Origin: Acetobacter sp.
GTDB taxonomy: Bacteria; Pseudomonadota; Alphaproteobacteria; Acetobacterales; Acetobacteraceae
DNA length: 64,000 nucleotides
Assembly: GCF_022483985.1 (NCBI RefSeq)
Contig: NZ_JAKVME010000001.1
Span: 2,294,001 to 2,358,000, forward strand
Direction of reading: 5' to 3'
The notes beneath the pieces were generated by a model. That model was not told the DNA's origin. It searched no databases and saw only the letters and a list, made by a program, of their open reading frames with translations. Positions 1-64,000 of this stretch are shown piece by piece. The translations under genes were made by a program, and so were the position numbers. The first letter of the stretch is position 1. The number at the start of each line of letters is the position of its first letter.

Positions 1-1
1 G

Positions 2-337
2 CAACAGAACATCCCCGCCCTGCAAGGGATGGCGACACCGGAAATGGTCAGCTATTTCAATCAGGAACTGGCCGGTCTGGCGAGCCGTGGTGAGCGGAAT
101 GTCGTGTCGGATGTCCGTTTTCTTCAGGGTGATCTGTCCGAAGCCTGGTCGGAAAACGGCTATGATTACGCCACGGTTGCCCTGCGCTACAGTCTGATCG
201 ACATGACGACCGACATGATGGGACGTGTTGTCAGCGGCAGTTCCGCCGATCCTGTGACGGTGACGGAACTGTGGACCTTCGTACGTCCGGCATCAGGCGG
301 GGGCTGGCTGCTCTCGGCCATCCAGCAGGCGCGTTGA
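2..337 (+). CDS. Tim44-like domain protein, C-terminal part
   Basis: The reading frame is open from base 2, so the gene begins before the window; about 111 C-terminal residues are visible. The stretch (MVSYFNQELAGLASRG, then a polar beta-rich region with ELWTFVRP and a final LLSAIQQ) fits the C-terminal Tim44-like domain seen in alphaproteobacterial membrane-anchored proteins. In that family the fold binds substrates or lipids near the inner membrane. The N-terminal membrane segment expected for the family lies outside the window. The in-frame ATG at 29 is probably internal, because the preceding codons (QQNIPALQG) also read like domain sequence. Family assignment is by pattern recognition and is moderately sure. 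Confidence 0.65.
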   Translation, partial: QQNIPALQGMATPEMVSYFNQELAGLASRGERNVVSDVRFLQGDLSEAWSENGYDYATVALRYSLIDMTTDMMGRVVSGSSADPVTVTELWTFVRPASGGGWLLSAIQQAR

Positions 338-523
338 AACGATCTGACTTCAGGGAGTTTTCCCGCAACAGGCTTTGCCCGGGCAAAGCGCAGCAAAACA
401 GCAAGGCCGGTCTATGCGGTCGGCTTAACTGACTGGCCTTTGCGGAGGTCGATGCGGGCTCCGCCCTCCTCCGGCAGGGACCGCAGGCCCCTGCACCCCG
501 ATTTATTGATAATCAAACAGTTT

Positions 524-562
524 CCAAAGGCGCGCCTTTGGCGGGGTTCGGGGCAGCGCCCC
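524..562. repeat. Palindrome plus hairpin in the 338-682 intergenic stretch
   Basis: Bases 524-541 form a perfect 18-bp palindrome (CCAAAGGCG/CGCCTTTGG). Bases 550-562 form a GGGGC-AGC-GCCCC hairpin. I see no gene in 338-682; the minus-strand frame crossing 412-756 has no family resemblance. The pair lies downstream of the Tim44-like gene on the plus strand and of the acyltransferase gene on the minus strand, so it could terminate convergent transcripts. It could also be a dispersed intergenic repeat. Confidence 0.45.
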
Positions 563-682
563 GTCAATCTCCTCGACAGGAAGGGCAGGCAGAAAGGCTG
601 ATGGTATACCCTTTTGATCCCATCCTGCTGAACGTCCTGTCCATCGAGCAACCTCTGCACGGGATCAGCACCGGTCACGACC

Positions 683-1756
683 TCATGCCTTGACAGAACT
701 GTCCTTGCTGAAGAGGCGGACTTTTCGTCCCATGAGAATGAAAGGTTTCTCGACATATTCGTATGTCAGGCATGACACGAGAAGCGTCATCAGGATGGAG
801 AAGTGTACGATCCAGTTGCCTGCGTCATAGGACAGGTCGACATGGAACAGGTACACCAGAAACATGCTGACCGGGAAATGCACCAGGTAAATACTGTAGG
901 ACAGTTTTCCCAGCATGAAGAAAACCGGGTTGCCCATGACCCTGTCAACAAAAGCGGCTTTATCCATCAACGCGATGGCGACGGCGGCGAACAACACCGA
1001 AACCAGATAGATCGGTACCGGATGAAATGGTGGCGGCAGGCAGATGGTTGATACGGCAATCGTGAAAACGCCGAAAACACAGAGAGCTTCCGCGACATTT
1101 TCTCTGATTTGCAGACGCTTTACGACATCCATGATGGAAACCATGATGCCCATGCTCAGTAAAAGCCGCAGCATTCCTGCACTCACACCATGAAATACCG
1201 GGTCATTATTGCCTGCGACACGGAATCCATGACGCTCTGCGACAAAAAGGAAAAACACGAAGACCGCGTAGAACAATGGACGACAGAAAACCGCCAGAAG
1301 CACGACCAGAGACCCCAGATAAAACTCCAGAGAAATGGACCATGACGGCAGATTGATTGAAAAGGACTCAGATGTGACGAGCGACTGGGTCATCAGATAG
1401 TTGCTGATCAGGTCACGTTTTACATTATTACTGAAATAGGATGGGATGCCATGCACCATTCCGTAGAAAACTCCCACCACAACAGACAGCATGACGCAAT
1501 GGAGTGGGTAAAGCCGGAGAAAACGGGACCAGTAAAAATTGACAGCCTCCCGAATACTCACGCGGGGAAATCTGTCATCGTACGATTTTATCAGAACATA
1601 GGCAGAGAGGGCGAAGAATACATCGACGGCGAAAGGCGCATTCGTGATCATTGAACGCCCGGATTGCCAGCCTATCATGATACCGAATGTATGCTGATAG
1701 GCGACAGCAAGAGCCAGCAGCCCCCGAATTCCTTCGAGACCTCGTATTCTCTTCAC
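683..1756 (-). CDS. Acyltransferase 3 family membrane protein
   Basis: This is an integral inner-membrane O-acyltransferase of the OafA/YrhL type, which adds acetyl or related groups to surface sugars. The N-terminus reads RIRGLEGIRGLLALAVAYQHTFG, typical of the family (LDGLRGLAALxVxxxH) with the catalytic-type His. About ten hydrophobic segments follow, and KLSYSIYLVHFPVSMFLVY is the usual late-family motif. I chose the GTG at 1756 because GAGGGG sits 7 bases upstream and the conserved motif begins four codons later. Upstream in-frame starts at 1834 and 1918 would add a polar tail unlike the family. Length is about 357 residues, normal for the family. The substrate cannot be told from sequence. 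Confidence 0.8.
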   Translation of the reverse strand: MKRIRGLEGIRGLLALAVAYQHTFGIMIGWQSGRSMITNAPFAVDVFFALSAYVLIKSYDDRFPRVSIREAVNFYWSRFLRLYPLHCVMLSVVVGVFYGMVHGIPSYFSNNVKRDLISNYLMTQSLVTSESFSINLPSWSISLEFYLGSLVVLLAVFCRPLFYAVFVFFLFVAERHGFRVAGNNDPVFHGVSAGMLRLLLSMGIMVSIMDVVKRLQIRENVAEALCVFGVFTIAVSTICLPPPFHPVPIYLVSVLFAAVAIALMDKAAFVDRVMGNPVFFMLGKLSYSIYLVHFPVSMFLVYLFHVDLSYDAGNWIVHFSILMTLLVSCLTYEYVEKPFILMGRKVRLFSKDSSVKA

Positions 1757-2067
1757 ATTCCGCCCCTCGTTGCCTTCGTTGATCGATCTTTTTCCTTTCT
1801 CATCACCTTCAAAAGGAAAGTTGGGTGCTTTCATGCGTGATGGCTGTAATGATGGCAATAGTATCCCGCACGCCGGGGCAGATCCGCTGCGGGCAACCGA
1901 TCGGGGAGCGCTGGGCATGCTCCCGTCGGCGAGAAAGGAGACACGGCAGACTTCCTGCCAATAGCTCGATCACATTGTCATTCGGGGATACAGACCGACC
2001 CTGAACGACGCGGCTGAAAGCCTCATGTCCAAGCTATGAGGCTGCGTGAAAAGCGTTATTTCAACCG

Positions 2068-2095
2068 CCCCGGACAGGCATATCTCCTGCCGGGG
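2068..2095 (-). terminator. Putative terminator hairpin
   Basis: CCCCGG-a-CAGG pairs with CCTGCCGGGG across a 7-base loop, about 70 bases past the stop of the membrane-protein gene at 2164. There is no strong T tract on the minus strand, so this is a weak intrinsic terminator at best. The rest of 1757-2163 shows no gene and should hold the acyltransferase promoter. Confidence 0.35.
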
Positions 2096-2163
2096 ACAAC
2101 CGGCGGTCATTTCTCTCAGCAGGACGTCATGCCTTCAGTGGAGAGGCCTCCCGATACCACTGC

Positions 2164-2619
2164 CTATGAGCTTTCTATCGCCTGCTCATCCCATTCATCT
2201 GACAGAGCCGCCAGTTCCTTCGTAATGGCGGCCTTACGCTGACGGACCTGTAGCTGGCGGGTGAGCTTGACCCCGACGATAGCCAGTTCAAAAACGAACC
2301 AGCCTCCTCCCGCAGCGCTCCATCCGACGACACTGGTCATGGGATTCATCAGCAGCATGATGGCTGCTTCCATCGATCCGTCCGCGTTCCACAGCATGTG
2401 AAACGGATGTACGAGAGCCGCGAACGCATAAGGCATCATCATTCTGGCCATCATCTCTCCCCGATTGCTGTCCAGCATGTAGACCGTAATCAGGGGGACC
2501 AGCATGATCCCTATCAGCAGCGAATAACCGGGAAGCCACGCCAGAGCGGCTCCGCAGGCGAGACCATTGACCCATTTCATCAGGGAGCCACGCTGTCCCT
2601 TGGCGACTGAGGCTGTCAC
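2164..2619 (-). CDS. Small multi-spanning membrane protein coupled to the kinase-like gene
   Basis: I do not recognise the family. About 151 residues hold three hydrophobic blocks: LACGAALAWLPGYSLLIGIM with LVPLITVYML, PYAFAALVHPFHMLW, and a segment ending GGGWFVFELAIVGVKL. A basic, charged C-terminal tail follows. The GTG at 2619 overlaps the upstream stop as GTGA (2616-2619), the standard arrangement for translational coupling, so I prefer it over a TTG at 2637. Coupling suggests the protein works with the degenerate kinase immediately upstream, perhaps as its membrane partner. That role is inference. Confidence 0.6.
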   Translation of the reverse strand: MTASVAKGQRGSLMKWVNGLACGAALAWLPGYSLLIGIMLVPLITVYMLDSNRGEMMARMMMPYAFAALVHPFHMLWNADGSMEAAIMLLMNPMTSVVGWSAAGGGWFVFELAIVGVKLTRQLQVRQRKAAITKELAALSDEWDEQAIESS

Positions 2620-4589
2620 AGCACAATCTCCGCGCAAAGAGAGCCTATGGCGCAGACAACACCCACAGCCGTTGCCAGACGGATCATCTCGTTTCTCATG
2701 GGCAGTGGCACGTCCGTATCCTGCCGTTCGAGCCGTTCACGCTCTGCTTTCAGCGCATGCTCCTGCTTCCGTGCGGCGCTATAGGCTGTCTGGTCACGAC
2801 GCAGGGCCTGCGGATCCGTAAGAATTTTCTGCATGAGGCCAAGATCGCCCTCACCTGAGGCAACCGCCAACTGTTCTCCACGGGAAGTTCTGGTGCTGCG
2901 GCTGCGCCAGCGTTTCAGTTCCGGCGTCAGATGCGGCAGCAGCTTGCGGCCGATCCCCTTCAGCGGTCCGGTCATGTAAAGATGTTGCAGTCTCGCAAGA
3001 AGCGCCAGATCCAGAGGCCAACTGTTCTTCGTTATAGCCAGATCACTGAACGCATCCACAAGGCGGCTTCTCAGAGCAGCCACCGACATGAAGGTCGTCA
3101 TCTGCCTGTCAAGCAGCGCGGTCGCTCCCGCGGTTTCTGTGTCTTGCCCGGCATTAAGCCATTGCAGAAGGGCCCATGTCGCCGTCAGACGATCGCTCTC
3201 GCAGCGCGGCGACAGACAGGGCAGATAGGGGTTGAGGGCATAAGGCAGCCTGTCGATATCTGACAGAGTTTCTACGGAAACCTGTCGCGCGGCCTTCTGC
3301 ACCACGGCACAGGCGGCTGCCTGCGTGGCTACCGTGGTAACGAGCGCAAACCTGTCCAGACGGCCGGTGCGGATCAGCTCGAAAACAGCCGTTGAGGGAT
3401 CAAGGGAGGTCGTGCTTTTCCCCGCCAGCGCGGATGTCAGCAACTGACCGATGGCGTCCGGCCAGAACCATATACCGTTCCAGCACAGGGGCATGGTCGG
3501 GTCGATCGCGGAAATAATTTCCATGAGGGTGCCTGAAGACGCAAGAGTGCCGTCTTCAGCCAGCGCCGCATCCCGGGCCAGCAGAGCCAGCCTGCCCGCC
3601 GCCTGAGGCATTCCCAGCTCGTAGGACATCCAGCGCTCGATAACACCTCTGACCAGAAGGCTGGCGAATTCCTTTCCATACCGTGCGGCATACCATGCCA
3701 GTGCCCGGGCCGTCTTGATCCGTACGGAGCCCAGCATGATCGGAGCCGTTGCCGCAGTGCTACGACGGACGACATATCCCTTGTGGTCCGCCGCATGAAG
3801 CAGGTCTCTGGGCGAGGGTCTTGCTGCGGGGTCATCCGACAGCATGGCCGCGAGCAGGGGAGCCACATCCTGCGAAAGTAGCAGATGTCCCGCCAGCACA
3901 GCGAAACTGCCTTTCTGAAAACGCTCTTCAAGCAGACCGCCCGGAGCGTCGTCCCGGTAAGGCGCGCATCCTCCCAGCAACCATGCCGCGAGGGCGCCGA
4001 GAGAGAAGATATCGTCCACTATGCTGCCGCTGCCACGTCCGGCAGGCTCGCACAGTGCGGATGTCAGCGGTTCAAACCGATCTGGCTGGAAATATGCGGG
4101 AGGAGCCGTCACTGCGGGCCCGAGACATACCGCGCTGCGTCCACCCGCATCGAACACGTTGTCCGGCCGGATAGCGCGATGGGTAACGCCAGCTTCGTTA
4201 TAAGCGTGAAGGATACTCGCAATCGGAACGATGACGCGCTCAAGGACGGCGGTTTCCGTCCATGTGCCGCCGTCACTCAGAGGATTGCCGGGCGGCGCAT
4301 CGCACAGAATCCACAGTGAGCCGGTTGCATCGTTGAACGACCTGACCGGCAGCAGGTTGGGCACCCGTATTTTGGCGATAACGGCGGCGCTGGCCTGCGG
4401 TGGCAGGAGCGCCGACGGCGCCAGAGCAAGGAGTTCGGTTGTCGGGGAGACAGTGTCCTTGACCTGATAGGAAGGGCAATTGACGAAGTCGGGGAGCTTA
4501 TGATCAGGATTGATGACATAGCGCCCGTCGATTGTCAGGCTCCGGCTGTCTCCCGCTTCAGATTGCCCGAATTCGTCTGCCCCGGCCAT
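2616..4589 (-). CDS. Degenerate serine/threonine protein kinase-like protein (pseudokinase)
   Basis: About 657 residues. The N-terminal 270 or so look like a eukaryotic-type protein kinase fold: a hinge-like WILCDAPPGNPLS, a catalytic-loop region VTHRAIRPDNVF, and IFSLGALAAWLLGGCAPYR resembling the DxxSLGxxxYxLLxG helix. The catalytic Asp of HRDxKPxN is Ala, and no DFG is visible (LGPAVTAPP stands there). A classical VAIK lysine is also hard to find. The protein is therefore probably non-catalytic and acts as a scaffold or sensor. The C-terminal half is helical with no recognised domain and ends in a hydrophobic segment (LATAVGVVCAIGSLCAEIVL). The ATG at 4589 has AAAGGG 5 bases upstream; a GTG at 4595 is less well placed. 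purA lies upstream on the same strand. Confidence 0.7.
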   Translation of the reverse strand: MAGADEFGQSEAGDSRSLTIDGRYVINPDHKLPDFVNCPSYQVKDTVSPTTELLALAPSALLPPQASAAVIAKIRVPNLLPVRSFNDATGSLWILCDAPPGNPLSDGGTWTETAVLERVIVPIASILHAYNEAGVTHRAIRPDNVFDAGGRSAVCLGPAVTAPPAYFQPDRFEPLTSALCEPAGRGSGSIVDDIFSLGALAAWLLGGCAPYRDDAPGGLLEERFQKGSFAVLAGHLLLSQDVAPLLAAMLSDDPAARPSPRDLLHAADHKGYVVRRSTAATAPIMLGSVRIKTARALAWYAARYGKEFASLLVRGVIERWMSYELGMPQAAGRLALLARDAALAEDGTLASSGTLMEIISAIDPTMPLCWNGIWFWPDAIGQLLTSALAGKSTTSLDPSTAVFELIRTGRLDRFALVTTVATQAAACAVVQKAARQVSVETLSDIDRLPYALNPYLPCLSPRCESDRLTATWALLQWLNAGQDTETAGATALLDRQMTTFMSVAALRSRLVDAFSDLAITKNSWPLDLALLARLQHLYMTGPLKGIGRKLLPHLTPELKRWRSRSTRTSRGEQLAVASGEGDLGLMQKILTDPQALRRDQTAYSAARKQEHALKAERERLERQDTDVPLPMRNEMIRLATAVGVVCAIGSLCAEIVL

Positions 4590-4669
4590 GCTCACCCTTT
4601 ACGCATTTCAGAATACGCAAAGGGTAGCGGGCAGCTATTAACGGACTCTTATAAAAGAGCGTGATTCGT

Positions 4670-5959
4670 TCAGGAATCGAACGGGTCACGTACCAGAATG
4701 GTGTCGTCGCGTTCCGGACTGGTGGACAGCAGGGTCACGGGCGCTTCGACCAGTTCCTCGATCCGGCGGACATACTTGATGGCCTGTGCCGGCAGTTCTG
4801 CCCAGCTACGCGCGCCTTTTGTGGATTCCTTCCACCCTTCCAGCGTCTCATAGACCGGTTTGACACGGCTCTGGGCGGCAGGAGCGGCGGGAAAGCGCCT
4901 GATGATCTCGCCATCGAGATCGTAGCCGATGCAGATGCGGATTTCATCGAGCCCGTCGAGCACGTCCAGCTTGGTGAGAGCCAGACCATTGACACCGCCG
5001 ACCTGCGCCGCATGACGCACCAGAACGGCATCGAACCAGCCGCAGCGACGCGGACGCCCCGTGACCGTTCCGAACTCATGACCCCGCTCACCGAGAATAC
5101 GACCTGTCTCGTCAAACAGTTCGCTCGGGAACGGGCCTTCGCCGACACGTGTGGTGTAGGCCTTGGCGATGCCGAGCACGAAGCCAGCCGCTGCCGGTCC
5201 CATGCCTGAACCGGTGCCTGCGTTGGAAGCAACCGTGTTGGAGCTGGTCACGAACGGATAGGTGCCGTGATCGACATCCAGCATGACAGCCTGAGCGCCT
5301 TCGAACAGGATCTTGCTGCCGTTCTTGCGCTCGGCTTCCAGCAGGTCGGCGACCGGCGTCATGTAAGGCAGAACCTTGGGCGCGATGTCATTCAGGAACG
5401 CCAGCAGGTCGGCTTTTTCGAACGTCTCGGCGCCGAGGCCAGCCAGCAGGGTGTTGTGATGCAGAAGAAGCTCGTCGAGCTTCCAGTCGAGTGTCTCGGG
5501 TTCGGCGAGGTCGCACAGGCGGATGGCGCGACGGGCGACCTTGTCTTCATAGGCCGGACCGATGCCGCGACCGGTTGTGCCGATCTTGCGGTCGCCACGG
5601 GCGGCTTCGCGGGCACGGTCGAGCGCACCATGCACCGGCAGGATCAGCGGCACGTTTTCAGCGATTTTCAGGGTTGCCGGAGAGACGGGCAGACCCTGAG
5701 CCACCACGCGGTCGATTTCCGACAGCAGCGCCTGCGGATCGACGACGACGCCGTTGCCGATAATGCCGATCTTGCCGCGCACGAGACCGGACGGCAGCAG
5801 GGACAGCTTGTAGACCTGATCACCCACCACCAGCGTATGGCCCGCATTGTGTCCGCCCTGAAAGCGGACGACGACGTCGGCGCGGCTGGCCAGCCAGTCA
5901 ACGATCTTGCCTTTGCCCTCGTCGCCCCACTGGGCCCCGATCACGGTGACATTCGACAT
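4670..5959 (-). CDS. purA: Adenylosuccinate synthetase
   Basis: This enzyme joins IMP and aspartate using GTP to make adenylosuccinate, the first committed step to AMP, in the cytoplasm. The N-terminus [23 protein letters not shown] carries the GDEGKGK phosphate-binding loop. [22 protein letters not shown] and [12 protein letters not shown] are all present and intact. I chose the ATG at 5959 because it starts directly at the conserved N-terminus; an in-frame start at 6004 would add 15 unlike residues. Length is about 429 residues, as usual. It lies 66 bases downstream of hisZ and may share its transcript. Confidence 0.97.
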
Positions 5960-6025
5960 GACGCAGCTTCTCCGATGGTAAATGATAGGAATACAGGAGG
6001 CCACAGCCTCCGTGGAAAGGAACGG

Positions 6026-7174
6026 TCAGACGACCGGAACGAGTGTTCCATCCCGGCTGATGAAAGAGCAGACGAGACGACGGGCTTCTGCCTCTTCGTG
6101 TGGCTCGGCGACGAGACCTGCCACAGTGACATAACCCCTGTCACGAAGAGCGCGGCCCACGGTTTCATCCGTGCCGAACGGCAGATACACCCGCTGCGGC
6201 TGCTCCCTCCGGGGAGCCGCACGGAAGACGGCATTGGGCCGCAGGGTCAGGCCACAGGCGGGCTCATTGTCGTTGCACAGATAGCGGCCGCCCCGTCCCA
6301 GCTCTTCCTGTGAGCCAAGCGCATAGACTGAAACACAGACCCCGGTGTGGTATTTCCAGCCGCGGAACTCGACCGGATCAACCGTCACCTGACAGCCCGG
6401 CACGCGGGAGCGGATCGCCGCGGTGGACTCCATGAGACGCTCACTGAAAGCGCGAGTCTTTTCAGGCAGACTGACATCGTGCAGGGCGGCGAGCGCCTGA
6501 TCCGCTTCACCGGCGGCATTGAGCAGACGGATCAGGGCGTCCGCGACCGGCCCTCCGTGTTCGGCGACGGCGGCGGCGTCCTTGCGATCAAGGGCGTGCA
6601 TCAGGGCGGTTGTGGCGGCGGCCGACAGCCCAGCCTGCTCGATTAGGGAAGGGGCCAGAGGCGGCATTGTCAGGTCGAAGGAGAGATCAGTGATACCGAC
6701 GCGGGCCAGAGCCTCGGCGGCGATAGCCACAACCTCGGCGTCGGCCTGCACGCTGTCGGGGCCGATCAGTTCAATTCCGGCCTGCCCGATCTGGCGTTCA
6801 TTCTGTCCCGCCGTGCCATTCCCGACCAGAATGACCTGCCCTGCGTAGGAGAGGCGCAGGGGGCGGGGCGTATCATGCAGACGGGTCGCGGCGATGCGCG
6901 CGATCTGCGGCGTGATGTCCGGACGCAGGGCCATCATCCGACGTGTATCGGGGTCCATCAGGCGGAAGGCCTGATCGGCCAGCGCCGCCCCTGCCCCGCC
7001 GAGCAGCGTGTCCTCGAACTCCATCAATGGCGGCGCGACGCGCTCATAACCGTGGCTGGCGAACACGGACAGGAGCGCCTGAGTGCCGTTCGCCTCGGTC
7101 TGGGCATCGACCGCGAGGAGGTCGATGAAGCCCGGCGGCAGGAGAGCCGGAGAAGGGAGCTGATCGCAGGTCAT
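6026..7174 (-). CDS. hisZ: ATP phosphoribosyltransferase regulatory subunit
   Basis: HisZ is the class II aminoacyl-tRNA-synthetase-like paralogue that pairs with short-form HisG and confers histidine feedback control. The sequence has the HisRS-like motif 2 region (MALRPDITPQIARIA), an early motif-1-like block (GYERVAPPLMEFEDTLL) and the late GRGGRYL segment. About 382 residues fits HisZ and is shorter than HisRS, because the anticodon-binding domain is missing. hisG is not in the window. The order pheS-pheT-hisZ-purA on one strand with short gaps suggests co-transcription. Confidence 0.92.
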   Translation of the reverse strand: MTCDQLPSPALLPPGFIDLLAVDAQTEANGTQALLSVFASHGYERVAPPLMEFEDTLLGGAGAALADQAFRLMDPDTRRMMALRPDITPQIARIAATRLHDTPRPLRLSYAGQVILVGNGTAGQNERQIGQAGIELIGPDSVQADAEVVAIAAEALARVGITDLSFDLTMPPLAPSLIEQAGLSAAATTALMHALDRKDAAAVAEHGGPVADALIRLLNAAGEADQALAALHDVSLPEKTRAFSERLMESTAAIRSRVPGCQVTVDPVEFRGWKYHTGVCVSVYALGSQEELGRGGRYLCNDNEPACGLTLRPNAVFRAAPRREQPQRVYLPFGTDETVGRALRDRGYVTVAGLVAEPHEEAEARRLVCSFISRDGTLVPVV

Positions 7175-7223
7175 GCTGCGCTCATATCACCGCGACGGTT
7201 CCACGTCATGTGGAGTTTCTCCT

Positions 7224-9686
7224 TCAGGAGCGAAGGGATGCGCCGGTGGCCTTGGCGACGGCGGCGATGACCTTCGCGGACACGGCTTCAAGCTGCGCAT
7301 CCGTCAGGCTCTCGTCTTTCGGCTGAAGAACGACTTCGATACCGACCGACTTCTGACCTTCCGGCAGCTTGTCGCCTTCGTAAATGTCGAAGAGCGAAAC
7401 ACCGGCGATCAGGTTGCGTTCAGCGCCACGGGCCGCACGGAGGATGCTTTCCACCGCCACGTCATGCGCGGCGAGGAAGGCGAAATCGCGCCGGACCGGC
7501 TGGAATGGCGAGAGTTCCGGCGCCGACTTCTTGCGGCGCTTGGGCTCTGGGATACGATCGAGGAACACCTCGAACACCACGACAGGCGCATCGAACCCGG
7601 CATCCTGCAGAATGGACGGGTGCAGTTCACCGAAATGGGCCAGCACGTTTTTCGGTCCCTGACGAAGCACACCAGAACGGCCCGGATGGTAGTAGCCGGG
7701 CGCATCGGGCGTGGCGGTCAGGGCGTCAGCCGGTACGCCGAGCGAGGTCAGCACGTCGAGCGCATCTGCCTTGGCAGCGGCGAATGTCATCGGCATGGCG
7801 GCAAGACCCGGCTGCCGGGCCGTACGCCCGGCACGGAGACCGGCGGCGATTGTCGTCTGGCCGTCCGTGCTGAAAGCCGCTCCGATTTCACACAGCCCCA
7901 GATCGGGCCAGCCGCGCGCCGTGTTGCGGCGGGCGGCGGCGAGCAGGTTCGGCACCGGAGTCGGACGCATCTGGTCGAGATCGGCGGCGATGGGGTTCAG
8001 GAGGCGCAGGGAGTCCGGCGCATCGCCGAACTTTCTGGCTTCCTCATAAGCGATGAAGGAGAAGCCGACCGTCTCCATCAGACCGCGCGCGGTCATGACT
8101 CGACGGGCGCGGGCCAGACGGGCGCGTCCGGGTGTGAGCGCCACACCCGGCACGACCGAGCGGGTCGGCAGCGGCACGGGCCTGACCTGATCCAGCCCCT
8201 TGATGCGAAGGATTTCTTCGATCAGGTCACATTCGGGTTCGATCCGGGCGACCGCTTTTTCCAGTTCCATGCAACGGTCAGCGGAAATGTCGGAAGAGGG
8301 ATCGAGGATGACCGCCTGGGCCACGTCATTGCGCCATGAGGGGACCGCAACGGTTACGCTGCCCTCATCACGAGCCTTTGTTTCGAAGCCGAGATGCTCC
8401 AGGAGGATCACGCACTCATCGGCAGGCACGTCGAGGCCGCCGAAGGACGCGACACGGTCGAAGCGCAGCTTCGCCGTGCGCTGCCAGTGCGGCTGGGCAC
8501 CAGCGGACACGACCTCACTCGCCTCGCCGCCACACAGGTCCATGATCATGCGTGTCGCGGCTTCGAGGGCCATGACTGGCATAGCCTGATCGACGCCACG
8601 CTCGAAACGGTAGCGGGCATCGGAGTTGATGCCGAGACGACGGCCGGTCAGGGCGATGCGGATCGGGTCGAACAGGGCGCATTCGACGAAGACATCGGTG
8701 GTGGCGTCCGTGACCTCGGTCGCTTCGCCGCCCATGATGCCGGCGATGGACTGGACGCCCGCGCCGTCAGCGATCACGCAGTCTTCGGACGTGACGATAT
8801 AGTCCTTGCCGTCGAGCGCACGGATCGTCTCGTTGCCGCCACGACAGACGGTGAGCGTGTCGCCTTTGATACGGGCGGCGTCGAAGACGTGCAGGGGACG
8901 GCCGAGGTCGATGGCGAAGAGGTTGGTGATATCGACCAGCGTGGAGATGGAACGCAGGCCGATGGCCTCCAGCCTGTCGCGCAGCCATTGCGGGCTGGGA
9001 CCGTTCTTCACGCCCCGGATGGTGCGTCCAAGCACCCACGGACAGGCTTCGGTGTAAGTGTCGTCCCACTTGATCGGTGAAGGAAAAGTGCCATCGACCG
9101 TGTCGGCGAGGAACGGCTTCAGCTTGCCCAGACCGGCGGCGGCGAGGTCGCGGGCGATGCCATACACGGCCAACGCGTCACCACGGTTCGGAGTAATGGC
9201 GATTTCGACGACGGTGTCGTCGAGGCCCGCGAAGTCGGCATAGGACTGGCCGGGGAACGTATCTTCCGGCAGTTCGGCGATACCATCGGATTCCGCGCCC
9301 AGGCCGAGCTCACGGAGCGAGCAGAGCATGCCGCCGCTGGCCTCGCCACGGATATTGCCCGCCTTGATGGTGATATCGAGACCGGGAACATGAGTGCCCG
9401 GCGGAGCGAAAATGACGGAGATACCTTCGCGTGCGTTCGGCGCGCCGCAGACGACCTGCACATCCTTGAAGCCCGGACCGGCATCGACGCGGCAGACACG
9501 CAGGCGGTCGGCGTTCGGATGCTGGACGGCGGAGAGAATACGGGCTGTGAGGAACGGCGCGACGGCGGCCCCGCGCTGCTCGACGCCCTCGACCTCAAGG
9601 CCGATGCGGTTCAGGGCGGCGCAGATTTCCTCCAGCGTGGCGGAGGTTTCGAGATGGTCTTGGAGCCAGGACAGGGTGAACTTCAT
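7224..9686 (-). CDS. pheT: Phenylalanyl-tRNA synthetase beta subunit
   Basis: This is the large subunit of the cytoplasmic alpha2-beta2 PheRS that charges tRNA-Phe. MKFTLSWLQDHLETSATLEEI is the standard N-terminus. It is followed by the tRNA-binding (EMAP-like) domain near residues 40-150, the B3/B4 editing domain (FDPIRIALTGRRLGINSDARYRFERGVD), B5, and a C-terminal anticodon-binding ferredoxin-like domain (FQPVRRDFAFLAAHDVAVESIL, ending IAAVAKATGASLR). About 820 residues is full length. It starts 3 bases after the pheS stop, the usual pheST operon arrangement. Confidence 0.97.
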   Translation of the reverse strand: MKFTLSWLQDHLETSATLEEICAALNRIGLEVEGVEQRGAAVAPFLTARILSAVQHPNADRLRVCRVDAGPGFKDVQVVCGAPNAREGISVIFAPPGTHVPGLDITIKAGNIRGEASGGMLCSLRELGLGAESDGIAELPEDTFPGQSYADFAGLDDTVVEIAITPNRGDALAVYGIARDLAAAGLGKLKPFLADTVDGTFPSPIKWDDTYTEACPWVLGRTIRGVKNGPSPQWLRDRLEAIGLRSISTLVDITNLFAIDLGRPLHVFDAARIKGDTLTVCRGGNETIRALDGKDYIVTSEDCVIADGAGVQSIAGIMGGEATEVTDATTDVFVECALFDPIRIALTGRRLGINSDARYRFERGVDQAMPVMALEAATRMIMDLCGGEASEVVSAGAQPHWQRTAKLRFDRVASFGGLDVPADECVILLEHLGFETKARDEGSVTVAVPSWRNDVAQAVILDPSSDISADRCMELEKAVARIEPECDLIEEILRIKGLDQVRPVPLPTRSVVPGVALTPGRARLARARRVMTARGLMETVGFSFIAYEEARKFGDAPDSLRLLNPIAADLDQMRPTPVPNLLAAARRNTARGWPDLGLCEIGAAFSTDGQTTIAAGLRAGRTARQPGLAAMPMTFAAAKADALDVLTSLGVPADALTATPDAPGYYHPGRSGVLRQGPKNVLAHFGELHPSILQDAGFDAPVVVFEVFLDRIPEPKRRKKSAPELSPFQPVRRDFAFLAAHDVAVESILRAARGAERNLIAGVSLFDIYEGDKLPEGQKSVGIEVVLQPKDESLTDAQLEAVSAKVIAAVAKATGASLRS

Positions 9687-9689
9687 GGA

Positions 9690-10757
9690 TCAGACTCCCT
9701 CGTGCAGCAGGGCGGGTGCGAGTGGATCGGTCCCGTAATGGGTGAGCCAGCGGACATCGCTCTCATAGAATGAGCGGAGATCGGGGATGCCGTTCTTGAG
9801 CATGGAGAGACGCTCGATGCCCATGCCGAACGCGAAACCCTGCCACTCCTCGGGGTTCAGGCCACAATTGGCCAGCACGCGCGGGTGGACCATACCGGCT
9901 CCGAGAACTTCCAGCCAGTCTTCCCCTGCCCCGATCTCGCCGGTTTTGCGGGACCAGCCGATATCGACCTCCATGGAAGGTTCTGTGAAGGGGAAATAGG
10001 AAGCACGGAACCGCACGGGCAGATCGGGCTTGCCAAAGAAGACGCGCAGGAACTCGATCAGAGTGCCTTTCAGGTGGCCAAGGGTGATGCCCTGATCGAT
10101 GACCAGTCCTTCGCACTGATGGAACATCGGTGAGTGAGTGGCGTCGTGGTCGGCGCGGTAGGTACGGCCCGGCGCGATGATCCGGATCGGCGGTTTCTCG
10201 CCGAGCATTGTGCGGATCTGTACGCCGGAGGTCTGGGTGCGCAGGACGCGGTTCCGGCCATCGCCTTCCGGTGGCAGGTAGAAGGTGTCGTGATCGGTGC
10301 GGGCGGCGTGGTGTTCCGGCGTGTTGAGCGCGGAGAAATTGTGCCAGTCGGTTTCGATGTCCGGCCCTTCGGCGACGGTGAAGCCCATCGCACCGAAGAT
10401 GGCGGTGATTTCCTCGACCGCCTGACTGACGGGATGGAGCCCGCCGAGAGCGGCTTCGACGACCGGCACGGAGATATCAACCCGTTCGGCGGCGAGGCGT
10501 GCGTCAAGTGCGGCAGCCTCGATCTCCCGACCACGATCTTCGATGGCGCGGGTCAGTTCATCACGGAGACGATTAAGCTGGGCACCACGCACCTTCCGCT
10601 CTTCGGCGTCCATCCCTCCGAGTTGTTTGAGCAGTCCCGTCAGACGGCCGGATTTTCCGAGAAACGAGACGCGGATGGCATCCCAGCCACGCTGGTCGGT
10701 GGCTTCAGCGAGGGCCGCGAGGCAGTCCTGCCGGAGTGTATCAACATCGTCGCTCAT
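9690..10757 (-). CDS. pheS: Phenylalanyl-tRNA synthetase alpha subunit
   Basis: This is the catalytic subunit of PheRS. [19 protein letters not shown] begins the N-terminal coiled coil. The class II motifs follow: [29 protein letters not shown]-like (here HHAAR), the motif-2 stretch [18 protein letters not shown], and the motif-3 [22 protein letters not shown]. I chose the ATG at 10757 because it opens the conserved N-terminus. The frame stays open upstream to 10946 but encodes unlike sequence. Length is about 355 residues. Prophage DNA begins about 190 bases upstream, so the pheS promoter must lie within that gap. Confidence 0.97.
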   Translation of the reverse strand: [355 protein letters not shown]

Positions 10758-10994
10758 GTGACCTCGCCGCGTCTCATGCCCCTGGATTGCGGGGCGGAAC
10801 TGTTTGCTCAAGGCGCGGATAGCCGCTTTGGCCGGTTGAGAAAAGCCCGGAGAGCAGAAAACCGGGGAATGCGGGTATGTCCCGGTGAGGCGCGGCAAGT
10901 AGAGACACGTTAATATCTGCGTCATTCCAGCCTGCCGCATTTTCATATGCGCAAGATTTATTCATTGCACTCTGTCTTCATCAGTCGAGATAAA

Positions 10995-13193
10995 ATGACA
11001 TTTCCATATTCGAAGATTTTCAACGCTTCGCGGGGCGGATACGCCTGCCTGCATCACTACCTTGCTCCATTGCCATGGTTTGTTTTTCTTCTGACGACAG
11101 CCACGTCCAGCGCCTACGCCGACAGCACCCTTCAGGTCACGCAGATCAATGGAAGCGCCGTTGTAACCGGCACTGGAAAAACTCTTGCACAGCTTGCAAG
11201 TACCACACAGAAAAATACGAACTCTCTGGCCTCCACGACGTCAACCGCAAGTTCCGCCTATTCTCTGGCAGTCGGAGCAATCCAGACATCACTGATGGGG
11301 GTCGCGGGCGGTCTGGCCGTGCTGGATTCAAGCGGCAACGTCACGTCTCCGGTTTCCACAACCGCGGCAACGGCCAGTGATTACTCCACAGTTGGCTGGA
11401 ATGATCCGGTCACATGGACCACCAATTCCGGATCAGCCACCCAGTACGGCAATCCGAAAATCGCCTTCAATCATCGCTGGACAATGGGATATGACTCCTC
11501 CGGCAATGGTTATGTGGATGACTATATGCCGCCCAACCATCTGCGTCTGGGCGGTTCGCAGGAATTCGATGGGGTGCCGCTTTTTGTGCATAACATTCCC
11601 TACTCCGGCGGCAATATGGGCATTGTCGAAGGCGTTTTCATGCAGTCGGAAAACATGCGTGGATCCATTGCCGGCGTTGGACCCAGTTATGCCAGCGGCG
11701 CAGCGGCTTACGACAACTATGACGCTGTCGCCCGCTATACATACGCGGGGCCCAGTTCGCCTGTTTTCACTACCACAGGCAGCGCCATCACTGCGCCTGA
11801 CGGATTAACCCATATCCCAACATTCTATAACTGGGGCGCGACTTTTTCCAATCCTCTTCCACAGCAATGGTCTGACTGGATTAAATCGCATAATCATGCC
11901 CGCATGATGACCAATGAAATCGGCGTCAATCCTTCCAGTTATAAAAATGCAACTTTTGTCGCTGAACTAACGGGATATGCGACAAATGCGTCAGGTCTCG
12001 TCACCAATGTTCAGACCGATGGGTGGCGGATTTTCAATCAGACACAGAACTTTCCCAATACTGACACCAGCACGGAAACACCGGGAACGACCTCGCTGGA
12101 CGGCACCACGCCCGCTATTGACACGGTCTGGTCAGACTTCTCCGATCCGGCGATCATGTTCGGGGTTTACACAAAAGCCTTTGATAATAACGTCATCTGC
12201 TATCTTCCCGGCCCAACCCCACACGCATCTCCGGGAGACATCAACGACCCCACAGGAAAAATAAACAATCAGGTTCGTAGCTGTGAAGGTATTGAATATG
12301 ATCTCTGGAATGACGATACGTCCGGAGAAACCGCCTATATGCAAGGCATTACCGTTGCTTACAGCGGCACGACCTCTCCAAGCCCAGATAGCTACGACAT
12401 GAATCTGGCCGGAGGCAATGCAAACACTCTCGTCCTTTCAGGCGAATGGTATTCGATGAATGTCGCCTCACACTCCTTTGCCTCCGCAGGGTATGGTGGC
12501 CCCGCTTATAGCAAAGGCTCCCAGAAGGTTGTCGCAGATTTTGCACAGTCGAATAGACCCGGATGGGATGCGGATACAACATGGCCTGCCTATTCACATG
12601 ATATACGTCTGACAATCTGGAATACCCGCAACGCTGACGATACCAGCAATCAGAATGACTACAACGACATTACCACCAGCATGGGCGTTCAGATTGATGG
12701 GCACAACGACGTGCACCAACTTTCCATGGATGGAACGACTCAGGAACATCTGGAATTTAATCCCGCCAATTATCCCAATGGCATCAGCCTATGTGGCTAC
12801 ACAGGTTGCGGCTTCTCCGTAAACAGACAGGGAACCCCGGAAGTCGACGATAATCTTGTTATCAATGGCGGAAAATCACTTATCCTGATGAATGCCAGCA
12901 ACGCTCTTGCCGGTTATCTTTATGCCAGCACGGATGGGAACATGCATGTTCTGGGTGTAAACGGTCCCACGAAGAGTACATTCGTTATTGATGCAATACT
13001 AAAATCAAATGGCGCAATAAATGCACCAAGCAACACCTACAGCTCATTGCCTACTACAAACACGAGCTCTGGTGATCAGCGTTATTGTTCAGATTGTTAC
13101 TCCAGCGCTTCAACATCGACCAACAGAGGCATTCCTGTGTGGTGGAATGGATCAACATGGACAGATTCACTCGGTGTTGCAGTAAAAAATTAG
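10995..13193 (+). CDS. Large exported fibre-like protein at the left edge of the prophage
   Basis: I do not recognise a named family. About 732 residues. The N-terminus has a long basic region, then a hydrophobic core (LAPLPWFVFLLTTATSSAYA) ending in a plausible signal-peptidase site before DSTLQV. The mature part begins Ser/Thr/Ala-rich (SLASTTSTASSAYSLAVGAIQ), continues with a Gly/Asn/Asp/aromatic beta-rich region, and ends RYCSDCYSSAST then VWWNGSTWTDSLGVAVKN, which resembles C-termini of phage tail-fibre or collar-associated proteins. The ATG at 10995 follows GAGATAA; an upstream ATG at 10947 would also be in frame. It is co-directional with the phage genes. A signal peptide is odd for a virion protein, so it may be a lysogen surface protein. 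Confidence 0.5.
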   Translation: MTFPYSKIFNASRGGYACLHHYLAPLPWFVFLLTTATSSAYADSTLQVTQINGSAVVTGTGKTLAQLASTTQKNTNSLASTTSTASSAYSLAVGAIQTSLMGVAGGLAVLDSSGNVTSPVSTTAATASDYSTVGWNDPVTWTTNSGSATQYGNPKIAFNHRWTMGYDSSGNGYVDDYMPPNHLRLGGSQEFDGVPLFVHNIPYSGGNMGIVEGVFMQSENMRGSIAGVGPSYASGAAAYDNYDAVARYTYAGPSSPVFTTTGSAITAPDGLTHIPTFYNWGATFSNPLPQQWSDWIKSHNHARMMTNEIGVNPSSYKNATFVAELTGYATNASGLVTNVQTDGWRIFNQTQNFPNTDTSTETPGTTSLDGTTPAIDTVWSDFSDPAIMFGVYTKAFDNNVICYLPGPTPHASPGDINDPTGKINNQVRSCEGIEYDLWNDDTSGETAYMQGITVAYSGTTSPSPDSYDMNLAGGNANTLVLSGEWYSMNVASHSFASAGYGGPAYSKGSQKVVADFAQSNRPGWDADTTWPAYSHDIRLTIWNTRNADDTSNQNDYNDITTSMGVQIDGHNDVHQLSMDGTTQEHLEFNPANYPNGISLCGYTGCGFSVNRQGTPEVDDNLVINGGKSLILMNASNALAGYLYASTDGNMHVLGVNGPTKSTFVIDAILKSNGAINAPSNTYSSLPTTNTSSGDQRYCSDCYSSASTSTNRGIPVWWNGSTWTDSLGVAVKN

Positions 13194-13221
13194 AATTTCA
13201 AAAAATACATTGAAAAAGTAA

Positions 13222-13503
13222 ATGGCAAAAAAATTCGACGAAAATTACAGCAAAGAAGTCTATAGTAAAATTTCAGAATTTCAAAAAAAAGGTCTTTCCA
13301 TAAGAAATATTGCAAAAATAACTGGCGCAAGCAGAAGCTATATACATCGTTTATCGATCAAAATAGCACTTTCTTCAGGTTCCATGAAACAGGCCAGTGA
13401 AAGGCGTAAAGAAGCGGGATGGGAACCTCTTGCTCCCGGCAACCCAATTTCGTGGGATGCTATAAAATTAAAGCGAACACAAAAAGAATCACATACAATC
13501 TAA
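13222..13503 (+). CDS. Small helix-turn-helix protein
   Basis: A 93-residue basic protein. Residues about 20-48 (KGLSIRNIAKITGASRSYIHRLSIK) read as a resolvase- or sigma-type helix-turn-helix. It lies just before the small terminase gene and 11 bases from it. It may regulate phage genes or take part in genome recognition. No enzymatic domain is seen. The local sequence is very A-rich, and the ribosome site (AAAAAGTAA before ATG) is weak. Confidence 0.6.
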   Translation: MAKKFDENYSKEVYSKISEFQKKGLSIRNIAKITGASRSYIHRLSIKIALSSGSMKQASERRKEAGWEPLAPGNPISWDAIKLKRTQKESHTI

Positions 13504-13514
13504 ACGAAAATTAA

Positions 13515-14009
13515 ATGACAAAAAAACAGAAGCCCATGACCAGGGCTGACTTTATTTCCATCTGTGATTGCGTGTCAAAAACAGGCAACAGTTCAAATTG
13601 TATGAGACTCGCTAACCGCCCTCTTAGCGATTTATATTATTACTTAAAGAAAAATCCCGACGAACGCCAGAGGTTAACAATAGCACGAACTTTTTTTCAC
13701 GATGAAATGACCGCCGCAGTCCACGACCTCGCTTTCGGCGGCATCCCACAAATAAGAAGAACAGAAAAAGGAAAAATTGTTATAGATGAGCGAGGAAAAC
13801 CTATCATCGATAGAATTCCAGACACCCGTCTTATTACAACACTCCTGAGGGATCATTCAAGTCGCCTCGCCCGGGCTGAAAAAGCAGATCTTTCAAATTC
13901 CAACCAACACTCAACAGAAGAAAGGAACACGAGACTCAGGGATGAAATAGTTTCAGACCCACCACCCAAGGAAAGCAATACGAAAAACAAAGATCACTAT
14001 GAAGATTGA
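13515..14009 (+). CDS. Phage terminase small subunit-like protein
   Basis: A 164-residue protein with an N-terminal DNA-binding-like segment (ADFISICDCVSKTGNSSNCMRLANRPLSDLYYYLKKNPDERQRLTIAR), a middle region found in terminase small subunits (ARTFFHDEMTAAVHDLAFGGIP), and a charged C-terminal tail. In tailed phages TerS recognises the packaging site and recruits TerL. The call rests mainly on position: its end overlaps the large terminase start by 11 bases. Confidence 0.6.
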   Translation: MTKKQKPMTRADFISICDCVSKTGNSSNCMRLANRPLSDLYYYLKKNPDERQRLTIARTFFHDEMTAAVHDLAFGGIPQIRRTEKGKIVIDERGKPIIDRIPDTRLITTLLRDHSSRLARAEKADLSNSNQHSTEERNTRLRDEIVSDPPPKESNTKNKDHYED

Positions 14010-15332
14010 AGACAGAATATCTCTGACACCACCTCAAATGAGCATATATCAGCAAGGATGGAAAAAAGACGCAAGATTTCGTGTCGCAGCCTGCGGAAGA
14101 AGATTCGGAAAAACATTTGAAGCTGCGGAGGAAATCCGTCGCGCAGTAAAAAATGCAGTTTCCAGAAATATCAGCCCTGATAATGAGATATGGTATGCCG
14201 CACCAACCTACAAACAGGCAAAAAAAATATTCTGGCCAAAATTGAAAGCCAACATCCCCAAAAAATGGCTTATCCGCCCTCCAAGAGAGACAGAGCTTTC
14301 CTTGGAAGTCGGACCACAGGGGCATATTATACGCATTGTAGGATTAGAAAATTACGACTCACTGCGCGGCAGCGGTTTGTTTTTTTTTTAGGTGATGAAT
14401 GGGCAGATACTTCACCTGAAGCCTGGACTGAAGTAATCCGTCCAATGCTTTCGACATGCGAGGGTCACGCACTCTTTATCGGCACACCCAAGGGTAAAGA
14501 TCATTTTTATGATCTTTACCTGAAAGGCCAGCAGGGAAAAACGCATGAAAACGGTTGGTGGTCATGTTCTTACACCACCCTGGATGGTGGCAATGTCTCG
14601 CCTGAAGAACTCAGTAATGCAAAAGGCAGTCTGGATATTCGTGTCTACCGACAGGAATATGAAGCCTCTTTTGAAACATTCTGCGGGCGCTGCCTATATG
14701 CATTTTCACGAAAACACTCTGTTAAAAATACCATTTATGATGAAAAAAAACATGTCCATATAGGTATGGATTTCAACATAAATCCGATGTCGGCGACAGT
14801 TTGGCAGGAAACAACTGATAACAATGGAAATTTAACCACGACACAAGTAGACGAAATAATTATACAAACATCGAATACCGACGAAATGTCACAGGAAATT
14901 CTGAAAAGATACGGAACAAAACAAATAGATTTTTCTGGATCAGAAAATTATTCTACACAACACATCACAGTATATCCAGATCCCGCAGGGCAGGCCCGCA
15001 AAACATCAGCTTCGGGAAAAACCGATATATCTATACTCCTATCATATGGAATAAATATAAAAACAAGAAAACAGTCTCCACGAGTGCGTGACAGGATGAA
15101 TTTCATGAACTCCATGTTTGAAAATTCATTAAAAGAAAAAAAAGCTTTTGTTTCTTCCAAATGTATAAAAAGCATAGAAAGCTATGAACGTTACGCTTTT
15201 ATACCAGGCACATCTGAGCCAGATAAAAAGCAAGGATATGACCATCTTGTAGACGCCAGTGGTTACTATTTATACTTCAGGTTTTCTGAAAATACATTTG
15301 ACATAAAAACAAATAAAATTCTTGATAGATAG
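13999..15332 (+). CDS. Phage terminase large subunit, split by a -1 frameshift at T10
   Basis: TerL is the ATPase-nuclease that pumps DNA into the prohead. The first frame (13999-14391, 130 residues) holds Walker A, AACGRRFGKT. It then stops just after GSGLFFF. The second frame, from 14388 to 15332, resumes with LGDEWADTSPEAW and adds 314 residues, including IGTPKG (motif III-like) and the nuclease start GMDFNINPMSATVW. A -1 shift on the T run at 14380-14389 gives a continuous 444-residue protein in which FFFLGDEW is the Walker B motif. The split could be programmed slippage, a real inactivating indel, or a homopolymer sequencing error. The final part is K/N-rich, as in its phage neighbours. 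Confidence 0.8.
14380..14389 (+). other. T10 homopolymer at the terminase frame switch
   Basis: Ten consecutive T read TTT TTT TTT TAG in the upstream frame. Slipping back one base reads TTA GGT GAT GAA, restoring L-G-D-E of Walker B. The tract fits T_TTT_TTT-type ribosomal slippage or transcriptional slippage. It is equally the kind of run that mutates or is miscounted. Confidence 0.75.
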
Positions 15333-15341
15333 GAAAAGAAA

Positions 15342-16790
15342 ATGGACTGGCATGAATTAAAAAAAAGCATGAATTTTCCAACACAATACTGTGAAAGAAC
15401 AAAAAATCTTCTTGCTCTAGAAAAAATTTTAAATGGTAGTCTTTACGATCACATTCGATATCCTTTTTTTAAAACCTGTGGCGGAGATGGTTCCTATATT
15501 CCTATCAACAAAAGACGACCATCCATCAGAACACATTTATGTAATATCGTCGTTGATGACACTGTCTCACTGCTTTTCAGCGCTTCACATTGGCCTTCCA
15601 TTCACATACAAAATGAAACAGAAAACGAAGATTGTGAAATAGAAGCCAAAATCAGAAAAATTTGTTTTGATCTCAACCTGCCCTCCCTCATGGAACAGGC
15701 CGCTGTAATCGGCGCTGTCGGTTCAGTTGCGATTCTAGTGCAGGCCATAGACAATGAGCTTGTCATTGAGCTGAAAAGAACATGCTTTCTGGAACCTACG
15801 TTCTCACTTCTTGACCCAAGAAAACTTGTTCATGTAAGAGAGCAGTATATTGTCGATGCCGAGGGATTAAAGAAAGCCGGATTCGGCGAATTTCCTGATG
15901 GAAACTATTGGTTTACAAGAGATTTTACCGAATTTGAAACTGTCTGGTACGATCCCGTACGAGTAGAGTACAATACAGAAAAAAATATATCTCTGACAAG
16001 AGACGAAGAACGCTGCACCCAACATGGATTAGGTATTGTACCTATTGTCTGGATCAAAAACCTTCCGTCAGCAGATCCAAATGCCGCAGATGGAAAATGT
16101 ACTTTTAGTGCTGGCATTGATGCGATGATTGATGCCGATTATCTCCTGTCACAAACCGTAAGAGGTCTACGATACTCCTCTGATCCAACAATGGTGCTTT
16201 CTGTTGATGAATATCAAATCTCAAATGGTTTGACTTCATCGTTTACAAAAGATGCCTCCCACGCAATCGCTTTGCCGCAAGGTAGTGATGCCAAACTTCT
16301 CGAAATTAATGGAACCGGAGCAGCGGCTGCTCTCAATATGTGGCAGGCCTTACGCTCTCTTGCTCTAGAAGCAATGCACGGTAACCGCGCACATGGAGAC
16401 CGGGTCAGCGCGGCTCAATCAGGACGGGCAATGGAACTGATGTGCCTCGGTTTAACATGGCTGGTAGGCCGACTACGCAGATCTTATGGTGACTGTGGAT
16501 TAGTTTCCGTTATAAAACTGATTGTTCTATTTACTCAAAAATTTTCAGATTTGGAAATTTCAGGACATAGTTATGGAGCGCTTCAGGTAAAAAATATTTC
16601 GTTAGTCTGGCCTGCATGGTTTGAACCGACCTTTGGAGACATGCAGACTATCGCCAATGCGGTGCAGTCAGCAAAATCATCTGGGGTTGTGTCAATGGAT
16701 ACCGCAGTCAGAATGATGAAACCTGCAACGCATGTTCAACATGTTACTGAAGAAATAAAAAAAATATTGAACGACAATGAATTATCTTAA
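15342..16790 (+). CDS. Phage portal protein
   Basis: About 482 residues, the right size for a portal subunit, the dodecameric ring at the capsid vertex through which TerL packages DNA. It has an acidic and aromatic N-terminal region, then VGSVAILVQAI and a beta-rich wing. The middle stretch GIVPIVWIKNLP followed by IDADYLLSQTVRGLRYSSDPTMVLS is typical of SPP1 gp6-like portals, as is the later tunnel-helix region (ALNMWQALRSLALEAMHGNRAHGD). It starts 9 bases after the terminase with AGGA upstream of the ATG. Order TerL-portal-scaffold-capsid supports the call. Confidence 0.82.
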   Translation: MDWHELKKSMNFPTQYCERTKNLLALEKILNGSLYDHIRYPFFKTCGGDGSYIPINKRRPSIRTHLCNIVVDDTVSLLFSASHWPSIHIQNETENEDCEIEAKIRKICFDLNLPSLMEQAAVIGAVGSVAILVQAIDNELVIELKRTCFLEPTFSLLDPRKLVHVREQYIVDAEGLKKAGFGEFPDGNYWFTRDFTEFETVWYDPVRVEYNTEKNISLTRDEERCTQHGLGIVPIVWIKNLPSADPNAADGKCTFSAGIDAMIDADYLLSQTVRGLRYSSDPTMVLSVDEYQISNGLTSSFTKDASHAIALPQGSDAKLLEINGTGAAAALNMWQALRSLALEAMHGNRAHGDRVSAAQSGRAMELMCLGLTWLVGRLRRSYGDCGLVSVIKLIVLFTQKFSDLEISGHSYGALQVKNISLVWPAWFEPTFGDMQTIANAVQSAKSSGVVSMDTAVRMMKPATHVQHVTEEIKKILNDNELS

Positions 16791-16822
16791 CGACAATAAA
16801 TCAATGCCGCTGTGGAGAAAAA

Positions 16823-17389
16823 ATGGACGTAAACTCTGTCTCATCTGAAAGCATGGGCAATAATACATCAGATGAAGCATTCAATGCACCTCGATCAGCG
16901 GCCGACAGTGTCGCCAATGCATTTTCAAGTCAACTTGCTCAAGTTCAGGCAGACCTCGCTGCATCCAAAGCATATGCCGTTTCTGTCGAGGCAGAATTGG
17001 CCAATCTAAAAGCTGAAACTGCGACTATGGTCGCCAAGCAATCACAAGAAATTTCTAAAATAAAAATTGATTCTGAAATAAAATCACAGGCTATTTCCTC
17101 TGGACTAATCGATTTGGATTGCTTGCCACTTTTGAACTCCTCAGAAATTAAATTAGATGAAAATGGCAATATTCTTGGAATTGATTCTGCCATAGCTGAT
17201 TTAAAATCAAAAAAACCTTTTCTTTTTTCTGATACCGCTCGTTTTGGAACAAACAATAGCACATCTCGTTCAGTACTTATTCCAAAAGCTAAAGCCAACA
17301 CAGCCTTGCCAGTTAAAGATATGTCCGAATCTGAATATAAACGCTCTTTGAAAAAAGTAGCCCCTTCATACGCTCGTAGATACAATTGA
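16823..17389 (+). CDS. Phage capsid scaffolding protein (GP20-like)
   Basis: A 188-residue protein with a long predicted coiled coil (FSSQLAQVQADLAASKAYAVSVEAELANLKAET) at about residues 32-85. A short globular region follows (LIDLDCLPLL, IDSAIADLKSKKPFLF), as in GP20-type minor structural or scaffold proteins: coiled coil, then a conserved LKxxKPxLF-like patch. Scaffolds guide capsid assembly and are later lost. The position directly before the capsid gene supports the call. The start has GTGGAGAAAAA before the ATG. Confidence 0.75.
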   Translation: MDVNSVSSESMGNNTSDEAFNAPRSAADSVANAFSSQLAQVQADLAASKAYAVSVEAELANLKAETATMVAKQSQEISKIKIDSEIKSQAISSGLIDLDCLPLLNSSEIKLDENGNILGIDSAIADLKSKKPFLFSDTARFGTNNSTSRSVLIPKAKANTALPVKDMSESEYKRSLKKVAPSYARRYN

Positions 17390-17401
17390 GGTCGAAATTT
17401 A

Positions 17402-18769
17402 ATGGCTATTGATAATTTTCCTGCTCAACTGCAACCTATTATCCAGGAAGGCTACCTGGCACGCGAATTTTCGGCTGGTCTACAGTCTCGAATCGCTTTT
17501 CGCGCCATTGCAGACAGAGAAATTTTTCCCAACAGAATTGGTGAAAGTATTACTAAAACTCGCAAAGGCTTGAAGGCACCAGTTACAGTTCCAATGAGCC
17601 CATCACAAAATACCAATTTTGATAATGGCCTTACACCTTCGACCTGGTCCGTTGAACAGTACACATTAACAATAAACCAATATGGTGATACTATTGATCT
17701 TAACGTTGTTAGCGAAGGTGTTGGAATCAGTGATCAGTTTCTCGCCAATGCAAACACAAATGGTATCCAAGCCCTTCAATCACTAGATAGAATTGCAAGA
17801 AATACACTTTTCTCTGGACCATCTTCCGGTGTTGGCGGCTATATGGGTGGAAACACTCGCGTAACATCTTCCATCAGCGCCTCCAGCACCCAGATTTCGG
17901 TCGACGACGTCCGTGGATTTGAACGAGTTCTCAACGCAACAGGCCAAGTAGTGTCAGTCGCTCAATCGTCAGGCATGACTGTAACCGTTGGAAGCAATGC
18001 CTACACTCTCATCAGTACCACATACGATTCTGTTAATACCTCCACTGCTCCCTTGGGAATATCCGGAGTCCTGACGTTCTCTACGGCAGTCTCAGTGAGC
18101 GATGGAACCGAAGGGAATGCAGTAGTCGCTTCAACTGCTCCCCTTGTTCTTCGCCCTAACAATCGGCTTACTACAGCACAGTTGGTTGCACCGGAAGGAA
18201 ACTACGGCTCGAGCAATTACATTACTGGTGATACTCTTGGTATCCAGACTGTTCTTTCTGCAGTTGCCGCTTTGCGAATGAATAACGTGCCAACTATCGA
18301 CGGGGCATATCACTGCTATCTTGATGACCAGCAGATGCTCGGTCTTTTTCGTGATGGCGATTTTAAATATCTTTATCGTGGTGCCTATGGCAGTGAAGCA
18401 TATCGCTCAGGCTCCATTGTAGAACTTTTAGGCGTACGATTTATTCCCACTACTGAAGCTCCTCTACAAGCATCACTCGGTAGTGGCGTCATCCATCGGG
18501 CTATCGTCTGTGGTCAAGGCGCCTTAATTGAAGGCGACTACAATGGATCAGTTGATATTCCGGATAGTGATCGTGCTCTCGTCGAAAATGTTGATGGAAT
18601 CATGATGATCACAAGAGAGCCCTTGGATCGTCTAAAACAAATCATTGCTCAGTCTTGGTATTGGATTGGCGGCTTTGCTCTTCCAACAGATGCTACAGTC
18701 AATCCTTCAATTATTCCGACATCAACGAACAGCTACCTAAAACGTGGTGTTATTATCGAAAGTCTCTAG
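17402..18769 (+). CDS. Phage major capsid protein (N4 gp56-like)
   Basis: A 455-residue protein. The N-terminus (QLQPIIQEGYLAREFSAGLQSRIAFRAIADREIFPNRIGES) and the region FDNGLTPSTWSVEQYTLTINQYGDTIDLNVVSEGVG resemble the N4 gp56 capsid family, in which TVxIxxYGxxI-like strands are shared. The middle (about 150-250) is Ser/Thr-rich and looks like an inserted surface domain. The C-terminal half carries LGIQTVLSAVAALRMNNVP and GVIHRAIVCGQGALI. G+C is somewhat higher than in the flanking small phage genes. A hairpin follows its stop by 11 bases. Confidence 0.75.
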   Translation: MAIDNFPAQLQPIIQEGYLAREFSAGLQSRIAFRAIADREIFPNRIGESITKTRKGLKAPVTVPMSPSQNTNFDNGLTPSTWSVEQYTLTINQYGDTIDLNVVSEGVGISDQFLANANTNGIQALQSLDRIARNTLFSGPSSGVGGYMGGNTRVTSSISASSTQISVDDVRGFERVLNATGQVVSVAQSSGMTVTVGSNAYTLISTTYDSVNTSTAPLGISGVLTFSTAVSVSDGTEGNAVVASTAPLVLRPNNRLTTAQLVAPEGNYGSSNYITGDTLGIQTVLSAVAALRMNNVPTIDGAYHCYLDDQQMLGLFRDGDFKYLYRGAYGSEAYRSGSIVELLGVRFIPTTEAPLQASLGSGVIHRAIVCGQGALIEGDYNGSVDIPDSDRALVENVDGIMMITREPLDRLKQIIAQSWYWIGGFALPTDATVNPSIIPTSTNSYLKRGVIIESL

Positions 18770-18779
18770 GTAGTTAAAA

Positions 18780-18802
18780 TGACCCAGATATTTTCTGGGT
18801 CA
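18780..18802 (+). terminator. Hairpin after the capsid gene
   Basis: Perfect 9-bp arms (TGACCCAGA/TCTGGGTCA) enclose a 5-base TATTT loop, 11 bases after the capsid stop and 20 bases before the next start. No T tract follows. It may act as a weak terminator or 3' stabiliser that sets capsid expression above downstream genes. Confidence 0.5.
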
Positions 18803-18821
18803 CATTTGAAAGTCTATTTCT

Positions 18822-19205
18822 ATGCTGGAAGACGCCTTAAGCGAAACAGAAAAAGTCAATGTAAGACGGTATTGCTGGTATCCCGCTCGTGGAAATAGTC
18901 ATGTCTCTGGAAGTTGGTTATATTTCTCCCATTATGGAATTTTAGAGCATAGGTTATGCAATTTTTCAAATGAAGAAATAAAAATAATCCGTATTATGTT
19001 AAGTAACCTTTCAATTCTTGAGAAAGGACCTATCTCCTCTGCTGATAATTTAGATACATATAAAGCAGCAGTCTGGACTCACAATAAAAATGAGTTTTCC
19101 GATAGGGTGAATTTATTTAAGCAACAAAGGCTTGAACTAGTTAAGTTTATAGGGATTGATGTCGGACCAGGCTTCCAGTCTCTATCAATAAAATTTTCCG
19201 TATAA
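18822..19205 (+). CDS. Phage protein of unknown function in the connector region
   Basis: 127 residues with no recognised family. It is Trp/Tyr-rich near the N-terminus (VRRYCWYPARGN, SGSWLYFSHYGILEHRL) and charged later, ending IGIDVGPGFQSLSIKFSV. The gene lies between capsid and sheath, where head-completion, connector or tail-terminator genes normally lie. Its stop overlaps the next start as TAATG, indicating coupled translation. Confidence 0.6.
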   Translation: MLEDALSETEKVNVRRYCWYPARGNSHVSGSWLYFSHYGILEHRLCNFSNEEIKIIRIMLSNLSILEKGPISSADNLDTYKAAVWTHNKNEFSDRVNLFKQQRLELVKFIGIDVGPGFQSLSIKFSV

Positions 19206-19885
19206 TGGATATAGATAAAATACAAAAAAAAGTTGCTTCTGGATTTAACAAAGCAGCGAATATCGCAGGTTTTTCTGTCATTCAGATACGACCTCAAAAT
19301 TCATCTATGCCTACTTCTTCAGATAAAATATCTATACTCAGATGCCTTATTGATCCATCTCCATCATTTTCTGGTCTATCTCCAATAATTTGGGGACATA
19401 AAATTTTATTTTGCGCAATTGACACTGAAAATGTAAAAATAGGTGACTATCTTGAGGTTCAAGAAGATTTAAATATATGTAATATTTCCATAGATATTTA
19501 TTTTGTTGCTCGCTTTGAACCTTGGAAACCTTTACTTATAGTTCAAACAAACAAATCCATATCTTTCTATGAATCTGATGTATCCTCTGATAATAATTTA
19601 GTCGGCTTACGTCCACCATCAGGTCCTGTCTGGAAAAACGACATTCAGATAGCCTCTAATTATCGAGTATCAATGCTTGAAATATCAGCGTCAGGACGCT
19701 CCCCTACAGGGCTAGGAACCGATCTTTCTGTCGGTAACTGGGAAATACTCATGCCACGCATTCCTGATGTAACATTATCTCAAGGACTAAGAATTAAGGA
19801 TATGGATCAAAATTGCTACCATATACTCACTGTTGAGGAAACGCAGTTTGGATTGCGGTTAATCGTAAAAAGTGATCAAGCATAA
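19205..19885 (+). CDS. Phage protein of unknown function in the connector region
   Basis: 226 residues, A+T-rich, no recognised family. Beta-rich segments include ILFCAIDTENVKIGDYLEVQED and WEILMPRIPDVTLSQGLRIKD, and the C-terminus ends with YHILTVEETQFGLRLIVKS. The last part resembles small beta-barrel head-tail joining proteins, in which a GDxLxDxxGxxYxVxxVE-like strand pattern is common. That is only a weak resemblance. It is coupled by TAATG overlaps to both neighbours. Confidence 0.55.
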   Translation: MDIDKIQKKVASGFNKAANIAGFSVIQIRPQNSSMPTSSDKISILRCLIDPSPSFSGLSPIIWGHKILFCAIDTENVKIGDYLEVQEDLNICNISIDIYFVARFEPWKPLLIVQTNKSISFYESDVSSDNNLVGLRPPSGPVWKNDIQIASNYRVSMLEISASGRSPTGLGTDLSVGNWEILMPRIPDVTLSQGLRIKDMDQNCYHILTVEETQFGLRLIVKSDQA

Positions 19886-20526
19886 TGGCTACAACTTCTG
19901 AAATAGAGAACATCATTTGCAAAGAGATATACGATTATATCTATCCAGACAATTCTAATGGGATACTTAGCTCATCTATTAATCAAGACGTAAAAATTTC
20001 ACGTGGCTGGCCACAGGAAGCTGAGATATCTAGAGACTTGATGTCTTCATCGGAAATATCTTGGATAGTTGTAAACCAACAATATGGGCAAACAAAAAAT
20101 AAAACACGATATGGAAGAAAATGGAAGTTACTTGATGAAGAAAATTCATTTGGTATAACGTTAGATAATTTTATAGATTCTGCATATTATGTTCAATTTA
20201 ATGGTTTATCTATTCATGATGGCTTAGCTGGAATAGTTATAGATAAATCTGCATACCCAGTGTCCGTTAAATCTGGGCAAAATTCTCAGACTATTGCAAA
20301 AAATATATATCAAACAATTCAAGAAAATTATTCCGGAAAAATTTCGTTGGATGGTTCAACGATAATATCAAAAACAGAATTACCTATAAAGGGGTTTTGT
20401 GGAAAAAATACCACAATGTATCAGGAAATTAGTAGGTTAGAAGAAACATTCTGCACTTCGATTTTTTCTTCATCCATCATCAATCGGGATAATATAGAAA
20501 ATGCCGTGATGGCATCCTTACTATCT

Positions 20527-21817
20527 GGAGGGTTCGAAAAACCTTTGATTGACTTCTCTTGTGCCTGATTTCAGGTTTTTAGCGTGTTGACTGCTGCTTC
20601 CCTGGTCTAACTTTTACTCTGGGTTTTGAGCAGAGCGATGGTTTCCTGCTCTGGATTGCTACGCGGCGGCGTTAATCCGCTCCAAGAGGAGAAAGCGGCG
20701 CATATTATAGACGATATTGGCCAGCCCGACCCTCATGGTGGCCCGCGTTATGCCTACGGTTCGGACGAACAGCCCCGTCTGTGATTTCTGATCGGCAAAG
20801 ACATGCTCGACACGCGACCGGATAACGGACTTTCCTGCGTTGGATCTCTGGATATGGCGTGGCATAGGCTTGAGATGCGGCTTTTTCCTGTGAACCTTCG
20901 AGACAAAGCCCTGCTTTTCCATGAAGTCCTCATTGGCTTTTGAGCGGTAGGCTGTGTCTGCCCAGACCGTTGAAGCTGTATTGCTTTTATCAAGCAGGCC
21001 CTCCCTCAATCGCGCGCCATCACTGGCGGCGGCATCTGTCGTCTTCCATTTGCGGATCAGCCGAAATTTCCGGTCGATGGAGATGTGCGATTTATAGCCA
21101 AAGAACGGGATGGCCAGATCTGTTGCAGGGATACTCCCGTCCTCCTGTCGCTTCGCTTTCGTGAACTTCAGGGTCCAGCGCGCATGCCTGTCCTTGTGGG
21201 ACAGCTTTGACGGCTTGTCCTGCCAGTCCTGAGGGATCCGTCCTTCACGCAGATCCGCCTTCTCCGCATTGGTATTGCGCTGCTTCGGAGCCGCTACCAG
21301 CGTGGCATCCAGGATCTGGCCTGACATCGGCAGATAACCAGCGTTACGCAGGGTTGCGTCAAAGCGATTGAACAGACCACCAATCGCACCAGCCTGGGTC
21401 AGACGCTCTCGAAACAGCCATACCGTTCTGGCATCAGGTACACGGTCCGACAGCCCCAGACCTAAAAAGCGCATGAAGGAGAGACGGTCGTTGATCAGGT
21501 ATTCCGTCCGTTCATCGGACAGATTGTTGAGTGTCTGGATCACCAGGATCTTGAACATCAGCACCGGATCAAACGGTGGACGCCCGCCTTTGCTCCCGTC
21601 TGAATAGGCCAGTGCCTTGTCCAGTTCCGGGCGGAACACCTCAAAATCCACAGTCCGGGAAAACGCTTCAAGCTGGTCGCCAAGACCGCTTAACCGAGCA
21701 AGCCGCTCTTCAACGTCAAAAAATCCCGCCTGTTTCATAGCGCCATTCCTCCAACCAGAACCAGAAAAATGGAATCACAGCGTAGGCCTCAATACCAAGA
21801 GGTTTTTAGAACCCTCC
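20527..21817 (-). mobile_element. IS5-family insertion sequence, copy 1 (1291 bp)
   Basis: Both ends carry the inverted repeat GGAGGGTTC(G/T)AAAAACCT, and ATCT is duplicated at 20523-20526 and 21818-21821. One transposase gene lies on the minus strand. Length, 4-bp duplication and transposase type fit the IS5 subgroup of the IS5 family. A copy of the same length with the same transposase sits at 40642-41932 in opposite orientation. The insertion disrupts a phage gene, so it arrived after prophage integration. Confidence 0.93.
20659..21738 (-). CDS. IS5-family transposase, copy 1
   Basis: A 359-residue DDE transposase, full length. It has the N-terminal InsH-type helices (MKQAGFFDVEERLARLSGLGDQLEAF, then GGRPPFDPVLMFKILVIQTLNNLSDERTEYLI). 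The catalytic region includes GQILDATLVAAPKQRN (first Asp), VWADTAYRS (second Asp, DTAYRS) and SRVEHVFADQK (final Glu, in the RxEHxF motif). No internal stop or frameshift is visible, so it is probably active. The translated protein is identical to that of copy 2. Confidence 0.93.
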   Translation of the reverse strand: MKQAGFFDVEERLARLSGLGDQLEAFSRTVDFEVFRPELDKALAYSDGSKGGRPPFDPVLMFKILVIQTLNNLSDERTEYLINDRLSFMRFLGLGLSDRVPDARTVWLFRERLTQAGAIGGLFNRFDATLRNAGYLPMSGQILDATLVAAPKQRNTNAEKADLREGRIPQDWQDKPSKLSHKDRHARWTLKFTKAKRQEDGSIPATDLAIPFFGYKSHISIDRKFRLIRKWKTTDAAASDGARLREGLLDKSNTASTVWADTAYRSKANEDFMEKQGFVSKVHRKKPHLKPMPRHIQRSNAGKSVIRSRVEHVFADQKSQTGLFVRTVGITRATMRVGLANIVYNMRRFLLLERINAAA

Positions 21818-22060
21818 ATCTTCGAAAAATTTATCAAACCCCAAATTTGATAGAGGTATTATAAATTTTAGGGATAGAAAATTATACGACAATAATTTAA
21901 ATGCTAACGTATATCGCATCGATCTTACATGGTTTATAGAATTTTCAATTATATCTACGATTTCCTGCCCTCCATTATTATGGCCTTCCGCTGATGTGAA
22001 TGCACTAGAAATAATAGGAATCACATAAATATATTATATTAACATAGTACAGGATAATAA

Positions 22061-23623
22061 ATGACAATTATAACTCAATCTGGGACATTGAATACAAATT
22101 CTCTTTCTGTTCCAGATCTCTATATTCAAATTCAGACAAGTGGCACCACCTCCTTATCTGGTGCACAAACTGACATTATCGGCGTTGTCGGAACTTGTTC
22201 ATGGGGGCCTAAAAATACCCCCTTGGTTTTTGGAACTTCAGCCGACAGAGCTGCCTATTTTGGGTCAATGCAAGATAGCCCATTTGATTTAGCAACCATA
22301 TCATCCACTGCTATTTTACAAGGTGCCTCAAATTTTGTTGGTGTAAGGGTTACAGACGGAACAGACACATTTGGTTCTGCGCCCGTTCTTCTTCAGAATG
22401 AAAACCAAACGTATCCGGTTTTAATCAGTTCAAAATACACTGGATCAGAAGCAAACAATATCACCTTTAATATTTCTGTTGGATCTGCCCCAAAAAGCTG
22501 GAAAATAACAGTAAATATGCCGAATTATCTACCAGAAGTATTTGATAATATCACATATCAATCAGACAATAATTTATTTTGGAACAATCTTGTTTCTGCA
22601 ATAAACAATGGCCAATCATCTTCTCGTGGACCGAGTTCAGTAGTCACTGCAACATTAGGTACGGCCACTGATGTAGTTCCCAGTGCCGTGAGTACAACTG
22701 CACTGGTCGGTGGTACCGATGGAAATTCTGCCGTAACAGCAAATACACTATTAGGCACCGATGGTATTCTTCGGACGGGTATGTATGCCCTCAGAGGACA
22801 GAAATGCAGCCTAGGCGTTCTTTCAGGTGTTACAGATGATACAACTTGGTCTACTCAGGCCGAGTTTGGTTTGTCGGAAGGTATCTACATGATTACATCC
22901 GGTGCTTCAGGTGAATCTATCGAAACAGCTTCAATAAAACGGAGTTCAATCGGCGTCGACAATTATAGCCTGAAAGCTATGTTAGGTGACTGGCTTTATT
23001 GGTACGATAGTGAAAATTCTCTTACGAGGTTGGTGCCTCCTACAGGCTTCGTCGCAGGACGCTTGGCAGCGCTTTCTCCTCAACTTCCTAGCCTCAACAA
23101 ACAGATATACGGTGTCATTGGCAGTCAAAAATCTGGGCTTGTAAGTTCTGGACAAAACCTAACTTACTCTTCTGCTGAGTTGACTTCTCTTTTTACAAAT
23201 GGGATTGACGTTATTTGCAATCCTGCTCCTGGAGGAAGTTACTGGACAGTAAGAGCAGGCATCAACATTTCAAGTAATTCAACGAATAGCGGAGATGAAT
23301 ACACAAGAACCACTAATTTCATAAGTGAAACCCTCGCCGGCGGTATGGGAATCTATATTGGTCAACCAATATCCCCATCTTTATTCACAGACATTGAAGC
23401 GACATTAACCGGATTCCTTTCTGATTTAGAGCAGCAAGGCGTCATAGGTACATCCTCTGGCAGTACACCCTACTCTGTTATCTGTTCTACAAAAAACAAC
23501 CCTCAGTCTCGGACATCCTTAGGATTCTTACAGGCAGATATCAGCGTGACTTATTTCGGAATTAACAAGAAATTTATTGTTAATATTACTGGGGGGGCCG
23601 GCATTACGGTTTCAAACAACTAA
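22061..23623 (+). CDS. Phage contractile tail sheath protein
   Basis: 520 residues. It has the N-terminal VPDLYIQIQTSGTTSLSGAQTDIIGVVGTCSWGPKNTPLVF pattern typical of sheath subunits (entry strand followed by GxxxxGPxxxP), then ASNFVGVRVTDGT and a Gly-rich repeat of ALVGGTDGNSAVTANTLLGTD. The C-terminal part has ISPSLFTDIEATLTGFLSDLEQQGVIG and a final SVTYFGINKKFIVNIT strand. The sheath surrounds the tube and contracts to drive DNA injection, so this remnant derives from a myovirus-type phage. AGGA precedes the ATG. It is coupled to the tube gene by TAATG. Confidence 0.87.
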   Translation: MTIITQSGTLNTNSLSVPDLYIQIQTSGTTSLSGAQTDIIGVVGTCSWGPKNTPLVFGTSADRAAYFGSMQDSPFDLATISSTAILQGASNFVGVRVTDGTDTFGSAPVLLQNENQTYPVLISSKYTGSEANNITFNISVGSAPKSWKITVNMPNYLPEVFDNITYQSDNNLFWNNLVSAINNGQSSSRGPSSVVTATLGTATDVVPSAVSTTALVGGTDGNSAVTANTLLGTDGILRTGMYALRGQKCSLGVLSGVTDDTTWSTQAEFGLSEGIYMITSGASGESIETASIKRSSIGVDNYSLKAMLGDWLYWYDSENSLTRLVPPTGFVAGRLAALSPQLPSLNKQIYGVIGSQKSGLVSSGQNLTYSSAELTSLFTNGIDVICNPAPGGSYWTVRAGINISSNSTNSGDEYTRTTNFISETLAGGMGIYIGQPISPSLFTDIEATLTGFLSDLEQQGVIGTSSGSTPYSVICSTKNNPQSRTSLGFLQADISVTYFGINKKFIVNITGGAGITVSNN

Positions 23624-24048
23624 TGGCTACTACATACACTCTTGGTCGACAAGGCTCAATCATTCTGATCTGGAATGGAAACAGGATTGATATTCAGGAT
23701 GTTACTGATTTCAATGTCCATCAAGAAGTTCGAGTGCAGAAAGTTTCTCCACTCAATAAACCTCCTGTTGAATTCAATACACCAGCAGGATGGAGAGGAT
23801 CATTCACAGTAGATAGAGGAAACTCTTCTTTAGATGATTTATTTAACACAGATGAACTTGCTTTCTGGAACTCAAACACTATTTCATCTGGAGTACTGTA
23901 TTGTTATATTCAAGAAAGTGACGGGAGCACTTCAAAATTTGAATATAGTGGCTTGAGTTTATCTTTTTCAAACGCAGGAAAATTTACGGCCGAAAATGTT
24001 GTGTCTCAATCTGTAACATTTTTTGCCAGTCTACGAAGAGCTATATGA
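23623..24048 (+). CDS. Phage tail tube protein
   Basis: 141 residues, the size of small tail tube subunits that polymerise inside the sheath. Beta-rich sequence with GSIILIWNGNRIDIQDVTDFNVHQEV, GWRGSFTVDRGNSSLDDLF and a final NVVSQSVTFFASLR, a pattern close to Mu-type and FluMu-type tube proteins. It lies directly after the sheath and before the chaperone gene, as in most myoviruses. Confidence 0.8.
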   Translation: MATTYTLGRQGSIILIWNGNRIDIQDVTDFNVHQEVRVQKVSPLNKPPVEFNTPAGWRGSFTVDRGNSSLDDLFNTDELAFWNSNTISSGVLYCYIQESDGSTSKFEYSGLSLSFSNAGKFTAENVVSQSVTFFASLRRAI

Positions 24049-24051
24049 TCG

Positions 24052-24369
24052 ATGCAAGATAATGTAATTAAAATTGTTTGTGAATCTGGAAAAGAACTTA
24101 TTTATAAAGAAATAACACCAAGTGAAATGCTCGATATCATTTTGCTGTGCGGTCCGGATGGCTCAAAAAACGAAACCTATATTAATATAGTTCAGCAATG
24201 GTGTTCAATTCGCTCTATTAACAATATACCCGTTCCATTCCCAAGAAATAAAACCATGCTCGACGTTCTCGCTAATGATATCGGTATGGATGGTATAAAA
24301 TCTATCGAAGAGCATCTTATTTCTATGGAAGACAATAAAAATAACGATATTGATGTAATAAAAAACTAG
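24052..24369 (+). CDS. Tail assembly chaperone, short form (G-like) with -1 frameshift extension
   Basis: A 105-residue acidic protein between tube and tape-measure-like genes, where tailed phages encode the G/GT chaperone pair. It contains KELIYKEITPSEMLDIILLCGPDG and a Trp/Cys-bearing middle. The gene ends ATA AAA AAC TAG: the heptamer A_AAA_AAC at 24360-24366 is in the canonical slippery phase and the stop is the next codon. After a -1 slip translation continues with LASSPSLSEIITLLKANIPYD through WDWRLRAAAIVVIG to a TAA at 24537-24539. This adds 57 codons, for a product of about 162 residues. In lambda and many other phages the short and long forms coat the tape measure during tail assembly. 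Function here is inferred from position and frameshift. Confidence 0.8.
   Translation: MQDNVIKIVCESGKELIYKEITPSEMLDIILLCGPDGSKNETYINIVQQWCSIRSINNIPVPFPRNKTMLDVLANDIGMDGIKSIEEHLISMEDNKNNDIDVIKN
24360..24366 (+). promoter_or_regulatory. Slippery heptamer A_AAA_AAC for -1 ribosomal frameshift
   Basis: The zero frame reads ATA AAA AAC TAG, so the heptamer has the X_XXY_YYZ phase required for tandem slippage. The stop immediately after would normally end the short product. The -1 frame is open for 57 further codons to 24539. I could not assess a downstream stimulatory stem-loop by eye. Confidence 0.8.
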
Positions 24370-24505
24370 CTTCCTCTCCATCTTTATCAGAAATAATTAC
24401 TTTGTTAAAGGCAAATATTCCCTATGATCTGATCATGCAGTGGGACTGGCGTTTGCGGGCTGCCGCTATTGTCGTCATAGGGAAAATGGATGGAGGGGAT
24501 TTTTC

Positions 24506-25357
24506 ATGGGAACGCCTTCAGTGGTCAGAACAAAAATAAGAGTAAATTTATATAGAAAAAACAATGAAATAAAATATATATTTTTGCGAAACCCTATACA
24601 TACTAAAAATATATATTTTTATTTAAAAAATAAAATAATTACAAATTTTAAAAGATATTCAAGAGCATTTAACAATCATACACGCCATGGAATAAATTAC
24701 TCCAACACATCTCAAGCATTCTATTTTCACAGCTTAAATAACATTTACAACAATAAAAGCCATAAAATAAATATAGAAAAAAATTCAGGCGATAAAATAA
24801 ACAATTATATTAAAAAAATACATAAAAATACAAATAAAACTAAAAATTATATTGAAAATAATTTATGCAGCTTTTTAAAAAAAGTAGAAAAACTACATAA
24901 AAGGAAACACATCAATTTAAAGAAGGATAATTTCAAAAAACTTTTTTATTTTCCTTTTCATTATTATATTCATAACAATAATATTGATAAAAATAAAATT
25001 TATAAAAATTCATCAAATTCAGTTAATAAATTTGATAATATAATAAAAAATACTTCTCAAAATATAAAAAATGCACTTTTAAATAAATTAATAAAAAACG
25101 AATTTTTTACAGAAAGACGGGCAGATTCAAATTATTTTTCTTTTCTCAAATCGTCTGAATCTGATAACAATACACATTTATATAGTTCACAACTTAACAC
25201 AGATCACTCCATAAGAAAATATGATAAAAATTTAGACATTCATGACATTGCAAGCATGGTTGAATCTCAACTCAACCAGTCACTTCGTTCTCCTCCTAAT
25301 GGCTCATTAATGTCATGGGTACAAAGTGTTCCAAGCTATCCTGGATTACATATTTAA
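24506..25357 (+). CDS. Very A+T-rich, Lys/Asn-rich protein in the tape-measure position
   Basis: The ATG at 24506 has a strong GGAGGGG 7 bases upstream and overlaps the frameshifted chaperone end by 34 bases; an earlier in-frame ATG at 24440 is less likely. The product is 283 residues, extremely rich in Lys, Asn and Ile, with no recognised domain and only short hydrophobic patches. The site between chaperone and baseplate-like gene is where tape measure proteins lie, but 283 residues is very short for one. It may be a deletion derivative or a different protein. Base use is far more A+T-rich than any neighbour. The stop overlaps the next start (TAATG at 25355-25359). Confidence 0.5.
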   Translation: MGTPSVVRTKIRVNLYRKNNEIKYIFLRNPIHTKNIYFYLKNKIITNFKRYSRAFNNHTRHGINYSNTSQAFYFHSLNNIYNNKSHKINIEKNSGDKINNYIKKIHKNTNKTKNYIENNLCSFLKKVEKLHKRKHINLKKDNFKKLFYFPFHYYIHNNNIDKNKIYKNSSNSVNKFDNIIKNTSQNIKNALLNKLIKNEFFTERRADSNYFSFLKSSESDNNTHLYSSQLNTDHSIRKYDKNLDIHDIASMVESQLNQSLRSPPNGSLMSWVQSVPSYPGLHI

Positions 25358-26256
25358 TGAGTTTTTTAGGAATTGTTTCTTCTATAGAATCCGCGATTGG
25401 CCCTCAGAATTTTACATTAGGTCCAATTAATTTTTTGGATACTGAAGTGCCTTCTGAATTATTCTGGGGAGGGCATCAGGCAACAGAAATTTTTTATCAG
25501 ATTGGCGGCGCTAAAGTTGTTATTCTCAATGGATATTATGACCAACCGCTGACTTGGCGTGGCATTTTTCGTGGCAATTTTGCCCTTCAAAAAGCAAGAA
25601 CACTGGATGCCATGGCTCGCAGCGGCAACTCCTACAGCTTTTCAGGTGGTGGTATTTCACGAAAAGTTGTGATTACGGCCTTTCAAGCATCCTACACAAC
25701 TTGCGGAACAATCATTCCTTACGAAATTTTTTGCGAGATTATTCCCCAGACAACTGCAAATACATCATCCACTTTATCTTTTCTTTCTAATTTAGTTAAC
25801 TCTGATATTTCAAGCGCATTCTCCACAATAACAGGAATTATTTCAAATGTTACTTATTATACAAATTATCTAACAAACACAGCCAGCACCTATGCAGGAG
25901 AACTCACTCCTCTAGCCAACTTAATTGGAGAAGGTGGAGAAATGTCGATTTTGAACAGAAAGCTTTCCGGTCTATCGACGCAAGCAGGGGCTCTATCATC
26001 TTTAACTTCCAACCTAGAATTTACAGATTTACAAAACAATATCTTGTCGTCAATCAATTTAAATTCTTCTGTAATCAACGCCTCAGATGCAGAAATATCA
26101 TCTATTTCGACTAATTCAGGAGATAATCTAGTCTCAGGTTCTTCCGCTCTGATCGCTGCAACTGCACATTCGGGGATTTTAGCGGCATCATCTCTCAATA
26201 ACGCCTACCTAAAGCGCTCATCTAGCAACATTTCTCTTTCAAATATATTGTCATAA
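25357..26256 (+). CDS. Phage tail or baseplate protein
   Basis: 300 residues. The ATG at 25357 overlaps the preceding stop and has no in-frame rival with a better site. The N-terminal third is ordered (FTLGPINFLDTEVPSELFWGGHQATEIFYQIGGAKVVILNGYYDQPLTWRGIFRG, then SRKVVITAFQASYTTCGTIIPYEIFCEIIP). The rest is Ser/Asn/Ile-rich and probably helical. The position between tape-measure-like and LysM genes matches the DNA-circularisation or baseplate-hub region of myoviruses. I cannot name the family with confidence. Confidence 0.6.
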   Translation: MSFLGIVSSIESAIGPQNFTLGPINFLDTEVPSELFWGGHQATEIFYQIGGAKVVILNGYYDQPLTWRGIFRGNFALQKARTLDAMARSGNSYSFSGGGISRKVVITAFQASYTTCGTIIPYEIFCEIIPQTTANTSSTLSFLSNLVNSDISSAFSTITGIISNVTYYTNYLTNTASTYAGELTPLANLIGEGGEMSILNRKLSGLSTQAGALSSLTSNLEFTDLQNNILSSINLNSSVINASDAEISSISTNSGDNLVSGSSALIAATAHSGILAASSLNNAYLKRSSSNISLSNILS

Positions 26257-26263
26257 AGCCAAC

Positions 26264-26461
26264 ATGAAAACAGGAAAAATTATCAATGTAAGCGCCAGTG
26301 ACGTTTCACTATGGCATATCGCAGCAAAATATTTAGGTGACGCAACACAGGCAAATAGAATTATGGCTCTCAATAATCTCAACGATACATGGATTTTGTC
26401 AATGACCACTCTTACTTTACCAAGCTATGATCTCAGCCAAGGTGGAGGAATTATCCAATAA
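26264..26461 (+). CDS. Small LysM-like tail protein
   Basis: A 65-residue protein with one LysM-like domain: SLWHIAAKYLGDATQANRIMALNNLND, then ILSMTTLTLPS. Such small proteins (gpX or gp53-like) help assemble the baseplate or bind peptidoglycan in contractile phages. It is the last recognisable phage gene. Its stop lies only 16 bases before the homology of the adjacent IS remnant, so later baseplate, fibre and lysis genes appear to have been removed. Confidence 0.7.
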   Translation: MKTGKIINVSASDVSLWHIAAKYLGDATQANRIMALNNLNDTWILSMTTLTLPSYDLSQGGGIIQ

Positions 26462-26476
26462 TCTATTGAAGAGTTC

Positions 26477-27000
26477 TCAGAACCTCCATTCGACTTTTTC
26501 TGCATTAAGAACGACTTTCAAAACCACGTTTTGAGTGCCTGAAAGCATATTGAGTGAGCATGCGATCGTGGTGAATACCAGATGGATGTTGACCCTTCGT
26601 TCGCAGCGCACGGTGACGTGTCTGAAACGTGATATCCAGGCGAATATGCGCTCGACGACCCAGCTATGCTTTCCGAGCTGTGAGCCGCTTTCGATGCTTT
26701 TTCTCGCAATACGCTGCCTGATCCCACGGCGGGACATGCGAAACGGCAATGTCTGTAATCATAGCCTTTGTCAGCGTGAAGCTTTTCAGGGCGCTGACGC
26801 GCCCTCCCGGGCTTCTCCTGAATGGAGGGCAGAGTACCAGCAGAGGTTTCAGCATCCTGCTGTCATGGACATTCGCCCCGGACAGCAGGACGGTCAGCGG
26901 AATAGCATGTCGATCAGTGATGATGTGATGCTTCGGCCCGGTCTGACGCGATCCTTAGGGTTCACTTCCTCCCCTTTTTTGTGCTGCAATGGACACACTG
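26477..27000 (-). pseudogene. Degraded IS5-family (IS427-like) transposase remnant
   Basis: On the minus strand the sequence reads, in pieces, TGPKHHIITDRHAIPLTVLLSGANVHDSRMLKPLL, then a frame change to LHADKGYDYRHCRFA, then another to RRGIRQRIARKSIESGSQLGKHSWVVERIFAWISRFRHVTVRCERR. These are the catalytic blocks of IS427-group transposases (TDxxGIPL, DKGYD, WVVERxFAW), but spread over at least two frames. The N-terminal part is unrecognisable and I cannot see a matching inverted repeat on the right. It marks the deletion end point of the prophage. Bases 27001-27349 hold no gene that I can support. Confidence 0.75.
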
Positions 27001-27349
27001 CCCACACAGACCCGGCCCAGTGGATGCAGGTCAGTAATGTCCGATGAAGCCTGTCCTAAATTCCGGCAGTTTGCCAATCCCGCAACCACCGCCAACATAT
27101 TATTCCTGAGCCACATCCCATCTCGCGCGGAAACATCTCCCATGGAATGCCGGTCAGGAGAACAAACAGTATCCCCATCAATGCCATCAGTCAGAATGGC
27201 GCTGCATGCCGTCACAGGAGAAAAGGGATGACAGCAAGAAACCCCGGCCAAAAATGCAGGATGAAAAAGACTGAAACGGGCAAGGTGACTTTTGACGGAA
27301 TTTTATCTGATTGCAAAATACCCGCTTTGCGTTGACCCCCGTCCCCATT

Positions 27350-27417
27350 CCCTGTGGAGAACTGTACCCGCTATCCACAGGGTTGTTCACATAACCATCC
27401 TCAGAATCTGTGGATAA
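27350..27417. promoter_or_regulatory. Cluster of DnaA-box-like 9-mers with an inverted repeat
   Basis: TGTGGATAA at 27409-27417 is the exact complement of the TTATCCACA consensus. CTATCCACA (27371-27379), TTGTTCACA (27383-27391) and the complement of TTCTCCACA (27353-27361) each differ by about one base. CCCTGTGGA (27350-27358) and TCCACAGGG (27374-27382) also form a perfect 9-bp inverted repeat. This could be a DnaA-binding region, or simply a hairpin that happens to contain such 9-mers. It lies in a gene-free stretch (27001-27517). Confidence 0.4.
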
Positions 27418-27517
27418 TGGCGGAGAGGGTTTTCTCGGATCTGTCCGTCAAGAGGGTTTGTTCCGGCATTCCCCCTCACCTGAGAAAAATATTTTCCCCG
27501 GCGAGAGGAACATGGCC

Positions 27518-28717
27518 TCAAAAGGAGGAGACGTCCTCCAGTCTCCCACGGACGGCAGCCCGATAAATTGTGGCGTACTGTTCAGCGTTCAACAGCAGGG
27601 CGTTGGTCTCGGAAGAGGAGATGTCGGCGACCGCCTGCTGTCCGACCCACTCGGCGTCATCTTCGGTCAGACTGGCTGCATGCAGGTCATGCGGCACATT
27701 CAGGTTTTTGCGGAGTGACAGAATCCAGCTTTCAACCGCGTCAAATCCTGTTCCTTCCAGATCAAGGATACGGGCGAGACGGTTCATCTGCGGTTCGATG
27801 GCATTCCGGTTAGCCCGGAGCACGTAGGGTAGGAGGATGGCGTTGAGGAGGCCATGATGCATCCCGAAGCGTGCCCCGATGGGGTGAGCCAGAGCATGCA
27901 CGCCGCCCAGTCCTTTCTGAAACGCGACTGCGGCCATCGCGGAGGCGATCAGCATGCCAGCGCGTGCGGTCAGATCGCTCCCGTCCGTGAAAGCTTTTGG
28001 CAAGTGCTGCGCGACAAGGCGAATGCCTTCCAGCGCAATGCCTTCCGACATGGGGTGAAAGAGAGGTGAACAGAGCGCTTCGATATGATGCACGAGAGCG
28101 TCCATGCCCGTCATGGCGGTCAGGCCGGGAGGAAGACCGACTGTCAGTTCAGGATCAAGCAGAACACAGAAAGCCAGAAGTTCTGCATGGGTAATGACTT
28201 TTTTGATATGGAGATCAGAGTCAACGAGCACGGCTTCACGGCTCAATTCCGAACCTGTGCCAGCGGTTGTTGGGATGACAATCATGGGTGGCAGTTCGGA
28301 TTTCGGATAGTCGGCCAGCGTCGGATACTGCGTCATGGCCTGCGACCATTCGAACTGCTCAAGATAGTCGGGATTTCGGGAGGCAAGGGCAATGCCTTTG
28401 GCGGCGTCAATGGCGCTTCCGCCTCCGATTGCGATAATGGAATCTTGGCGCCCATCCCGGAAAAATTTTGCGCCCGCCTTGGCTTCATCCAGCGTCGGAT
28501 TGGCATGGATCTCGCTGAAGATGACAAGATCGGGGCAACTGGCGCGCAATGTCGCTGTGAGTTTCTCGAACCAGGGAAGTGCCCGCACTCCCGGATCTGT
28601 TACGATAAGGGGGCGCTTCCGTCCGGCTTTGCCGCACCATGTCACAGCCTCGGCGGAACAGCCTGAAGCCAGAAGAATGTTGGTGGGGTATCCCCAGTAA
28701 GCGGTTTGTTCGGACAT
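27518..28717 (-). CDS. Iron-containing alcohol dehydrogenase
   Basis: 399 residues of the group III Fe-ADH family: NAD(P)-dependent cytoplasmic oxidoreductases acting on alcohols or aldehydes. The Rossmann-like N-domain carries IIAIGGGSAIDAAKGIAL. PTTAGTGSELSREAVL follows, then the metal-binding part with GMDALVHHIEAL, HALAHPIGARFGMHHGLLNAILLP and nearby Asp/His ligands. Full length. It is not in an operon: the prophage remnant is downstream and 410 gene-free bases lie upstream. Substrate cannot be assigned. Confidence 0.9.
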   Translation of the reverse strand: MSEQTAYWGYPTNILLASGCSAEAVTWCGKAGRKRPLIVTDPGVRALPWFEKLTATLRASCPDLVIFSEIHANPTLDEAKAGAKFFRDGRQDSIIAIGGGSAIDAAKGIALASRNPDYLEQFEWSQAMTQYPTLADYPKSELPPMIVIPTTAGTGSELSREAVLVDSDLHIKKVITHAELLAFCVLLDPELTVGLPPGLTAMTGMDALVHHIEALCSPLFHPMSEGIALEGIRLVAQHLPKAFTDGSDLTARAGMLIASAMAAVAFQKGLGGVHALAHPIGARFGMHHGLLNAILLPYVLRANRNAIEPQMNRLARILDLEGTGFDAVESWILSLRKNLNVPHDLHAASLTEDDAEWVGQQAVADISSSETNALLLNAEQYATIYRAAVRGRLEDVSSF

Positions 28718-29112
28718 GGGATGTTCTCCAGACAGTGCTGCTTGGAGGGATTAATGCATCCGGTGTTCTGGTTGTAAAACCGTAATGATCGAACTTTACA
28801 TTGATCGCCGGAGATTGTTCGAGCTGGCCTGAAAGATGCCCGCAGACCAAAAAGATATAAATAAAATATATCTTTTAAAGTGTTTTTATGACGCATTCTG
28901 CTGGTGAAAACAGCGATATCGTTCGATTTAATGATCAGACGCTGCGAAAGAGTCTGAAACCCGGCCCTGATGATTGAGCGGATTTTACGTGCGATGGCCG
29001 GATGCAGGCATCGGGTATAGACTCATGGCATCAGCCTGATGCGTCATGAGATCGTTACGGCTCAGCCACAGGGCGAGCACCGTTCCCTCGCGACTGATCC
29101 AAAGGCTCTGAC
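28718..29112. other. Gene-free stretch with two inverted repeats
   Basis: I see no gene here. AAAGATATA/TATATCTTT (28851-28875, 7-base loop) lies about 135 bases upstream of the Fe-ADH start and could be an operator. A second imperfect hairpin at 29022-29050 pairs CTCATG with CATGAG and CATCAG with CTGATG, lying just past hldE. The stretch around 28850-28880 is markedly A+T-rich. Confidence 0.4.
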
Positions 29113-29137
29113 GGCGGAATAAGTGGATTATTCCGCC
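29113..29137 (-). terminator. Hairpin overlapping the hldE stop codon
   Basis: Perfect 10-bp arms (GGCGGAATAA/TTATTCCGCC) enclose 5 bases. The hldE stop TAA lies inside one arm, so the stem can form only after the ribosome leaves. No clear T tract follows on the minus strand. Confidence 0.5.
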
Positions 29138-30564
29138 CCCAGGATGCGCCCGATCGTGGCGCTGGTCGAATGCCCAGCCTGTAGATCAGCAAGAAACAGA
29201 CGTCCGCCGCTGGCGATAATCTCTTTCGCCCCGACGACATCTTCCGGCCTGTAGTCAGAGCCTTTCACCAGAACATCCGGCAACAGGACTGTGAGGATTT
29301 CCAGAGGCGTATCCTCTGCGAACGACACGACGGCATCCACATACCGGACAGCGGCCATTACGGCGGCCCGGCTGGCGAGGGTGTTGACGGGGCGTGTTGC
29401 ACCCTTGAGACGCCTGATGCTGTCGTCGTCATTCAGCGCCACGATCAGCCGGTCACATTCCGCACGGGCCGCCGCCAGAAGACTGATATGGCCCGGATGC
29501 AGAATGTCGAAGCATCCATTGGTAAACCCCACGGTGAGACCCTGCGCCTGCCAGTCCTCTATCTGCCGTCTGGCTTCGTGCGACGTCAGCAGATGCGGCG
29601 AATCAATGGATGTATTCTGGGCCTGCAACTCGCGCGTTACTTCGCCAAGGTCTGCGGTGGCCGTGCCCAGCTTGCCGACAACGACACCGGCTGCGGCATT
29701 GGCGACGCGCATGGACTGGCCGAAGGACATGCCGGACCCGACGGCGAGCGCCATGGTGGCGATCACCGTGTCGCCTGCGCCGGAGACGTCAAACACTTCG
29801 CGCGCACGGGCGGGAACAGCTTCAGCTTCGCCATTGGCCGGCACCAGCATCATGCCTTTTTCCGAACGGGTGGCGAGAATGACGTCGGCTTCAGCCTCCG
29901 CCATCACCTTGCGGGCGGCACGTTCCACGCTGGCATCGTCCGTGCCGGAAATACCAGACGCGGCAACCAGTTCCTTGGCGTTGGGCGTGATGCAGGTGGC
30001 ACCACGATAATGCCGGAAGTCGGACGTTTTCGGGTCAACGAAGACCGGGATATTCTTCAGACGCGCTTCCCCGATCAGGTGCCGGACGACCATGCTGTCG
30101 CAAACACCCTTGCCATAGTCGGAAAGGATGACGACGTCAGCCTCATCCAGCCTTGCATCGATGGCGCGGCAGAGCAGTTCCGCCTCTTCCGGTTGCAGCT
30201 TCTGACGGCTCTCCTCGTCGGCGCGTACGACCTGCTGGTGGGAGGCGATGAAGCGGGTCTTGCAGATGGTCGGGCGTTTCGAGCTGGGAACCAGCATGTC
30301 GGAAACGCCCGTACGGAGGCGGAGGGCATTGCGGAGGATGACTGCCGCCTCATCCTCGCCGACCAGACCGATCAGGATCGCCTGACCGCCGAGGGAGATG
30401 ATGTTGCTGGCGACATTGCCCGCGCCGCCGGGCATTTCGCGCCGTTCTTTCAGAAGCAGGACCGGAACCGGGGCTTCCGGTGAAATCCGCTCCATCTCGC
30501 CATAGACGAACCGGTCGAGCATGACGTCACCGACACAGAGAACCGTGATGTTCGAGAAATCCAT
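29128..30564 (-). CDS. hldE: Bifunctional heptose 7-phosphate kinase / heptose 1-phosphate adenylyltransferase
   Basis: HldE makes ADP-heptose for the LPS inner core. The N-terminal PfkB-type kinase domain (about 1-315) has GGAGNVASN and the anion-hole motif VSGAGDTVIATMAL. The C-terminal nucleotidyltransferase domain (about 345-478) has FTNGCFDILHPGHISLL with HxGH, and a late LVKGSDYRPEDVVGAKEI. 478 residues is the fused full-length form. The start MDFSNITVLCVGDVMLDRFVYG is conserved. gmk lies 8 bases upstream on the same strand, so the two are likely one transcript. Confidence 0.95.
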   Translation of the reverse strand: MDFSNITVLCVGDVMLDRFVYGEMERISPEAPVPVLLLKERREMPGGAGNVASNIISLGGQAILIGLVGEDEAAVILRNALRLRTGVSDMLVPSSKRPTICKTRFIASHQQVVRADEESRQKLQPEEAELLCRAIDARLDEADVVILSDYGKGVCDSMVVRHLIGEARLKNIPVFVDPKTSDFRHYRGATCITPNAKELVAASGISGTDDASVERAARKVMAEAEADVILATRSEKGMMLVPANGEAEAVPARAREVFDVSGAGDTVIATMALAVGSGMSFGQSMRVANAAAGVVVGKLGTATADLGEVTRELQAQNTSIDSPHLLTSHEARRQIEDWQAQGLTVGFTNGCFDILHPGHISLLAAARAECDRLIVALNDDDSIRRLKGATRPVNTLASRAAVMAAVRYVDAVVSFAEDTPLEILTVLLPDVLVKGSDYRPEDVVGAKEIIASGGRLFLADLQAGHSTSATIGRILGAE

Positions 30565-30572
30565 GATGTGCC

Positions 30573-31223
30573 TCAGCCCCAGAAGCTGGCTACGAATTCC
30601 GACAGGCCGGTCTGGCGTGTGGTGCGGAGACGGGCGGCGTTCAGCACGGCCTGTGTCTCGGCGATGGCGCGGTCGAGTTCCGCGTTGACGATCACATGGT
30701 CGAATTCTTCCCAGTGGGAAATCTCGTCGAGCGCGGCGTCCATGCGCTTCCTGATTTCCTCCGCGGCGTCGGAGGCGCGGCCCGTCAGGCGGCGTTCCAG
30801 TTCGGCGAGGGAGGGCGGCAGGACGAACAGGCTAACCACGTCATCCGGCAGGGCGGTGCGGATCTGGCGATGTCCCTGCCAGTCGATGTCGAACACCATG
30901 TCATGCCCTGCGGCGAGGGCGGCCTCCACAGGGGCGCGTGGCGTGCCGTAGCCGCGCCCGAAGACGGAGGCCCATTCAAGCAGTTCGCCCTGATCTGCCA
31001 TTTTCCTGAACTGCTCCATGGAGCGGAAATGGTAGTGGATACCGTCTGTTTCACCCGGGCGAGGGGCGCGGGTGGTGATGGAGACCGAGTGTTTAAGCCG
31101 GGGATCTGCGGCGCGCAGGGCGTTGGCGATGGTGGATTTTCCAGCGCCGGATGGGGCGGAAATGACAAGGCAGACGCCTCGCCGCGTGATGGGCGACGGG
31201 ACGGTCGTTCCGGTGCGTGTCAT
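30573..31223 (-). CDS. gmk: Guanylate kinase
   Basis: Phosphorylates GMP to GDP with ATP in the cytoplasm. Walker A is SAPSGAGKST near residues 22-31. It is followed by SITTRAPRPGETDGIHYHF (GMP-binding) and FDIDWQGHRQIR (Walker B region), then the lid and VNAELDRAI. 216 residues, full length; the N-terminal 15 residues may be variable. It forms a pair with hldE. The divergent SDR gene begins 98 bases away, so that gap carries both promoters. Confidence 0.96.
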   Translation of the reverse strand: MTRTGTTVPSPITRRGVCLVISAPSGAGKSTIANALRAADPRLKHSVSITTRAPRPGETDGIHYHFRSMEQFRKMADQGELLEWASVFGRGYGTPRAPVEAALAAGHDMVFDIDWQGHRQIRTALPDDVVSLFVLPPSLAELERRLTGRASDAAEEIRKRMDAALDEISHWEEFDHVIVNAELDRAIAETQAVLNAARLRTTRQTGLSEFVASFWG

Positions 31224-31321
31224 ATCGGCGTTCGTGCCTCCCTGCCGTATCGAGCGATCCTCCCGCTGTTTTCGGAAGGATGGTTGCGACCTTTTAGCAG
31301 CAGGTTCTTAATGGGGCGACT

Positions 31322-32161
31322 ATGAAACAGGATTCTCTTCTCATCACGGGAGCTGCTTCGGGGCTTGGCCGTGGTTTCGCCCTGCGTTCCGCCCGTCCGG
31401 GCGTGACGCTCCATCTCATCGACAGCAACGAAATCCGGTTGAAAGACACAGCCTCCCGTGCGGAGGGGCTGGGGGCCCGGGTGTCCACTCATGCGCTGGA
31501 TGTGACCGATGCTCCCGCCATGCGGCAGGCGGTTGAAGCCATCGGCGTATCCGGTGGTTCGCTCGATGTGGTGCTGGCCTGCGCCGGTATCACTGGCGGT
31601 GTGCATGAGCGGCCGGGGCAGGATGGTGCTCCCTGCGAATCCGAGTATCAGGTACGGCGGATGATGGACGTCAATGTGAACGGCGTTCTCAATACGGTTT
31701 TTCCAGCCCTCGATGTAATACGTCGTCAGCCTGTGGCGTCAGATGGCTTCCGTGGCCGGATCGCGGCGATTTCCTCTATTGCCGGGCTGGTGTCGTTCCC
31801 CGGCACACCGTCCTATTGCGCCGCGAAGGCGGCGGTGGATCGTCTGATGGTGGCCACGGGCGGCAATCTGAAGCAGGATGGCATTCTGCTCAGTTCCGTG
31901 GTGTGTGGTTTCATCAATACGCCGATGGTCGCAACGAATGAGTTCGCCATGCCGGGTCTGGTGCAGACGGCCGAGGCCGTGGAACGGATCATGGCTGGTC
32001 TGGAGAAGAACAGGCGTCGGATTACCTTCCCACGCTGGATCGCGGCAGGATCGCGCCTGATGGATCTGCTGCCGATCGGTCTGGCGGAGCGGTATTATCA
32101 GAACCAGCCGACGGGCGCTGCGGGCAGCATGCCAGTAGTGCGGAAACCCTCGGATGCATGA
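31322..32161 (+). CDS. Short-chain dehydrogenase/reductase
   Basis: 279 residues with the classical SDR layout: LLITGAASGLGRGFAL (TGxxxGxG cofactor site near residue 10), ACAGITGG in place of NNAG, a catalytic Ser in ISSIAG, and SYCAAKAAVDRLM (YxxxK). The cofactor and substrate are not clear. Ser-Tyr-Lys are all present, so it should be active. It is divergent from gmk and followed 41 bases later by the permease gene. Confidence 0.85.
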   Translation: MKQDSLLITGAASGLGRGFALRSARPGVTLHLIDSNEIRLKDTASRAEGLGARVSTHALDVTDAPAMRQAVEAIGVSGGSLDVVLACAGITGGVHERPGQDGAPCESEYQVRRMMDVNVNGVLNTVFPALDVIRRQPVASDGFRGRIAAISSIAGLVSFPGTPSYCAAKAAVDRLMVATGGNLKQDGILLSSVVCGFINTPMVATNEFAMPGLVQTAEAVERIMAGLEKNRRRITFPRWIAAGSRLMDLLPIGLAERYYQNQPTGAAGSMPVVRKPSDA

Positions 32162-32202
32162 CTGGTTTCAACTGGATGTCGTTATGATGTGGAGTGTCGG
32201 GG

Positions 32203-33552
32203 ATGACGTCTGAACCGTCTGGCCTGATGGAAGACCTTTCGGCGGCGTCAGTCTGCCAGCCTGTCCCGGCTGCCCGCAAGACGATGGCGATGGACCGGGT
32301 TTTCTGGAGCCATTTCTCGCCGAATCTCGGTCCGGGCGGCTGGGTGACCGGCGCGCTTCTGGTCAGTCTCGGACTGGATTTCAGGATGGGCGTGCTGGCC
32401 ATTCTGGTGGGGAACCTTGTAGGCGCCCTGCCTGTCGCTCTGGCAGCCGCGATCGGTCCGGCGACGGGGCTGACGCAGATGGAGGCTTCGCGCATGGCGC
32501 TGGGGACGATCGGCGTCAGGCCGCCGTCCTTTCTGAACTGGCTCTATTGTGTCGGATGGGACGCGGTGAACAATGTTCCCGCAGCGGCGGCGCTGGTCAG
32601 TCTGCTGATGCTGGTGGGTGTGCCGACCCCGTTCTGGCTGGCGCTGGGTGTGCTGGCGTCGATTCAGATGGTGGCGTCCATCTATGGCCACCACGTTGTG
32701 CAGGCATTGCAGAAATATCTCGGTGGCATGCTGCTGGTCGTGTTTGCGATCATTGGCGTGACGTTTGCTGTGAGGGGTGGCGGCGTCGTGCAGGCGACGC
32801 ATCCTGTCGGTCTGGCGACGTTTCTTCTGGCGGTCGGGATACTGGTCAGCTTCAACCTGTCCTGGGCGACCTATTCATCTGATTATACCCGCTATCTGCC
32901 AGCGGATTCTGATCCGAAACGGGTCGTCGTGCTGGCTCTGTCGGGGCTGCTGCTGTCGGCTGTGCCGTTTCAGATTCTTGGGCTTCTCACAGCGGCGAGC
33001 ATTGCCGAGCCTTCTCCGACAGCGGTGATCGCCAGCTTGCAACATGCCATGGGGCCGCTCGGACCGCTGGCTCTGGCGGCGATTGCCCTGTCATCGATTG
33101 CCGGGAACTCGTTCAACGACAATACGGCCAGCTACAGTCTGATTTCGGCGGGGATTCATGTGCCTCGCGTTGCGGCGGCGATCATCACGGCCAGTCTGGG
33201 CTACGGGCTGGCGGTTGCTGGCGCGGGCCGGTATGCGACGCTTTATACGGACTATCTTCTGGTTACGATGTACTGGATCGCACCCTGGTGCGGGATTGTG
33301 CTGGCGGACTGGTATCTCACTGGGGGGCATTCGGCGGCGCGGGCTGTGTATGGGCAGATTTTGCGACCGCCTTCGGGATGGAAGCGTGGTGCGACGATCT
33401 TTGTTGTGACATCCGTGCTGACGGTACTGCTGTTTTCCACCAGTTCGCTTTACACAGGACCGGTTGCCCGCTGGCTTGGAGGTGCGGATATTGGGTACTA
33501 TGTCGGATTTCTTGTCGCTGGCTGGTGGTATGCGGCGGGACGCGAAAAGTAG
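32203..33552 (+). CDS. NCS1-family nucleobase (cytosine/purine) permease-like transporter
   Basis: About 449 residues with twelve probable membrane segments. The N-terminal FWSHFSPNLGPGGWVTGALLVSLGLDFRMGVLAILVGNLVGALPVALAAAIGP resembles the NCS1 motif region around helices 1-2. NWLYCVGWDAVNNVPAAAAL and FNLSWATYSSDYTRYLP are typical of CodB-like members. NCS1 carriers import cytosine, purines, hydantoins or related vitamins with H+ or Na+. The ATG at 32203 has GGAG upstream; a GTG at 32194 is in frame. Substrate is not assignable. Confidence 0.82.
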   Translation: MTSEPSGLMEDLSAASVCQPVPAARKTMAMDRVFWSHFSPNLGPGGWVTGALLVSLGLDFRMGVLAILVGNLVGALPVALAAAIGPATGLTQMEASRMALGTIGVRPPSFLNWLYCVGWDAVNNVPAAAALVSLLMLVGVPTPFWLALGVLASIQMVASIYGHHVVQALQKYLGGMLLVVFAIIGVTFAVRGGGVVQATHPVGLATFLLAVGILVSFNLSWATYSSDYTRYLPADSDPKRVVVLALSGLLLSAVPFQILGLLTAASIAEPSPTAVIASLQHAMGPLGPLALAAIALSSIAGNSFNDNTASYSLISAGIHVPRVAAAIITASLGYGLAVAGAGRYATLYTDYLLVTMYWIAPWCGIVLADWYLTGGHSAARAVYGQILRPPSGWKRGATIFVVTSVLTVLLFSTSSLYTGPVARWLGGADIGYYVGFLVAGWWYAAGREK

Positions 33553-33685
33553 CGTTCAGCAATTTGGGGAATGACGCATCCGTGCCATGATCGGTGAATA
33601 GGGTTCTGCGATATTGGTGCCGATGTCATGCTTCGTGGCGTGGCTGTTGCTGGAAGCTGAAGCTTACCGAAAGAGATGGAACGTG

Positions 33686-34249
33686 ATGGAAAGACGCTAT
33701 TCGCCCAAGACAATCGGGACTGTTCTTCTGCTGTCGGCTGCGGTTGTGCTCACAGCGGGCAGGGAAGCCAAGGCCCAGCAGGTTTATTCAAGTCAGCCGC
33801 AGGCTGGCCAGCAATCAGGTGATTTCCAGCAGCCTCCGGCACCGGATGCGGCGCAACTGGCGGCAATGCGCAAGGATGTGCAGGTCGCGGCCTCGTATCA
33901 GTTGCCGGATGATTTTCTGCCGAGGATGATCACGACCTTACAGGCGTTGCAGGATGCGGGTTTGCAGCCGCCCCCTCCGGAGGGGCATATTTCTCTGGAT
34001 GACACGATCAAACGTGTTGAATCGGTGCAGGGTATTGAGCCGGTTTTGAGGGCGCAGGGGTTTTCGGCCCGTCAGTTTGTCATGGGTCTCACATCCTTCG
34101 GCATTACCTACGCGGTGACTTCACACGAGGCTGACGCCAAGGACGCACCGCATCTCAATCCACACAATGTCGCTCTTCTGCAGAAGAATCCTGAAGCTGT
34201 AAGGGCATTGTTGCAGCAGATGGGGAATCAGCCTGCTCAGGCGCAATGA
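33686..34249 (+). CDS. Secreted protein of unknown function
   Basis: About 187 residues with a clear signal peptide (MERRYSPKTIGTVLLLSAAVVLTAGREAKA, probable cleavage before QQVYSS). A Gln/Pro-rich linker follows, then a mostly helical domain (MRKDVQVAASYQLPDDFLPRMITTLQALQDAG, IEPVLRAQGFSARQFVMGLTSFGITYAV). No catalytic motif is seen. It is probably periplasmic. I chose the ATG at 33686 because it opens the signal peptide; the frame extends to 33614 without likeness. A hairpin follows, then tRNA-Ser. Confidence 0.65.
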   Translation: MERRYSPKTIGTVLLLSAAVVLTAGREAKAQQVYSSQPQAGQQSGDFQQPPAPDAAQLAAMRKDVQVAASYQLPDDFLPRMITTLQALQDAGLQPPPPEGHISLDDTIKRVESVQGIEPVLRAQGFSARQFVMGLTSFGITYAVTSHEADAKDAPHLNPHNVALLQKNPEAVRALLQQMGNQPAQAQ

Positions 34250-34285
34250 CAGCGAATGGAGGAAGTTTTTGAGACATCCTCCTGA

Positions 34286-34312
34286 CTCATCCGGAATTGA
34301 CTGCCGGATGAG
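34286..34312 (+). terminator. Putative terminator hairpin
   Basis: Perfect arms CTCATCCGG/CCGGATGAG with a 9-base loop, 36 bases after the secreted-protein stop and 40 bases before the tRNA. No T tract follows on either strand. Confidence 0.45.
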
Positions 34313-34352
34313 AACGAGGTAGCTTCCGCCGCAACGCACTGTCTCAGTGTCT

Positions 34353-34444
34353 GGAGGGGTGGCCGAGAGGCTGAAGGCGGCGGTTTGCTAAACCGTTATA
34401 CGCTTAACCGCGTATCGTGGGTTCGAATCCCATCCCCTCCGCCA
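34353..34444 (+). tRNA. tRNA-Ser (anticodon GCT)
   Basis: The acceptor arm GGAGGGG (34353-34359) pairs with CCCCTCC (34434-34440), followed by discriminator G and encoded CCA. GGTTCGAATCC gives the T arm, and a long variable arm (TACGCTTAACCGCGTA) is typical of tRNA-Ser. The anticodon GCT at 34387-34389 sits in the stem-loop CGGTTTGCTAAACCG and reads AGC/AGU. An integrase remnant lies about 2 kb away, so this tRNA may have served as an attachment site. I did not find a second copy of its 3' end. Confidence 0.96.
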
Positions 34445-34567
34445 ACTACCTTGTTTTTAGTTAATAAAATCAAATAGTTATAGCACTACAGCAGATGTTC
34501 GTCCTGTATGTTGTCCCTCTTGCGGACAGACATTCAGAGCACCGCTCTGAGGCTTGGAGAGACGTTT

Positions 34568-34900
34568 TCAGCCCGAAGCCTGCTCCAGAACATCCTGAAC
34601 CAAACGATTCAGACTGACGCCACGCGCCGCTGCCATCTCGACTGCCCGGGCGTGCGCTTCAGGTGGTAGACGCACCTGGAACTTGCCGGAATAATGCTTC
34701 ACAGGCTCGACACCCTTCTCGACGCACATCTCCAGGAAAATACGCAGGGACGTTTCTCCTTCGTGACGGAGACCTTCCACACTGTCGGCATAAAAATCGG
34801 CCCCGCCATTGAGACCAACGAATTCGCCCCGAAACAGGCCAATCTCAGGATCAAACTGAATGACGGCCCGATGACCGCTGATCTCCATCATGTTGTTCAT
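34568..34900 (-). CDS. hicB: HicB-family antitoxin
   Basis: 110 residues. The N-terminal RNase-H-like HicB domain (HRAVIQFDPEIGLFRGEFVGLNGGADFYADSVEGLRHEGETSLRIFLEMC) neutralises the toxin. The C-terminal ribbon-helix-helix or arc-like segment (GKFQVRLPPEAHARAVEMAAARGVSLNRLVQDVLEQ) binds the operator. The start overlaps the hicA stop by 4 bases, so toxin and antitoxin are translationally coupled with the toxin first, the normal hicAB order. Confidence 0.88.
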   Translation of the reverse strand: MNNMMEISGHRAVIQFDPEIGLFRGEFVGLNGGADFYADSVEGLRHEGETSLRIFLEMCVEKGVEPVKHYSGKFQVRLPPEAHARAVEMAAARGVSLNRLVQDVLEQASG

Positions 34901-35151
34901 GGCGTCACCTCATTCTGCTCAAGCCATTTTCGTACCACTGCAACAGCGCCCTTGTCGGTGTCCGGTTTGGGGTGGGGGCGATGGAAGACCCGGATTTCTC
35001 CAAACAGAAACACACCAACGCGGGAACCTTCCCGTTCCGACACCTCACCACCCAGAACGATGAAGAGGGCTTCGATGTCGGCCCATGGCACATTGCCGGA
35101 AACGGGGCGCTTGAAGATCAGCTCCAACGTGCGGTGATGTTTTGCTTTCAT
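34897..35151 (-). CDS. hicA: HicA-family toxin
   Basis: 84 residues with the dsRBD-like HicA fold: SGNVPWADIEALFIVLGGEVSEREGSRVGVFLFGEIRVFHRPHPKPDTDKGAVAVVRKWLEQ. HicA toxins are mRNA interferases. Here the residue after the conserved GS is Arg rather than the usual catalytic His. The nearby FHRPHP motif belongs to the subfamily with KGAVxxVRxxLE, so activity is plausible but unproved. The ATG at 35151 lies 7 bases from a perfect inverted repeat. Confidence 0.85.
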   Translation of the reverse strand: MKAKHHRTLELIFKRPVSGNVPWADIEALFIVLGGEVSEREGSRVGVFLFGEIRVFHRPHPKPDTDKGAVAVVRKWLEQNEVTP

Positions 35152-35157
35152 GAATAA

Positions 35158-35180
35158 GTGATACTATTTTTCAGTATCAC
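35158..35180. promoter_or_regulatory. Probable hicAB operator
   Basis: Perfect inverted repeat GTGATACT/AGTATCAC with a 7-base centre, starting 7 bases upstream of hicA. Position and symmetry suit the ribbon-helix-helix dimer of HicB, giving autorepression. It is so close to the start that it also covers the ribosome-binding region. Confidence 0.65.
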
Positions 35181-35191
35181 AAGCAACGTAT

Positions 35192-35758
35192 TTATCGGCT
35201 AAGTCGACAGACGTAAGCCCCGATAAACGCCGCCTCTGCCCACCCATCTTCTTTGACGCGTTTGAACTAGTCAGCGTGCGCCAGGAAAAGCTGCATTGCT
35301 CTTGCTCGCGCTCGGCCCTTGTCGGCAGGGCATCCGGTCGCCTTCTTCCAAACTGCCGGTGTCACTGTGGACAGTGGCTTACCCATGGCAGCGGCTACGC
35401 CCTCGATGACACCAACGCCACGACCGAACGCGAACGCTCCAACCGCGCCTTCCCCCGGTCTGGTTCCTACCTTCTCAAGCCATATCTGCGCCGGGTCGTG
35501 CGCCCGCACCCATTCTCCACCCCATAAAAGACGGCTCTTCATAGACCATTGCACTGTTTGTTCTGGTGGGCTCTTTGGAGGAGCGAGAGGATGTCGGTAA
35601 TAGCGCCCCCTTGCGGCAGGGACCGCCATCGCAGCCGCGGGTGTCGAGTTATTGCGGAGAATGGCGGTGGTGCTGAGGTGCGGCGGAGACACCAAGATGC
35701 TTGAATATGCACTCAGAGGCATATATACGATGAAGCCATGACGTGGCTGGTTGAACAC
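35192..35758 (-). pseudogene. RuvC-like Holliday junction resolvase remnant
   Basis: From about 35521 downward the minus strand reads HDPAQIWLEKVGTRPGEG, FAFGRGVGVIEGVAAAMGKPLSTVTPAVWKKATG and RARAMQLFLAHAD, then a TAG at 35267-35269. The same frame continues FKRVKEDGWAEAAFIGAYV to a TAA at 35192. The reconstructed block is the middle and C-terminal part of a phage-type RuvC-like nuclease, including the C-terminal E-A-A segment that normally bears the last metal ligand. The N-terminal part with the first catalytic Asp is not recognisable in 35521-35758. One nonsense codon and a lost N-terminus make it a pseudogene. Confidence 0.75.
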
Positions 35759-36096
35759 ACTGTGAGTTCGGCGGCTGGTTCGCTACTCTGTCCGACAGTG
35801 AGAAGGAAGACGTCTATGCGTCCGGCCTTTTGCTTGAAGAAAGAGGCCCCAGCCTCCGGTTTCCAATGTCATCAGGAGTGAATGGGTCGCGTCATAATCA
35901 CATGCGCGAGTTACGGATACAGAGCGGTGGCAAGCCGATCAGAGTCTTTTACGCCTTCGACCCGCGTCGTGCAGCCATTCTTCTGATTGGCGGCGACAAG
36001 ACGGGGGATGAACGGTTTTATGACCGGTTAACCCCTGTCGCGGATGATCTGTATGACGCGCATCTTGATGAATTGAGAAGGGAGAAGCTGATATGA
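35738..36096 (+). pseudogene. higB: HigB-like toxin (phage Gp49 family) with N-terminal frameshift
   Basis: The C-terminal block is intact: LLLEERGPSLRFPM, GSRHNHMRELRIQSGGKPIRVFYAFDPRRAAILLIGGDKTGDERFYDRL, a RelE-superfamily mRNA interferase of the Gp49 type. The ATG at 35738 opens MTWLVEHTV in one frame. The expected continuation (EFGGWFATLSDSEKEDVYASG) is one frame away and joins near 35762, so one base appears to be missing there. Without the shift only a TTG at 35830 could start the protein, and that would lose the first strand. It is followed by higA with an ATGA-type overlap. Confidence 0.7.
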
Positions 36097-36434
36097 CCGG
36101 TCGTAAGACACTGGCCTCTCTCGGGGCCACATTATCACCTGTATCGCGTGAACGCGCTGCAATGAAAGCGCAGGCCATGGCGGATGCGATGGACCTGGCT
36201 GAACTGCGTCGGGCGCACGTCATGTCCCAGAAGCAGATTGCGGAGCTTCTCGGCGTCAATCAGGCCTCTGTTGCCAAGATGGAAAAGCGGACTGACATGT
36301 ATATCAGCACGCTGCGGAGTTACATTGAGGCAATGGGCGGCGAGCTTCAGATTGTAGCAAAGTTTCCCGGCCATGCTGTTCCGATCAAAAGTTTCGCAGA
36401 TATTGGAACAGATGCTGAAGCATGTCCGGCCTGA
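36093..36434 (+). CDS. higA: HigA-like antitoxin, XRE family
   Basis: 113 residues. A Cro/C1-type helix-turn-helix (MSQKQIAELLGVNQASVAKMEKRTDMYISTLRSYIEAMGGEL) lies at about 44-86, preceded by a helical region that binds the toxin. In higBA modules the toxin comes first and the antitoxin represses the operon. The start overlaps the toxin stop by 4 bases. It appears intact although the toxin is probably broken. Confidence 0.87.
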   Translation: MTGRKTLASLGATLSPVSRERAAMKAQAMADAMDLAELRRAHVMSQKQIAELLGVNQASVAKMEKRTDMYISTLRSYIEAMGGELQIVAKFPGHAVPIKSFADIGTDAEACPA

Positions 36435-36881
36435 TTATCTGAAATCCTGACACCATCCATTCCAGCCCGCCATCATCTCCCGCCGCTTCTCGAACAGATC
36501 CCCGCGTCGATAAGCGGCCTCCACCTTGTTGCTGATGGCGTGCGCTAGCGCCATCTCGGCCACTTCGCTGGGATAGTCCGTCTCTTCAGCAGCTCAGTCG
36601 CGGAACGTGGACCGCAGGCCATGGACGGTGACGTCCTTCGTGCCTGCTGCAATGTGAAGCGCCTTGGACAGAGCTACGTCTGACAACGGCCTGCCTCGCT
36701 TCTGACCGGGAAACACAAGATCACCAGCACACTCATCGCGTAGAGGCATAATTTCCTGCAGAACGGCCACAGCGCCGTCAGACAGCGGAACACGGTGCTC
36801 TCTCCCCATCTTCATCCGGTGCGCGGGTATGATAACAGCGTTGAAAAGCCCTTGCTGATGCTGCACAGCGCCATTGCACAA
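36435..36881 (-). pseudogene. Tyrosine recombinase (integrase) C-terminal remnant with TGA
   Basis: The minus strand reads PAHRMKMGREHRVPLSDGAVAVLQEIM, LVFPGQKRGRPLSDVALSKAL, then VTVHGLRSTFRD followed by TGA near 36595-36597. The same frame continues AAEETDYPSEVAEMALAHAIS, KVEAAYRRGDLFEKRREMMAGW to a TAA at 36435. HGLRSTFRDWAAE is the usual wording in P4-type integrases, so TGG to TGA is the likely mutation. The R of HxLR and the late AYRRGDLFEKR with its Tyr are preserved. The catalytic domain's first Arg and the whole N-terminal part are missing. It faces away from higA and overlaps its 3' side. Confidence 0.82.
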
Positions 36882-37004
36882 TCCTATCTCTCGTTTCTTT
36901 CCACATCAGCCTATTTCGACAGGAAGTCCGAAAAGGCCCTTCTCTGAAAACAGCACCCACCCAGCTCCCTCGACTCACATTCCCAACGGCGATAAGCCGG
37001 AACC

Positions 37005-38438
37005 ATGGCCACCTCCCCCACCATCATCTGGTTCCGTGAAGATTTCCGTCTCGCTGACAACGCGGCGCTTTCCGCAGCAGCGCGAGGCGGTGCACCAGTC
37101 CTCTGCATCACCATTCTCGAACCGCAACCTCAGCGGGGAGCCGCGCACGACTGGTGGCGGGATGGCTCCATCCGTGCACTGGATACTGCCCTACAGGAAA
37201 AAGGCGGACGATTGCACGTCCTGCGCGGCAAGGCGGAAGACCTTGTTCCTGCTCTTGCGAAGGCCTGCAACGCTAATGCCGTGCACTGGAACCGTCGCTA
37301 TGATCCGACAGGCCGCGCTATCGACACGGCGATCAAGACCCAACTGAAATCCGATGGGACAGAGGCGCACAGTTTCCCCGGCGCACTCCTTCACGAACCG
37401 TGGACCATCAGGACTCAGGCGGACCAACCATTTCAGGTCTTCACCCCATTCTGGCGAGCAGCCCGCAAATTGGGCGATCCGCGCCCGCCACTTCCCGCAC
37501 CAGACACGCTGTTCTTCGCTCCCTTTCCGAAAACAGACCAGTTTCACTGCCTGCATCCGGAAGAGTTCAATCTTTTGCCCACATCACCGGACTGGGCATC
37601 AGGTTTTCGGAAGACATGGGTGCCGGACGAAAAAGCTGCGCACGGGCATCTCACAGTTTTTGTCGAAGACACGCTCCGGGACTACAGTGAAAAGCGCGAT
37701 TATCCAGCTGCAGAGGCCTGCTCCCGCCTCTCGCCGTATCTGCGCTTTGGTCATGTCACGCCCGGCCAGCTCTGGCATGCCGTCATGCAGGCTGATGCTT
37801 CCGCCCAGAACAAGGACAAGTTCCTTGCCGAACTGGGATGGCGGGAGTTTGCATGGTCGATCCTGTTCGGACAGGCAAATGTCGCAACCCGACCGCTCCG
37901 CCCGGAATTTGATGCGCTGCCGTGGCGCACAGATCCCGAAGATCTGAAAGCCTGGCAACGCGGACGCACCGGGTATCCGCTGGTCGATGCCGGCATGCGT
38001 GAACTCTGGCACACCGGCTGGATGCACAACCGTATCCGCATGGTCGTTGCATCCTTTCTGGTGAAACATCTTCTGATTGACTGGCGGGAAGGCGAACGCT
38101 GGTTCGCGGACACGCTGGTTGATCATGACCCGGCCTGCAATCCGATGAACTGGCAGTGGAACGCAGGCACCGGCGTCGATGCCGCCCCGTTTTTCCGCAT
38201 CATGAATCCTGTCCTGCAATCCGAAAAGTTCGATGCGGACGGAGGATATATCCGTCGCTGGGTGCCGGAACTTCAACATGTTCCGGCATCCATGATCCAT
38301 GAGCCATGGGCTGCGGATCAGGAGATACTGAAAGCGTGCGGGGTGGTTCTGGGACAAGACTATCCCCATCCCGTCATTGATCACAGACTGGCGCGGGAGC
38401 GGGCCCTGTCCGTGTGGAAAGGCTTTCGCGGCAACTGA
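37005..38438 (+). CDS. phrB: Deoxyribodipyrimidine photolyase
   Basis: 477 residues of the class I CPD photolyase family: repairs UV cyclobutane dimers with blue light through FAD. The N-terminal antenna domain starts TIIWFREDFRLADNAAL. The C-terminal FAD-binding domain has SRLSPYLRFGHVTPGQLW, ELGWREFAWSIL, TGYPLVDAGMRELWHTGWMHNRIRMVVASFLVKHLLIDWREGERWF and DHDPACNPMNWQWNAGTGVDAAPFFRIMNPV. All signature motifs are present. GGAA precedes the ATG. Both neighbours are on separate transcripts. Confidence 0.95.
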   Translation: MATSPTIIWFREDFRLADNAALSAAARGGAPVLCITILEPQPQRGAAHDWWRDGSIRALDTALQEKGGRLHVLRGKAEDLVPALAKACNANAVHWNRRYDPTGRAIDTAIKTQLKSDGTEAHSFPGALLHEPWTIRTQADQPFQVFTPFWRAARKLGDPRPPLPAPDTLFFAPFPKTDQFHCLHPEEFNLLPTSPDWASGFRKTWVPDEKAAHGHLTVFVEDTLRDYSEKRDYPAAEACSRLSPYLRFGHVTPGQLWHAVMQADASAQNKDKFLAELGWREFAWSILFGQANVATRPLRPEFDALPWRTDPEDLKAWQRGRTGYPLVDAGMRELWHTGWMHNRIRMVVASFLVKHLLIDWREGERWFADTLVDHDPACNPMNWQWNAGTGVDAAPFFRIMNPVLQSEKFDADGGYIRRWVPELQHVPASMIHEPWAADQEILKACGVVLGQDYPHPVIDHRLARERALSVWKGFRGN

Positions 38439-38578
38439 ACGGACAGACGTGCCGTTTTCGGAAATGCTCCCTTTCCATCCCTTCTCTTTGCGAAAGCACC
38501 ATAAAGCGCCATGTCTCGTCATAGACAGGCGCACCAACGGGTGACGCCTCCCACTTCCTCGGAAAGGGAGAGTTGACC

Positions 38579-39280
38579 ATGATCGAAGTCAGACCATTCG
38601 CTGGGCTGGGTGCCGCCAATCACGGGTGGCTGGACGCCCACCATCACTTCTCTTTCGCCAGCTATCATGACCCCAGGCGCGTTCACTGGGGCGCGCTGCG
38701 GGTCTGGAATGATGACGCCATCGCCGGAGGCACCGGTTTCCCGCCGCATCCGCATCGCGACATGGAAATCATCACCTATGTCCGGACAGGGGCGATCACG
38801 CACGAGGACAGTCTCGGCAACAAGGGCCGGACGGAAGCGGGCGACGTGCAGGTCATGTCCGCGGGAACCGGCATCACCCATGCGGAATATAACCGCGAGG
38901 ATGAAACAACCACCCTGTTTCAGATCTGGATCATGCCGACGGCGCACGGTCACAAGCCGCGCTGGGGTTCCCGTCCGTTTCCGAAAGACGGTCGCGCCGG
39001 TCAGTTCGTCACACTGGCATCCGGCAGGGAAGGAGACGGCGAGGCGCTCTGGATTGGTGCTGACGCCCGCGTGCTTGGCGCAACCCTGAAGGCCGGTGAA
39101 ACCATCACCTATGAGACCGGCAGGGACCGGTATCTATATCTGGTGTCGGCCAAAGGCGCGATCACGGTAAACGACGTGGCCGCAGCCGCTCGTGACGGTG
39201 TGGCGATCCATGATGAAGACCGCATCACGGTCCACGCTGTCGAGGATGCCGAACTGGTCATGGTGGACAGCGCGCCCTGA
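38579..39280 (+). CDS. Pirin-family cupin protein
   Basis: About 233 residues: two cupin folds, the N-terminal one with metal ligands visible in HPHRDMEIITYVRTGAITHEDSLGN (His, His and Glu) and GTGITHAEYN. Pirins bind iron; bacterial YhaK/YhhW-like members include quercetinases and redox sensors. The ATG at 38579 has GGAAAGGGAG upstream and opens MIEVRPFAGLGAANHGWLDAHHHFSF, the conserved start. The actual substrate is unknown. Confidence 0.9.
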   Translation: MIEVRPFAGLGAANHGWLDAHHHFSFASYHDPRRVHWGALRVWNDDAIAGGTGFPPHPHRDMEIITYVRTGAITHEDSLGNKGRTEAGDVQVMSAGTGITHAEYNREDETTTLFQIWIMPTAHGHKPRWGSRPFPKDGRAGQFVTLASGREGDGEALWIGADARVLGATLKAGETITYETGRDRYLYLVSAKGAITVNDVAAAARDGVAIHDEDRITVHAVEDAELVMVDSAP

Positions 39281-39291
39281 TTATTTTTCTG

Positions 39292-39322
39292 GCTGATGGT
39301 CTGCAAAGATCATCAGCTTTTT
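39292..39322 (+). terminator. Intrinsic terminator after the pirin gene
   Basis: A 10-bp stem with one G-T pair (GCTGATGGTC/GATCATCAGC), a 6-base loop and five T directly after, 12 bases past the pirin stop. This is the most convincing intrinsic terminator in the window. Confidence 0.8.
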
Positions 39323-40641
39323 ACGTTATTCATGAGGAATACAAACAGATTACAATTCACAAGCTTTATGACAGAATAAATGATTTCATGAAAAATCCGG
39401 CAAGCCATAAACCTCAACCTGATCCAGATTCAGGTAATCCGGCTCTCCGTTTACCACCACACGCATAAAACGTGCTTTCACTCCGGCATCAGAAAACCAG
39501 ATGAAAGGCGTCCCATCAATTCCGCCGAATATTTCAGGAGAGTTGTGATGATAGAACTCATTCCAGTTTTCTCCATCAAGAGATGAAAACAGACTGAAGT
39601 GGCACATACGCTCCAGAGCAACATCGAGACGATTAAAAATCCTGATTTCCTGTATACAGTTTACAGATCCCAGATCGATTTGCCACCACGGCTGCTCTTC
39701 CTTCTCGGTATGAGCCTGTGACCGACCATTGGGACGACGGTTAACAAGATTTTGGGAATCCGCGTCAGCCCCCCATGGATGGGCTGACGAACTCTGGGAG
39801 GTCTGACAGTGCGTTGAGATCAGTGGCCATTTCGGAGCCGGGAAAGGTGAGGTTTTCCACGCCCTCTCGGAGAGATATTCATGCCAGTAATCATGAAGTC
39901 CATAATCTTCCACAGCATTAGTCAAAAGGTGGAAATCGGCCTTTTCACCTTCCGATTTGTCCCCCCACATTTTTTCTGCGGCAAAATCTCCATGTAAGCC
40001 ACGCTTCACCCGGAGATCGAAATCCTCATCAGATTTAATATTAAAATGTGCAATAAACGCCACATCAAGCATACGGACTTTCCGATTGTCTTCATTCAGA
40101 AGCGTCCATGCGGACCATGGAAAATTATCGTAATAACCCGACACCCGCTCGCCTAAGGCGTTATAACAAATCAAATCCCTTTTTATGCTATCGCAGTCAT
40201 GATGCACTGGATGACTATTGTTTTCAAAAAATTCCTTGTATGGAAATTTATTTGATTTCACAAAAACCTTTGTAAAGGGAGTGGCCGTTTCCTCTCTTTT
40301 TGTATAATTGAGTAGAACGCTCCCAATCGGCCTCGTCTTATGCCCGTTACTTCCAAAACTACACCAGTTAAAATAAAGCGCGTCCATGTCAGATGGAAAA
40401 TCCTGAATAAATCGATCCAGCCCCTCTCCTGACCGTATAAATAAAAATTCGTCTATATCCAGAAACATCATCCACTCTGTTTCATGAATATAGTTTCGAG
40501 CAAAATGAAAATACATTTGAAACTGGAGACCGGGAAACGGATAATGAACAAACGTCACAAAAGGTTCATTACCATTTAAAAAAGGGAGCACAGCCTGATA
40601 TAATTCAGAGGGATCATCGTCATTGCAGTAAAGATAAACAT

Positions 40642-41932
40642 GGAGGGTTCTAAAAACCTCTTGGTATTGAGGCCTACGCTGTGATTCCATTTTTCTGGTT
40701 CTGGTTGGAGGAATGGCGCTATGAAACAGGCGGGATTTTTTGACGTTGAAGAGCGGCTTGCTCGGTTAAGCGGTCTTGGCGACCAGCTTGAAGCGTTTTC
40801 CCGGACTGTGGATTTTGAGGTGTTCCGCCCGGAACTGGACAAGGCACTGGCCTATTCAGACGGGAGCAAAGGCGGGCGTCCACCGTTTGATCCGGTGCTG
40901 ATGTTCAAGATCCTGGTGATCCAGACACTCAACAATCTGTCCGATGAACGGACGGAATACCTGATCAACGACCGTCTCTCCTTCATGCGCTTTTTAGGTC
41001 TGGGGCTGTCGGACCGTGTACCTGATGCCAGAACGGTATGGCTGTTTCGAGAGCGTCTGACCCAGGCTGGTGCGATTGGTGGTCTGTTCAATCGCTTTGA
41101 CGCAACCCTGCGTAACGCTGGTTATCTGCCGATGTCAGGCCAGATCCTGGATGCCACGCTGGTAGCGGCTCCGAAGCAGCGCAATACCAATGCGGAGAAG
41201 GCGGATCTGCGTGAAGGACGGATCCCTCAGGACTGGCAGGACAAGCCGTCAAAGCTGTCCCACAAGGACAGGCATGCGCGCTGGACCCTGAAGTTCACGA
41301 AAGCGAAGCGACAGGAGGACGGGAGTATCCCTGCAACAGATCTGGCCATCCCGTTCTTTGGCTATAAATCGCACATCTCCATCGACCGGAAATTTCGGCT
41401 GATCCGCAAATGGAAGACGACAGATGCCGCCGCCAGTGATGGCGCGCGATTGAGGGAGGGCCTGCTTGATAAAAGCAATACAGCTTCAACGGTCTGGGCA
41501 GACACAGCCTACCGCTCAAAAGCCAATGAGGACTTCATGGAAAAGCAGGGCTTTGTCTCGAAGGTTCACAGGAAAAAGCCGCATCTCAAGCCTATGCCAC
41601 GCCATATCCAGAGATCCAACGCAGGAAAGTCCGTTATCCGGTCGCGTGTCGAGCATGTCTTTGCCGATCAGAAATCACAGACGGGGCTGTTCGTCCGAAC
41701 CGTAGGCATAACGCGGGCCACCATGAGGGTCGGGCTGGCCAATATCGTCTATAATATGCGCCGCTTTCTCCTCTTGGAGCGGATTAACGCCGCCGCGTAG
41801 CAATCCAGAGCAGGAAACCATCGCTCTGCTCAAAACCCAGAGTAAAAGTTAGACCAGGGAAGCAGCAGTCAACACGCTAAAAACCTGAAATCAGGCACAA
41901 GAGAAGTCAATCAAAGGTTTTTCGAACCCTCC
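40642..41932 (+). mobile_element. IS5-family insertion sequence, copy 2 (1291 bp)
   Basis: Same length, ends and transposase as the copy at 20527-21817, in opposite orientation. The target duplication is ACAT at 40638-40641 and 41933-41936. The ends are GGAGGGTTCTAAAAACCT on the left and its near-complement with TTCGAACCC on the right. It disrupts the GT92 gene. Confidence 0.93.
40721..41800 (+). CDS. IS5-family transposase, copy 2
   Basis: 359 residues, the same protein as copy 1, with ILDATLVAAPKQRN, VWADTAYRS and SRVEHVFADQK as the DDE blocks. Full length with no visible lesion. Identity between two copies in different genes indicates recent transposition. Confidence 0.93.
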   Translation: MKQAGFFDVEERLARLSGLGDQLEAFSRTVDFEVFRPELDKALAYSDGSKGGRPPFDPVLMFKILVIQTLNNLSDERTEYLINDRLSFMRFLGLGLSDRVPDARTVWLFRERLTQAGAIGGLFNRFDATLRNAGYLPMSGQILDATLVAAPKQRNTNAEKADLREGRIPQDWQDKPSKLSHKDRHARWTLKFTKAKRQEDGSIPATDLAIPFFGYKSHISIDRKFRLIRKWKTTDAAASDGARLREGLLDKSNTASTVWADTAYRSKANEDFMEKQGFVSKVHRKKPHLKPMPRHIQRSNAGKSVIRSRVEHVFADQKSQTGLFVRTVGITRATMRVGLANIVYNMRRFLLLERINAAA

Positions 41933-42117
41933 ACATGATCAATGCCGATTGACCGATGATAGGACAACCATTCGCTTATATAGCGGGCTTCCCATCGAGC
42001 GCATGCGGACAATGAAAAACGATACTTCGGAGCGGGCCACTGGCCGTGATTTTCTGCTACGGCACGGGGAAGGTAGGCATACGAATTAAGATTATGTTTA
42101 TCTATAAAGGCACCCAT

Positions 42118-42430
42118 GACAACCCCTTGCCGACGCAACTCAAGCCATTACTATCATTATACAAGGTAGAAAATCAGAAAAATACTTATTCTATACGGTC
42201 CAACAAAAATGTTATTTTACTTCTTTTCCACCTATAGAGAAATTGTTAATTTTTTGGTTATTATTTTAAAAATTTCTTTTCCACAAAACATCCAGAAACC
42301 AGCCCCCTCCCACCAGCACAGCCCCTCACTGACATCTCTGTTTTTCCGAAGAAAGCACAGATATTTCCGGATACTTGCAGCTAGCTACCGATCAGGATAC
42401 CGGAAAAGCAGTATCGTCCAAGGAGACCTC
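42118..42430. other. Divergent intergenic region, no gene seen
   Basis: About 310 bases between the GT92 start and the creatininase-family start. It is A+T-rich in the left half (around 42200-42290) and must carry both promoters. I see no convincing RNA gene or repeat. An upstream in-frame extension of the creatininase gene here (from 42209) encodes unlike sequence. Confidence 0.5.
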
Positions 42431-43237
42431 ATGTTCCGTTCCCGATTTCGCGCTGTCACTGCCGCCACAGCTCTTGTCGCCCTGACCGGAACCGCTGAAG
42501 CTGCTCCACAAGTCGAACTGCAACGTCTGACATGGACGGAAATCCGGGACGCCCTGCACGCGGGATACGACACCATCATCGTGCCGGTTGGCGGTACGGA
42601 ACAGAGTGGTCCCTATATCGCTGTCGGCAAACATAACGTCAGGGTTCAGGCGCTCGCGGATCGGATCGCTCATGAACTTGGAAACACGCTGGTCGCACCC
42701 GTCATTGCATATGTCCCGGAAGGCGGCACCTCACCCCGCACGTCGCACATGCGTTTTCCCGGCACGATCAGCATCACGCCCGCCGTGTTTGACGGACTGC
42801 TGAAAGCGACGGCGGAAAGCTTCAGGGTTCAGGGATTCCGGCTCGTTGCATTCATTGGCGATCACGGGGGATACCGCGCTGAAATGTGCAAGACCGTCGC
42901 CCAGATCAACCAGAGCTGGTCCGGCACCGGCGCGCACGCGGCCTGCATCAATAGCTATTACACCGTCATCGCCGGAGCCTATGACGACGCCCTCCGCCAG
43001 AAAGGTCTCGGAGCTGCTGTCGGCACCCATGCCGACCTCAGCGATACATCCCTCATGCTGGCCGTCGATCCGTCAATGGTCCGGACCGAAGCCCTCCGCA
43101 ACGCCCCCAAACCCACGACAGCGGACGGTGTTTATGGTGGCGACCCGCGTGGCGCGACGGCGGAACTGGGAACGATCGGCGTTGACATGCAGGTCAATGC
43201 CGCCGTGGAGGAAATCAAAGCCCAGCAACACCCCTGA
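42431..43237 (+). CDS. Secreted creatininase-family protein
   Basis: 268 residues. AAGGAG lies 6 bases before the ATG at 42431. A signal peptide (RSRFRAVTAATALVALTGTAEA) ends before APQVEL. The mature protein has the creatininase/amidohydrolase layout: DTIIVPVGGTEQSGPYIAVGKHN, GHMRFPGT-like SHMRFPGTISIT, and VAFIGDHGGYRAEMC. In creatininase the first motif reads EQHGPH...TD; here EQSGPY...KHN changes metal-ligand positions, so the substrate is probably not creatinine. Periplasmic location also differs from creatininase. A small membrane protein follows on the other strand. Confidence 0.75.
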   Translation: MFRSRFRAVTAATALVALTGTAEAAPQVELQRLTWTEIRDALHAGYDTIIVPVGGTEQSGPYIAVGKHNVRVQALADRIAHELGNTLVAPVIAYVPEGGTSPRTSHMRFPGTISITPAVFDGLLKATAESFRVQGFRLVAFIGDHGGYRAEMCKTVAQINQSWSGTGAHAACINSYYTVIAGAYDDALRQKGLGAAVGTHADLSDTSLMLAVDPSMVRTEALRNAPKPTTADGVYGGDPRGATAELGTIGVDMQVNAAVEEIKAQQHP

Positions 43238-43255
43238 CACAGACCGGGCAGGCGG

Positions 43256-43519
43256 TCAGGCTCCGTCCATGTTTTCGATATCATCATCCGGTAGATCGGG
43301 ATCATTCGCCACCGGCTTGCGAAGCAGGAAAAAAGCTCCGGCTACACAGAAAATTCCAATCAGCACCGGCAGACGGCGCAATAGCCACACAGGCCATGAA
43401 TCGGAATCATCAGGATTAATGATCAGAGCCCAGCCATCGACGATGATCAGCGTGAAGCCACCGAGAAAACCCGCTCCGATCAGGATAAGCCGCCGGAGAT
43501 AGTCTGGTTCGCCTGTCAT
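43256..43519 (-). CDS. Small two-helix membrane protein
   Basis: 87 residues with two hydrophobic segments (LILIGAGFLGGFTLIIVDGWALII and LPVLIGIFCVAGAFFLL), a short loop and an acidic tail (NDPDLPDDDIENMDGA). No family recognised. It lies convergent with the creatininase-family gene, 18 bases from its stop, and 87 bases downstream of the efflux operon. Confidence 0.55.
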   Translation of the reverse strand: MTGEPDYLRRLILIGAGFLGGFTLIIVDGWALIINPDDSDSWPVWLLRRLPVLIGIFCVAGAFFLLRKPVANDPDLPDDDIENMDGA

Positions 43520-43606
43520 CGGTCCTGCGTGGCCTCCGTGGTTTCATCCTGTCAGAACAGAACATCCGTTGCGTCTCTGCCGTAACGCATGACTGAAGCT
43601 GCGAGT

Positions 43607-45184
43607 TTACTGCTGAAAAGCCCGCGCCCAGATATTCTGCGTCTCCAAAGAAACAGGCAGCGACGAGTTGGTCAGGGCGTTTCCATGCCACCCGGCGCCA
43701 ATGGCCGTGTACAGATTGACAGCATCCCTGAGCCGCTCAAGCCGTGACAGCGCCTCGGCATTCTGCGCGTTCAGCGTCGCCCGCTCTTCCGTCAGCACGT
43801 CAAGAAAACCGATCAGACCGGCACCGTAAAGCTTGCGGGCACGATCACGGGCCAGCGCACTGTCCTGAGCCGCCTTTTCCAGTTTTTCCTGATATTCGAC
43901 GTCATCATGCCAGGCCGCCATCGCGTCCTCGACTTCCTGAAAACCCTTGAGCACTGTCTGGCGATAATGCAGGCGCGCCGCTTCCGCCGCCGCCTGAGCC
44001 GCACGGATGGTGGAGGTATATTTGCCGCCATGCATCAACGGGAGACTGGCCATCATCAGGAACTGCCAGCTCATGCCATTGACCTGAAACGCCTGATACA
44101 TCGCCGACGCATTCGGGTTGAAGGTCAGCGGCACGACGAAGTGCGGATAGAGATCAGCGACAGCCACGCCGACTTCCGCCGTCGCCACCGCATATTCCTT
44201 TTCCGCCATGCGAATGTCAGGACGATTGGCAATGACAATCGACGGCAGGGTCGCCGGGAAAGACGGCACGACCGGCAGGGGCCGGACAACCTTGAGTTCC
44301 TCTTCCAGTTCGCCCGGCATCTTGCCCGTCAGCACGGAAATGGCGTGCGACACCTGTGACACGCGTGTCTTGAGCGGCTCACGGGCGGCAATCTGGGAAT
44401 CCAGCTCCGCCTGCGCCTGCGCCGTCTGGAGCGTATTGCCCACACCCTCAAGATAAAGGCGGTTGGTCAGATCAAGATTCTCTTTCGCAACCTTGATGTT
44501 GTCGGTGGCGATCTGGATCTGCAACTGCGTCACACGCAACAGCATGTAGTCATTCGCCAACTGGGACAGCAGCACCATCAGCAGGGCGCGGCGGCCTTCG
44601 ACAGTCGCCTCGACCTGATGCTCATGCGCCTCAACGCCACGACGGATGCGCCCGAACACATCGAATTCCCATGTCGCGGAAGCGCCATAGGTCAGCATCG
44701 TCGCTTCCGGACGCTGAGGCGTGCTGGGACGGATCGGCCAGTTATCGATATTGATCGAATACCGGACATCGCCGCCGCCCATATTGGCGTCCATCTGGGG
44801 ATACCATGCGGAAGCAGCCTTATCGCGCAGAGCCCGTTCGGCGAGAATCCGCTGCCCGGCTTCCTGCAGATCGTAGTTCCCCTTGATGGTTTCCTCGACC
44901 AGCCTCGTCAGGATCGGATCGTTGAACTTCGCCCACCACTCGGTCATTTCCCTGTTGGTGCGCTCGATCTCTTCCGGAGTGGCCGGTTTTTCCTCTGCCG
45001 TTTCCGCAAAACTGGCAGGCAGCTTCATCCGGTCCGGCTGGAAATTGGGACCGACCGTGCAGCCCGCAAGCATGGACCCGCTGACCAGCATGGGCAGCAT
45101 CCGTCGCCAGACACCCCGTCTGCCACCATCTTTTGCGTAACCGGAGGAAACCGGTACGGTTTCAGAAGCTATCATTGTCACCAT
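43607..45184 (-). CDS. RND/MFP-type efflux outer membrane lipoprotein (NodT family)
   Basis: About 525 residues. A lipoprotein signal ends MLVSGSMLAGCTVGPNF (lipobox LAGC, mature Cys about residue 42), followed by the standard TVGPNFQxP entry. Two OEP repeats follow with the long helical DGxRxALRAxxxxA-like pattern, for example LLMVLLSQLANDYMLLRVTQLQIQIA and YQEKLEKAAQDSALARDRARKLYGAGLIGFLDVLTEER. It forms the trimeric outer-membrane duct for the HlyD and FUSC partners upstream; 16 bases separate it from the HlyD gene. Confidence 0.92.
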   Translation of the reverse strand: MVTMIASETVPVSSGYAKDGGRRGVWRRMLPMLVSGSMLAGCTVGPNFQPDRMKLPASFAETAEEKPATPEEIERTNREMTEWWAKFNDPILTRLVEETIKGNYDLQEAGQRILAERALRDKAASAWYPQMDANMGGGDVRYSINIDNWPIRPSTPQRPEATMLTYGASATWEFDVFGRIRRGVEAHEHQVEATVEGRRALLMVLLSQLANDYMLLRVTQLQIQIATDNIKVAKENLDLTNRLYLEGVGNTLQTAQAQAELDSQIAAREPLKTRVSQVSHAISVLTGKMPGELEEELKVVRPLPVVPSFPATLPSIVIANRPDIRMAEKEYAVATAEVGVAVADLYPHFVVPLTFNPNASAMYQAFQVNGMSWQFLMMASLPLMHGGKYTSTIRAAQAAAEAARLHYRQTVLKGFQEVEDAMAAWHDDVEYQEKLEKAAQDSALARDRARKLYGAGLIGFLDVLTEERATLNAQNAEALSRLERLRDAVNLYTAIGAGWHGNALTNSSLPVSLETQNIWARAFQQ

Positions 45185-45200
45185 GATCCCGCCGTACGCC

Positions 45201-46112
45201 TTACAGGTGGTCTTGCAGCCAGGTGGTCAGCTTGCCGCGACGGCTCTGTGATTCAGGCCCGACACTGATGGTCGCTGTCATGCCTGCCGCCAGCGTCACG
45301 CCTTCAGGCACATAATCGAGATGCACACGGACCGGGATACGCTGCGCCAGACGTACCCAGGTGAAAATCGGATTCACATCCTGTAGCCCGAGCTTGTCCG
45401 GGTTACCGTTGGTGTCATTGATACCACGGGCGATCGAGACGACATGGCCGGGGATGATCTGCTTGTAACCCATCAGCTTGACGCGGGCGACATCACCGAC
45501 ATGCACGCCCCACATCTTCGTTTCCTCGAAATAGCCATAGACCCAGTAGGAGTCGGAATCGATCACGGCCAGACGCGCCTGCCCGGCTGTGGCGTAATCA
45601 CCCACACGCAGGTTCAGGTTGGTGATGAAACCGTTCACCGGAGAGTAGAGCACCGAGCGCTGAAGATTCAGCTTCGCCACATCAAGGGAAGCACGGGCCG
45701 CATCCACCGCCGCGACCTGCGTCGCCACGTTGGAGTTGAAGACCTCCTGCTCTTCCGCCGAGACGATGCCGGCAAGACCCATACGGCGCTTCGCATCGTT
45801 CTGCTTGAGCTTCAGGTCTTCGAGAGCGCCGTCCAGACGGGCCTGCGCCTCGCGGATGGCCAGACGGAAACGGACGGGGTCAAGCACGTAGAGCGGATCG
45901 CCCTTGTGGACATACTGGTTATCCACCACCGGCACCTGCACAACCGTTCCGGACACTTCAGGCGCCACATCGACAACATAGACCCGCACGCGACCATCGC
46001 GGGTCCATGGAGCAATCATGTAGGTGTTCCAGAGGGTCACGCCGAGCACCACGGCCAGCGAGACGACTGCCAGGGTCAGGATCACTCGGATCAGTGTGCG
46101 AAGCAGTGGCAT
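45201..46112 (-). CDS. HlyD-family membrane fusion protein (AaeA-like)
   Basis: 303 residues. One N-terminal membrane helix (LIRVILTLAVVSLAVVLGVTLWNTYM) is followed by the lipoyl half-motif VSGTVVQVPVVDNQYVHKGDPLYVLDP, a helical hairpin (AIREAQARLDGALEDLKLKQND), the second lipoyl half YSPVNGFITNLNLRVGDYA, and a beta-barrel. It is closest to AaeA/EmrA-type adaptors that couple FUSC pumps to the outer membrane. It lies 46 bases after the DUF1656 gene in the same operon. Confidence 0.92.
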   Translation of the reverse strand: MPLLRTLIRVILTLAVVSLAVVLGVTLWNTYMIAPWTRDGRVRVYVVDVAPEVSGTVVQVPVVDNQYVHKGDPLYVLDPVRFRLAIREAQARLDGALEDLKLKQNDAKRRMGLAGIVSAEEQEVFNSNVATQVAAVDAARASLDVAKLNLQRSVLYSPVNGFITNLNLRVGDYATAGQARLAVIDSDSYWVYGYFEETKMWGVHVGDVARVKLMGYKQIIPGHVVSIARGINDTNGNPDKLGLQDVNPIFTWVRLAQRIPVRVHLDYVPEGVTLAAGMTATISVGPESQSRRGKLTTWLQDHL

Positions 46113-46158
46113 GGCTGTGACCTGAAAACCTTATGTTCGTTGAAGCAGGACGAATGAA

Positions 46159-46353
46159 TCAGACGTAGAGGATGAGCAGACACAGCACGCAGGTATACAG
46201 GGCGACTTCGAACAGCGCGAAGTGCCAGAACCAGCGCATGATTCCGCTCCACCAGAGGAGAAACCGGATAAACATTGTGACGGGCAGGGCCACCAGTGCG
46301 TAAACCACGATCGGCGCCATAAAAACACCGAACAGATTAAACTCGGTCAGCAT
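46159..46353 (-). CDS. DUF1656 small membrane protein (AaeX-like)
   Basis: 64 residues with two membrane segments (FGVFMAPIVVYALVALPVTMFI and WHFALFEVALYTCVLCLLIL) and the DUF1656 start LTEFNLFGVFMAP. AaeX-type proteins always accompany AaeA/AaeB-like efflux genes; their exact role is unknown. The start overlaps the FUSC stop at 46353. Confidence 0.9.
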   Translation of the reverse strand: MLTEFNLFGVFMAPIVVYALVALPVTMFIRFLLWWSGIMRWFWHFALFEVALYTCVLCLLILYV

Positions 46354-48620
46354 CAGGCAGATCTCGAAGCAGGTCGTTTTACACGAGGCATGATCAAGTG
46401 GCGCAAATCCGCATGGGCGCGCGGATGATCCGCCGCTTGTTGCATTGGGCCACCCTTATGAAAGAAACCGGGCGCGGCGTCGATAAGCTGGGCCGCCTGT
46501 ACAAGACAGGCAGCCATGCGTCTGAGAGTGCCCAGCCCTCTCTCCGATGTCTCCGTTTCCCGGTTTTCAGCCGAAACAGGGCTTTCACCGTCAATGGACA
46601 GACCCGGCAAAAGCTGCGTGGCCGCGCAGCGGAGCGCAGCCGCTGTTGCCGATGGGTCACGCCTCAGCCCCTTTAACGACGCCAGAGCGTTTTCCACGAT
46701 TCGCTCCTGCTCCTGCGTGACGCTTCCCTCTTCCCGCAACAGCCAGCGCAGCCGCATCACCGTACGCCCCAGCGCCACCGCCGCGAGAGCCGCATCGGTC
46801 ACCTGAAACACGCGGGCGCTGCCTTCCACAAAGGACAGCCGCTGCGTCATGCGTAGCACACGCTGCATCTGCACATATTCCCAGCTCGGCCAGCTCACCC
46901 TGTAGCGCAGGGGGAGAGCCGCAAATCTCTGGACCGCACGGCAGAGCGAAGAAATCAGACGGGCGACATCAAGACGCTGATCCGCAGGCAGCACGACACG
47001 GAAAACCAGCACCAGCCCGATACAGCCGATCAGCGTGGCCAACCAGGCGTTCATCATCGGAACATCATGATAGGGCACAGGATTATCGACCTGCGAGATG
47101 ATGTTGAAAAAGACGGCATATCCGAAGCCGCGCAAGGCGTAACGCGGATGGAACTGGATCCAGATCCCCGGCAGCAGACAGAGAAACAGGGAAACCCAGA
47201 GCAGTGGAAATCCGTCCGTCTGCGGCAGCAGGAAGGTGCGGAACACGTAGCAGGCGGGAATCGCCAGCGCGGTTCCAGAGGCCAGAAGCCATGCCGCCTT
47301 CGTCGCTGACGGTGCCGTCGAAAGCAGGCAGGACGCACAGATCAGATAAACCAGAGCGCTCGGTCCCGCCGACCAGTGCAGGACGTACCAGGTCAGACAC
47401 CCCATCAGCGTGACCAGCGCGCCACGGGCCATGTTCCGCAACGCCGCGGGCCACTCGACCAGCGGCAGCAGACGGACACCCTTCTCATGCCAGGCCACGT
47501 CGGAGAGGTTATCCACGGCCTGTCCAAGCTGCACGACAATATCACGCTCCGTATCAACTGCCGCGAGTCCCGCCAGATCCGGCGCTTCCCGCGCCAGCGC
47601 TTCCAGTTGCCCGATAGCGAGCCTGATCCTGTCGCGAATCAGGGTGGCGTCGCCATGAAGCAGTGTCTCCATCGGCATATCGGCCAGTTCGCCGATCAGA
47701 CGACCGGAAACACGACGCGCCTCCCACACATGACCCGCATCACCGGGAGGAATGGCGCGCTGGGCAGCATGATGGGCGCTGAGCAACCCCATCAGTCGTC
47801 CGACCCCTTCATGCAGCGCGGCGGAGCGGCGATTGACCTGATAATCGACCGAGGACGCATAATCGATCGCCTCGATGACAGCGCTGGCCTGTGTCAGCAG
47901 ACGGGCCCGTTCGCTATAGGCCGACATGTCCATTTCACGAAAAGCGCCGGCCTGCCCGGCCTCGTCCGGTCGCGGCGCGTCGCCCTGCAATTCCGCTTTC
48001 GACAGCCGGACGAACTGCCCGAGGACGTCACGCAGAAACTGCTCGATCCGGCCAGTCGCCGTGTTGGGGCTTTTCAGGGTCGTGATCTGGAACACGAAAG
48101 CCGTGCTGACGATGCCGATCACCACAACCGACAGCCGCGACATCGCGCTTTCAAAGATGCGATCCGGATCGACAAACGCGCTCGTCGAGATGATGATGAT
48201 CGTATAGCCGGTCAGGACAGCGGCGTAGGCCCTGTAAAAACGAAGAAGCGTCGCCACGCAGCAGGCCAGCCCTATCAACAGGGAGAGTCCCCCGAAAAAC
48301 AGCACCGGCTGCTGCGGGAAGGCCGCCATCAGCGCGATCCCGAGCACGGTTCCCGCCAGCGTGCCGATAATACGCCAGACACTTTTGGAAATCAGGGCTC
48401 CCGGCGTCGGGTTGGCCACGATCAGCACTGTCGTCACGGCGGAAATCGGGTTTTCCAGCATCAGGAAACCGGCCAGCCACAGGGCCAGCCCTATCGCGAA
48501 AAACACCCGCGCCACGTACAGAACCGTCGGGCTCAGGCGGCTCCACTCATACCGCCATTCACGCAGCAGGCCGCCCGGAACAGTCCTGACCCCACTGATG
48601 ACAGAAGCGGAGACGCTCAC
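46353..48620 (-). CDS. FUSC-family aromatic acid exporter (AaeB-like)
   Basis: 755 residues with two hydrophobic blocks. The first (about 25-180) has ARVFFAIGLALWLAGFLMLENPISAVTTVLIVANPTPGALISKSVWRIIGTLAGTVLGI, the FUSC signature. The second (about 385-545) is separated by a cytoplasmic helical region. AaeB pumps export p-hydroxybenzoate and related aromatic carboxylates; a similar substrate here is inference. A C-terminal cytoplasmic tail ends with SFVEGSARVFQVTDAALAAVALGR. Its start overlaps the marR stop by 4 bases, so it is coupled to the regulator gene. Confidence 0.9.
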   Translation of the reverse strand: MSVSASVISGVRTVPGGLLREWRYEWSRLSPTVLYVARVFFAIGLALWLAGFLMLENPISAVTTVLIVANPTPGALISKSVWRIIGTLAGTVLGIALMAAFPQQPVLFFGGLSLLIGLACCVATLLRFYRAYAAVLTGYTIIIISTSAFVDPDRIFESAMSRLSVVVIGIVSTAFVFQITTLKSPNTATGRIEQFLRDVLGQFVRLSKAELQGDAPRPDEAGQAGAFREMDMSAYSERARLLTQASAVIEAIDYASSVDYQVNRRSAALHEGVGRLMGLLSAHHAAQRAIPPGDAGHVWEARRVSGRLIGELADMPMETLLHGDATLIRDRIRLAIGQLEALAREAPDLAGLAAVDTERDIVVQLGQAVDNLSDVAWHEKGVRLLPLVEWPAALRNMARGALVTLMGCLTWYVLHWSAGPSALVYLICASCLLSTAPSATKAAWLLASGTALAIPACYVFRTFLLPQTDGFPLLWVSLFLCLLPGIWIQFHPRYALRGFGYAVFFNIISQVDNPVPYHDVPMMNAWLATLIGCIGLVLVFRVVLPADQRLDVARLISSLCRAVQRFAALPLRYRVSWPSWEYVQMQRVLRMTQRLSFVEGSARVFQVTDAALAAVALGRTVMRLRWLLREEGSVTQEQERIVENALASLKGLRRDPSATAAALRCAATQLLPGLSIDGESPVSAENRETETSERGLGTLRRMAACLVQAAQLIDAAPGFFHKGGPMQQAADHPRAHADLRHLIMPRVKRPASRSA

Positions 48621-49144
48621 GACCCACTCGCCGCAGGAGCCGGTGACTTCGGCGCGGTTTCGGCTGAAGCACGATCATGCCCCCTGCCCGACCAGACCTG
48701 ATCAAAGACAGCCTCGCACTCCTTCAGGGCGTCGTCCGAAACACCTTCCAGAAAACGGAGGGCAACGTCGTCCGCCACACCCAGAACTGTCTCCCCCATT
48801 GCAACGCCCGCATCGGTGAGCGTCACGAATTTGGAGCGCCGGTCATCCGGGTCCGTATCACGGTGGATCAGCCCACGACGTTCCAAGACATCCAGCAATC
48901 TGACAAGCGACTGGGCTTCCACCAGCATGGCGCGCGCCAGATCCGTCTGACGGACGGGACCGGGCAGCACTCTTAAGTAATAGAGAGGTCGCCAGGTTGC
49001 ATCGGTCAACCCGAACTGGCGCAGATCCAGATCGATTTCCCGCCGCCACTGGGTCGCCAGCCTGACCAGCCGATAACTGAACCGACGCCTTAAAAGCTTT
49101 GTTGACTGACTGGCAACATTGCCAGCCTGCGTCTGCCCGGACAC
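48617..49144 (-). CDS. MarR-family transcriptional regulator
   Basis: 175 residues. The winged helix includes GPVRQTDLARAMLVEAQSLVRLLDVLERRGLIHRDTDPDDRRSKFVTLTDAG, the full MarR core with the DxRxK wing. MarR repressors release DNA on binding phenolic ligands. As first gene of the operon it probably represses itself and the efflux genes. The ATG at 49144 opens the operon. Confidence 0.92.
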   Translation of the reverse strand: MSGQTQAGNVASQSTKLLRRRFSYRLVRLATQWRREIDLDLRQFGLTDATWRPLYYLRVLPGPVRQTDLARAMLVEAQSLVRLLDVLERRGLIHRDTDPDDRRSKFVTLTDAGVAMGETVLGVADDVALRFLEGVSDDALKECEAVFDQVWSGRGHDRASAETAPKSPAPAASGS

Positions 49145-49289
49145 TGGAAGCTTTCCCCGATCGCATGATTAGAACACACACGAATAGTTCGCATGCTTAT
49201 TATCCAATGACAAAAAAGAGAAAAACTGACAAATGCACACACAGCATGGGAGTGTTGCAGAAGATTGCCGGCTGCCTGCAAGCGGCAGT

Positions 49290-49330
49290 CCGTTACACCG
49301 GCTGCACAACGAGAGCATCCGGTGTAACGG
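49290..49330 (-). terminator. 12-bp perfect hairpin between the GNAT gene and marR
   Basis: CCGTTACACCGG (49290-49301) and CCGGTGTAACGG (49319-49330) pair perfectly across 17 bases. It lies 27 bases past the stop of the GNAT gene and 146 bases upstream of the marR start. It could end the ridA-GNAT transcript or serve as a regulatory site for marR. No T tract follows on the minus strand. Confidence 0.5.
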
Positions 49331-49356
49331 CTGATCAGAAAACATATGTTATTTCT

Positions 49357-50505
49357 TCACGTTTTCTCGACACGATAGGGTGAAAGCTCACTGAGCGCGA
49401 CCATCTCGCTCAACACGCCCGCACGCTCGGCCTCCAGAAACTCGGAGACGGCCTGTCGCAAACCGGCATGCCGGATATGGTGAGCGGAATAGGTCAGGTC
49501 CGGCACATAGCCACGCTGAATCTTGTGCTCACCCTGAGCCCCCGCTTCCACGCGTGAAAGGCCATGCTCAATCGCAAACTCTATCGCCCTGTAATAACAC
49601 AGTTCAAAATGCAGAAACGGCCATTCGCCGACGCATCCCCAGTTGCGGCCATAGAGCGTATCGTCGCCCAGCAGGTTGAGCGCCCCGGCCACAGGCAATC
49701 CCTCATGCTCGGCAACCATCAGCACGACCCGATCACCCAGATGCTCTGACAGGAGGGAGAAAAACGCCCGCGTCAGATAGGCGCTTCCCCATTTCTTATC
49801 GACGGTAGACTGATAGAAAACGAAAAACGCATCCCACAGCGATTCAGTAATCTCGCTTCCGCGCACCGTACGGAACACCAGACCACACGCGTTCGCGTCC
49901 CGTCTTTCCCGCCGGATCGCTTTCCGCTTCCGCGATGAAAGCGCTTCGAGAAATCCTTCGAAATCCTGATAACCGCGATTGTGCCAGTGATATTGCAGTC
50001 CCAGACGCTGCAACCAGCCCTCCTGCCCCAGCGTCTCATGTTCTTCTTCCGTGCAGAATGTGACATGAGTGGAGGACAGATCCATCTCGCCACAGACCTG
50101 AGCCAGCGCCTGTCCCAGCACGGACACGGTCCCCTCAGGCGCATCGGGTTTGACGAGCAGTCGTGGTCCCGGCACCGGAGAAAAGGGAACGGCGACCTGT
50201 AATTTGGGATAGTAGCTGCCACCAGCCGCCTCGAACGCCCGCGCCCAGCCATGGTCGAAGACATATTCGCCATAGGAATGCGCCTTCAGATAGGCGGGGG
50301 CCACAGCCACCAGCCGCCCGGTCCCATCATTCAGCGCGACATGGCGCGGCAGCCAGCCGGTGGAGGGAGTAGCCGAGCCGCTTTCCTCCACGGCTGACAG
50401 GAAAGCATGGCTGACGAACGGATTTCCCGGCCCGGCGCAGGCATCCCACTCCTGAGCAGGAATGGCTGCAATCCGGTCATGCAGGGAAACCGTCCATCCA
50501 GACAT
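49357..50505 (-). CDS. FemAB-like GNAT-fold acyltransferase (DUF482 type)
   Basis: 382 residues with NPFVSHAFLSAVEESGSA near the start, RKRKAIRRERRDA in the middle, LPVAGALNLLGDDTLYGRNWGCVGEWPFLHFELCYYRAIEFAIEHGLSRVEAGAQGEHKIQRGYVP and a short helical tail. This matches the family annotated as peptidoglycan-biosynthesis-like or FemAB-like GNAT proteins, common in proteobacteria. The real acceptor is unknown. It overlaps the ridA stop by ATGA (50503-50507), so the two are translationally coupled. Confidence 0.85.
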   Translation of the reverse strand: MSGWTVSLHDRIAAIPAQEWDACAGPGNPFVSHAFLSAVEESGSATPSTGWLPRHVALNDGTGRLVAVAPAYLKAHSYGEYVFDHGWARAFEAAGGSYYPKLQVAVPFSPVPGPRLLVKPDAPEGTVSVLGQALAQVCGEMDLSSTHVTFCTEEEHETLGQEGWLQRLGLQYHWHNRGYQDFEGFLEALSSRKRKAIRRERRDANACGLVFRTVRGSEITESLWDAFFVFYQSTVDKKWGSAYLTRAFFSLLSEHLGDRVVLMVAEHEGLPVAGALNLLGDDTLYGRNWGCVGEWPFLHFELCYYRAIEFAIEHGLSRVEAGAQGEHKIQRGYVPDLTYSAHHIRHAGLRQAVSEFLEAERAGVLSEMVALSELSPYRVEKT

Positions 50506-50969
50506 CAGCCGACCTCGAACAGTCCTTCGACTTCAACCGGCGCATCCAGCGGCAGGGACGGCACACCGACCGTTGACCGTGCGTGACGCCCCGCATCCCC
50601 GAACACAGCGACCGCCAGATCGGACGCCCCGTTCATGACGCCTGCATGCGCCGTAAACTCAGGCGTGCAGGAGATGAATCCCCCCAGACGCACCACACGC
50701 TTTACTTTCGACAGATCACCGATTTCCGCCTTGAGCTGCGCCAGCACGTTGATCAGGCAGTATTTCGCGGCTTCCGTGCCGACCTCCAGCGAAACGGCGG
50801 TGCCGAGCTTGCCGGTGGCGAGAAGTTTGCCGTCCTTCAGAGGCAACTGGCCGGACACGACAACCAGCGAGCCCGTGCGAACAGTCGCCACATAGTTCGC
50901 AACCGGCGCGGCAGGCGTAGGCAGTTCGATGCCGAGCGCGGCAAGACGGGATTCAGGCGTGTCACTCAT
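50505..50969 (-). CDS. RidA-family enamine/imine deaminase
   Basis: About 154 residues. RidA proteins hydrolyse reactive 2-aminoacrylate and related imines. Visible are LVVVSGQLPLKDGKL, the Arg-bearing VKRVVRLGGFISCTPEF, and the late RSTVGVPSLPLDAPVEVEGLFEV pattern (RxxVxxxxLPxxxxVExE). It belongs to the longer YjgF-like subgroup with an N-terminal SRLAALGIELPTPAAPVANY. The ATG at 50969 is better spaced from AAGGG than the one at 50975. Confidence 0.9.
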   Translation of the reverse strand: MSDTPESRLAALGIELPTPAAPVANYVATVRTGSLVVVSGQLPLKDGKLLATGKLGTAVSLEVGTEAAKYCLINVLAQLKAEIGDLSKVKRVVRLGGFISCTPEFTAHAGVMNGASDLAVAVFGDAGRHARSTVGVPSLPLDAPVEVEGLFEVG

Positions 50970-50975
50970 GGTCAT

Positions 50976-51337
50976 GTCCCTTGCTTCTGATTGATCCAGA
51001 CGCTTATAGGGTGCCGTTCATAAATTCAGGCGGCAAGATGCTTTTTTGTTCTGCTGATGACCAGAGCCTGCCTACTGCACTGCCGCAGATAGTAAAGCCA
51101 GCACAGATAATCGCATCTCAATTACGCGTCTGCAAATCTCTATGATGTCCAAATAGCGTCCTACCAGAATCGAGCGCAAGGCGAGAAAGACACACACACA
51201 ATATCACGACCTCTTTTCGAGGCATCCAAAATATATGCAATAATTTTGATCATAAATAGAAGTATGCAGAGGATGAGAATTATAGAATTTTCCCACCCTC
51301 AAAGCAAACCAAAATTATACAAATAATATTTTTAATA
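50976..51337. other. Boundary intergenic region, no gene seen
   Basis: About 360 bases. The left part near 50990-51110 still has ordinary base composition and should carry the ridA promoter. From about 51190 rightwards it becomes strongly A+T-rich and stays so through the TonB and MHS genes, so the edge of the imported DNA probably lies here. I see no tRNA, repeat or integrase. Confidence 0.5.
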
Positions 51338-53794
51338 TCAAAATTCAGATCGAATCGATCCAAAAAACTGACGAGGCGCTCCAAGAAGAAAGGACTGATA
51401 TGAATAAGCTCCGCTTGAAAGACTCATTGGATTTGCGTTCTCCCCCATCGTAGCTATGTATGTTGTATTGGCTAAATTAGATACGTTAAGTGAAAAAATA
51501 ACATTTTTTATAAAACCAGCTCCTTTTATATAGTTATCAAGGTTTCCAAGCCTATAATCCGCTCCAAGATTAACAAGCCAATATGAAGGTGCTTTGAGAT
51601 CCCCGGTATAACTATAATTACGAGCACCGGTATAAGATGCATCAACCCAAACAGTAGCCTTATCAATACTGTAAGAAAGTCGTGTCTTATACATAAATCT
51701 TGGGTAATTAACCACCTGCTTGCCTTTTAGGGCGTAGTTTACACCAAGAACATTTAAATTTTTATCATAAACAGCATGATTATAACTTACGCTATTATAA
51801 ATTTCAATACCACGAAATGGACGCAGTGTAATACCTGCATCGACACCATTCATAGTAACGTTACCTACATTTTCTACTGCCGATATTGGATTTAGCGGGG
51901 TTCCAGATGTCACCTGCTGCAATCTATTATTGAAATTCGTTCGATATGCGTATGCATTTGCAGATACAAATTTATTATTAAATCTATATCCCATAGCATA
52001 TGTCCAAGCTGTTTCTGGACGCACATGACTATTATTAAATGCTGATTGTAAAACCGAGAAAGGCGAAGCGGCTAATTTGTATCCAGACTGAGAATATGTA
52101 TGAACATTCTCTGATATATCAACAAATAACTCATGACCCGGCAAAAACCTGTATGCAATTCCAATATGTGGAAGAAAAGGTTTAGCAACAGTCAATCCTT
52201 CTCCACTAGTTATCGATCCAACATTGCCATAATAATTTTGGTTCAAATATCCACTACCAACACGAGTTGTATTAAGAACTGATTTAAATCCAAAATGAAT
52301 ATCAACTGTTCGTATGGGATGGTATGTGTCATTCACGAACGCGGTGAATGTATTTGTATTATAAGATTGGTTAAACAATTCCGCAAATGGATCACGGAAA
52401 TGATGGGTATCGTTTACAAGTGGACCACTCAAAACACCGTTTGTAAGTGTCGGCTCTTCATATGCATACATTGAAGAATTATAGCTATTATTTTCATACC
52501 ATACACCCATTCCTATAGCATTATGAGCAATGCTATAGTGCATAGCTGACACTACACCAAATCTTCTAATTTCCGGCCTTTTGACAGCATCACTTAAAGG
52601 AGCTCCATTAGGAGAAGAAAAATAAGGGGTCGTCCAAGTAGTTTGATTTTCTTGGCCATGACCATAAAATGTGGTATTCCATTTCAAACGATCAGTCAGC
52701 TGTAGATCAGCTTTCAATCCACCGAGAAGATCTACGTTATTAGTTGCTCCATTATAATATTCTGCGTCAGCTTGATCAGATAATCCCGAGAGATAAGATG
52801 GATATGAACCACCACCTAGCCCTTGAGCAGCTAGCGCCGCATTGTAAGCAGCCTGATAACCTGAAAGCTTTCCATTATAGTAGTAATTAACCCCAGGGCC
52901 AATTTTATTCAGCATTTCGAAAGAGTAATCTTGATACAACATTTGATGTAAATCACTCCAATCGAAAAATGCTGTAATTCTACTACGATCTCCTATAGGC
53001 TGTACAAATTTAGAATTTACTTGCTGAAAAAATTGCTTACCATAACCTTTCCAAAGAGAATTTTCATTTCTCATATATGAAACATAAAATTTTGTTCCTG
53101 ATGAATTTATTTTTCCAGAATCAAATCGTATAAAAGTATGATATGTAGAATTACTTCCAAAAGTTTGATTTAATTGACCACCAAGCTTATCTTTGGGATC
53201 CGATGAAATATATTCAATAGAACCACCAAGGTTATTGGTAGCAGCAACAGTTTCAGCACCCGCAGAACGAGATATATCTAAATTAGCAATATTTTCCGAT
53301 GAAATAGCCTGCAATGGATTTGTACCATTATAGTTTCTATAAGTCATTTCTCCCAACGGCATGCCATCCAATGTCATACCGATTTCCTGCTGTTGAAAGC
53401 CATGCATCATAATCTGTGATGACCATGTATCGAGCCCCTGAGGATCATCAGATTGAAACATGACACCAGGCAACTGACCAATAACCTTCAATGGGTTAGT
53501 CCCTGGAATAGCACGCTGCAACTCTCGTGCAGTTACTTTTATTGTTTGAGAGCGATAAGGATGGGCTACCACACCAATCTCTTCAACCTTATGAGAAACA
53601 ACAGAATTACGCACAGGATGATGTGTAATACCCACTTTCTTAGAAGACGTATTGTTTTTTCTATTACTATTTATAATTCGATGATCCATTTTCGTATGAT
53701 ATACTGAAGCAAATGCCTCCTGCACTGGAAAAGCATAAAGCAACAAAAAAAACGAACTGCACATCATTGTGCTATTTTTAAATATATATTTCAT
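51338..53794 (-). CDS. TonB-dependent outer membrane receptor
   Basis: About 818 residues. A signal peptide (IFKNSTMMCSSFFLLLYAFPVQEAFA) ends near residue 30, followed by a His/Asn-rich linker and a TonB-box-like VEEIGVVAHP. The plug domain has ARELQRAIPGTNPLKVIGQLPGVMFQSDDPQG, MMHGFQQQEIGMTLDGMPLGEMTYRNYNG and ANLDISRSAGAETVAATNNLGGSIEYIS. A 22-strand barrel follows, ending FFGSIRSEF with the C-terminal Phe. These receptors import large or scarce ligands with energy from TonB. The ATG at 53794 has GGAG 8 bases upstream. A+T-rich with codon use unlike core genes. It is co-directional with the MHS transporter and creatinase. Confidence 0.9.
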   Translation of the reverse strand: MKYIFKNSTMMCSSFFLLLYAFPVQEAFASVYHTKMDHRIINSNRKNNTSSKKVGITHHPVRNSVVSHKVEEIGVVAHPYRSQTIKVTARELQRAIPGTNPLKVIGQLPGVMFQSDDPQGLDTWSSQIMMHGFQQQEIGMTLDGMPLGEMTYRNYNGTNPLQAISSENIANLDISRSAGAETVAATNNLGGSIEYISSDPKDKLGGQLNQTFGSNSTYHTFIRFDSGKINSSGTKFYVSYMRNENSLWKGYGKQFFQQVNSKFVQPIGDRSRITAFFDWSDLHQMLYQDYSFEMLNKIGPGVNYYYNGKLSGYQAAYNAALAAQGLGGGSYPSYLSGLSDQADAEYYNGATNNVDLLGGLKADLQLTDRLKWNTTFYGHGQENQTTWTTPYFSSPNGAPLSDAVKRPEIRRFGVVSAMHYSIAHNAIGMGVWYENNSYNSSMYAYEEPTLTNGVLSGPLVNDTHHFRDPFAELFNQSYNTNTFTAFVNDTYHPIRTVDIHFGFKSVLNTTRVGSGYLNQNYYGNVGSITSGEGLTVAKPFLPHIGIAYRFLPGHELFVDISENVHTYSQSGYKLAASPFSVLQSAFNNSHVRPETAWTYAMGYRFNNKFVSANAYAYRTNFNNRLQQVTSGTPLNPISAVENVGNVTMNGVDAGITLRPFRGIEIYNSVSYNHAVYDKNLNVLGVNYALKGKQVVNYPRFMYKTRLSYSIDKATVWVDASYTGARNYSYTGDLKAPSYWLVNLGADYRLGNLDNYIKGAGFIKNVIFSLNVSNLANTTYIATMGENANPMSLSSGAYSYQSFLLGAPRQFFGSIRSEF

Positions 53795-53914
53795 TACTTT
53801 CTCCAGTCTATAAAGAAAAAAGAACAACTACACAAATACAAAAACTACATTATAACACTCCCTTTATTCTTAGGTTATGGTGAAATAACAGAAAACTCAT
53901 CAATAAAAATAATT

Positions 53915-53959
53915 ATAAATAAATAATTTATGAAATTTATTCATAAATTATTTATTTAT
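53915..53959 (-). terminator. Perfect 20-bp hairpin spanning the transporter stop codon
   Basis: Two perfectly complementary 20-base arms (53915-53934 and 53940-53959), made almost only of A and T, flank a 5-base loop. The transporter stop codon (53948-53950) lies in the right arm. It may end or attenuate transcription between the transporter and the TonB receptor gene 120 bases on. Confidence 0.6.
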
Positions 53960-55231
53960 ACACTTCCTATAAGTATAAACGGCGCAAAGTGCAGCCACAC
54001 CTGAAGCAGCCACCCACAAACCTGATGCCGTTGAAGAGCCCATCCTTGTTGCAAGCCATGTCATAACAAACGGCGATATTCCACCGAATATTGCATTCGC
54101 CGAATTAAATATTAGAGAAAAACCACTATATCTTACATTTTTAGGAAAAATTTCGGAAAGAAACAGTGCCAACGCACCATCATTCAAAGCCAATATCGCG
54201 CCAAAAATAAGTTCAATAAATAAAATAATTTCACTTTTACCTATTCCAATTACATAAAATAAAGGTATAGAGAGAATTGAAAATAATATAGCAGAAATAC
54301 TCAATAAGATAACAGGACCAAATTTATCAGCCAAAACTCCAACAAAAAAAACAGTTGGAATATAAAATAAAAGTAAAACAATCTGAAATTTTGAAGCTAA
54401 ATTCAACCCAATAACACCAGAATATGTTATAAAAACTGGCATAAAACTCAGTATAGTGTAAAAACCAACAGCATTAAGAACTGCAAAACCAAATCCGATT
54501 AACATTTTAGGTTTATAATCGTCGAACAAAATTTTAATAGGCATATCTTTTTTTATATTTTTATAATTTTCTTCTGTTTTTTCATATAATTTCTTCCGAA
54601 AAACTAAACTAACAAGACCTAGTGGTAACGCAAAAAGAAATGGCACACGCCATCCCCACATTAACATCTGGTTATCAGTAAGATGAGACGTTAAAAGAGC
54701 CACTAAGGCCGCACCAGCAAGTAAACCACAAGCTTCTGATGCAGGAACCAATGCCGTAAACAGACCGCGGCGCCCCCGAGGTGCATTTTCCATCAAAACG
54801 ACTGCAGCCCCTGAATATTCTCCAGCACATGAAAAACCTTGTGTTAAGCGGAGGATAAAAAGGAACAAAGGAGCCCAAAAACCAATAGAAGCATACCCAG
54901 GCAGTATGGCAATCAAAGTCGTTGCAATTGACATGAGTGTGATAGAAAGAGTTAAAGCAAGACGCCTACCCATCCGATCACCCAAATGCCCCCATAATAC
55001 GCCCCCTACTGGCCTAAGCAGAAAAGCGAGTCCAAATACAGCATAACTCGCCAACAACCCAGAATTCTCATCAGAGAAGGGAAAGAAAACGCGCGAAAAA
55101 ATAGCCGCAAGATAGCCATAACACGCGTAATCGAACCACTCTATAAATGTACCAATCACGCACCCCACTATCACAGCACTTAATTGTCGCACATCAACAG
55201 TGACATGCTGCGACATGGTTGCACTTGTCAT
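53948..55231 (-). CDS. MFS transporter, metabolite:H+ symporter (MHS) type
   Basis: 427 residues, twelve membrane segments. The MHS signature is clear: VIVGCVIGTFIEWFDYACYGYLAAIFSRVFFP, LLRPVGGVLWGHLGDRMGRRLAL (motif A), LRLTQGFSCAGEYSGAAVVLMENAPRGRRG (MHS family), and MWGWRVPFLFALPLGL. Family members import dicarboxylates, betaines and similar small organic ions. It ends 3 bases before creatinase, so a creatine or guanidino-acid substrate is plausible but inferred. The second half is more A+T-rich than the first. Confidence 0.88.
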   Translation of the reverse strand: MTSATMSQHVTVDVRQLSAVIVGCVIGTFIEWFDYACYGYLAAIFSRVFFPFSDENSGLLASYAVFGLAFLLRPVGGVLWGHLGDRMGRRLALTLSITLMSIATTLIAILPGYASIGFWAPLFLFILRLTQGFSCAGEYSGAAVVLMENAPRGRRGLFTALVPASEACGLLAGAALVALLTSHLTDNQMLMWGWRVPFLFALPLGLVSLVFRKKLYEKTEENYKNIKKDMPIKILFDDYKPKMLIGFGFAVLNAVGFYTILSFMPVFITYSGVIGLNLASKFQIVLLLFYIPTVFFVGVLADKFGPVILLSISAILFSILSIPLFYVIGIGKSEIILFIELIFGAILALNDGALALFLSEIFPKNVRYSGFSLIFNSANAIFGGISPFVMTWLATRMGSSTASGLWVAASGVAALCAVYTYRKCINK

Positions 55232-55234
55232 ACT

Positions 55235-56452
55235 TCAGCCCCCAACGATCATGTGCTCTGGGCCATACGGGAAATTGGTAATATTCTCGGCACCAGTTTC
55301 TGTCACAATAAAAATATCATGCTCACGATACCCTCCAGCCCCCGCCTCACCTTCTGGAATCATGATCATCGGCTCCATGGAGACTACCATCCCAGGCTTC
55401 AAAACCGTATGCACATCTTCACGGAGTTCGACACCCGCCTCACGTCCGTAATAATGAGACAGCACACCAAAGGAATGTCCATAACCAAAAGATCGGAAGC
55501 GAAGAAGTTGAGAAGATCGGTAAATTTCATTAAGTTCTAGAGCAATTTCTGAACACGTCCTTCCTGGACCTATCAATGCAGATCCTTTTTCCATCACTTC
55601 ACAATTTTTTTCCCAGTAACGTAGATGTGCTGCTGAAACTCGTTCACAAAACAGCGTCCGCTCCAAGGCTGTATAATATCCATGGATCATGGGAAAGCAA
55701 TTTAATGACAAAATATCACCACTTTCTACCATTTTATTCGTTACCGGATTATGCGCGCCATCAGTATTGATCCCTGATTGAAACCATGTCCAAGTATCTC
55801 GCAACTCGACATCTGGAAAAGTATCTGCAATTGCACGAATCATTGCATCTGTTCCAGAAATTGCAACCTCGTGCTCGCTTATGCCAGCACGAACAGCATC
55901 CATCACAGCTCGCCCTCCAATATTGGCTATCTGGGCACCATGACGAATCAGCGACATTTCTTCTGGAGACTTGATCGTCCGCATCCACATGACATCGTCT
56001 CCGATATCTACGAATACAATCTCAGGAAAATATTCCTGAAGTTCTTTTAAAAGTGCAACAGGAATCTGATCATACTCAACACCAACACTCTTGGCCTTTC
56101 CAAGCAGATCTTTACATGCAAGAAAGAAATTGTTACGTTGCCAGTCAGTGTAAGTAACATTACCAACAGAACCACGCCGCCAAGGCTGACCACCATCAAT
56201 TGCTGAAGTTACTGTTGTCACATTGTCATGCGTTAGCACCAATCCATAACGACGCCCGAAAGCACAATATAGGAAACCAGAAAAATAACATATATTATGG
56301 TATGACGTAAAAAGGCACGCATCAATATTATGATCTGCCATATGTTTGCGTATTGTACTGTGCCGCGCAGCGAACTCGTCATTTGAAAAAGGTGTCCAAC
56401 CCCGCTCTCCATTATGCCACTCCATAACCTGCAACATTTCTGCCGTCATCAC
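55235..56452 (-). CDS. Creatinase (creatine amidinohydrolase)
   Basis: 405 residues, close to the 403 of Pseudomonas putida creatinase, which hydrolyses creatine to sarcosine and urea. Long stretches agree with that enzyme as I recall it: FTSYHNICYFSGFLYCAFGR, DGGQPWRR, YTDWQR, TWTWFQSGINTDGAHNPVT (the catalytic His is about 234), GDILSLNCFPMIHGYYTALERTLF, FGYGHSFGVLSHYYGREAG, VVSMEPMIMIPEG and AGGYREHDI. It has the M24 pita-bread fold but is not an aminopeptidase. The glutamates expected near 264 and 360 are present. It is the first gene of a run with the MHS transporter and, after a gap, the TonB receptor. Sarcosine oxidase and urease are not in the window. Confidence 0.9.
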   Translation of the reverse strand: MMTAEMLQVMEWHNGERGWTPFSNDEFAARHSTIRKHMADHNIDACLFTSYHNICYFSGFLYCAFGRRYGLVLTHDNVTTVTSAIDGGQPWRRGSVGNVTYTDWQRNNFFLACKDLLGKAKSVGVEYDQIPVALLKELQEYFPEIVFVDIGDDVMWMRTIKSPEEMSLIRHGAQIANIGGRAVMDAVRAGISEHEVAISGTDAMIRAIADTFPDVELRDTWTWFQSGINTDGAHNPVTNKMVESGDILSLNCFPMIHGYYTALERTLFCERVSAAHLRYWEKNCEVMEKGSALIGPGRTCSEIALELNEIYRSSQLLRFRSFGYGHSFGVLSHYYGREAGVELREDVHTVLKPGMVVSMEPMIMIPEGEAGAGGYREHDIFIVTETGAENITNFPYGPEHMIVGG

Positions 56453-56566
56453 TCTCTCCTACTAAATTAATTTAAATCGGAATCTCAGATAATCAGTTCG
56501 TTGACAAAACGAAAATGAAATTCATAAATGGTGCATAAGAGACCCTTATAATCGAATCTAGAGTAT
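56453..56566. promoter_or_regulatory. Divergent control region between creatinase and LysR genes
   Basis: 114 A+T-rich bases separate divergent starts, the classical LysR layout in which the regulator binds between its own gene and its target. A TATAAT-like hexamer lies at about 56547-56552, roughly 15 bases before the LysR ATG, and a TTGACA-like hexamer near 56501. Their spacing does not form a standard promoter. I could not define a clear T-N11-A box. Confidence 0.4.
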
Positions 56567-57424
56567 ATGCGTGACATTCCGACCGACCTCCTAAGAGCTT
56601 TTGTTACCGTTGTTGACGCTGACGGTTTTACGCGTGCCAGCGAAGCTCTTGGCTTGACACAACCCGCAGTAAGTCTTCAAATCCGTAGATTGCAAGAAGC
56701 CCTTGGCACGACGCTTCTAGAACGTAAAAAAGGCACCCTTATAATCACGGAAAGCGGCAAAACCTGCCTGCGATATGCACGTCGCATTCTGGCTGACCAC
56801 GATAAAATGCTGCAAAGACTAACACCACATCGCTCAGGCGGACGTTTACGAATCGGCTTCCCCTCAGATTTTGCTGATTATTATCTGCCAGGCCCCTTGT
56901 TAGCGCTGGAAGACGGCAGTGTGGAAGCAGGTCATTTCGAAGTTGTAACAGACTTGTCTATCGGGCTATTGCGAGCTCTTCGAGATGGCCAACTGGACAT
57001 CGCACTAGCACTCTCCACAGGGCCTCTACCTGATCATGCAGTTGCATTGTGGACCGAACCTGTCATGTGGGTCAGAGCTCCCACTAGACATATTTCAAAA
57101 GAACATCGCGTACCTATTGTAGCTTATCCTGAAGGTTGCCTGTATAGAGGCGCCATGCTGGAAAATCTCGAAAATAATAATTACGAGGGAGACGTAATCT
57201 ACACAGCTTCTAGCCTTGCTGGTGTTGTCGCAGCTGTACGGGCAGACATCGGTGTCAGCGCCATGGCACGACGGACCACCCCACCAGACCTTCAAGAGGC
57301 CATGGAAATGCCACAATTACCAAACGTCACTGCCGGAGTTTATCTGGGAGCTCGCTCCAACGGACGTAGAACAAGCCAAATAGCTGCACGTTTAGCTGAA
57401 ACGCTCCGCTTATTTCCGATCTAG
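56567..57424 (+). CDS. LysR-family transcriptional regulator
   Basis: 285 residues. The N-terminal winged helix (IPTDLLRAFVTVVDADGFTRASEALGLTQPAVSLQIRRLQEALGTTLLERKKGTLIITESG) is canonical; the substrate-binding domain begins GGRLRIGFPSDFADYYLPGPLL. It is divergent from creatinase and probably its activator. Its stop TAG (57422-57424) touches the left end of the IS701-type element, so the last residues might derive from the insertion junction. The length is only slightly short for the family. Confidence 0.88.
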   Translation: MRDIPTDLLRAFVTVVDADGFTRASEALGLTQPAVSLQIRRLQEALGTTLLERKKGTLIITESGKTCLRYARRILADHDKMLQRLTPHRSGGRLRIGFPSDFADYYLPGPLLALEDGSVEAGHFEVVTDLSIGLLRALRDGQLDIALALSTGPLPDHAVALWTEPVMWVRAPTRHISKEHRVPIVAYPEGCLYRGAMLENLENNNYEGDVIYTASSLAGVVAAVRADIGVSAMARRTTPPDLQEAMEMPQLPNVTAGVYLGARSNGRRTSQIAARLAETLRLFPI

Positions 57425-58834
57425 CACTACAGTTGCATTTTGTGTCGTGAGTGAGCGCGGATAGCGCTAACCTGATGTGTTCGTCGAAAGACGGACCATC
57501 TGAGGATGTGAGGGACGGATAGTTTGCGTTGTGCAAGCTTTACGACGAGACGCCTGATTTCCTGAATGGACCAGCGGACGACGATTATCGTGTTCTGCGT
57601 TGTGTTTTTTTCGGTTTCAGTGAGTTTGCCTGATACCGGACACTGGCCATGACGGCATAGGCCAGCATGACCAGAGAGACATGCCGATGCCAGCCATACC
57701 AGGAACGGGTTTCGTTATGATCGAGACCGAACTCGTTTTTGGCCGTCTCGAAACATTCTTCGATCCTCCAGCGCGTGCCTTCAACGTTCACGAGTTTCTG
57801 CATGGTTGTCCCTTTCGGGCACCAGGTCGTAAAACAGGCAAGGTCTCCATCGGCGATGTTCCGGCGGATCAACAGACCACGTGTCCATGGTCCGGCTACA
57901 GGGGAGTCAAATTCTTCAGCATCCAGATCGGCAAGAGGAAGATATGCCCAGTCGTATAACCGCTCGCCCTTTGTGCCGCCTCCCGCTGACAGACGGCACC
58001 AGGCCTGCTCTGCAAGATTTGCGGCAATGTCTTTGGCTTCTCCGGCAATCAGCGGGTTTGTTGCCCATGACCCGAACCAGTGATTACCTCTGACCCCAAG
58101 GACATATCCAATTCCTGCCCGGCGAAGTGTGCGTTCCACATCGCCAACGCCATACACGCTATCTGCGACAACCCAGCGGAAGGGCACACCGACCTCAATA
58201 CTCCGCTCAATCATCATCGAGGCTAATGCCTGCTTGGTTGCAAACACCTCGTCATCGGGAACGTAGGCCTGCTCCAGGCGCTCAAGCTTTGATGTCCAGT
58301 CTTTTGGAAGATACAGGGCGCGGTCAATAAAGGCATGCCCCCGTTTCGAAACATAAGCGCCAAATACCCCGATCTGGCAGTTCGTGATCTTGCCGGCAGA
58401 GCCAGTATACTGCCGCCCCACACCGCAGGACGCCTGACCTTTCTTCAGAAATCCGGTCTCATCGATGACCAGCACGCCCTCTTCAGCCCCCAGATGCTCG
58501 ATCACATAATCCCTGACGACATCGCGAAGGGCATCGGCACCCAGTGCCCGCGCCCCAGAAGCGCCTGCTGCCGCCAGGGGCCAGAATCTCCAGCCGCTTC
58601 CGCACGCATCCAACCTGTTTTACGGGGTTCATTGCCAATCAGAACATCAAGGAAGGCACAGGCAGAAGCCGCAACACGCTTCTGCGTAGACAGCAGCGCG
58701 ATCCGCTCCTTTACTGCCCGAAGCTCGGACGCCCATAAATCCAGCGTATCTTCAACAGATGCACCACCACTCATCATATCCTGAATCGGGGCTGCCCATA
58801 GATTTAAAATTCAAAACAAAAAGGAACTGTAGTG
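57425..58834 (-). mobile_element. IS701-type insertion sequence
   Basis: Imperfect terminal inverted repeats begin CACTACAGTT at 57425 and the complement of the same 10 bases ends at 58834, extending with mismatches to about 19 bases. The flanks are CTAG on the left and ATAG on the right, one base short of a perfect 4-bp duplication. Length is about 1410 bp. The single transposase reading frame is broken. It lies between the LysR stop and the 3' end of the S9 peptidase gene. Confidence 0.75.
57585..58777 (-). pseudogene. IS701-family transposase with one-base frameshift
   Basis: The 5' frame (58777 downward) reads KERIALLSTQKRVAASACAFLDVLIGN, GDSGPWRQQALLGRGHW. The expected continuation DADALRDVVRDYVIEHLGAEEGVLVIDETGFLKKG is in the next frame from about 58538 to 57585. 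Inserting one base after TGGG near 58539 (TGGGATGCC in place of TGGGTGCC) restores WDADALRD. The DDE parts VLVIDETGF, RWVVADSVYG and the late RWRIEECFETAKNEFGLDHNETRSWYGWHRH are otherwise intact. The lesion could be real or a sequencing slip; no slippery motif is visible. Confidence 0.82.
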
Positions 58835-58841
58835 ATAGGAA

Positions 58842-60773
58842 CTAAACATCCACTGTCTTAAGTCCAAGGACCCGTTCGTAAAACGTCAGCTCAATCTTGA
58901 AGGCCTGACGCAAAGTCTCCTCACCACGGAAACCATGTCCTTCACCCTCAAACTCCACCAGCGGACACACAACACCGTTCCGCTTCAGGGCAGCCACCAT
59001 CGAACGGGCCTGCTCCGGCGGCACAACCGCATCATCCAGACCTTGCAGGAAAAGCACGGGTGCCTGAATCCGGTCCGCCATGAAAAGCGGAGACCGCTCC
59101 CGATAGACCTCTTCGGCCTCCGGCCACGGCCCAACAAGACTGTCGAGATAGCGCGCCTCGAACTTGTGCGTCTCTTCCGCCAGAGTGCGGAGATCCGTCA
59201 CGCCATAAAGACTGGTTCCCGCTGCAAAAAGCGTCGAATGCGCGAGCGCCGATAGCACGGTCAGGCCGCCTGCGCTGGAGCCACGGATGACAATCCGTTC
59301 CGGATCAACACGTCCGCTCACCGCCATGTACGAAGCCGCCGCAATGCAGTCTCCCACATCCCGCACACCCCACTGACCATCCAGCCGCTCACGATAGGCG
59401 CGTCCGAAACCTGTGGACCCGCTGTAATTCACATCCAGCACGGCAAAGCCACGACTGGTCCACCACTGCACCTTGAACGAGAACCCTTCAGACGCGCGGG
59501 CGGTCGGTCCTCCGTGCGCGGTCACGATCATCGGCGGTAGTTCTCCCTCCGGCACACAGCACTGAGCGCTGGTGGGCGGGTAGAAGAACGCCTGTCCTTC
59601 TGTGCCGTCCTCAAGCGGAAACAGCACACTTTCGGGCAAAGCGATGTCATCTTTTCCGAAAGGAAGGGGGGTGGCTTCACGCAGCACACGAGGCGCCTGC
59701 CCCGGCGATCCCACAACGACTGAAGCCGCCCTGTCCGGCGACCCATCCAGCCATGCGAACCCGCCGCCAAACACGATCGGGCATTGCTCGGGCAGTCCCA
59801 TCATGACAGGCGTAATATCGTAGTCGGCTGAAGCTCCCGGTGTCAGCAGAAGCATCTGCGTCTGCCCGGCCTTCACCGCCAGCGCGAGGATGCGTCCATC
59901 CGGCAGCAGACTGTAGCTGCGTTGGCCGAAAACCCAGTGCGGCTGGCCGATTTCAGCCTCAAGATCGCAGACAGGTTCCGGCTCGCCTCCAGCAAGAGCA
60001 AAACGCCACAACGTCCACCAGCCGCTCCGATCCGAAATGGCGAAAAGAGTGTGATTGTCGGCCCATTGCGGTTCCGTGAGAGACTCTGGTTTCCCGTCTG
60101 AAGAGACACCCCCGCCAGCGAGGATTTTTCCGGACCGCAGGTCATTCAGCCGCATGACGCACAGGCGGGAACGGGTCCAGGGCATCGCCGGATGATCCCA
60201 CTCGATCCAGGCAAGATGGCTGCCGTCGGGAGACGGTGTCGGCGTAGAATAGAAATCCGCTCCCTGCGCGATGACGGTTCCAGACCCGTCGAGCAGGGAG
60301 AGGGCGACGAGCGTATCGACGGGCTCCCCCTCGCCACGATGATCCTCCCGGACAGCGTAAACGCGCCGTCCATCCGGAGAGAAGGCAAAGCTGGCGTACC
60401 GCACTCCCTCGGCGAGAACGAGGCGGCGCGGCTCTGCCGCACCGCCCAGTTCCAGCGTATAGACGCCACCGTCCCGTCGATTGCTGAACACGATGGTACG
60501 ACCGGCCACAGCAAACGCACCACCTCCATATTCATGAACGCTGGTCGCCACATCGACACCCGGGGGTGTCGCATCCAGAGGTTCCGCTCCCTCCCGCCAG
60601 ACGACCAGAGCTGTACGCCCCTTCTCCGCAGGCCGCCTCTCAAGCCACAGCACGGTCTCACCGCTCACGGAGACGCCTGACAGGGTCACGGTCTTGCCGG
60701 CGGCGAGCGTCGCCGTCACGGGTGAGGGCCATGTTCCGCACGGGGCTGGCTGACGGTTCAATGAAACCTCCAC
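58842..60773 (-). CDS. S9-family prolyl oligopeptidase-like serine peptidase
   Basis: 643 residues. The N-terminal half is a beta-propeller with WD40-like repeats (FAFSPDGRRVYAV, PTPSPDGSHLAWIEWDHPAMPW, FAISDRSGWWTLWRF). The C-terminal alpha/beta-hydrolase domain has VTAHGGPTARASEGFSFKVQWWTSRGFAVLDVNYSGSTGFGRAYRERL, the nucleophile elbow IRGSSAGGLTVL, the Asp in LQGLDDAVVPPEQ and the His in EGEGHGFR. The family cleaves short peptides after proline or acylated residues. No signal peptide is seen, so it is probably cytoplasmic. The start codon is GTG at 60773. Confidence 0.9.
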   Translation of the reverse strand: MEVSLNRQPAPCGTWPSPVTATLAAGKTVTLSGVSVSGETVLWLERRPAEKGRTALVVWREGAEPLDATPPGVDVATSVHEYGGGAFAVAGRTIVFSNRRDGGVYTLELGGAAEPRRLVLAEGVRYASFAFSPDGRRVYAVREDHRGEGEPVDTLVALSLLDGSGTVIAQGADFYSTPTPSPDGSHLAWIEWDHPAMPWTRSRLCVMRLNDLRSGKILAGGGVSSDGKPESLTEPQWADNHTLFAISDRSGWWTLWRFALAGGEPEPVCDLEAEIGQPHWVFGQRSYSLLPDGRILALAVKAGQTQMLLLTPGASADYDITPVMMGLPEQCPIVFGGGFAWLDGSPDRAASVVVGSPGQAPRVLREATPLPFGKDDIALPESVLFPLEDGTEGQAFFYPPTSAQCCVPEGELPPMIVTAHGGPTARASEGFSFKVQWWTSRGFAVLDVNYSGSTGFGRAYRERLDGQWGVRDVGDCIAAASYMAVSGRVDPERIVIRGSSAGGLTVLSALAHSTLFAAGTSLYGVTDLRTLAEETHKFEARYLDSLVGPWPEAEEVYRERSPLFMADRIQAPVLFLQGLDDAVVPPEQARSMVAALKRNGVVCPLVEFEGEGHGFRGEETLRQAFKIELTFYERVLGLKTVDV

Positions 60774-60840
60774 GGGGCTTGAGACATATCGTGTAATAGT
60801 GATGTGCAGGGTTGACAGGAGCCTGTCCAGACGGTTCCTG

Positions 60841-61560
60841 ATGCGTCTCTACAAGCTCCCGGGATGTTTCACCCTGTTACATTATCTTGACACGCTACTG
60901 TCCCATTACGGTTATGGCGTCATTGGCGTGGTCGTCATGCTGGAGAGCATGGGACTGCCCCTGCCAGCGGAAAGTCTGCTCATCACCGCCTCCCTGCTCA
61001 GCGCGACCACTCACAAGCTCAGCATCTGGGGAATCGTGATCGCGGGAGTGAGCGGGGCGATCATGGGAGACAATTTCGGCTATCTGATCGGCAAGGAATT
61101 CGGGTTCCGCTTCCTGCATCGCTACGGGAAATATGTCGGTCTTTCCGCGGACCGCATCCTGCTTGGTCGGTATATTTTCCGGCAGCATGGCGGGACCGTC
61201 GTGTTTTTCGGACGGTTCATCGCCCTGCTGCGTATTTTCGTCGCCCTGCTCGCCGGAGCGAACCGGATGCCCTGGCACACGTTCCTTCTGCATAATGCAC
61301 TTGGAGGTCTGTGCTGGGCAGGCGGTTACACACTGGGAGCCTACTATCTCGGACATGAGGCGATGAAGCTCTCCGGGCCAGTCGCCTGGGGGATTGCCGG
61401 CCTTGCCGCTCTGGTCGGCGTGACCGTGTTTCTTTTTCTCAAGAAAAATGAAAAGCGGCTGATCGCACAGGCCATGAAAGCCGCGAAAAATGACCGGGAA
61501 CTGACCTTCGGCATGGAAAAGGAACTGACACATGACGGAGAGCAGCAGAATGACGCCTGA
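60841..61560 (+). CDS. DedA-family membrane protein
   Basis: About 239 residues. It has the DedA/SNARE-associated pattern: YGYGVIGVVVMLESMGLPLPAESLLITASLLS (E...P.P.E motif), GAIMGDNFGYLIGKEFG, and FFGRFIALLRIFVALLAGANRMPWHTFLLHNALGGLCWAGGYTLGAYYLG (the FGRF...R...AG...M motif). DedA proteins include undecaprenyl-phosphate and other lipid flippases and affect envelope stress. The ATG at 60841 is the last before the conserved region; in-frame starts at 60799 (GTG) and 60802 would add about 14 basic residues. Its end overlaps the next gene by 29 bases. Confidence 0.87.
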   Translation: MRLYKLPGCFTLLHYLDTLLSHYGYGVIGVVVMLESMGLPLPAESLLITASLLSATTHKLSIWGIVIAGVSGAIMGDNFGYLIGKEFGFRFLHRYGKYVGLSADRILLGRYIFRQHGGTVVFFGRFIALLRIFVALLAGANRMPWHTFLLHNALGGLCWAGGYTLGAYYLGHEAMKLSGPVAWGIAGLAALVGVTVFLFLKKNEKRLIAQAMKAAKNDRELTFGMEKELTHDGEQQNDA

Positions 61561-62515
61561 CCAGATTGAGCAGCATACGGCCCTTCTCAATACGCTGAAC
61601 CGTCTTGACGGGCGCGTCGCGGTGGTGACTGGCGCGAACAGCGGTTTGGGGCTGGAGACAGCCTGCGGACTGGCGAGCCTCGGCGCGACGGTCGTGCTCG
61701 CATCCCGTTCCGAGGAACGCAACGCCGCCGCCCTGGTCACCCTACAAGAGCGCGTGCCGGACGCCGTCGCCGAAACCGCACAGCTTGATCTGGCGTCTCT
61801 CGCTTCCATCGAACGCTTCACCGACACCCTGCATGACCGGTTCAGCGCCGTGGATATTCTGGTCAACAACGCCGGGGTCATGGCCCCTCCTGTCAGAGGG
61901 GAAACAACTGACGGGTTCGAGATGCAGTTCGGCGTGAACCATCTCGGTCATTTCGCCCTGACCGGCCATCTGAAACCGCTACTGGAAGCGTCTTCCAGAG
62001 ACGGTGGCGTGGTGGTGGCCGTCGCCAGTCTGGCGGCATGGAAATCCCGAATCCACTTTGACGACCTACAGTCGCGTCACCGTTATTCCCCTTTTGACGC
62101 ATATCGTCAGAGCAAGCTGGCGAACCTGCTGTTCGGTCAGGAACTGGCCCGTCGGTCCCGAAGTCTGGGATGGAAGATTCATGCCCGCATCGCTCATCCC
62201 GGCTGGGCCAGAACGCAGCTTGTCACGAACGGCCCCGGCTCCGGAAAGCAGAATCTGTCCTCATGGATCGTGGAGACGGGCGCCAGCGTCGCCTTTCGCT
62301 GGTTCGGCCAGTCCGCCGCTTGTGGCGCCGAGCCGTTCCTGTACGCCGCAGCGTCACCTCTGGCGCATGACGGATGCTATTATGGTCCGGATGGAGCAGG
62401 CGAACGCACCGGAAAGACCGACCTGGCCGTCATTCCGTCCTCCGCTCATGATCCCCGTGTCGCGCAACGTCTGTGGGAGGTTTCCGAACGCCTGACAGGC
62501 GTTACGTTCGAATAG
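61532..62515 (+). CDS. Short-chain dehydrogenase/reductase (WWOX-/retinol-dehydrogenase-like)
   Basis: 327 residues: AVVTGANSGLGLETACGLASLGATVVLASRS (TGxxxGxG), DILVNNAGVMAPP, VNHLGHFALTGHLKPLL, then YRQSKLANLLFGQELARRS (YxxxK). The catalytic Ser is in VASLAAW. This long SDR subgroup is NADPH-preferring by its R-S after beta-2. AAGGAA stands 7 bases before the ATG at 61532. Overlap with DedA suggests coupled translation. Substrate unknown. Confidence 0.88.
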   Translation: MTESSRMTPDQIEQHTALLNTLNRLDGRVAVVTGANSGLGLETACGLASLGATVVLASRSEERNAAALVTLQERVPDAVAETAQLDLASLASIERFTDTLHDRFSAVDILVNNAGVMAPPVRGETTDGFEMQFGVNHLGHFALTGHLKPLLEASSRDGGVVVAVASLAAWKSRIHFDDLQSRHRYSPFDAYRQSKLANLLFGQELARRSRSLGWKIHARIAHPGWARTQLVTNGPGSGKQNLSSWIVETGASVAFRWFGQSAACGAEPFLYAAASPLAHDGCYYGPDGAGERTGKTDLAVIPSSAHDPRVAQRLWEVSERLTGVTFE

Positions 62516-62795
62516 GAGCGGTCGTCATCACAACACGCCATTCCGACATGCTTGCAGGGCGCACACCGTAACGACACTCCGTAATCTCAGGGTTCATGAG
62601 CCGTTTCCGAACCATCCACCGGCACACAAACCGGCAAACAAAACAGAAGCCTCGCATCGCCTTCTGAAAAGGTGATTTCCTGAAAGGCTTTTAGACCCCC
62701 CGCCAGAAACCTGCCGTGCTACATCCTGTTCAACAGAAAACGCCCTTCCAGACACAAGACATGCGGATGTAGCTTCCGGGCAGTCAGGGGAAAAC

Positions 62796-63794
62796 ATGAT
62801 TCCTTTTTCGGTTCTCGACCTGTCCCTCATTACACAGGGCGCGACCCTGGCCGACGCCTATCGCAACACCATGGACCTTGCGCGGCTGGCGGACGGGCTG
62901 GGATTCAGGCGCTACTGGCTGGCCGAGCACCACTCCATGCCCGGCATCGCCTCCGCCGCGACCGCCATTCTCATCGGACAGGTCGCCGGCGTGACGCGGC
63001 AGATCCGGGTCGGTTCCGGCGGGATCATGTTGCCCAATCATTCTCCGCTGGTTGTGGCGGAACAGTTCGGCACGCTCGAAACGCTGTTTCCCGGTAGGAT
63101 TGATCTCGGGCTGGGTCGTGCGCCCGGTGCGGACCAGCGCACCGCCAGGGCCCTACGCAGAGACCCGCATGCGCCTGACCGCTTTCCTGAAGACGTCGTG
63201 GAACTGCTGCATTACTTCGAACCCGCAGACAACACTCCCCATGCCGTGCGCGCCATACCCGGCTGTGGCCTGCGCGTGCCGGTCTGGATTCTCGGCTCGT
63301 CACTGTTTTCAGCCGTTCTCGCCGCCAGACTGGGCCTACCCTACGCGTTTGCCTCGCACTTCGCTCCGGCCCAGATGGAAGAGGCGATTGCGCTCTACCG
63401 TCACCGTTTCGAGCCGTCTGATCGGTGCGCCAGCCCGCATGTCATGCTGACCGTCAACATGGTGCTGGCCGATGACGCCGCCGAGGCCGGAACACTGGTC
63501 ACATCCCTGTATCAGTATTTTCTGGCGTTGCGGCGTGGGCACCCCACCACTTTCCCGCCACCGGATGCCGGACTGGAAGCCAGACTGTCGTCACAGGAAC
63601 TGGCCATGCTCCAGCACACCCTGTCCTGCACGTTTACGGGTTCACAAGAAACGGCTCTGCCGCGCCTGACGGAATTTCTCCGGCGTCATCGTCCCGATGA
63701 GCTGATGATGGCTTTTCCGCTTTACGACCATGCGGCCCGTCGGCGTTCCGTGGAACTGGCCGCCGGGCTACCGTCGCCTGTGGCTGCTTTCTGA
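62796..63794 (+). CDS. Luciferase-like flavin-dependent oxidoreductase (LLM class, MsnO8 type)
   Basis: 332 residues. The TIM-barrel entry [60 protein letters not shown] and [40 protein letters not shown] are the hallmarks of MsnO8-type monooxygenases, which use FMNH2 supplied by a separate reductase. The natural substrate is not known for most members. The 280-base gap upstream holds no gene that I can see. A hairpin lies about 55 bases past the stop. Confidence 0.88.
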
Positions 63795-63847
63795 AGTTTT
63801 TGAAAAAGCTTCGCCAAGTAGCCTTCTATCCAAAAAGGGCCAGACGA

Positions 63848-63870
63848 GGCAGGAAAGCGGCTTTCCTGCC
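63848..63870. terminator. Hairpin between convergent genes
   Basis: Perfect 10-bp arms (GGCAGGAAAG/CTTTCCTGCC) with a 3-base loop, between the LLM gene on the plus strand and the HIT gene on the minus strand. On the minus strand a run of five T follows about 10 bases on. It probably serves both genes as a terminator. Confidence 0.6.
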
Positions 63871-63892
63871 CTCATGATCCCTCCGGACACAG

Positions 63893-64000
63893 TCACTCGG
63901 CCAGCATGGCACCCAGAGAACCGCCGCCCAGCAGATGCACATGGAAATGCGGCACTTCCTGACCGGCATTCTCACCGACATTGCCGATCAGACGGTAGCC
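63893..64000 (-). CDS. HIT-family (histidine triad) protein, C-terminal part
   Basis: Only the last 35 residues fall in the window: [26 protein letters not shown] and a short tail [18 protein letters not shown] is the histidine triad (HxHxH) of HINT-type nucleotide hydrolases, which cleave adenosine phosphoramidates. The Q-V-HFHVH spacing matches HINT proteins; a His-to-Pro variation precedes the triad (EVPHFHVH). The N-terminus lies beyond base 64000. Confidence 0.88.

Follow-up and report, generated by a model that had tools for sequence, protein, structure and literature searches.

A tail gene of an Acetobacter sp. prophage very likely undergoes programmed −1 ribosomal frameshifting, yielding two tail assembly chaperones: a protein of 105 aa, G, and a fusion of 162 aa, GT. 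The gene lies in a stretch of 64,000 nucleotides that we analyzed as a whole and call the window (Table 1). G ends in ATA AAA AAC TAG at 24358–24369, bearing out the first-pass annotation, which had placed an A_AAA_AAC heptamer in the correct phase right before the stop. That annotation also held that the −1 frame stays open for 57 codons, past the start of the next gene, and that the long form has about 162 residues; the frame does close at the TAA at 24537–24539, overlapping the next ORF by 34 nt, and 105 plus 57 codons give 162 aa. The A_AAA_AAC site before the −1 extension T, as described, is real.

In the mechanism that we favor, most ribosomes would terminate at the TAG, giving G, and a minority would slip back one base into T while tRNA-Lys occupies AAA and tRNA-Asn occupies AAC. 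By analogy with phage lambda, the part of G would be to coat the tape measure protein and that of T to bring in the tube subunit. An mRNA stem starting 5 nt past the heptamer would promote the slip, formed as a local hairpin in most relatives and, in the window's clade, between the 5′ arm and a partner about 115 nt on, inside T. The conserved stop in the spacer would probably sit in the A site while the ribosome pauses.

Table 1. Features of the tail locus, in window coordinates.
Feature	Position	Strand	Basis or remark
Tail sheath	22061..23623	+	PHROG 23 tail sheath, E 2.2e-42
141-aa protein in tail tube position	23623..24048	+	Follows the sheath; PHROG 12993 (unknown function), E 3.9e-34
G, candidate zero-frame tail assembly chaperone, 105 aa, ending ...IKN, TAG	24052..24369	+	ATG 24052; homologues in the same position
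Slippery heptamer A_AAA_AAC, in phase X_XXY_YYZ	24360..24366	+	Relatives have A_AAA_AAC/T/G/A or G_GGA_AAC/T there
Zero-frame stop TAG, 0 nt from heptamer	24367..24369	+	Sequence; adjacency common in relatives
T, −1 frame extension, 57 codons plus TAA (24537–24539)	24366..24539	+	Base 24366 read twice
Spacer, 5 nt, heptamer to predicted stem	24367..24371	+	
5′ arm of predicted long-range stem	24372..24383	+	Duplex search, alignment, pair probabilities
3′ arm of predicted long-range stem, 12 pairs	24488..24499	+	Covariation; in-context pair probability 0.80–1.0
GGAGGGG, Shine-Dalgarno-like, 7 nt before ATG 24506, within the 3′ arm	24492..24498	+	Sequence
Next ORF, 283 aa, tape-measure position	24506..25357	+	Without convincing family match

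By its gene content the locus is that of a contractile-tail prophage, because the sheath, a protein in the tube position and head genes lie upstream, the latter (terminase parts, portal, scaffold, and major head protein) further left; the prophage is probably defective. Among annotated phage records, the best matches of the sheath are the Komagataeibacter phages phiKX1 and phiKX2 (45.5% identity). Profile searches, including PHROG, gave no tape-measure family match for the next ORF, which aligns from residue 1 (ATG 24506) in the relatives L007, L008, and L010. In phiKX1 the G/T pair is followed by a 171-aa neck-like ORF and then by a 742-aa protein matching tape-measure families. An IS transposase (PHROG 3598) occupies 20659–21738, between the ORF at 19885–20568 and the sheath; in L164 and L165 homologues of that ORF and of the sheath lie about 200 nt apart. 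At 26264–26750 a 65-aa ORF with weak LysM/tail-type matches is followed by short transposase-like pieces and host-type genes, and no more tail genes beyond the 65-aa ORF were seen by eye in the window's ORF list. The prophage is probably incomplete, since the tail genes stop and transposase-like pieces and host-type genes take over; with an IS in it and its terminase gene broken over two frames, it may never be expressed.

Within the window, a lone heptamer is weak evidence because 38 occur in phase in the 3309 codons of the 13 listed phage ORFs, a count from which the split large terminase was excluded. Only the heptamer at 24360–24366 opens a −1 frame of 57 codons, the runners-up in these ORFs opening 42 and 40. 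A second in-phase A_AAA_AAC within G, at 24165, leads into a −1 frame that closes after 4 codons, and it is broken in relatives even where Ser-Lys-Asn is kept (L009); by this comparison it is a natural negative control for the site at the end of G. When the bases of the T region were shuffled, the frame remained open in 490 of 20,000 cases. Shuffle and heptamer-frequency evidence being thus limited, conservation is the decisive evidence.

The 141-aa tube-position protein served as search bait. We examined 201 related loci: 30 places, counting that of the window, from a 100-genome search, two phage records that are identical across the locus, the best 80 of 311 viral contigs, and 89 later loci from the family-wide survey with the L134 tube protein, comprising 29 new locus ids and 60 places hand-picked for spread, the sets overlapping. 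Repeats and the window counted, 198 of the 201 retain an in-phase slippery heptamer (29/30 genome places, 2/2 phage records, 78/80 viral contigs, and 89/89 later loci), so the alignment with relatives that the first-pass annotation had proposed speaks for the site. The 78 viral contigs are 75 recognized by ORF choice plus L118, L136, and L142 recognized by inspection; in L118 the G frame looks shortened and the heptamer is present. For the 89 later loci, the heptamer nearest the stop with at least 40 open −1 codons was taken. In the 198 heptamer loci the −1 extension follows wherever the contig reaches that far; T is damaged in L098, runs off the end of four contigs, and extends beyond the usual stop in L018. 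L130 has T in the −1 frame and lacks a canonical heptamer, and L154, which has no G ORF with a stop, is uninformative on the heptamer. A separate arrangement is found in L035 (about 2290–2510), which has no heptamer: T there is read in +1 with respect to the frame of G and begins at an ATG of its own within the end of G. This could represent another route to T or, alternatively, a −2/+1 shift.

Across 168 distinct loci, which entered the table by having the site, the heptamer is AAAAAAC or GGGAAAC, with another last base in seven. The X_XXY_YYZ pattern is constant and its letters vary: xxA AAA AAC or xxG GGA AAC occurs after eight amino acids (A, I, V, S, L, P, Q, or T), the codon used at the site always ending in the needed base. 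Elsewhere in these genes, A, V, I, and S codons end in A in only 646 of 6041 cases. Lysine at the site is encoded by AAA in 107 of 107 instances, in loci chosen for the heptamer, versus 225 AAA to 294 AAG elsewhere. Heptamers elsewhere in G are not enriched in the right phase (13, versus 20 and 24 in the other phases).

Of 87 distinct loci, 78 have the zero-frame stop directly after the heptamer; it lies 39 nt away in eight and 18 nt away in one. The same adjacency holds in 78 of the 89 later loci, ten of which were already in earlier sets and one of which is a repeat; the remaining stops lie at 18 nt (six), 39 nt (three), and 21 nt (two). A sublineage with the stop at 39 nt (L026, L030, L031, L032, L127, L128, L129, L132, L133, L141, L266, L267, and L270) has a conserved C-terminal tail, ending ...GS where shown. 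According to an excerpt of PMC10885494, the heptamer-to-stop distance averages 26 nt over one large training set of phages, and an excerpt of PMC4373837 describes how, at an HIV site in bacteria and in human cells, a stop after the slippery site lowers −1 shifting through release-factor competition, which counts against the mechanism that we favor. The adjacent stop in the present family may set a low level of GT, or it may act as a pause. From the alignments, its conservation would be a new part of the picture, going beyond the first-pass annotation.

We also considered how the host would decode the site. Its genome has 45 tRNA matches, 44 of them called by ARAGORN, among which are tRNA-Lys species for both anticodons, UUU and CUU, and a single tRNA-Asn with GUU; queuosine transglycosylase is present in the host and in 14 of 14 control genomes. 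In Escherichia coli, the available parts of PMC5009743 and PMC4066793 describe A_AAA_AAG as far shiftier than A_AAA_AAC, a point against the favored mechanism, and the former notes that a single lysine tRNA reads both Lys codons there; A_AAA_AAC is given as proven in one insertion-sequence cluster (PMC4066793, in part). A dedicated CUU tRNA could give these phages a reason to use AAC, and the host tRNA set fits a preference for AAC over the AAG favored in E. coli.

The structure downstream of the heptamer takes two forms. In most relatives, a local hairpin, GGCACCCC/GGGGTGCC, lies about 5 nt after the heptamer. The fold of nt 5–75 reaches z ≤ −2 in 12 of 15 GC-rich relatives, with L026, L031, and L030 weaker. 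In 11 ungapped loci, 80.9% of cells are paired in this hairpin, versus 41–51% when the arms are slid; pairs changed on both sides are not above shuffles (139/500). No consistent upstream Shine-Dalgarno stimulator was seen by eye. The first-pass annotation had suggested folding the 60 bases past 24366 in search of a stimulatory structure; in the window itself the first 74 nt past the heptamer contain no stable structure (z 0.73). In the window-clade loci L012, L014, and L016, other local folds have z from −2.3 to −3.2. RNAalifold on ungapped alignments proved uninformative, missing the far stem and blurring the local one because relatives have shifted arms.

Because the window has no local fold, we ran a long-range duplex search. 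In all 15 loci of the window's clade, the 5′ arm pairs with a stretch starting 113–122 nt past the heptamer. Over these loci 94.4% of cells pair, versus 48–65% when slid; nine cells changed on both sides and the covariation score are each reached in 1 of 500 shuffles, counts that are inflated by the relatedness of the loci, and two of the five measures, both-side-changed pairs and further pair types, are not above shuffles (229/500 each). Speaking against the stem, equally strong pairing occurs at 3 of 1546 control positions taken from the phage's genes. An excerpt of PMC7618472 gives 5–9 nt as the spacer range of −1 frameshift signals, and the window's 5-nt spacer and predicted 12-bp stem supply the spacer and 3′ structure of such a signal. 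We recognized no long-range stems in phage tail frameshifts in the parts of the literature available to us.

A real frameshift might nonetheless need only the heptamer and the stop, the far stem being an idle by-product of conserved Ser-Pro and Asp-Gly-Gly codons. We consider this unlikely, and the covarying pairs speak against it. The best of them, 18:135 (UCU-GGA/UCC-GGG) and 21:132 (CCA-GAU/CCG-GAC), have changed doubly in separate sublineages, at synonymous third codon positions on both sides, so protein constraint offers no explanation for them; 5 of the 12 pairs are invariant, as a by-product would predict. When synonymous codons were permuted with the T protein kept (in the 15 clade loci; L135, L147, L160, and L161 were left out), the window's duplex was equalled or beaten in 5 of 500 permutations and those of the other 14 loci in 0–179 of 500. 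All 15 members fall on the stable side of the permutation mean, with L014, L016, L017, and L018 equalled in just 0–3 of 500; the test is weak for L007, L008, and L011 (63, 47, and 31 of 500) and not significant for L020 (179 of 500), which suits a by-product. Pooled over six sublineages, p is ~8e-6 when a chosen member represents each of them and 3e-4 when its weakest member does. The far stem also starts at the same 5–6 nt spacer as the local hairpin does elsewhere. On the side of an idle stem are the wider spread of stop adjacency than of the stem and several heptamer-bearing relatives without a significant stem by our test: z exceeds −1.5 in 12 of the 78 new loci in the later set.

The distribution of the predicted stem was followed over 80 distinct downstream regions, of which 61 pair best locally and 19 far, with z < −2.5 in 57 of the 80; the 78 new loci of the later set, including the 12 with z above −1.5, all find their best partner locally. 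The 19 consist of the window's clade (15), L134, L135, L102, and L030. Far pairs number 14 in L134 and 18 in L135, whose local pairing is weak; L102 pairs both far (−26.2) and locally (−21.4) and is not counted a sure far case, and L030 has no clear stem. On an unrooted tree of 80 tube+G+T rows, a mild weakness of which is that T itself is included, the far state needs two changes with L102 and L030 uncounted, and none of 200 bootstrap trees needs only one; the best-supported branches alone force only one. Counting L102 gives three changes, at least two of them forced; we prefer the lower count, without L102 and L030. From this distribution, the window's relatives appear to have exchanged a local 3′ partner for a distant one while keeping the 5′ arm, and this change of stem partner would be a second part that is new beyond the first-pass annotation.

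More tentatively, and on balance doubtfully, the swap of the 3′ partner, with heptamer, stop, spacer, and 5′ arm fixed, could go together with a coupling of T to the start of the next gene. In the window's subclade (L006, L007, L008, and L010) the new 3′ arm also holds the next gene's Shine-Dalgarno-like sequence. If the reading is true, ribosomes shifted into T would open the stem and expose the next-gene start site, and initiation at the next gene would make the frameshift signal weaker, so that the amounts of GT and of tape would be linked. The NTG there is partly a by-product of a conserved Trp codon, so the coupling is still a guess.

The coding signal that the first-pass annotation had wished to see conserved in the −1 frame is strong. 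In nine chosen close pairs, differences in T at codon positions 1, 2, and 3 number 26, 12, and 115, and dN is far below dS in eight of the nine (L014–L016: dN 0.017, dS 0.032). By these substitution patterns, T is evolving as a protein under purifying selection in the close group. The loci compared share no start codon at the beginning of T, and start-based annotation would accordingly miss or shorten it. In phiKX1 (L004), for instance, T is annotated as a short separate CDS at 6345–6524, starting 18 nt past the heptamer at 6321–6327, much as the first-pass annotation had warned that ordinary annotation would overlook the extension. We found no earlier literature on a frameshift in this phage group, and the word “frameshift” is absent from the available part of the phiKX1 paper (PMC8566455).

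That phiKX1 record, and L035 with its own ATG for T inside the end of G, would suit a T made by re-initiation as a separate gene with no fusion, which we nevertheless regard as very improbable. No start position is common to the loci, and the first ATG, GTG, or TTG codons of the window's −1 frame are a TTG at +36 and an ATG at +69 (the first in L009 is also at +69), too late to include the conserved first residues of T. T could likewise come from transcriptional slippage on the A6 run, which the window shares with 107 of the 168 distinct loci; we give this still less credence, as the other 61 have G_GGA_AAC or G_GGA_AAT, with heptamer runs of at most 3, the run itself is only 6 long, and both phase and X base are conserved. 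Decay of an old prophage gene as the origin of the G/T split, for which the IS at 20659–21738 and the split terminase could be cited, is refuted by the same split in 198 of 201 loci and by the purifying selection on T in the close group, leaving it almost no probability. Programmed frameshifting into T thus stays our preferred account.

A second frame break in the window deserves separate mention. The large terminase (13999–15332) is split, its zero frame ending ...GSGLFFF-TAG at a T10 run (14380–14389) and its remainder (LGDEWADTS...) lying in the −1 frame. Five species (L166–L170) have exactly T10 and the identical split, and both halves show dN of 0.02–0.21 with dS of 0.3–3.6 or saturated; on these ratios both look to be under purifying selection. 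In sister lineages (e.g., L172, L173, and L176–L178) the terminase is read through in one frame, and L195, a short sixth fragment, has nine T and another frame. By this comparison the split looks more like programmed slippage than decay; we found no case of programmed slippage in a terminase in the portions of the literature available. In another survey, a homologue of the L134 tube protein occurred in 121 of 299 sampled family genomes, representing 48 of 102 genera (E 1e-20 or better), which seems many for a single prophage type.

Since G/GT frameshifting is textbook knowledge, the site itself is expected. The family offers many divergent copies whose slippery site, stop, spacer, and 5′ arm are for the most part constant and whose 3′ partner varies; with them one could test cleanly which properties a stimulatory stem requires and whether a spacer stop helps or hinders. 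It also indicates that a stem can be missed when just 60–75 bases past a heptamer are folded, and that T may be wrongly annotated as a short gene of its own.

G matches PHROG 20383 (unknown function; E 6.5e-10), and searches against known chaperone families found no match (none convincing in Pfam, none among solved structures, and none with P2 gpE); family searches with T likewise returned nothing convincing. The chaperone family is diverse, according to an excerpt of PMC5009743, so that a sequence match is not strictly defining. By its site and conserved −1 extension, G/T is a frameshift of the ordinary, known G/GT tail-assembly-chaperone type, the chaperone role being the presumed one. A close parallel is lambda G/GT, with, by gene position, the same tube-G-T-tape order and a −1 shift late in G, on an in-phase GGGAAAG; unlike the window, lambda has its stop 15 nt downstream, AAG rather than AAC, and an annotated T of ~140 codons, and by the same geometry its best duplex is −14.6 kcal/mol (a raw value, with no shuffle comparison). 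P2, with its E/E+E′ pair, shares the contractile tail and, by gene position, the order sheath, tube, E/E+E′, tape, and its record annotates a −1 frameshift; it differs in having TTTTTTG as heptamer, a stop 18 nt downstream, a best duplex of −14.1 kcal/mol, and a gpE with no detectable sequence relation to the window's G.

Other systems resemble the window in single features, here as described in the available parts of the papers cited. IS3-family elements use bacterial −1 frameshifts with 3′ hairpins of 17–131 nt (PMC4066793), IS3411-type elements have apical-loop/internal-loop pairs 44–104 nt apart, and related IS elements can use different stimulator types (both PMC5009743); IS3 and IS3411 shift in transposase genes, whereas the window's family has a tail gene and one 5′ arm with two alternative 3′ partners. 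A stop directly after the slippery site is also known from eukaryotic viruses (PMC4373837), which differ in being eukaryotic, and long-range pairing from barley yellow dwarf virus (PMC7618472), where it spans 4 kb. The haloarchaeal virus HCTV-2 likewise uses A_AAA_AAC as the shift site of its g-t pair (PMC5009743), in an archaeal host.
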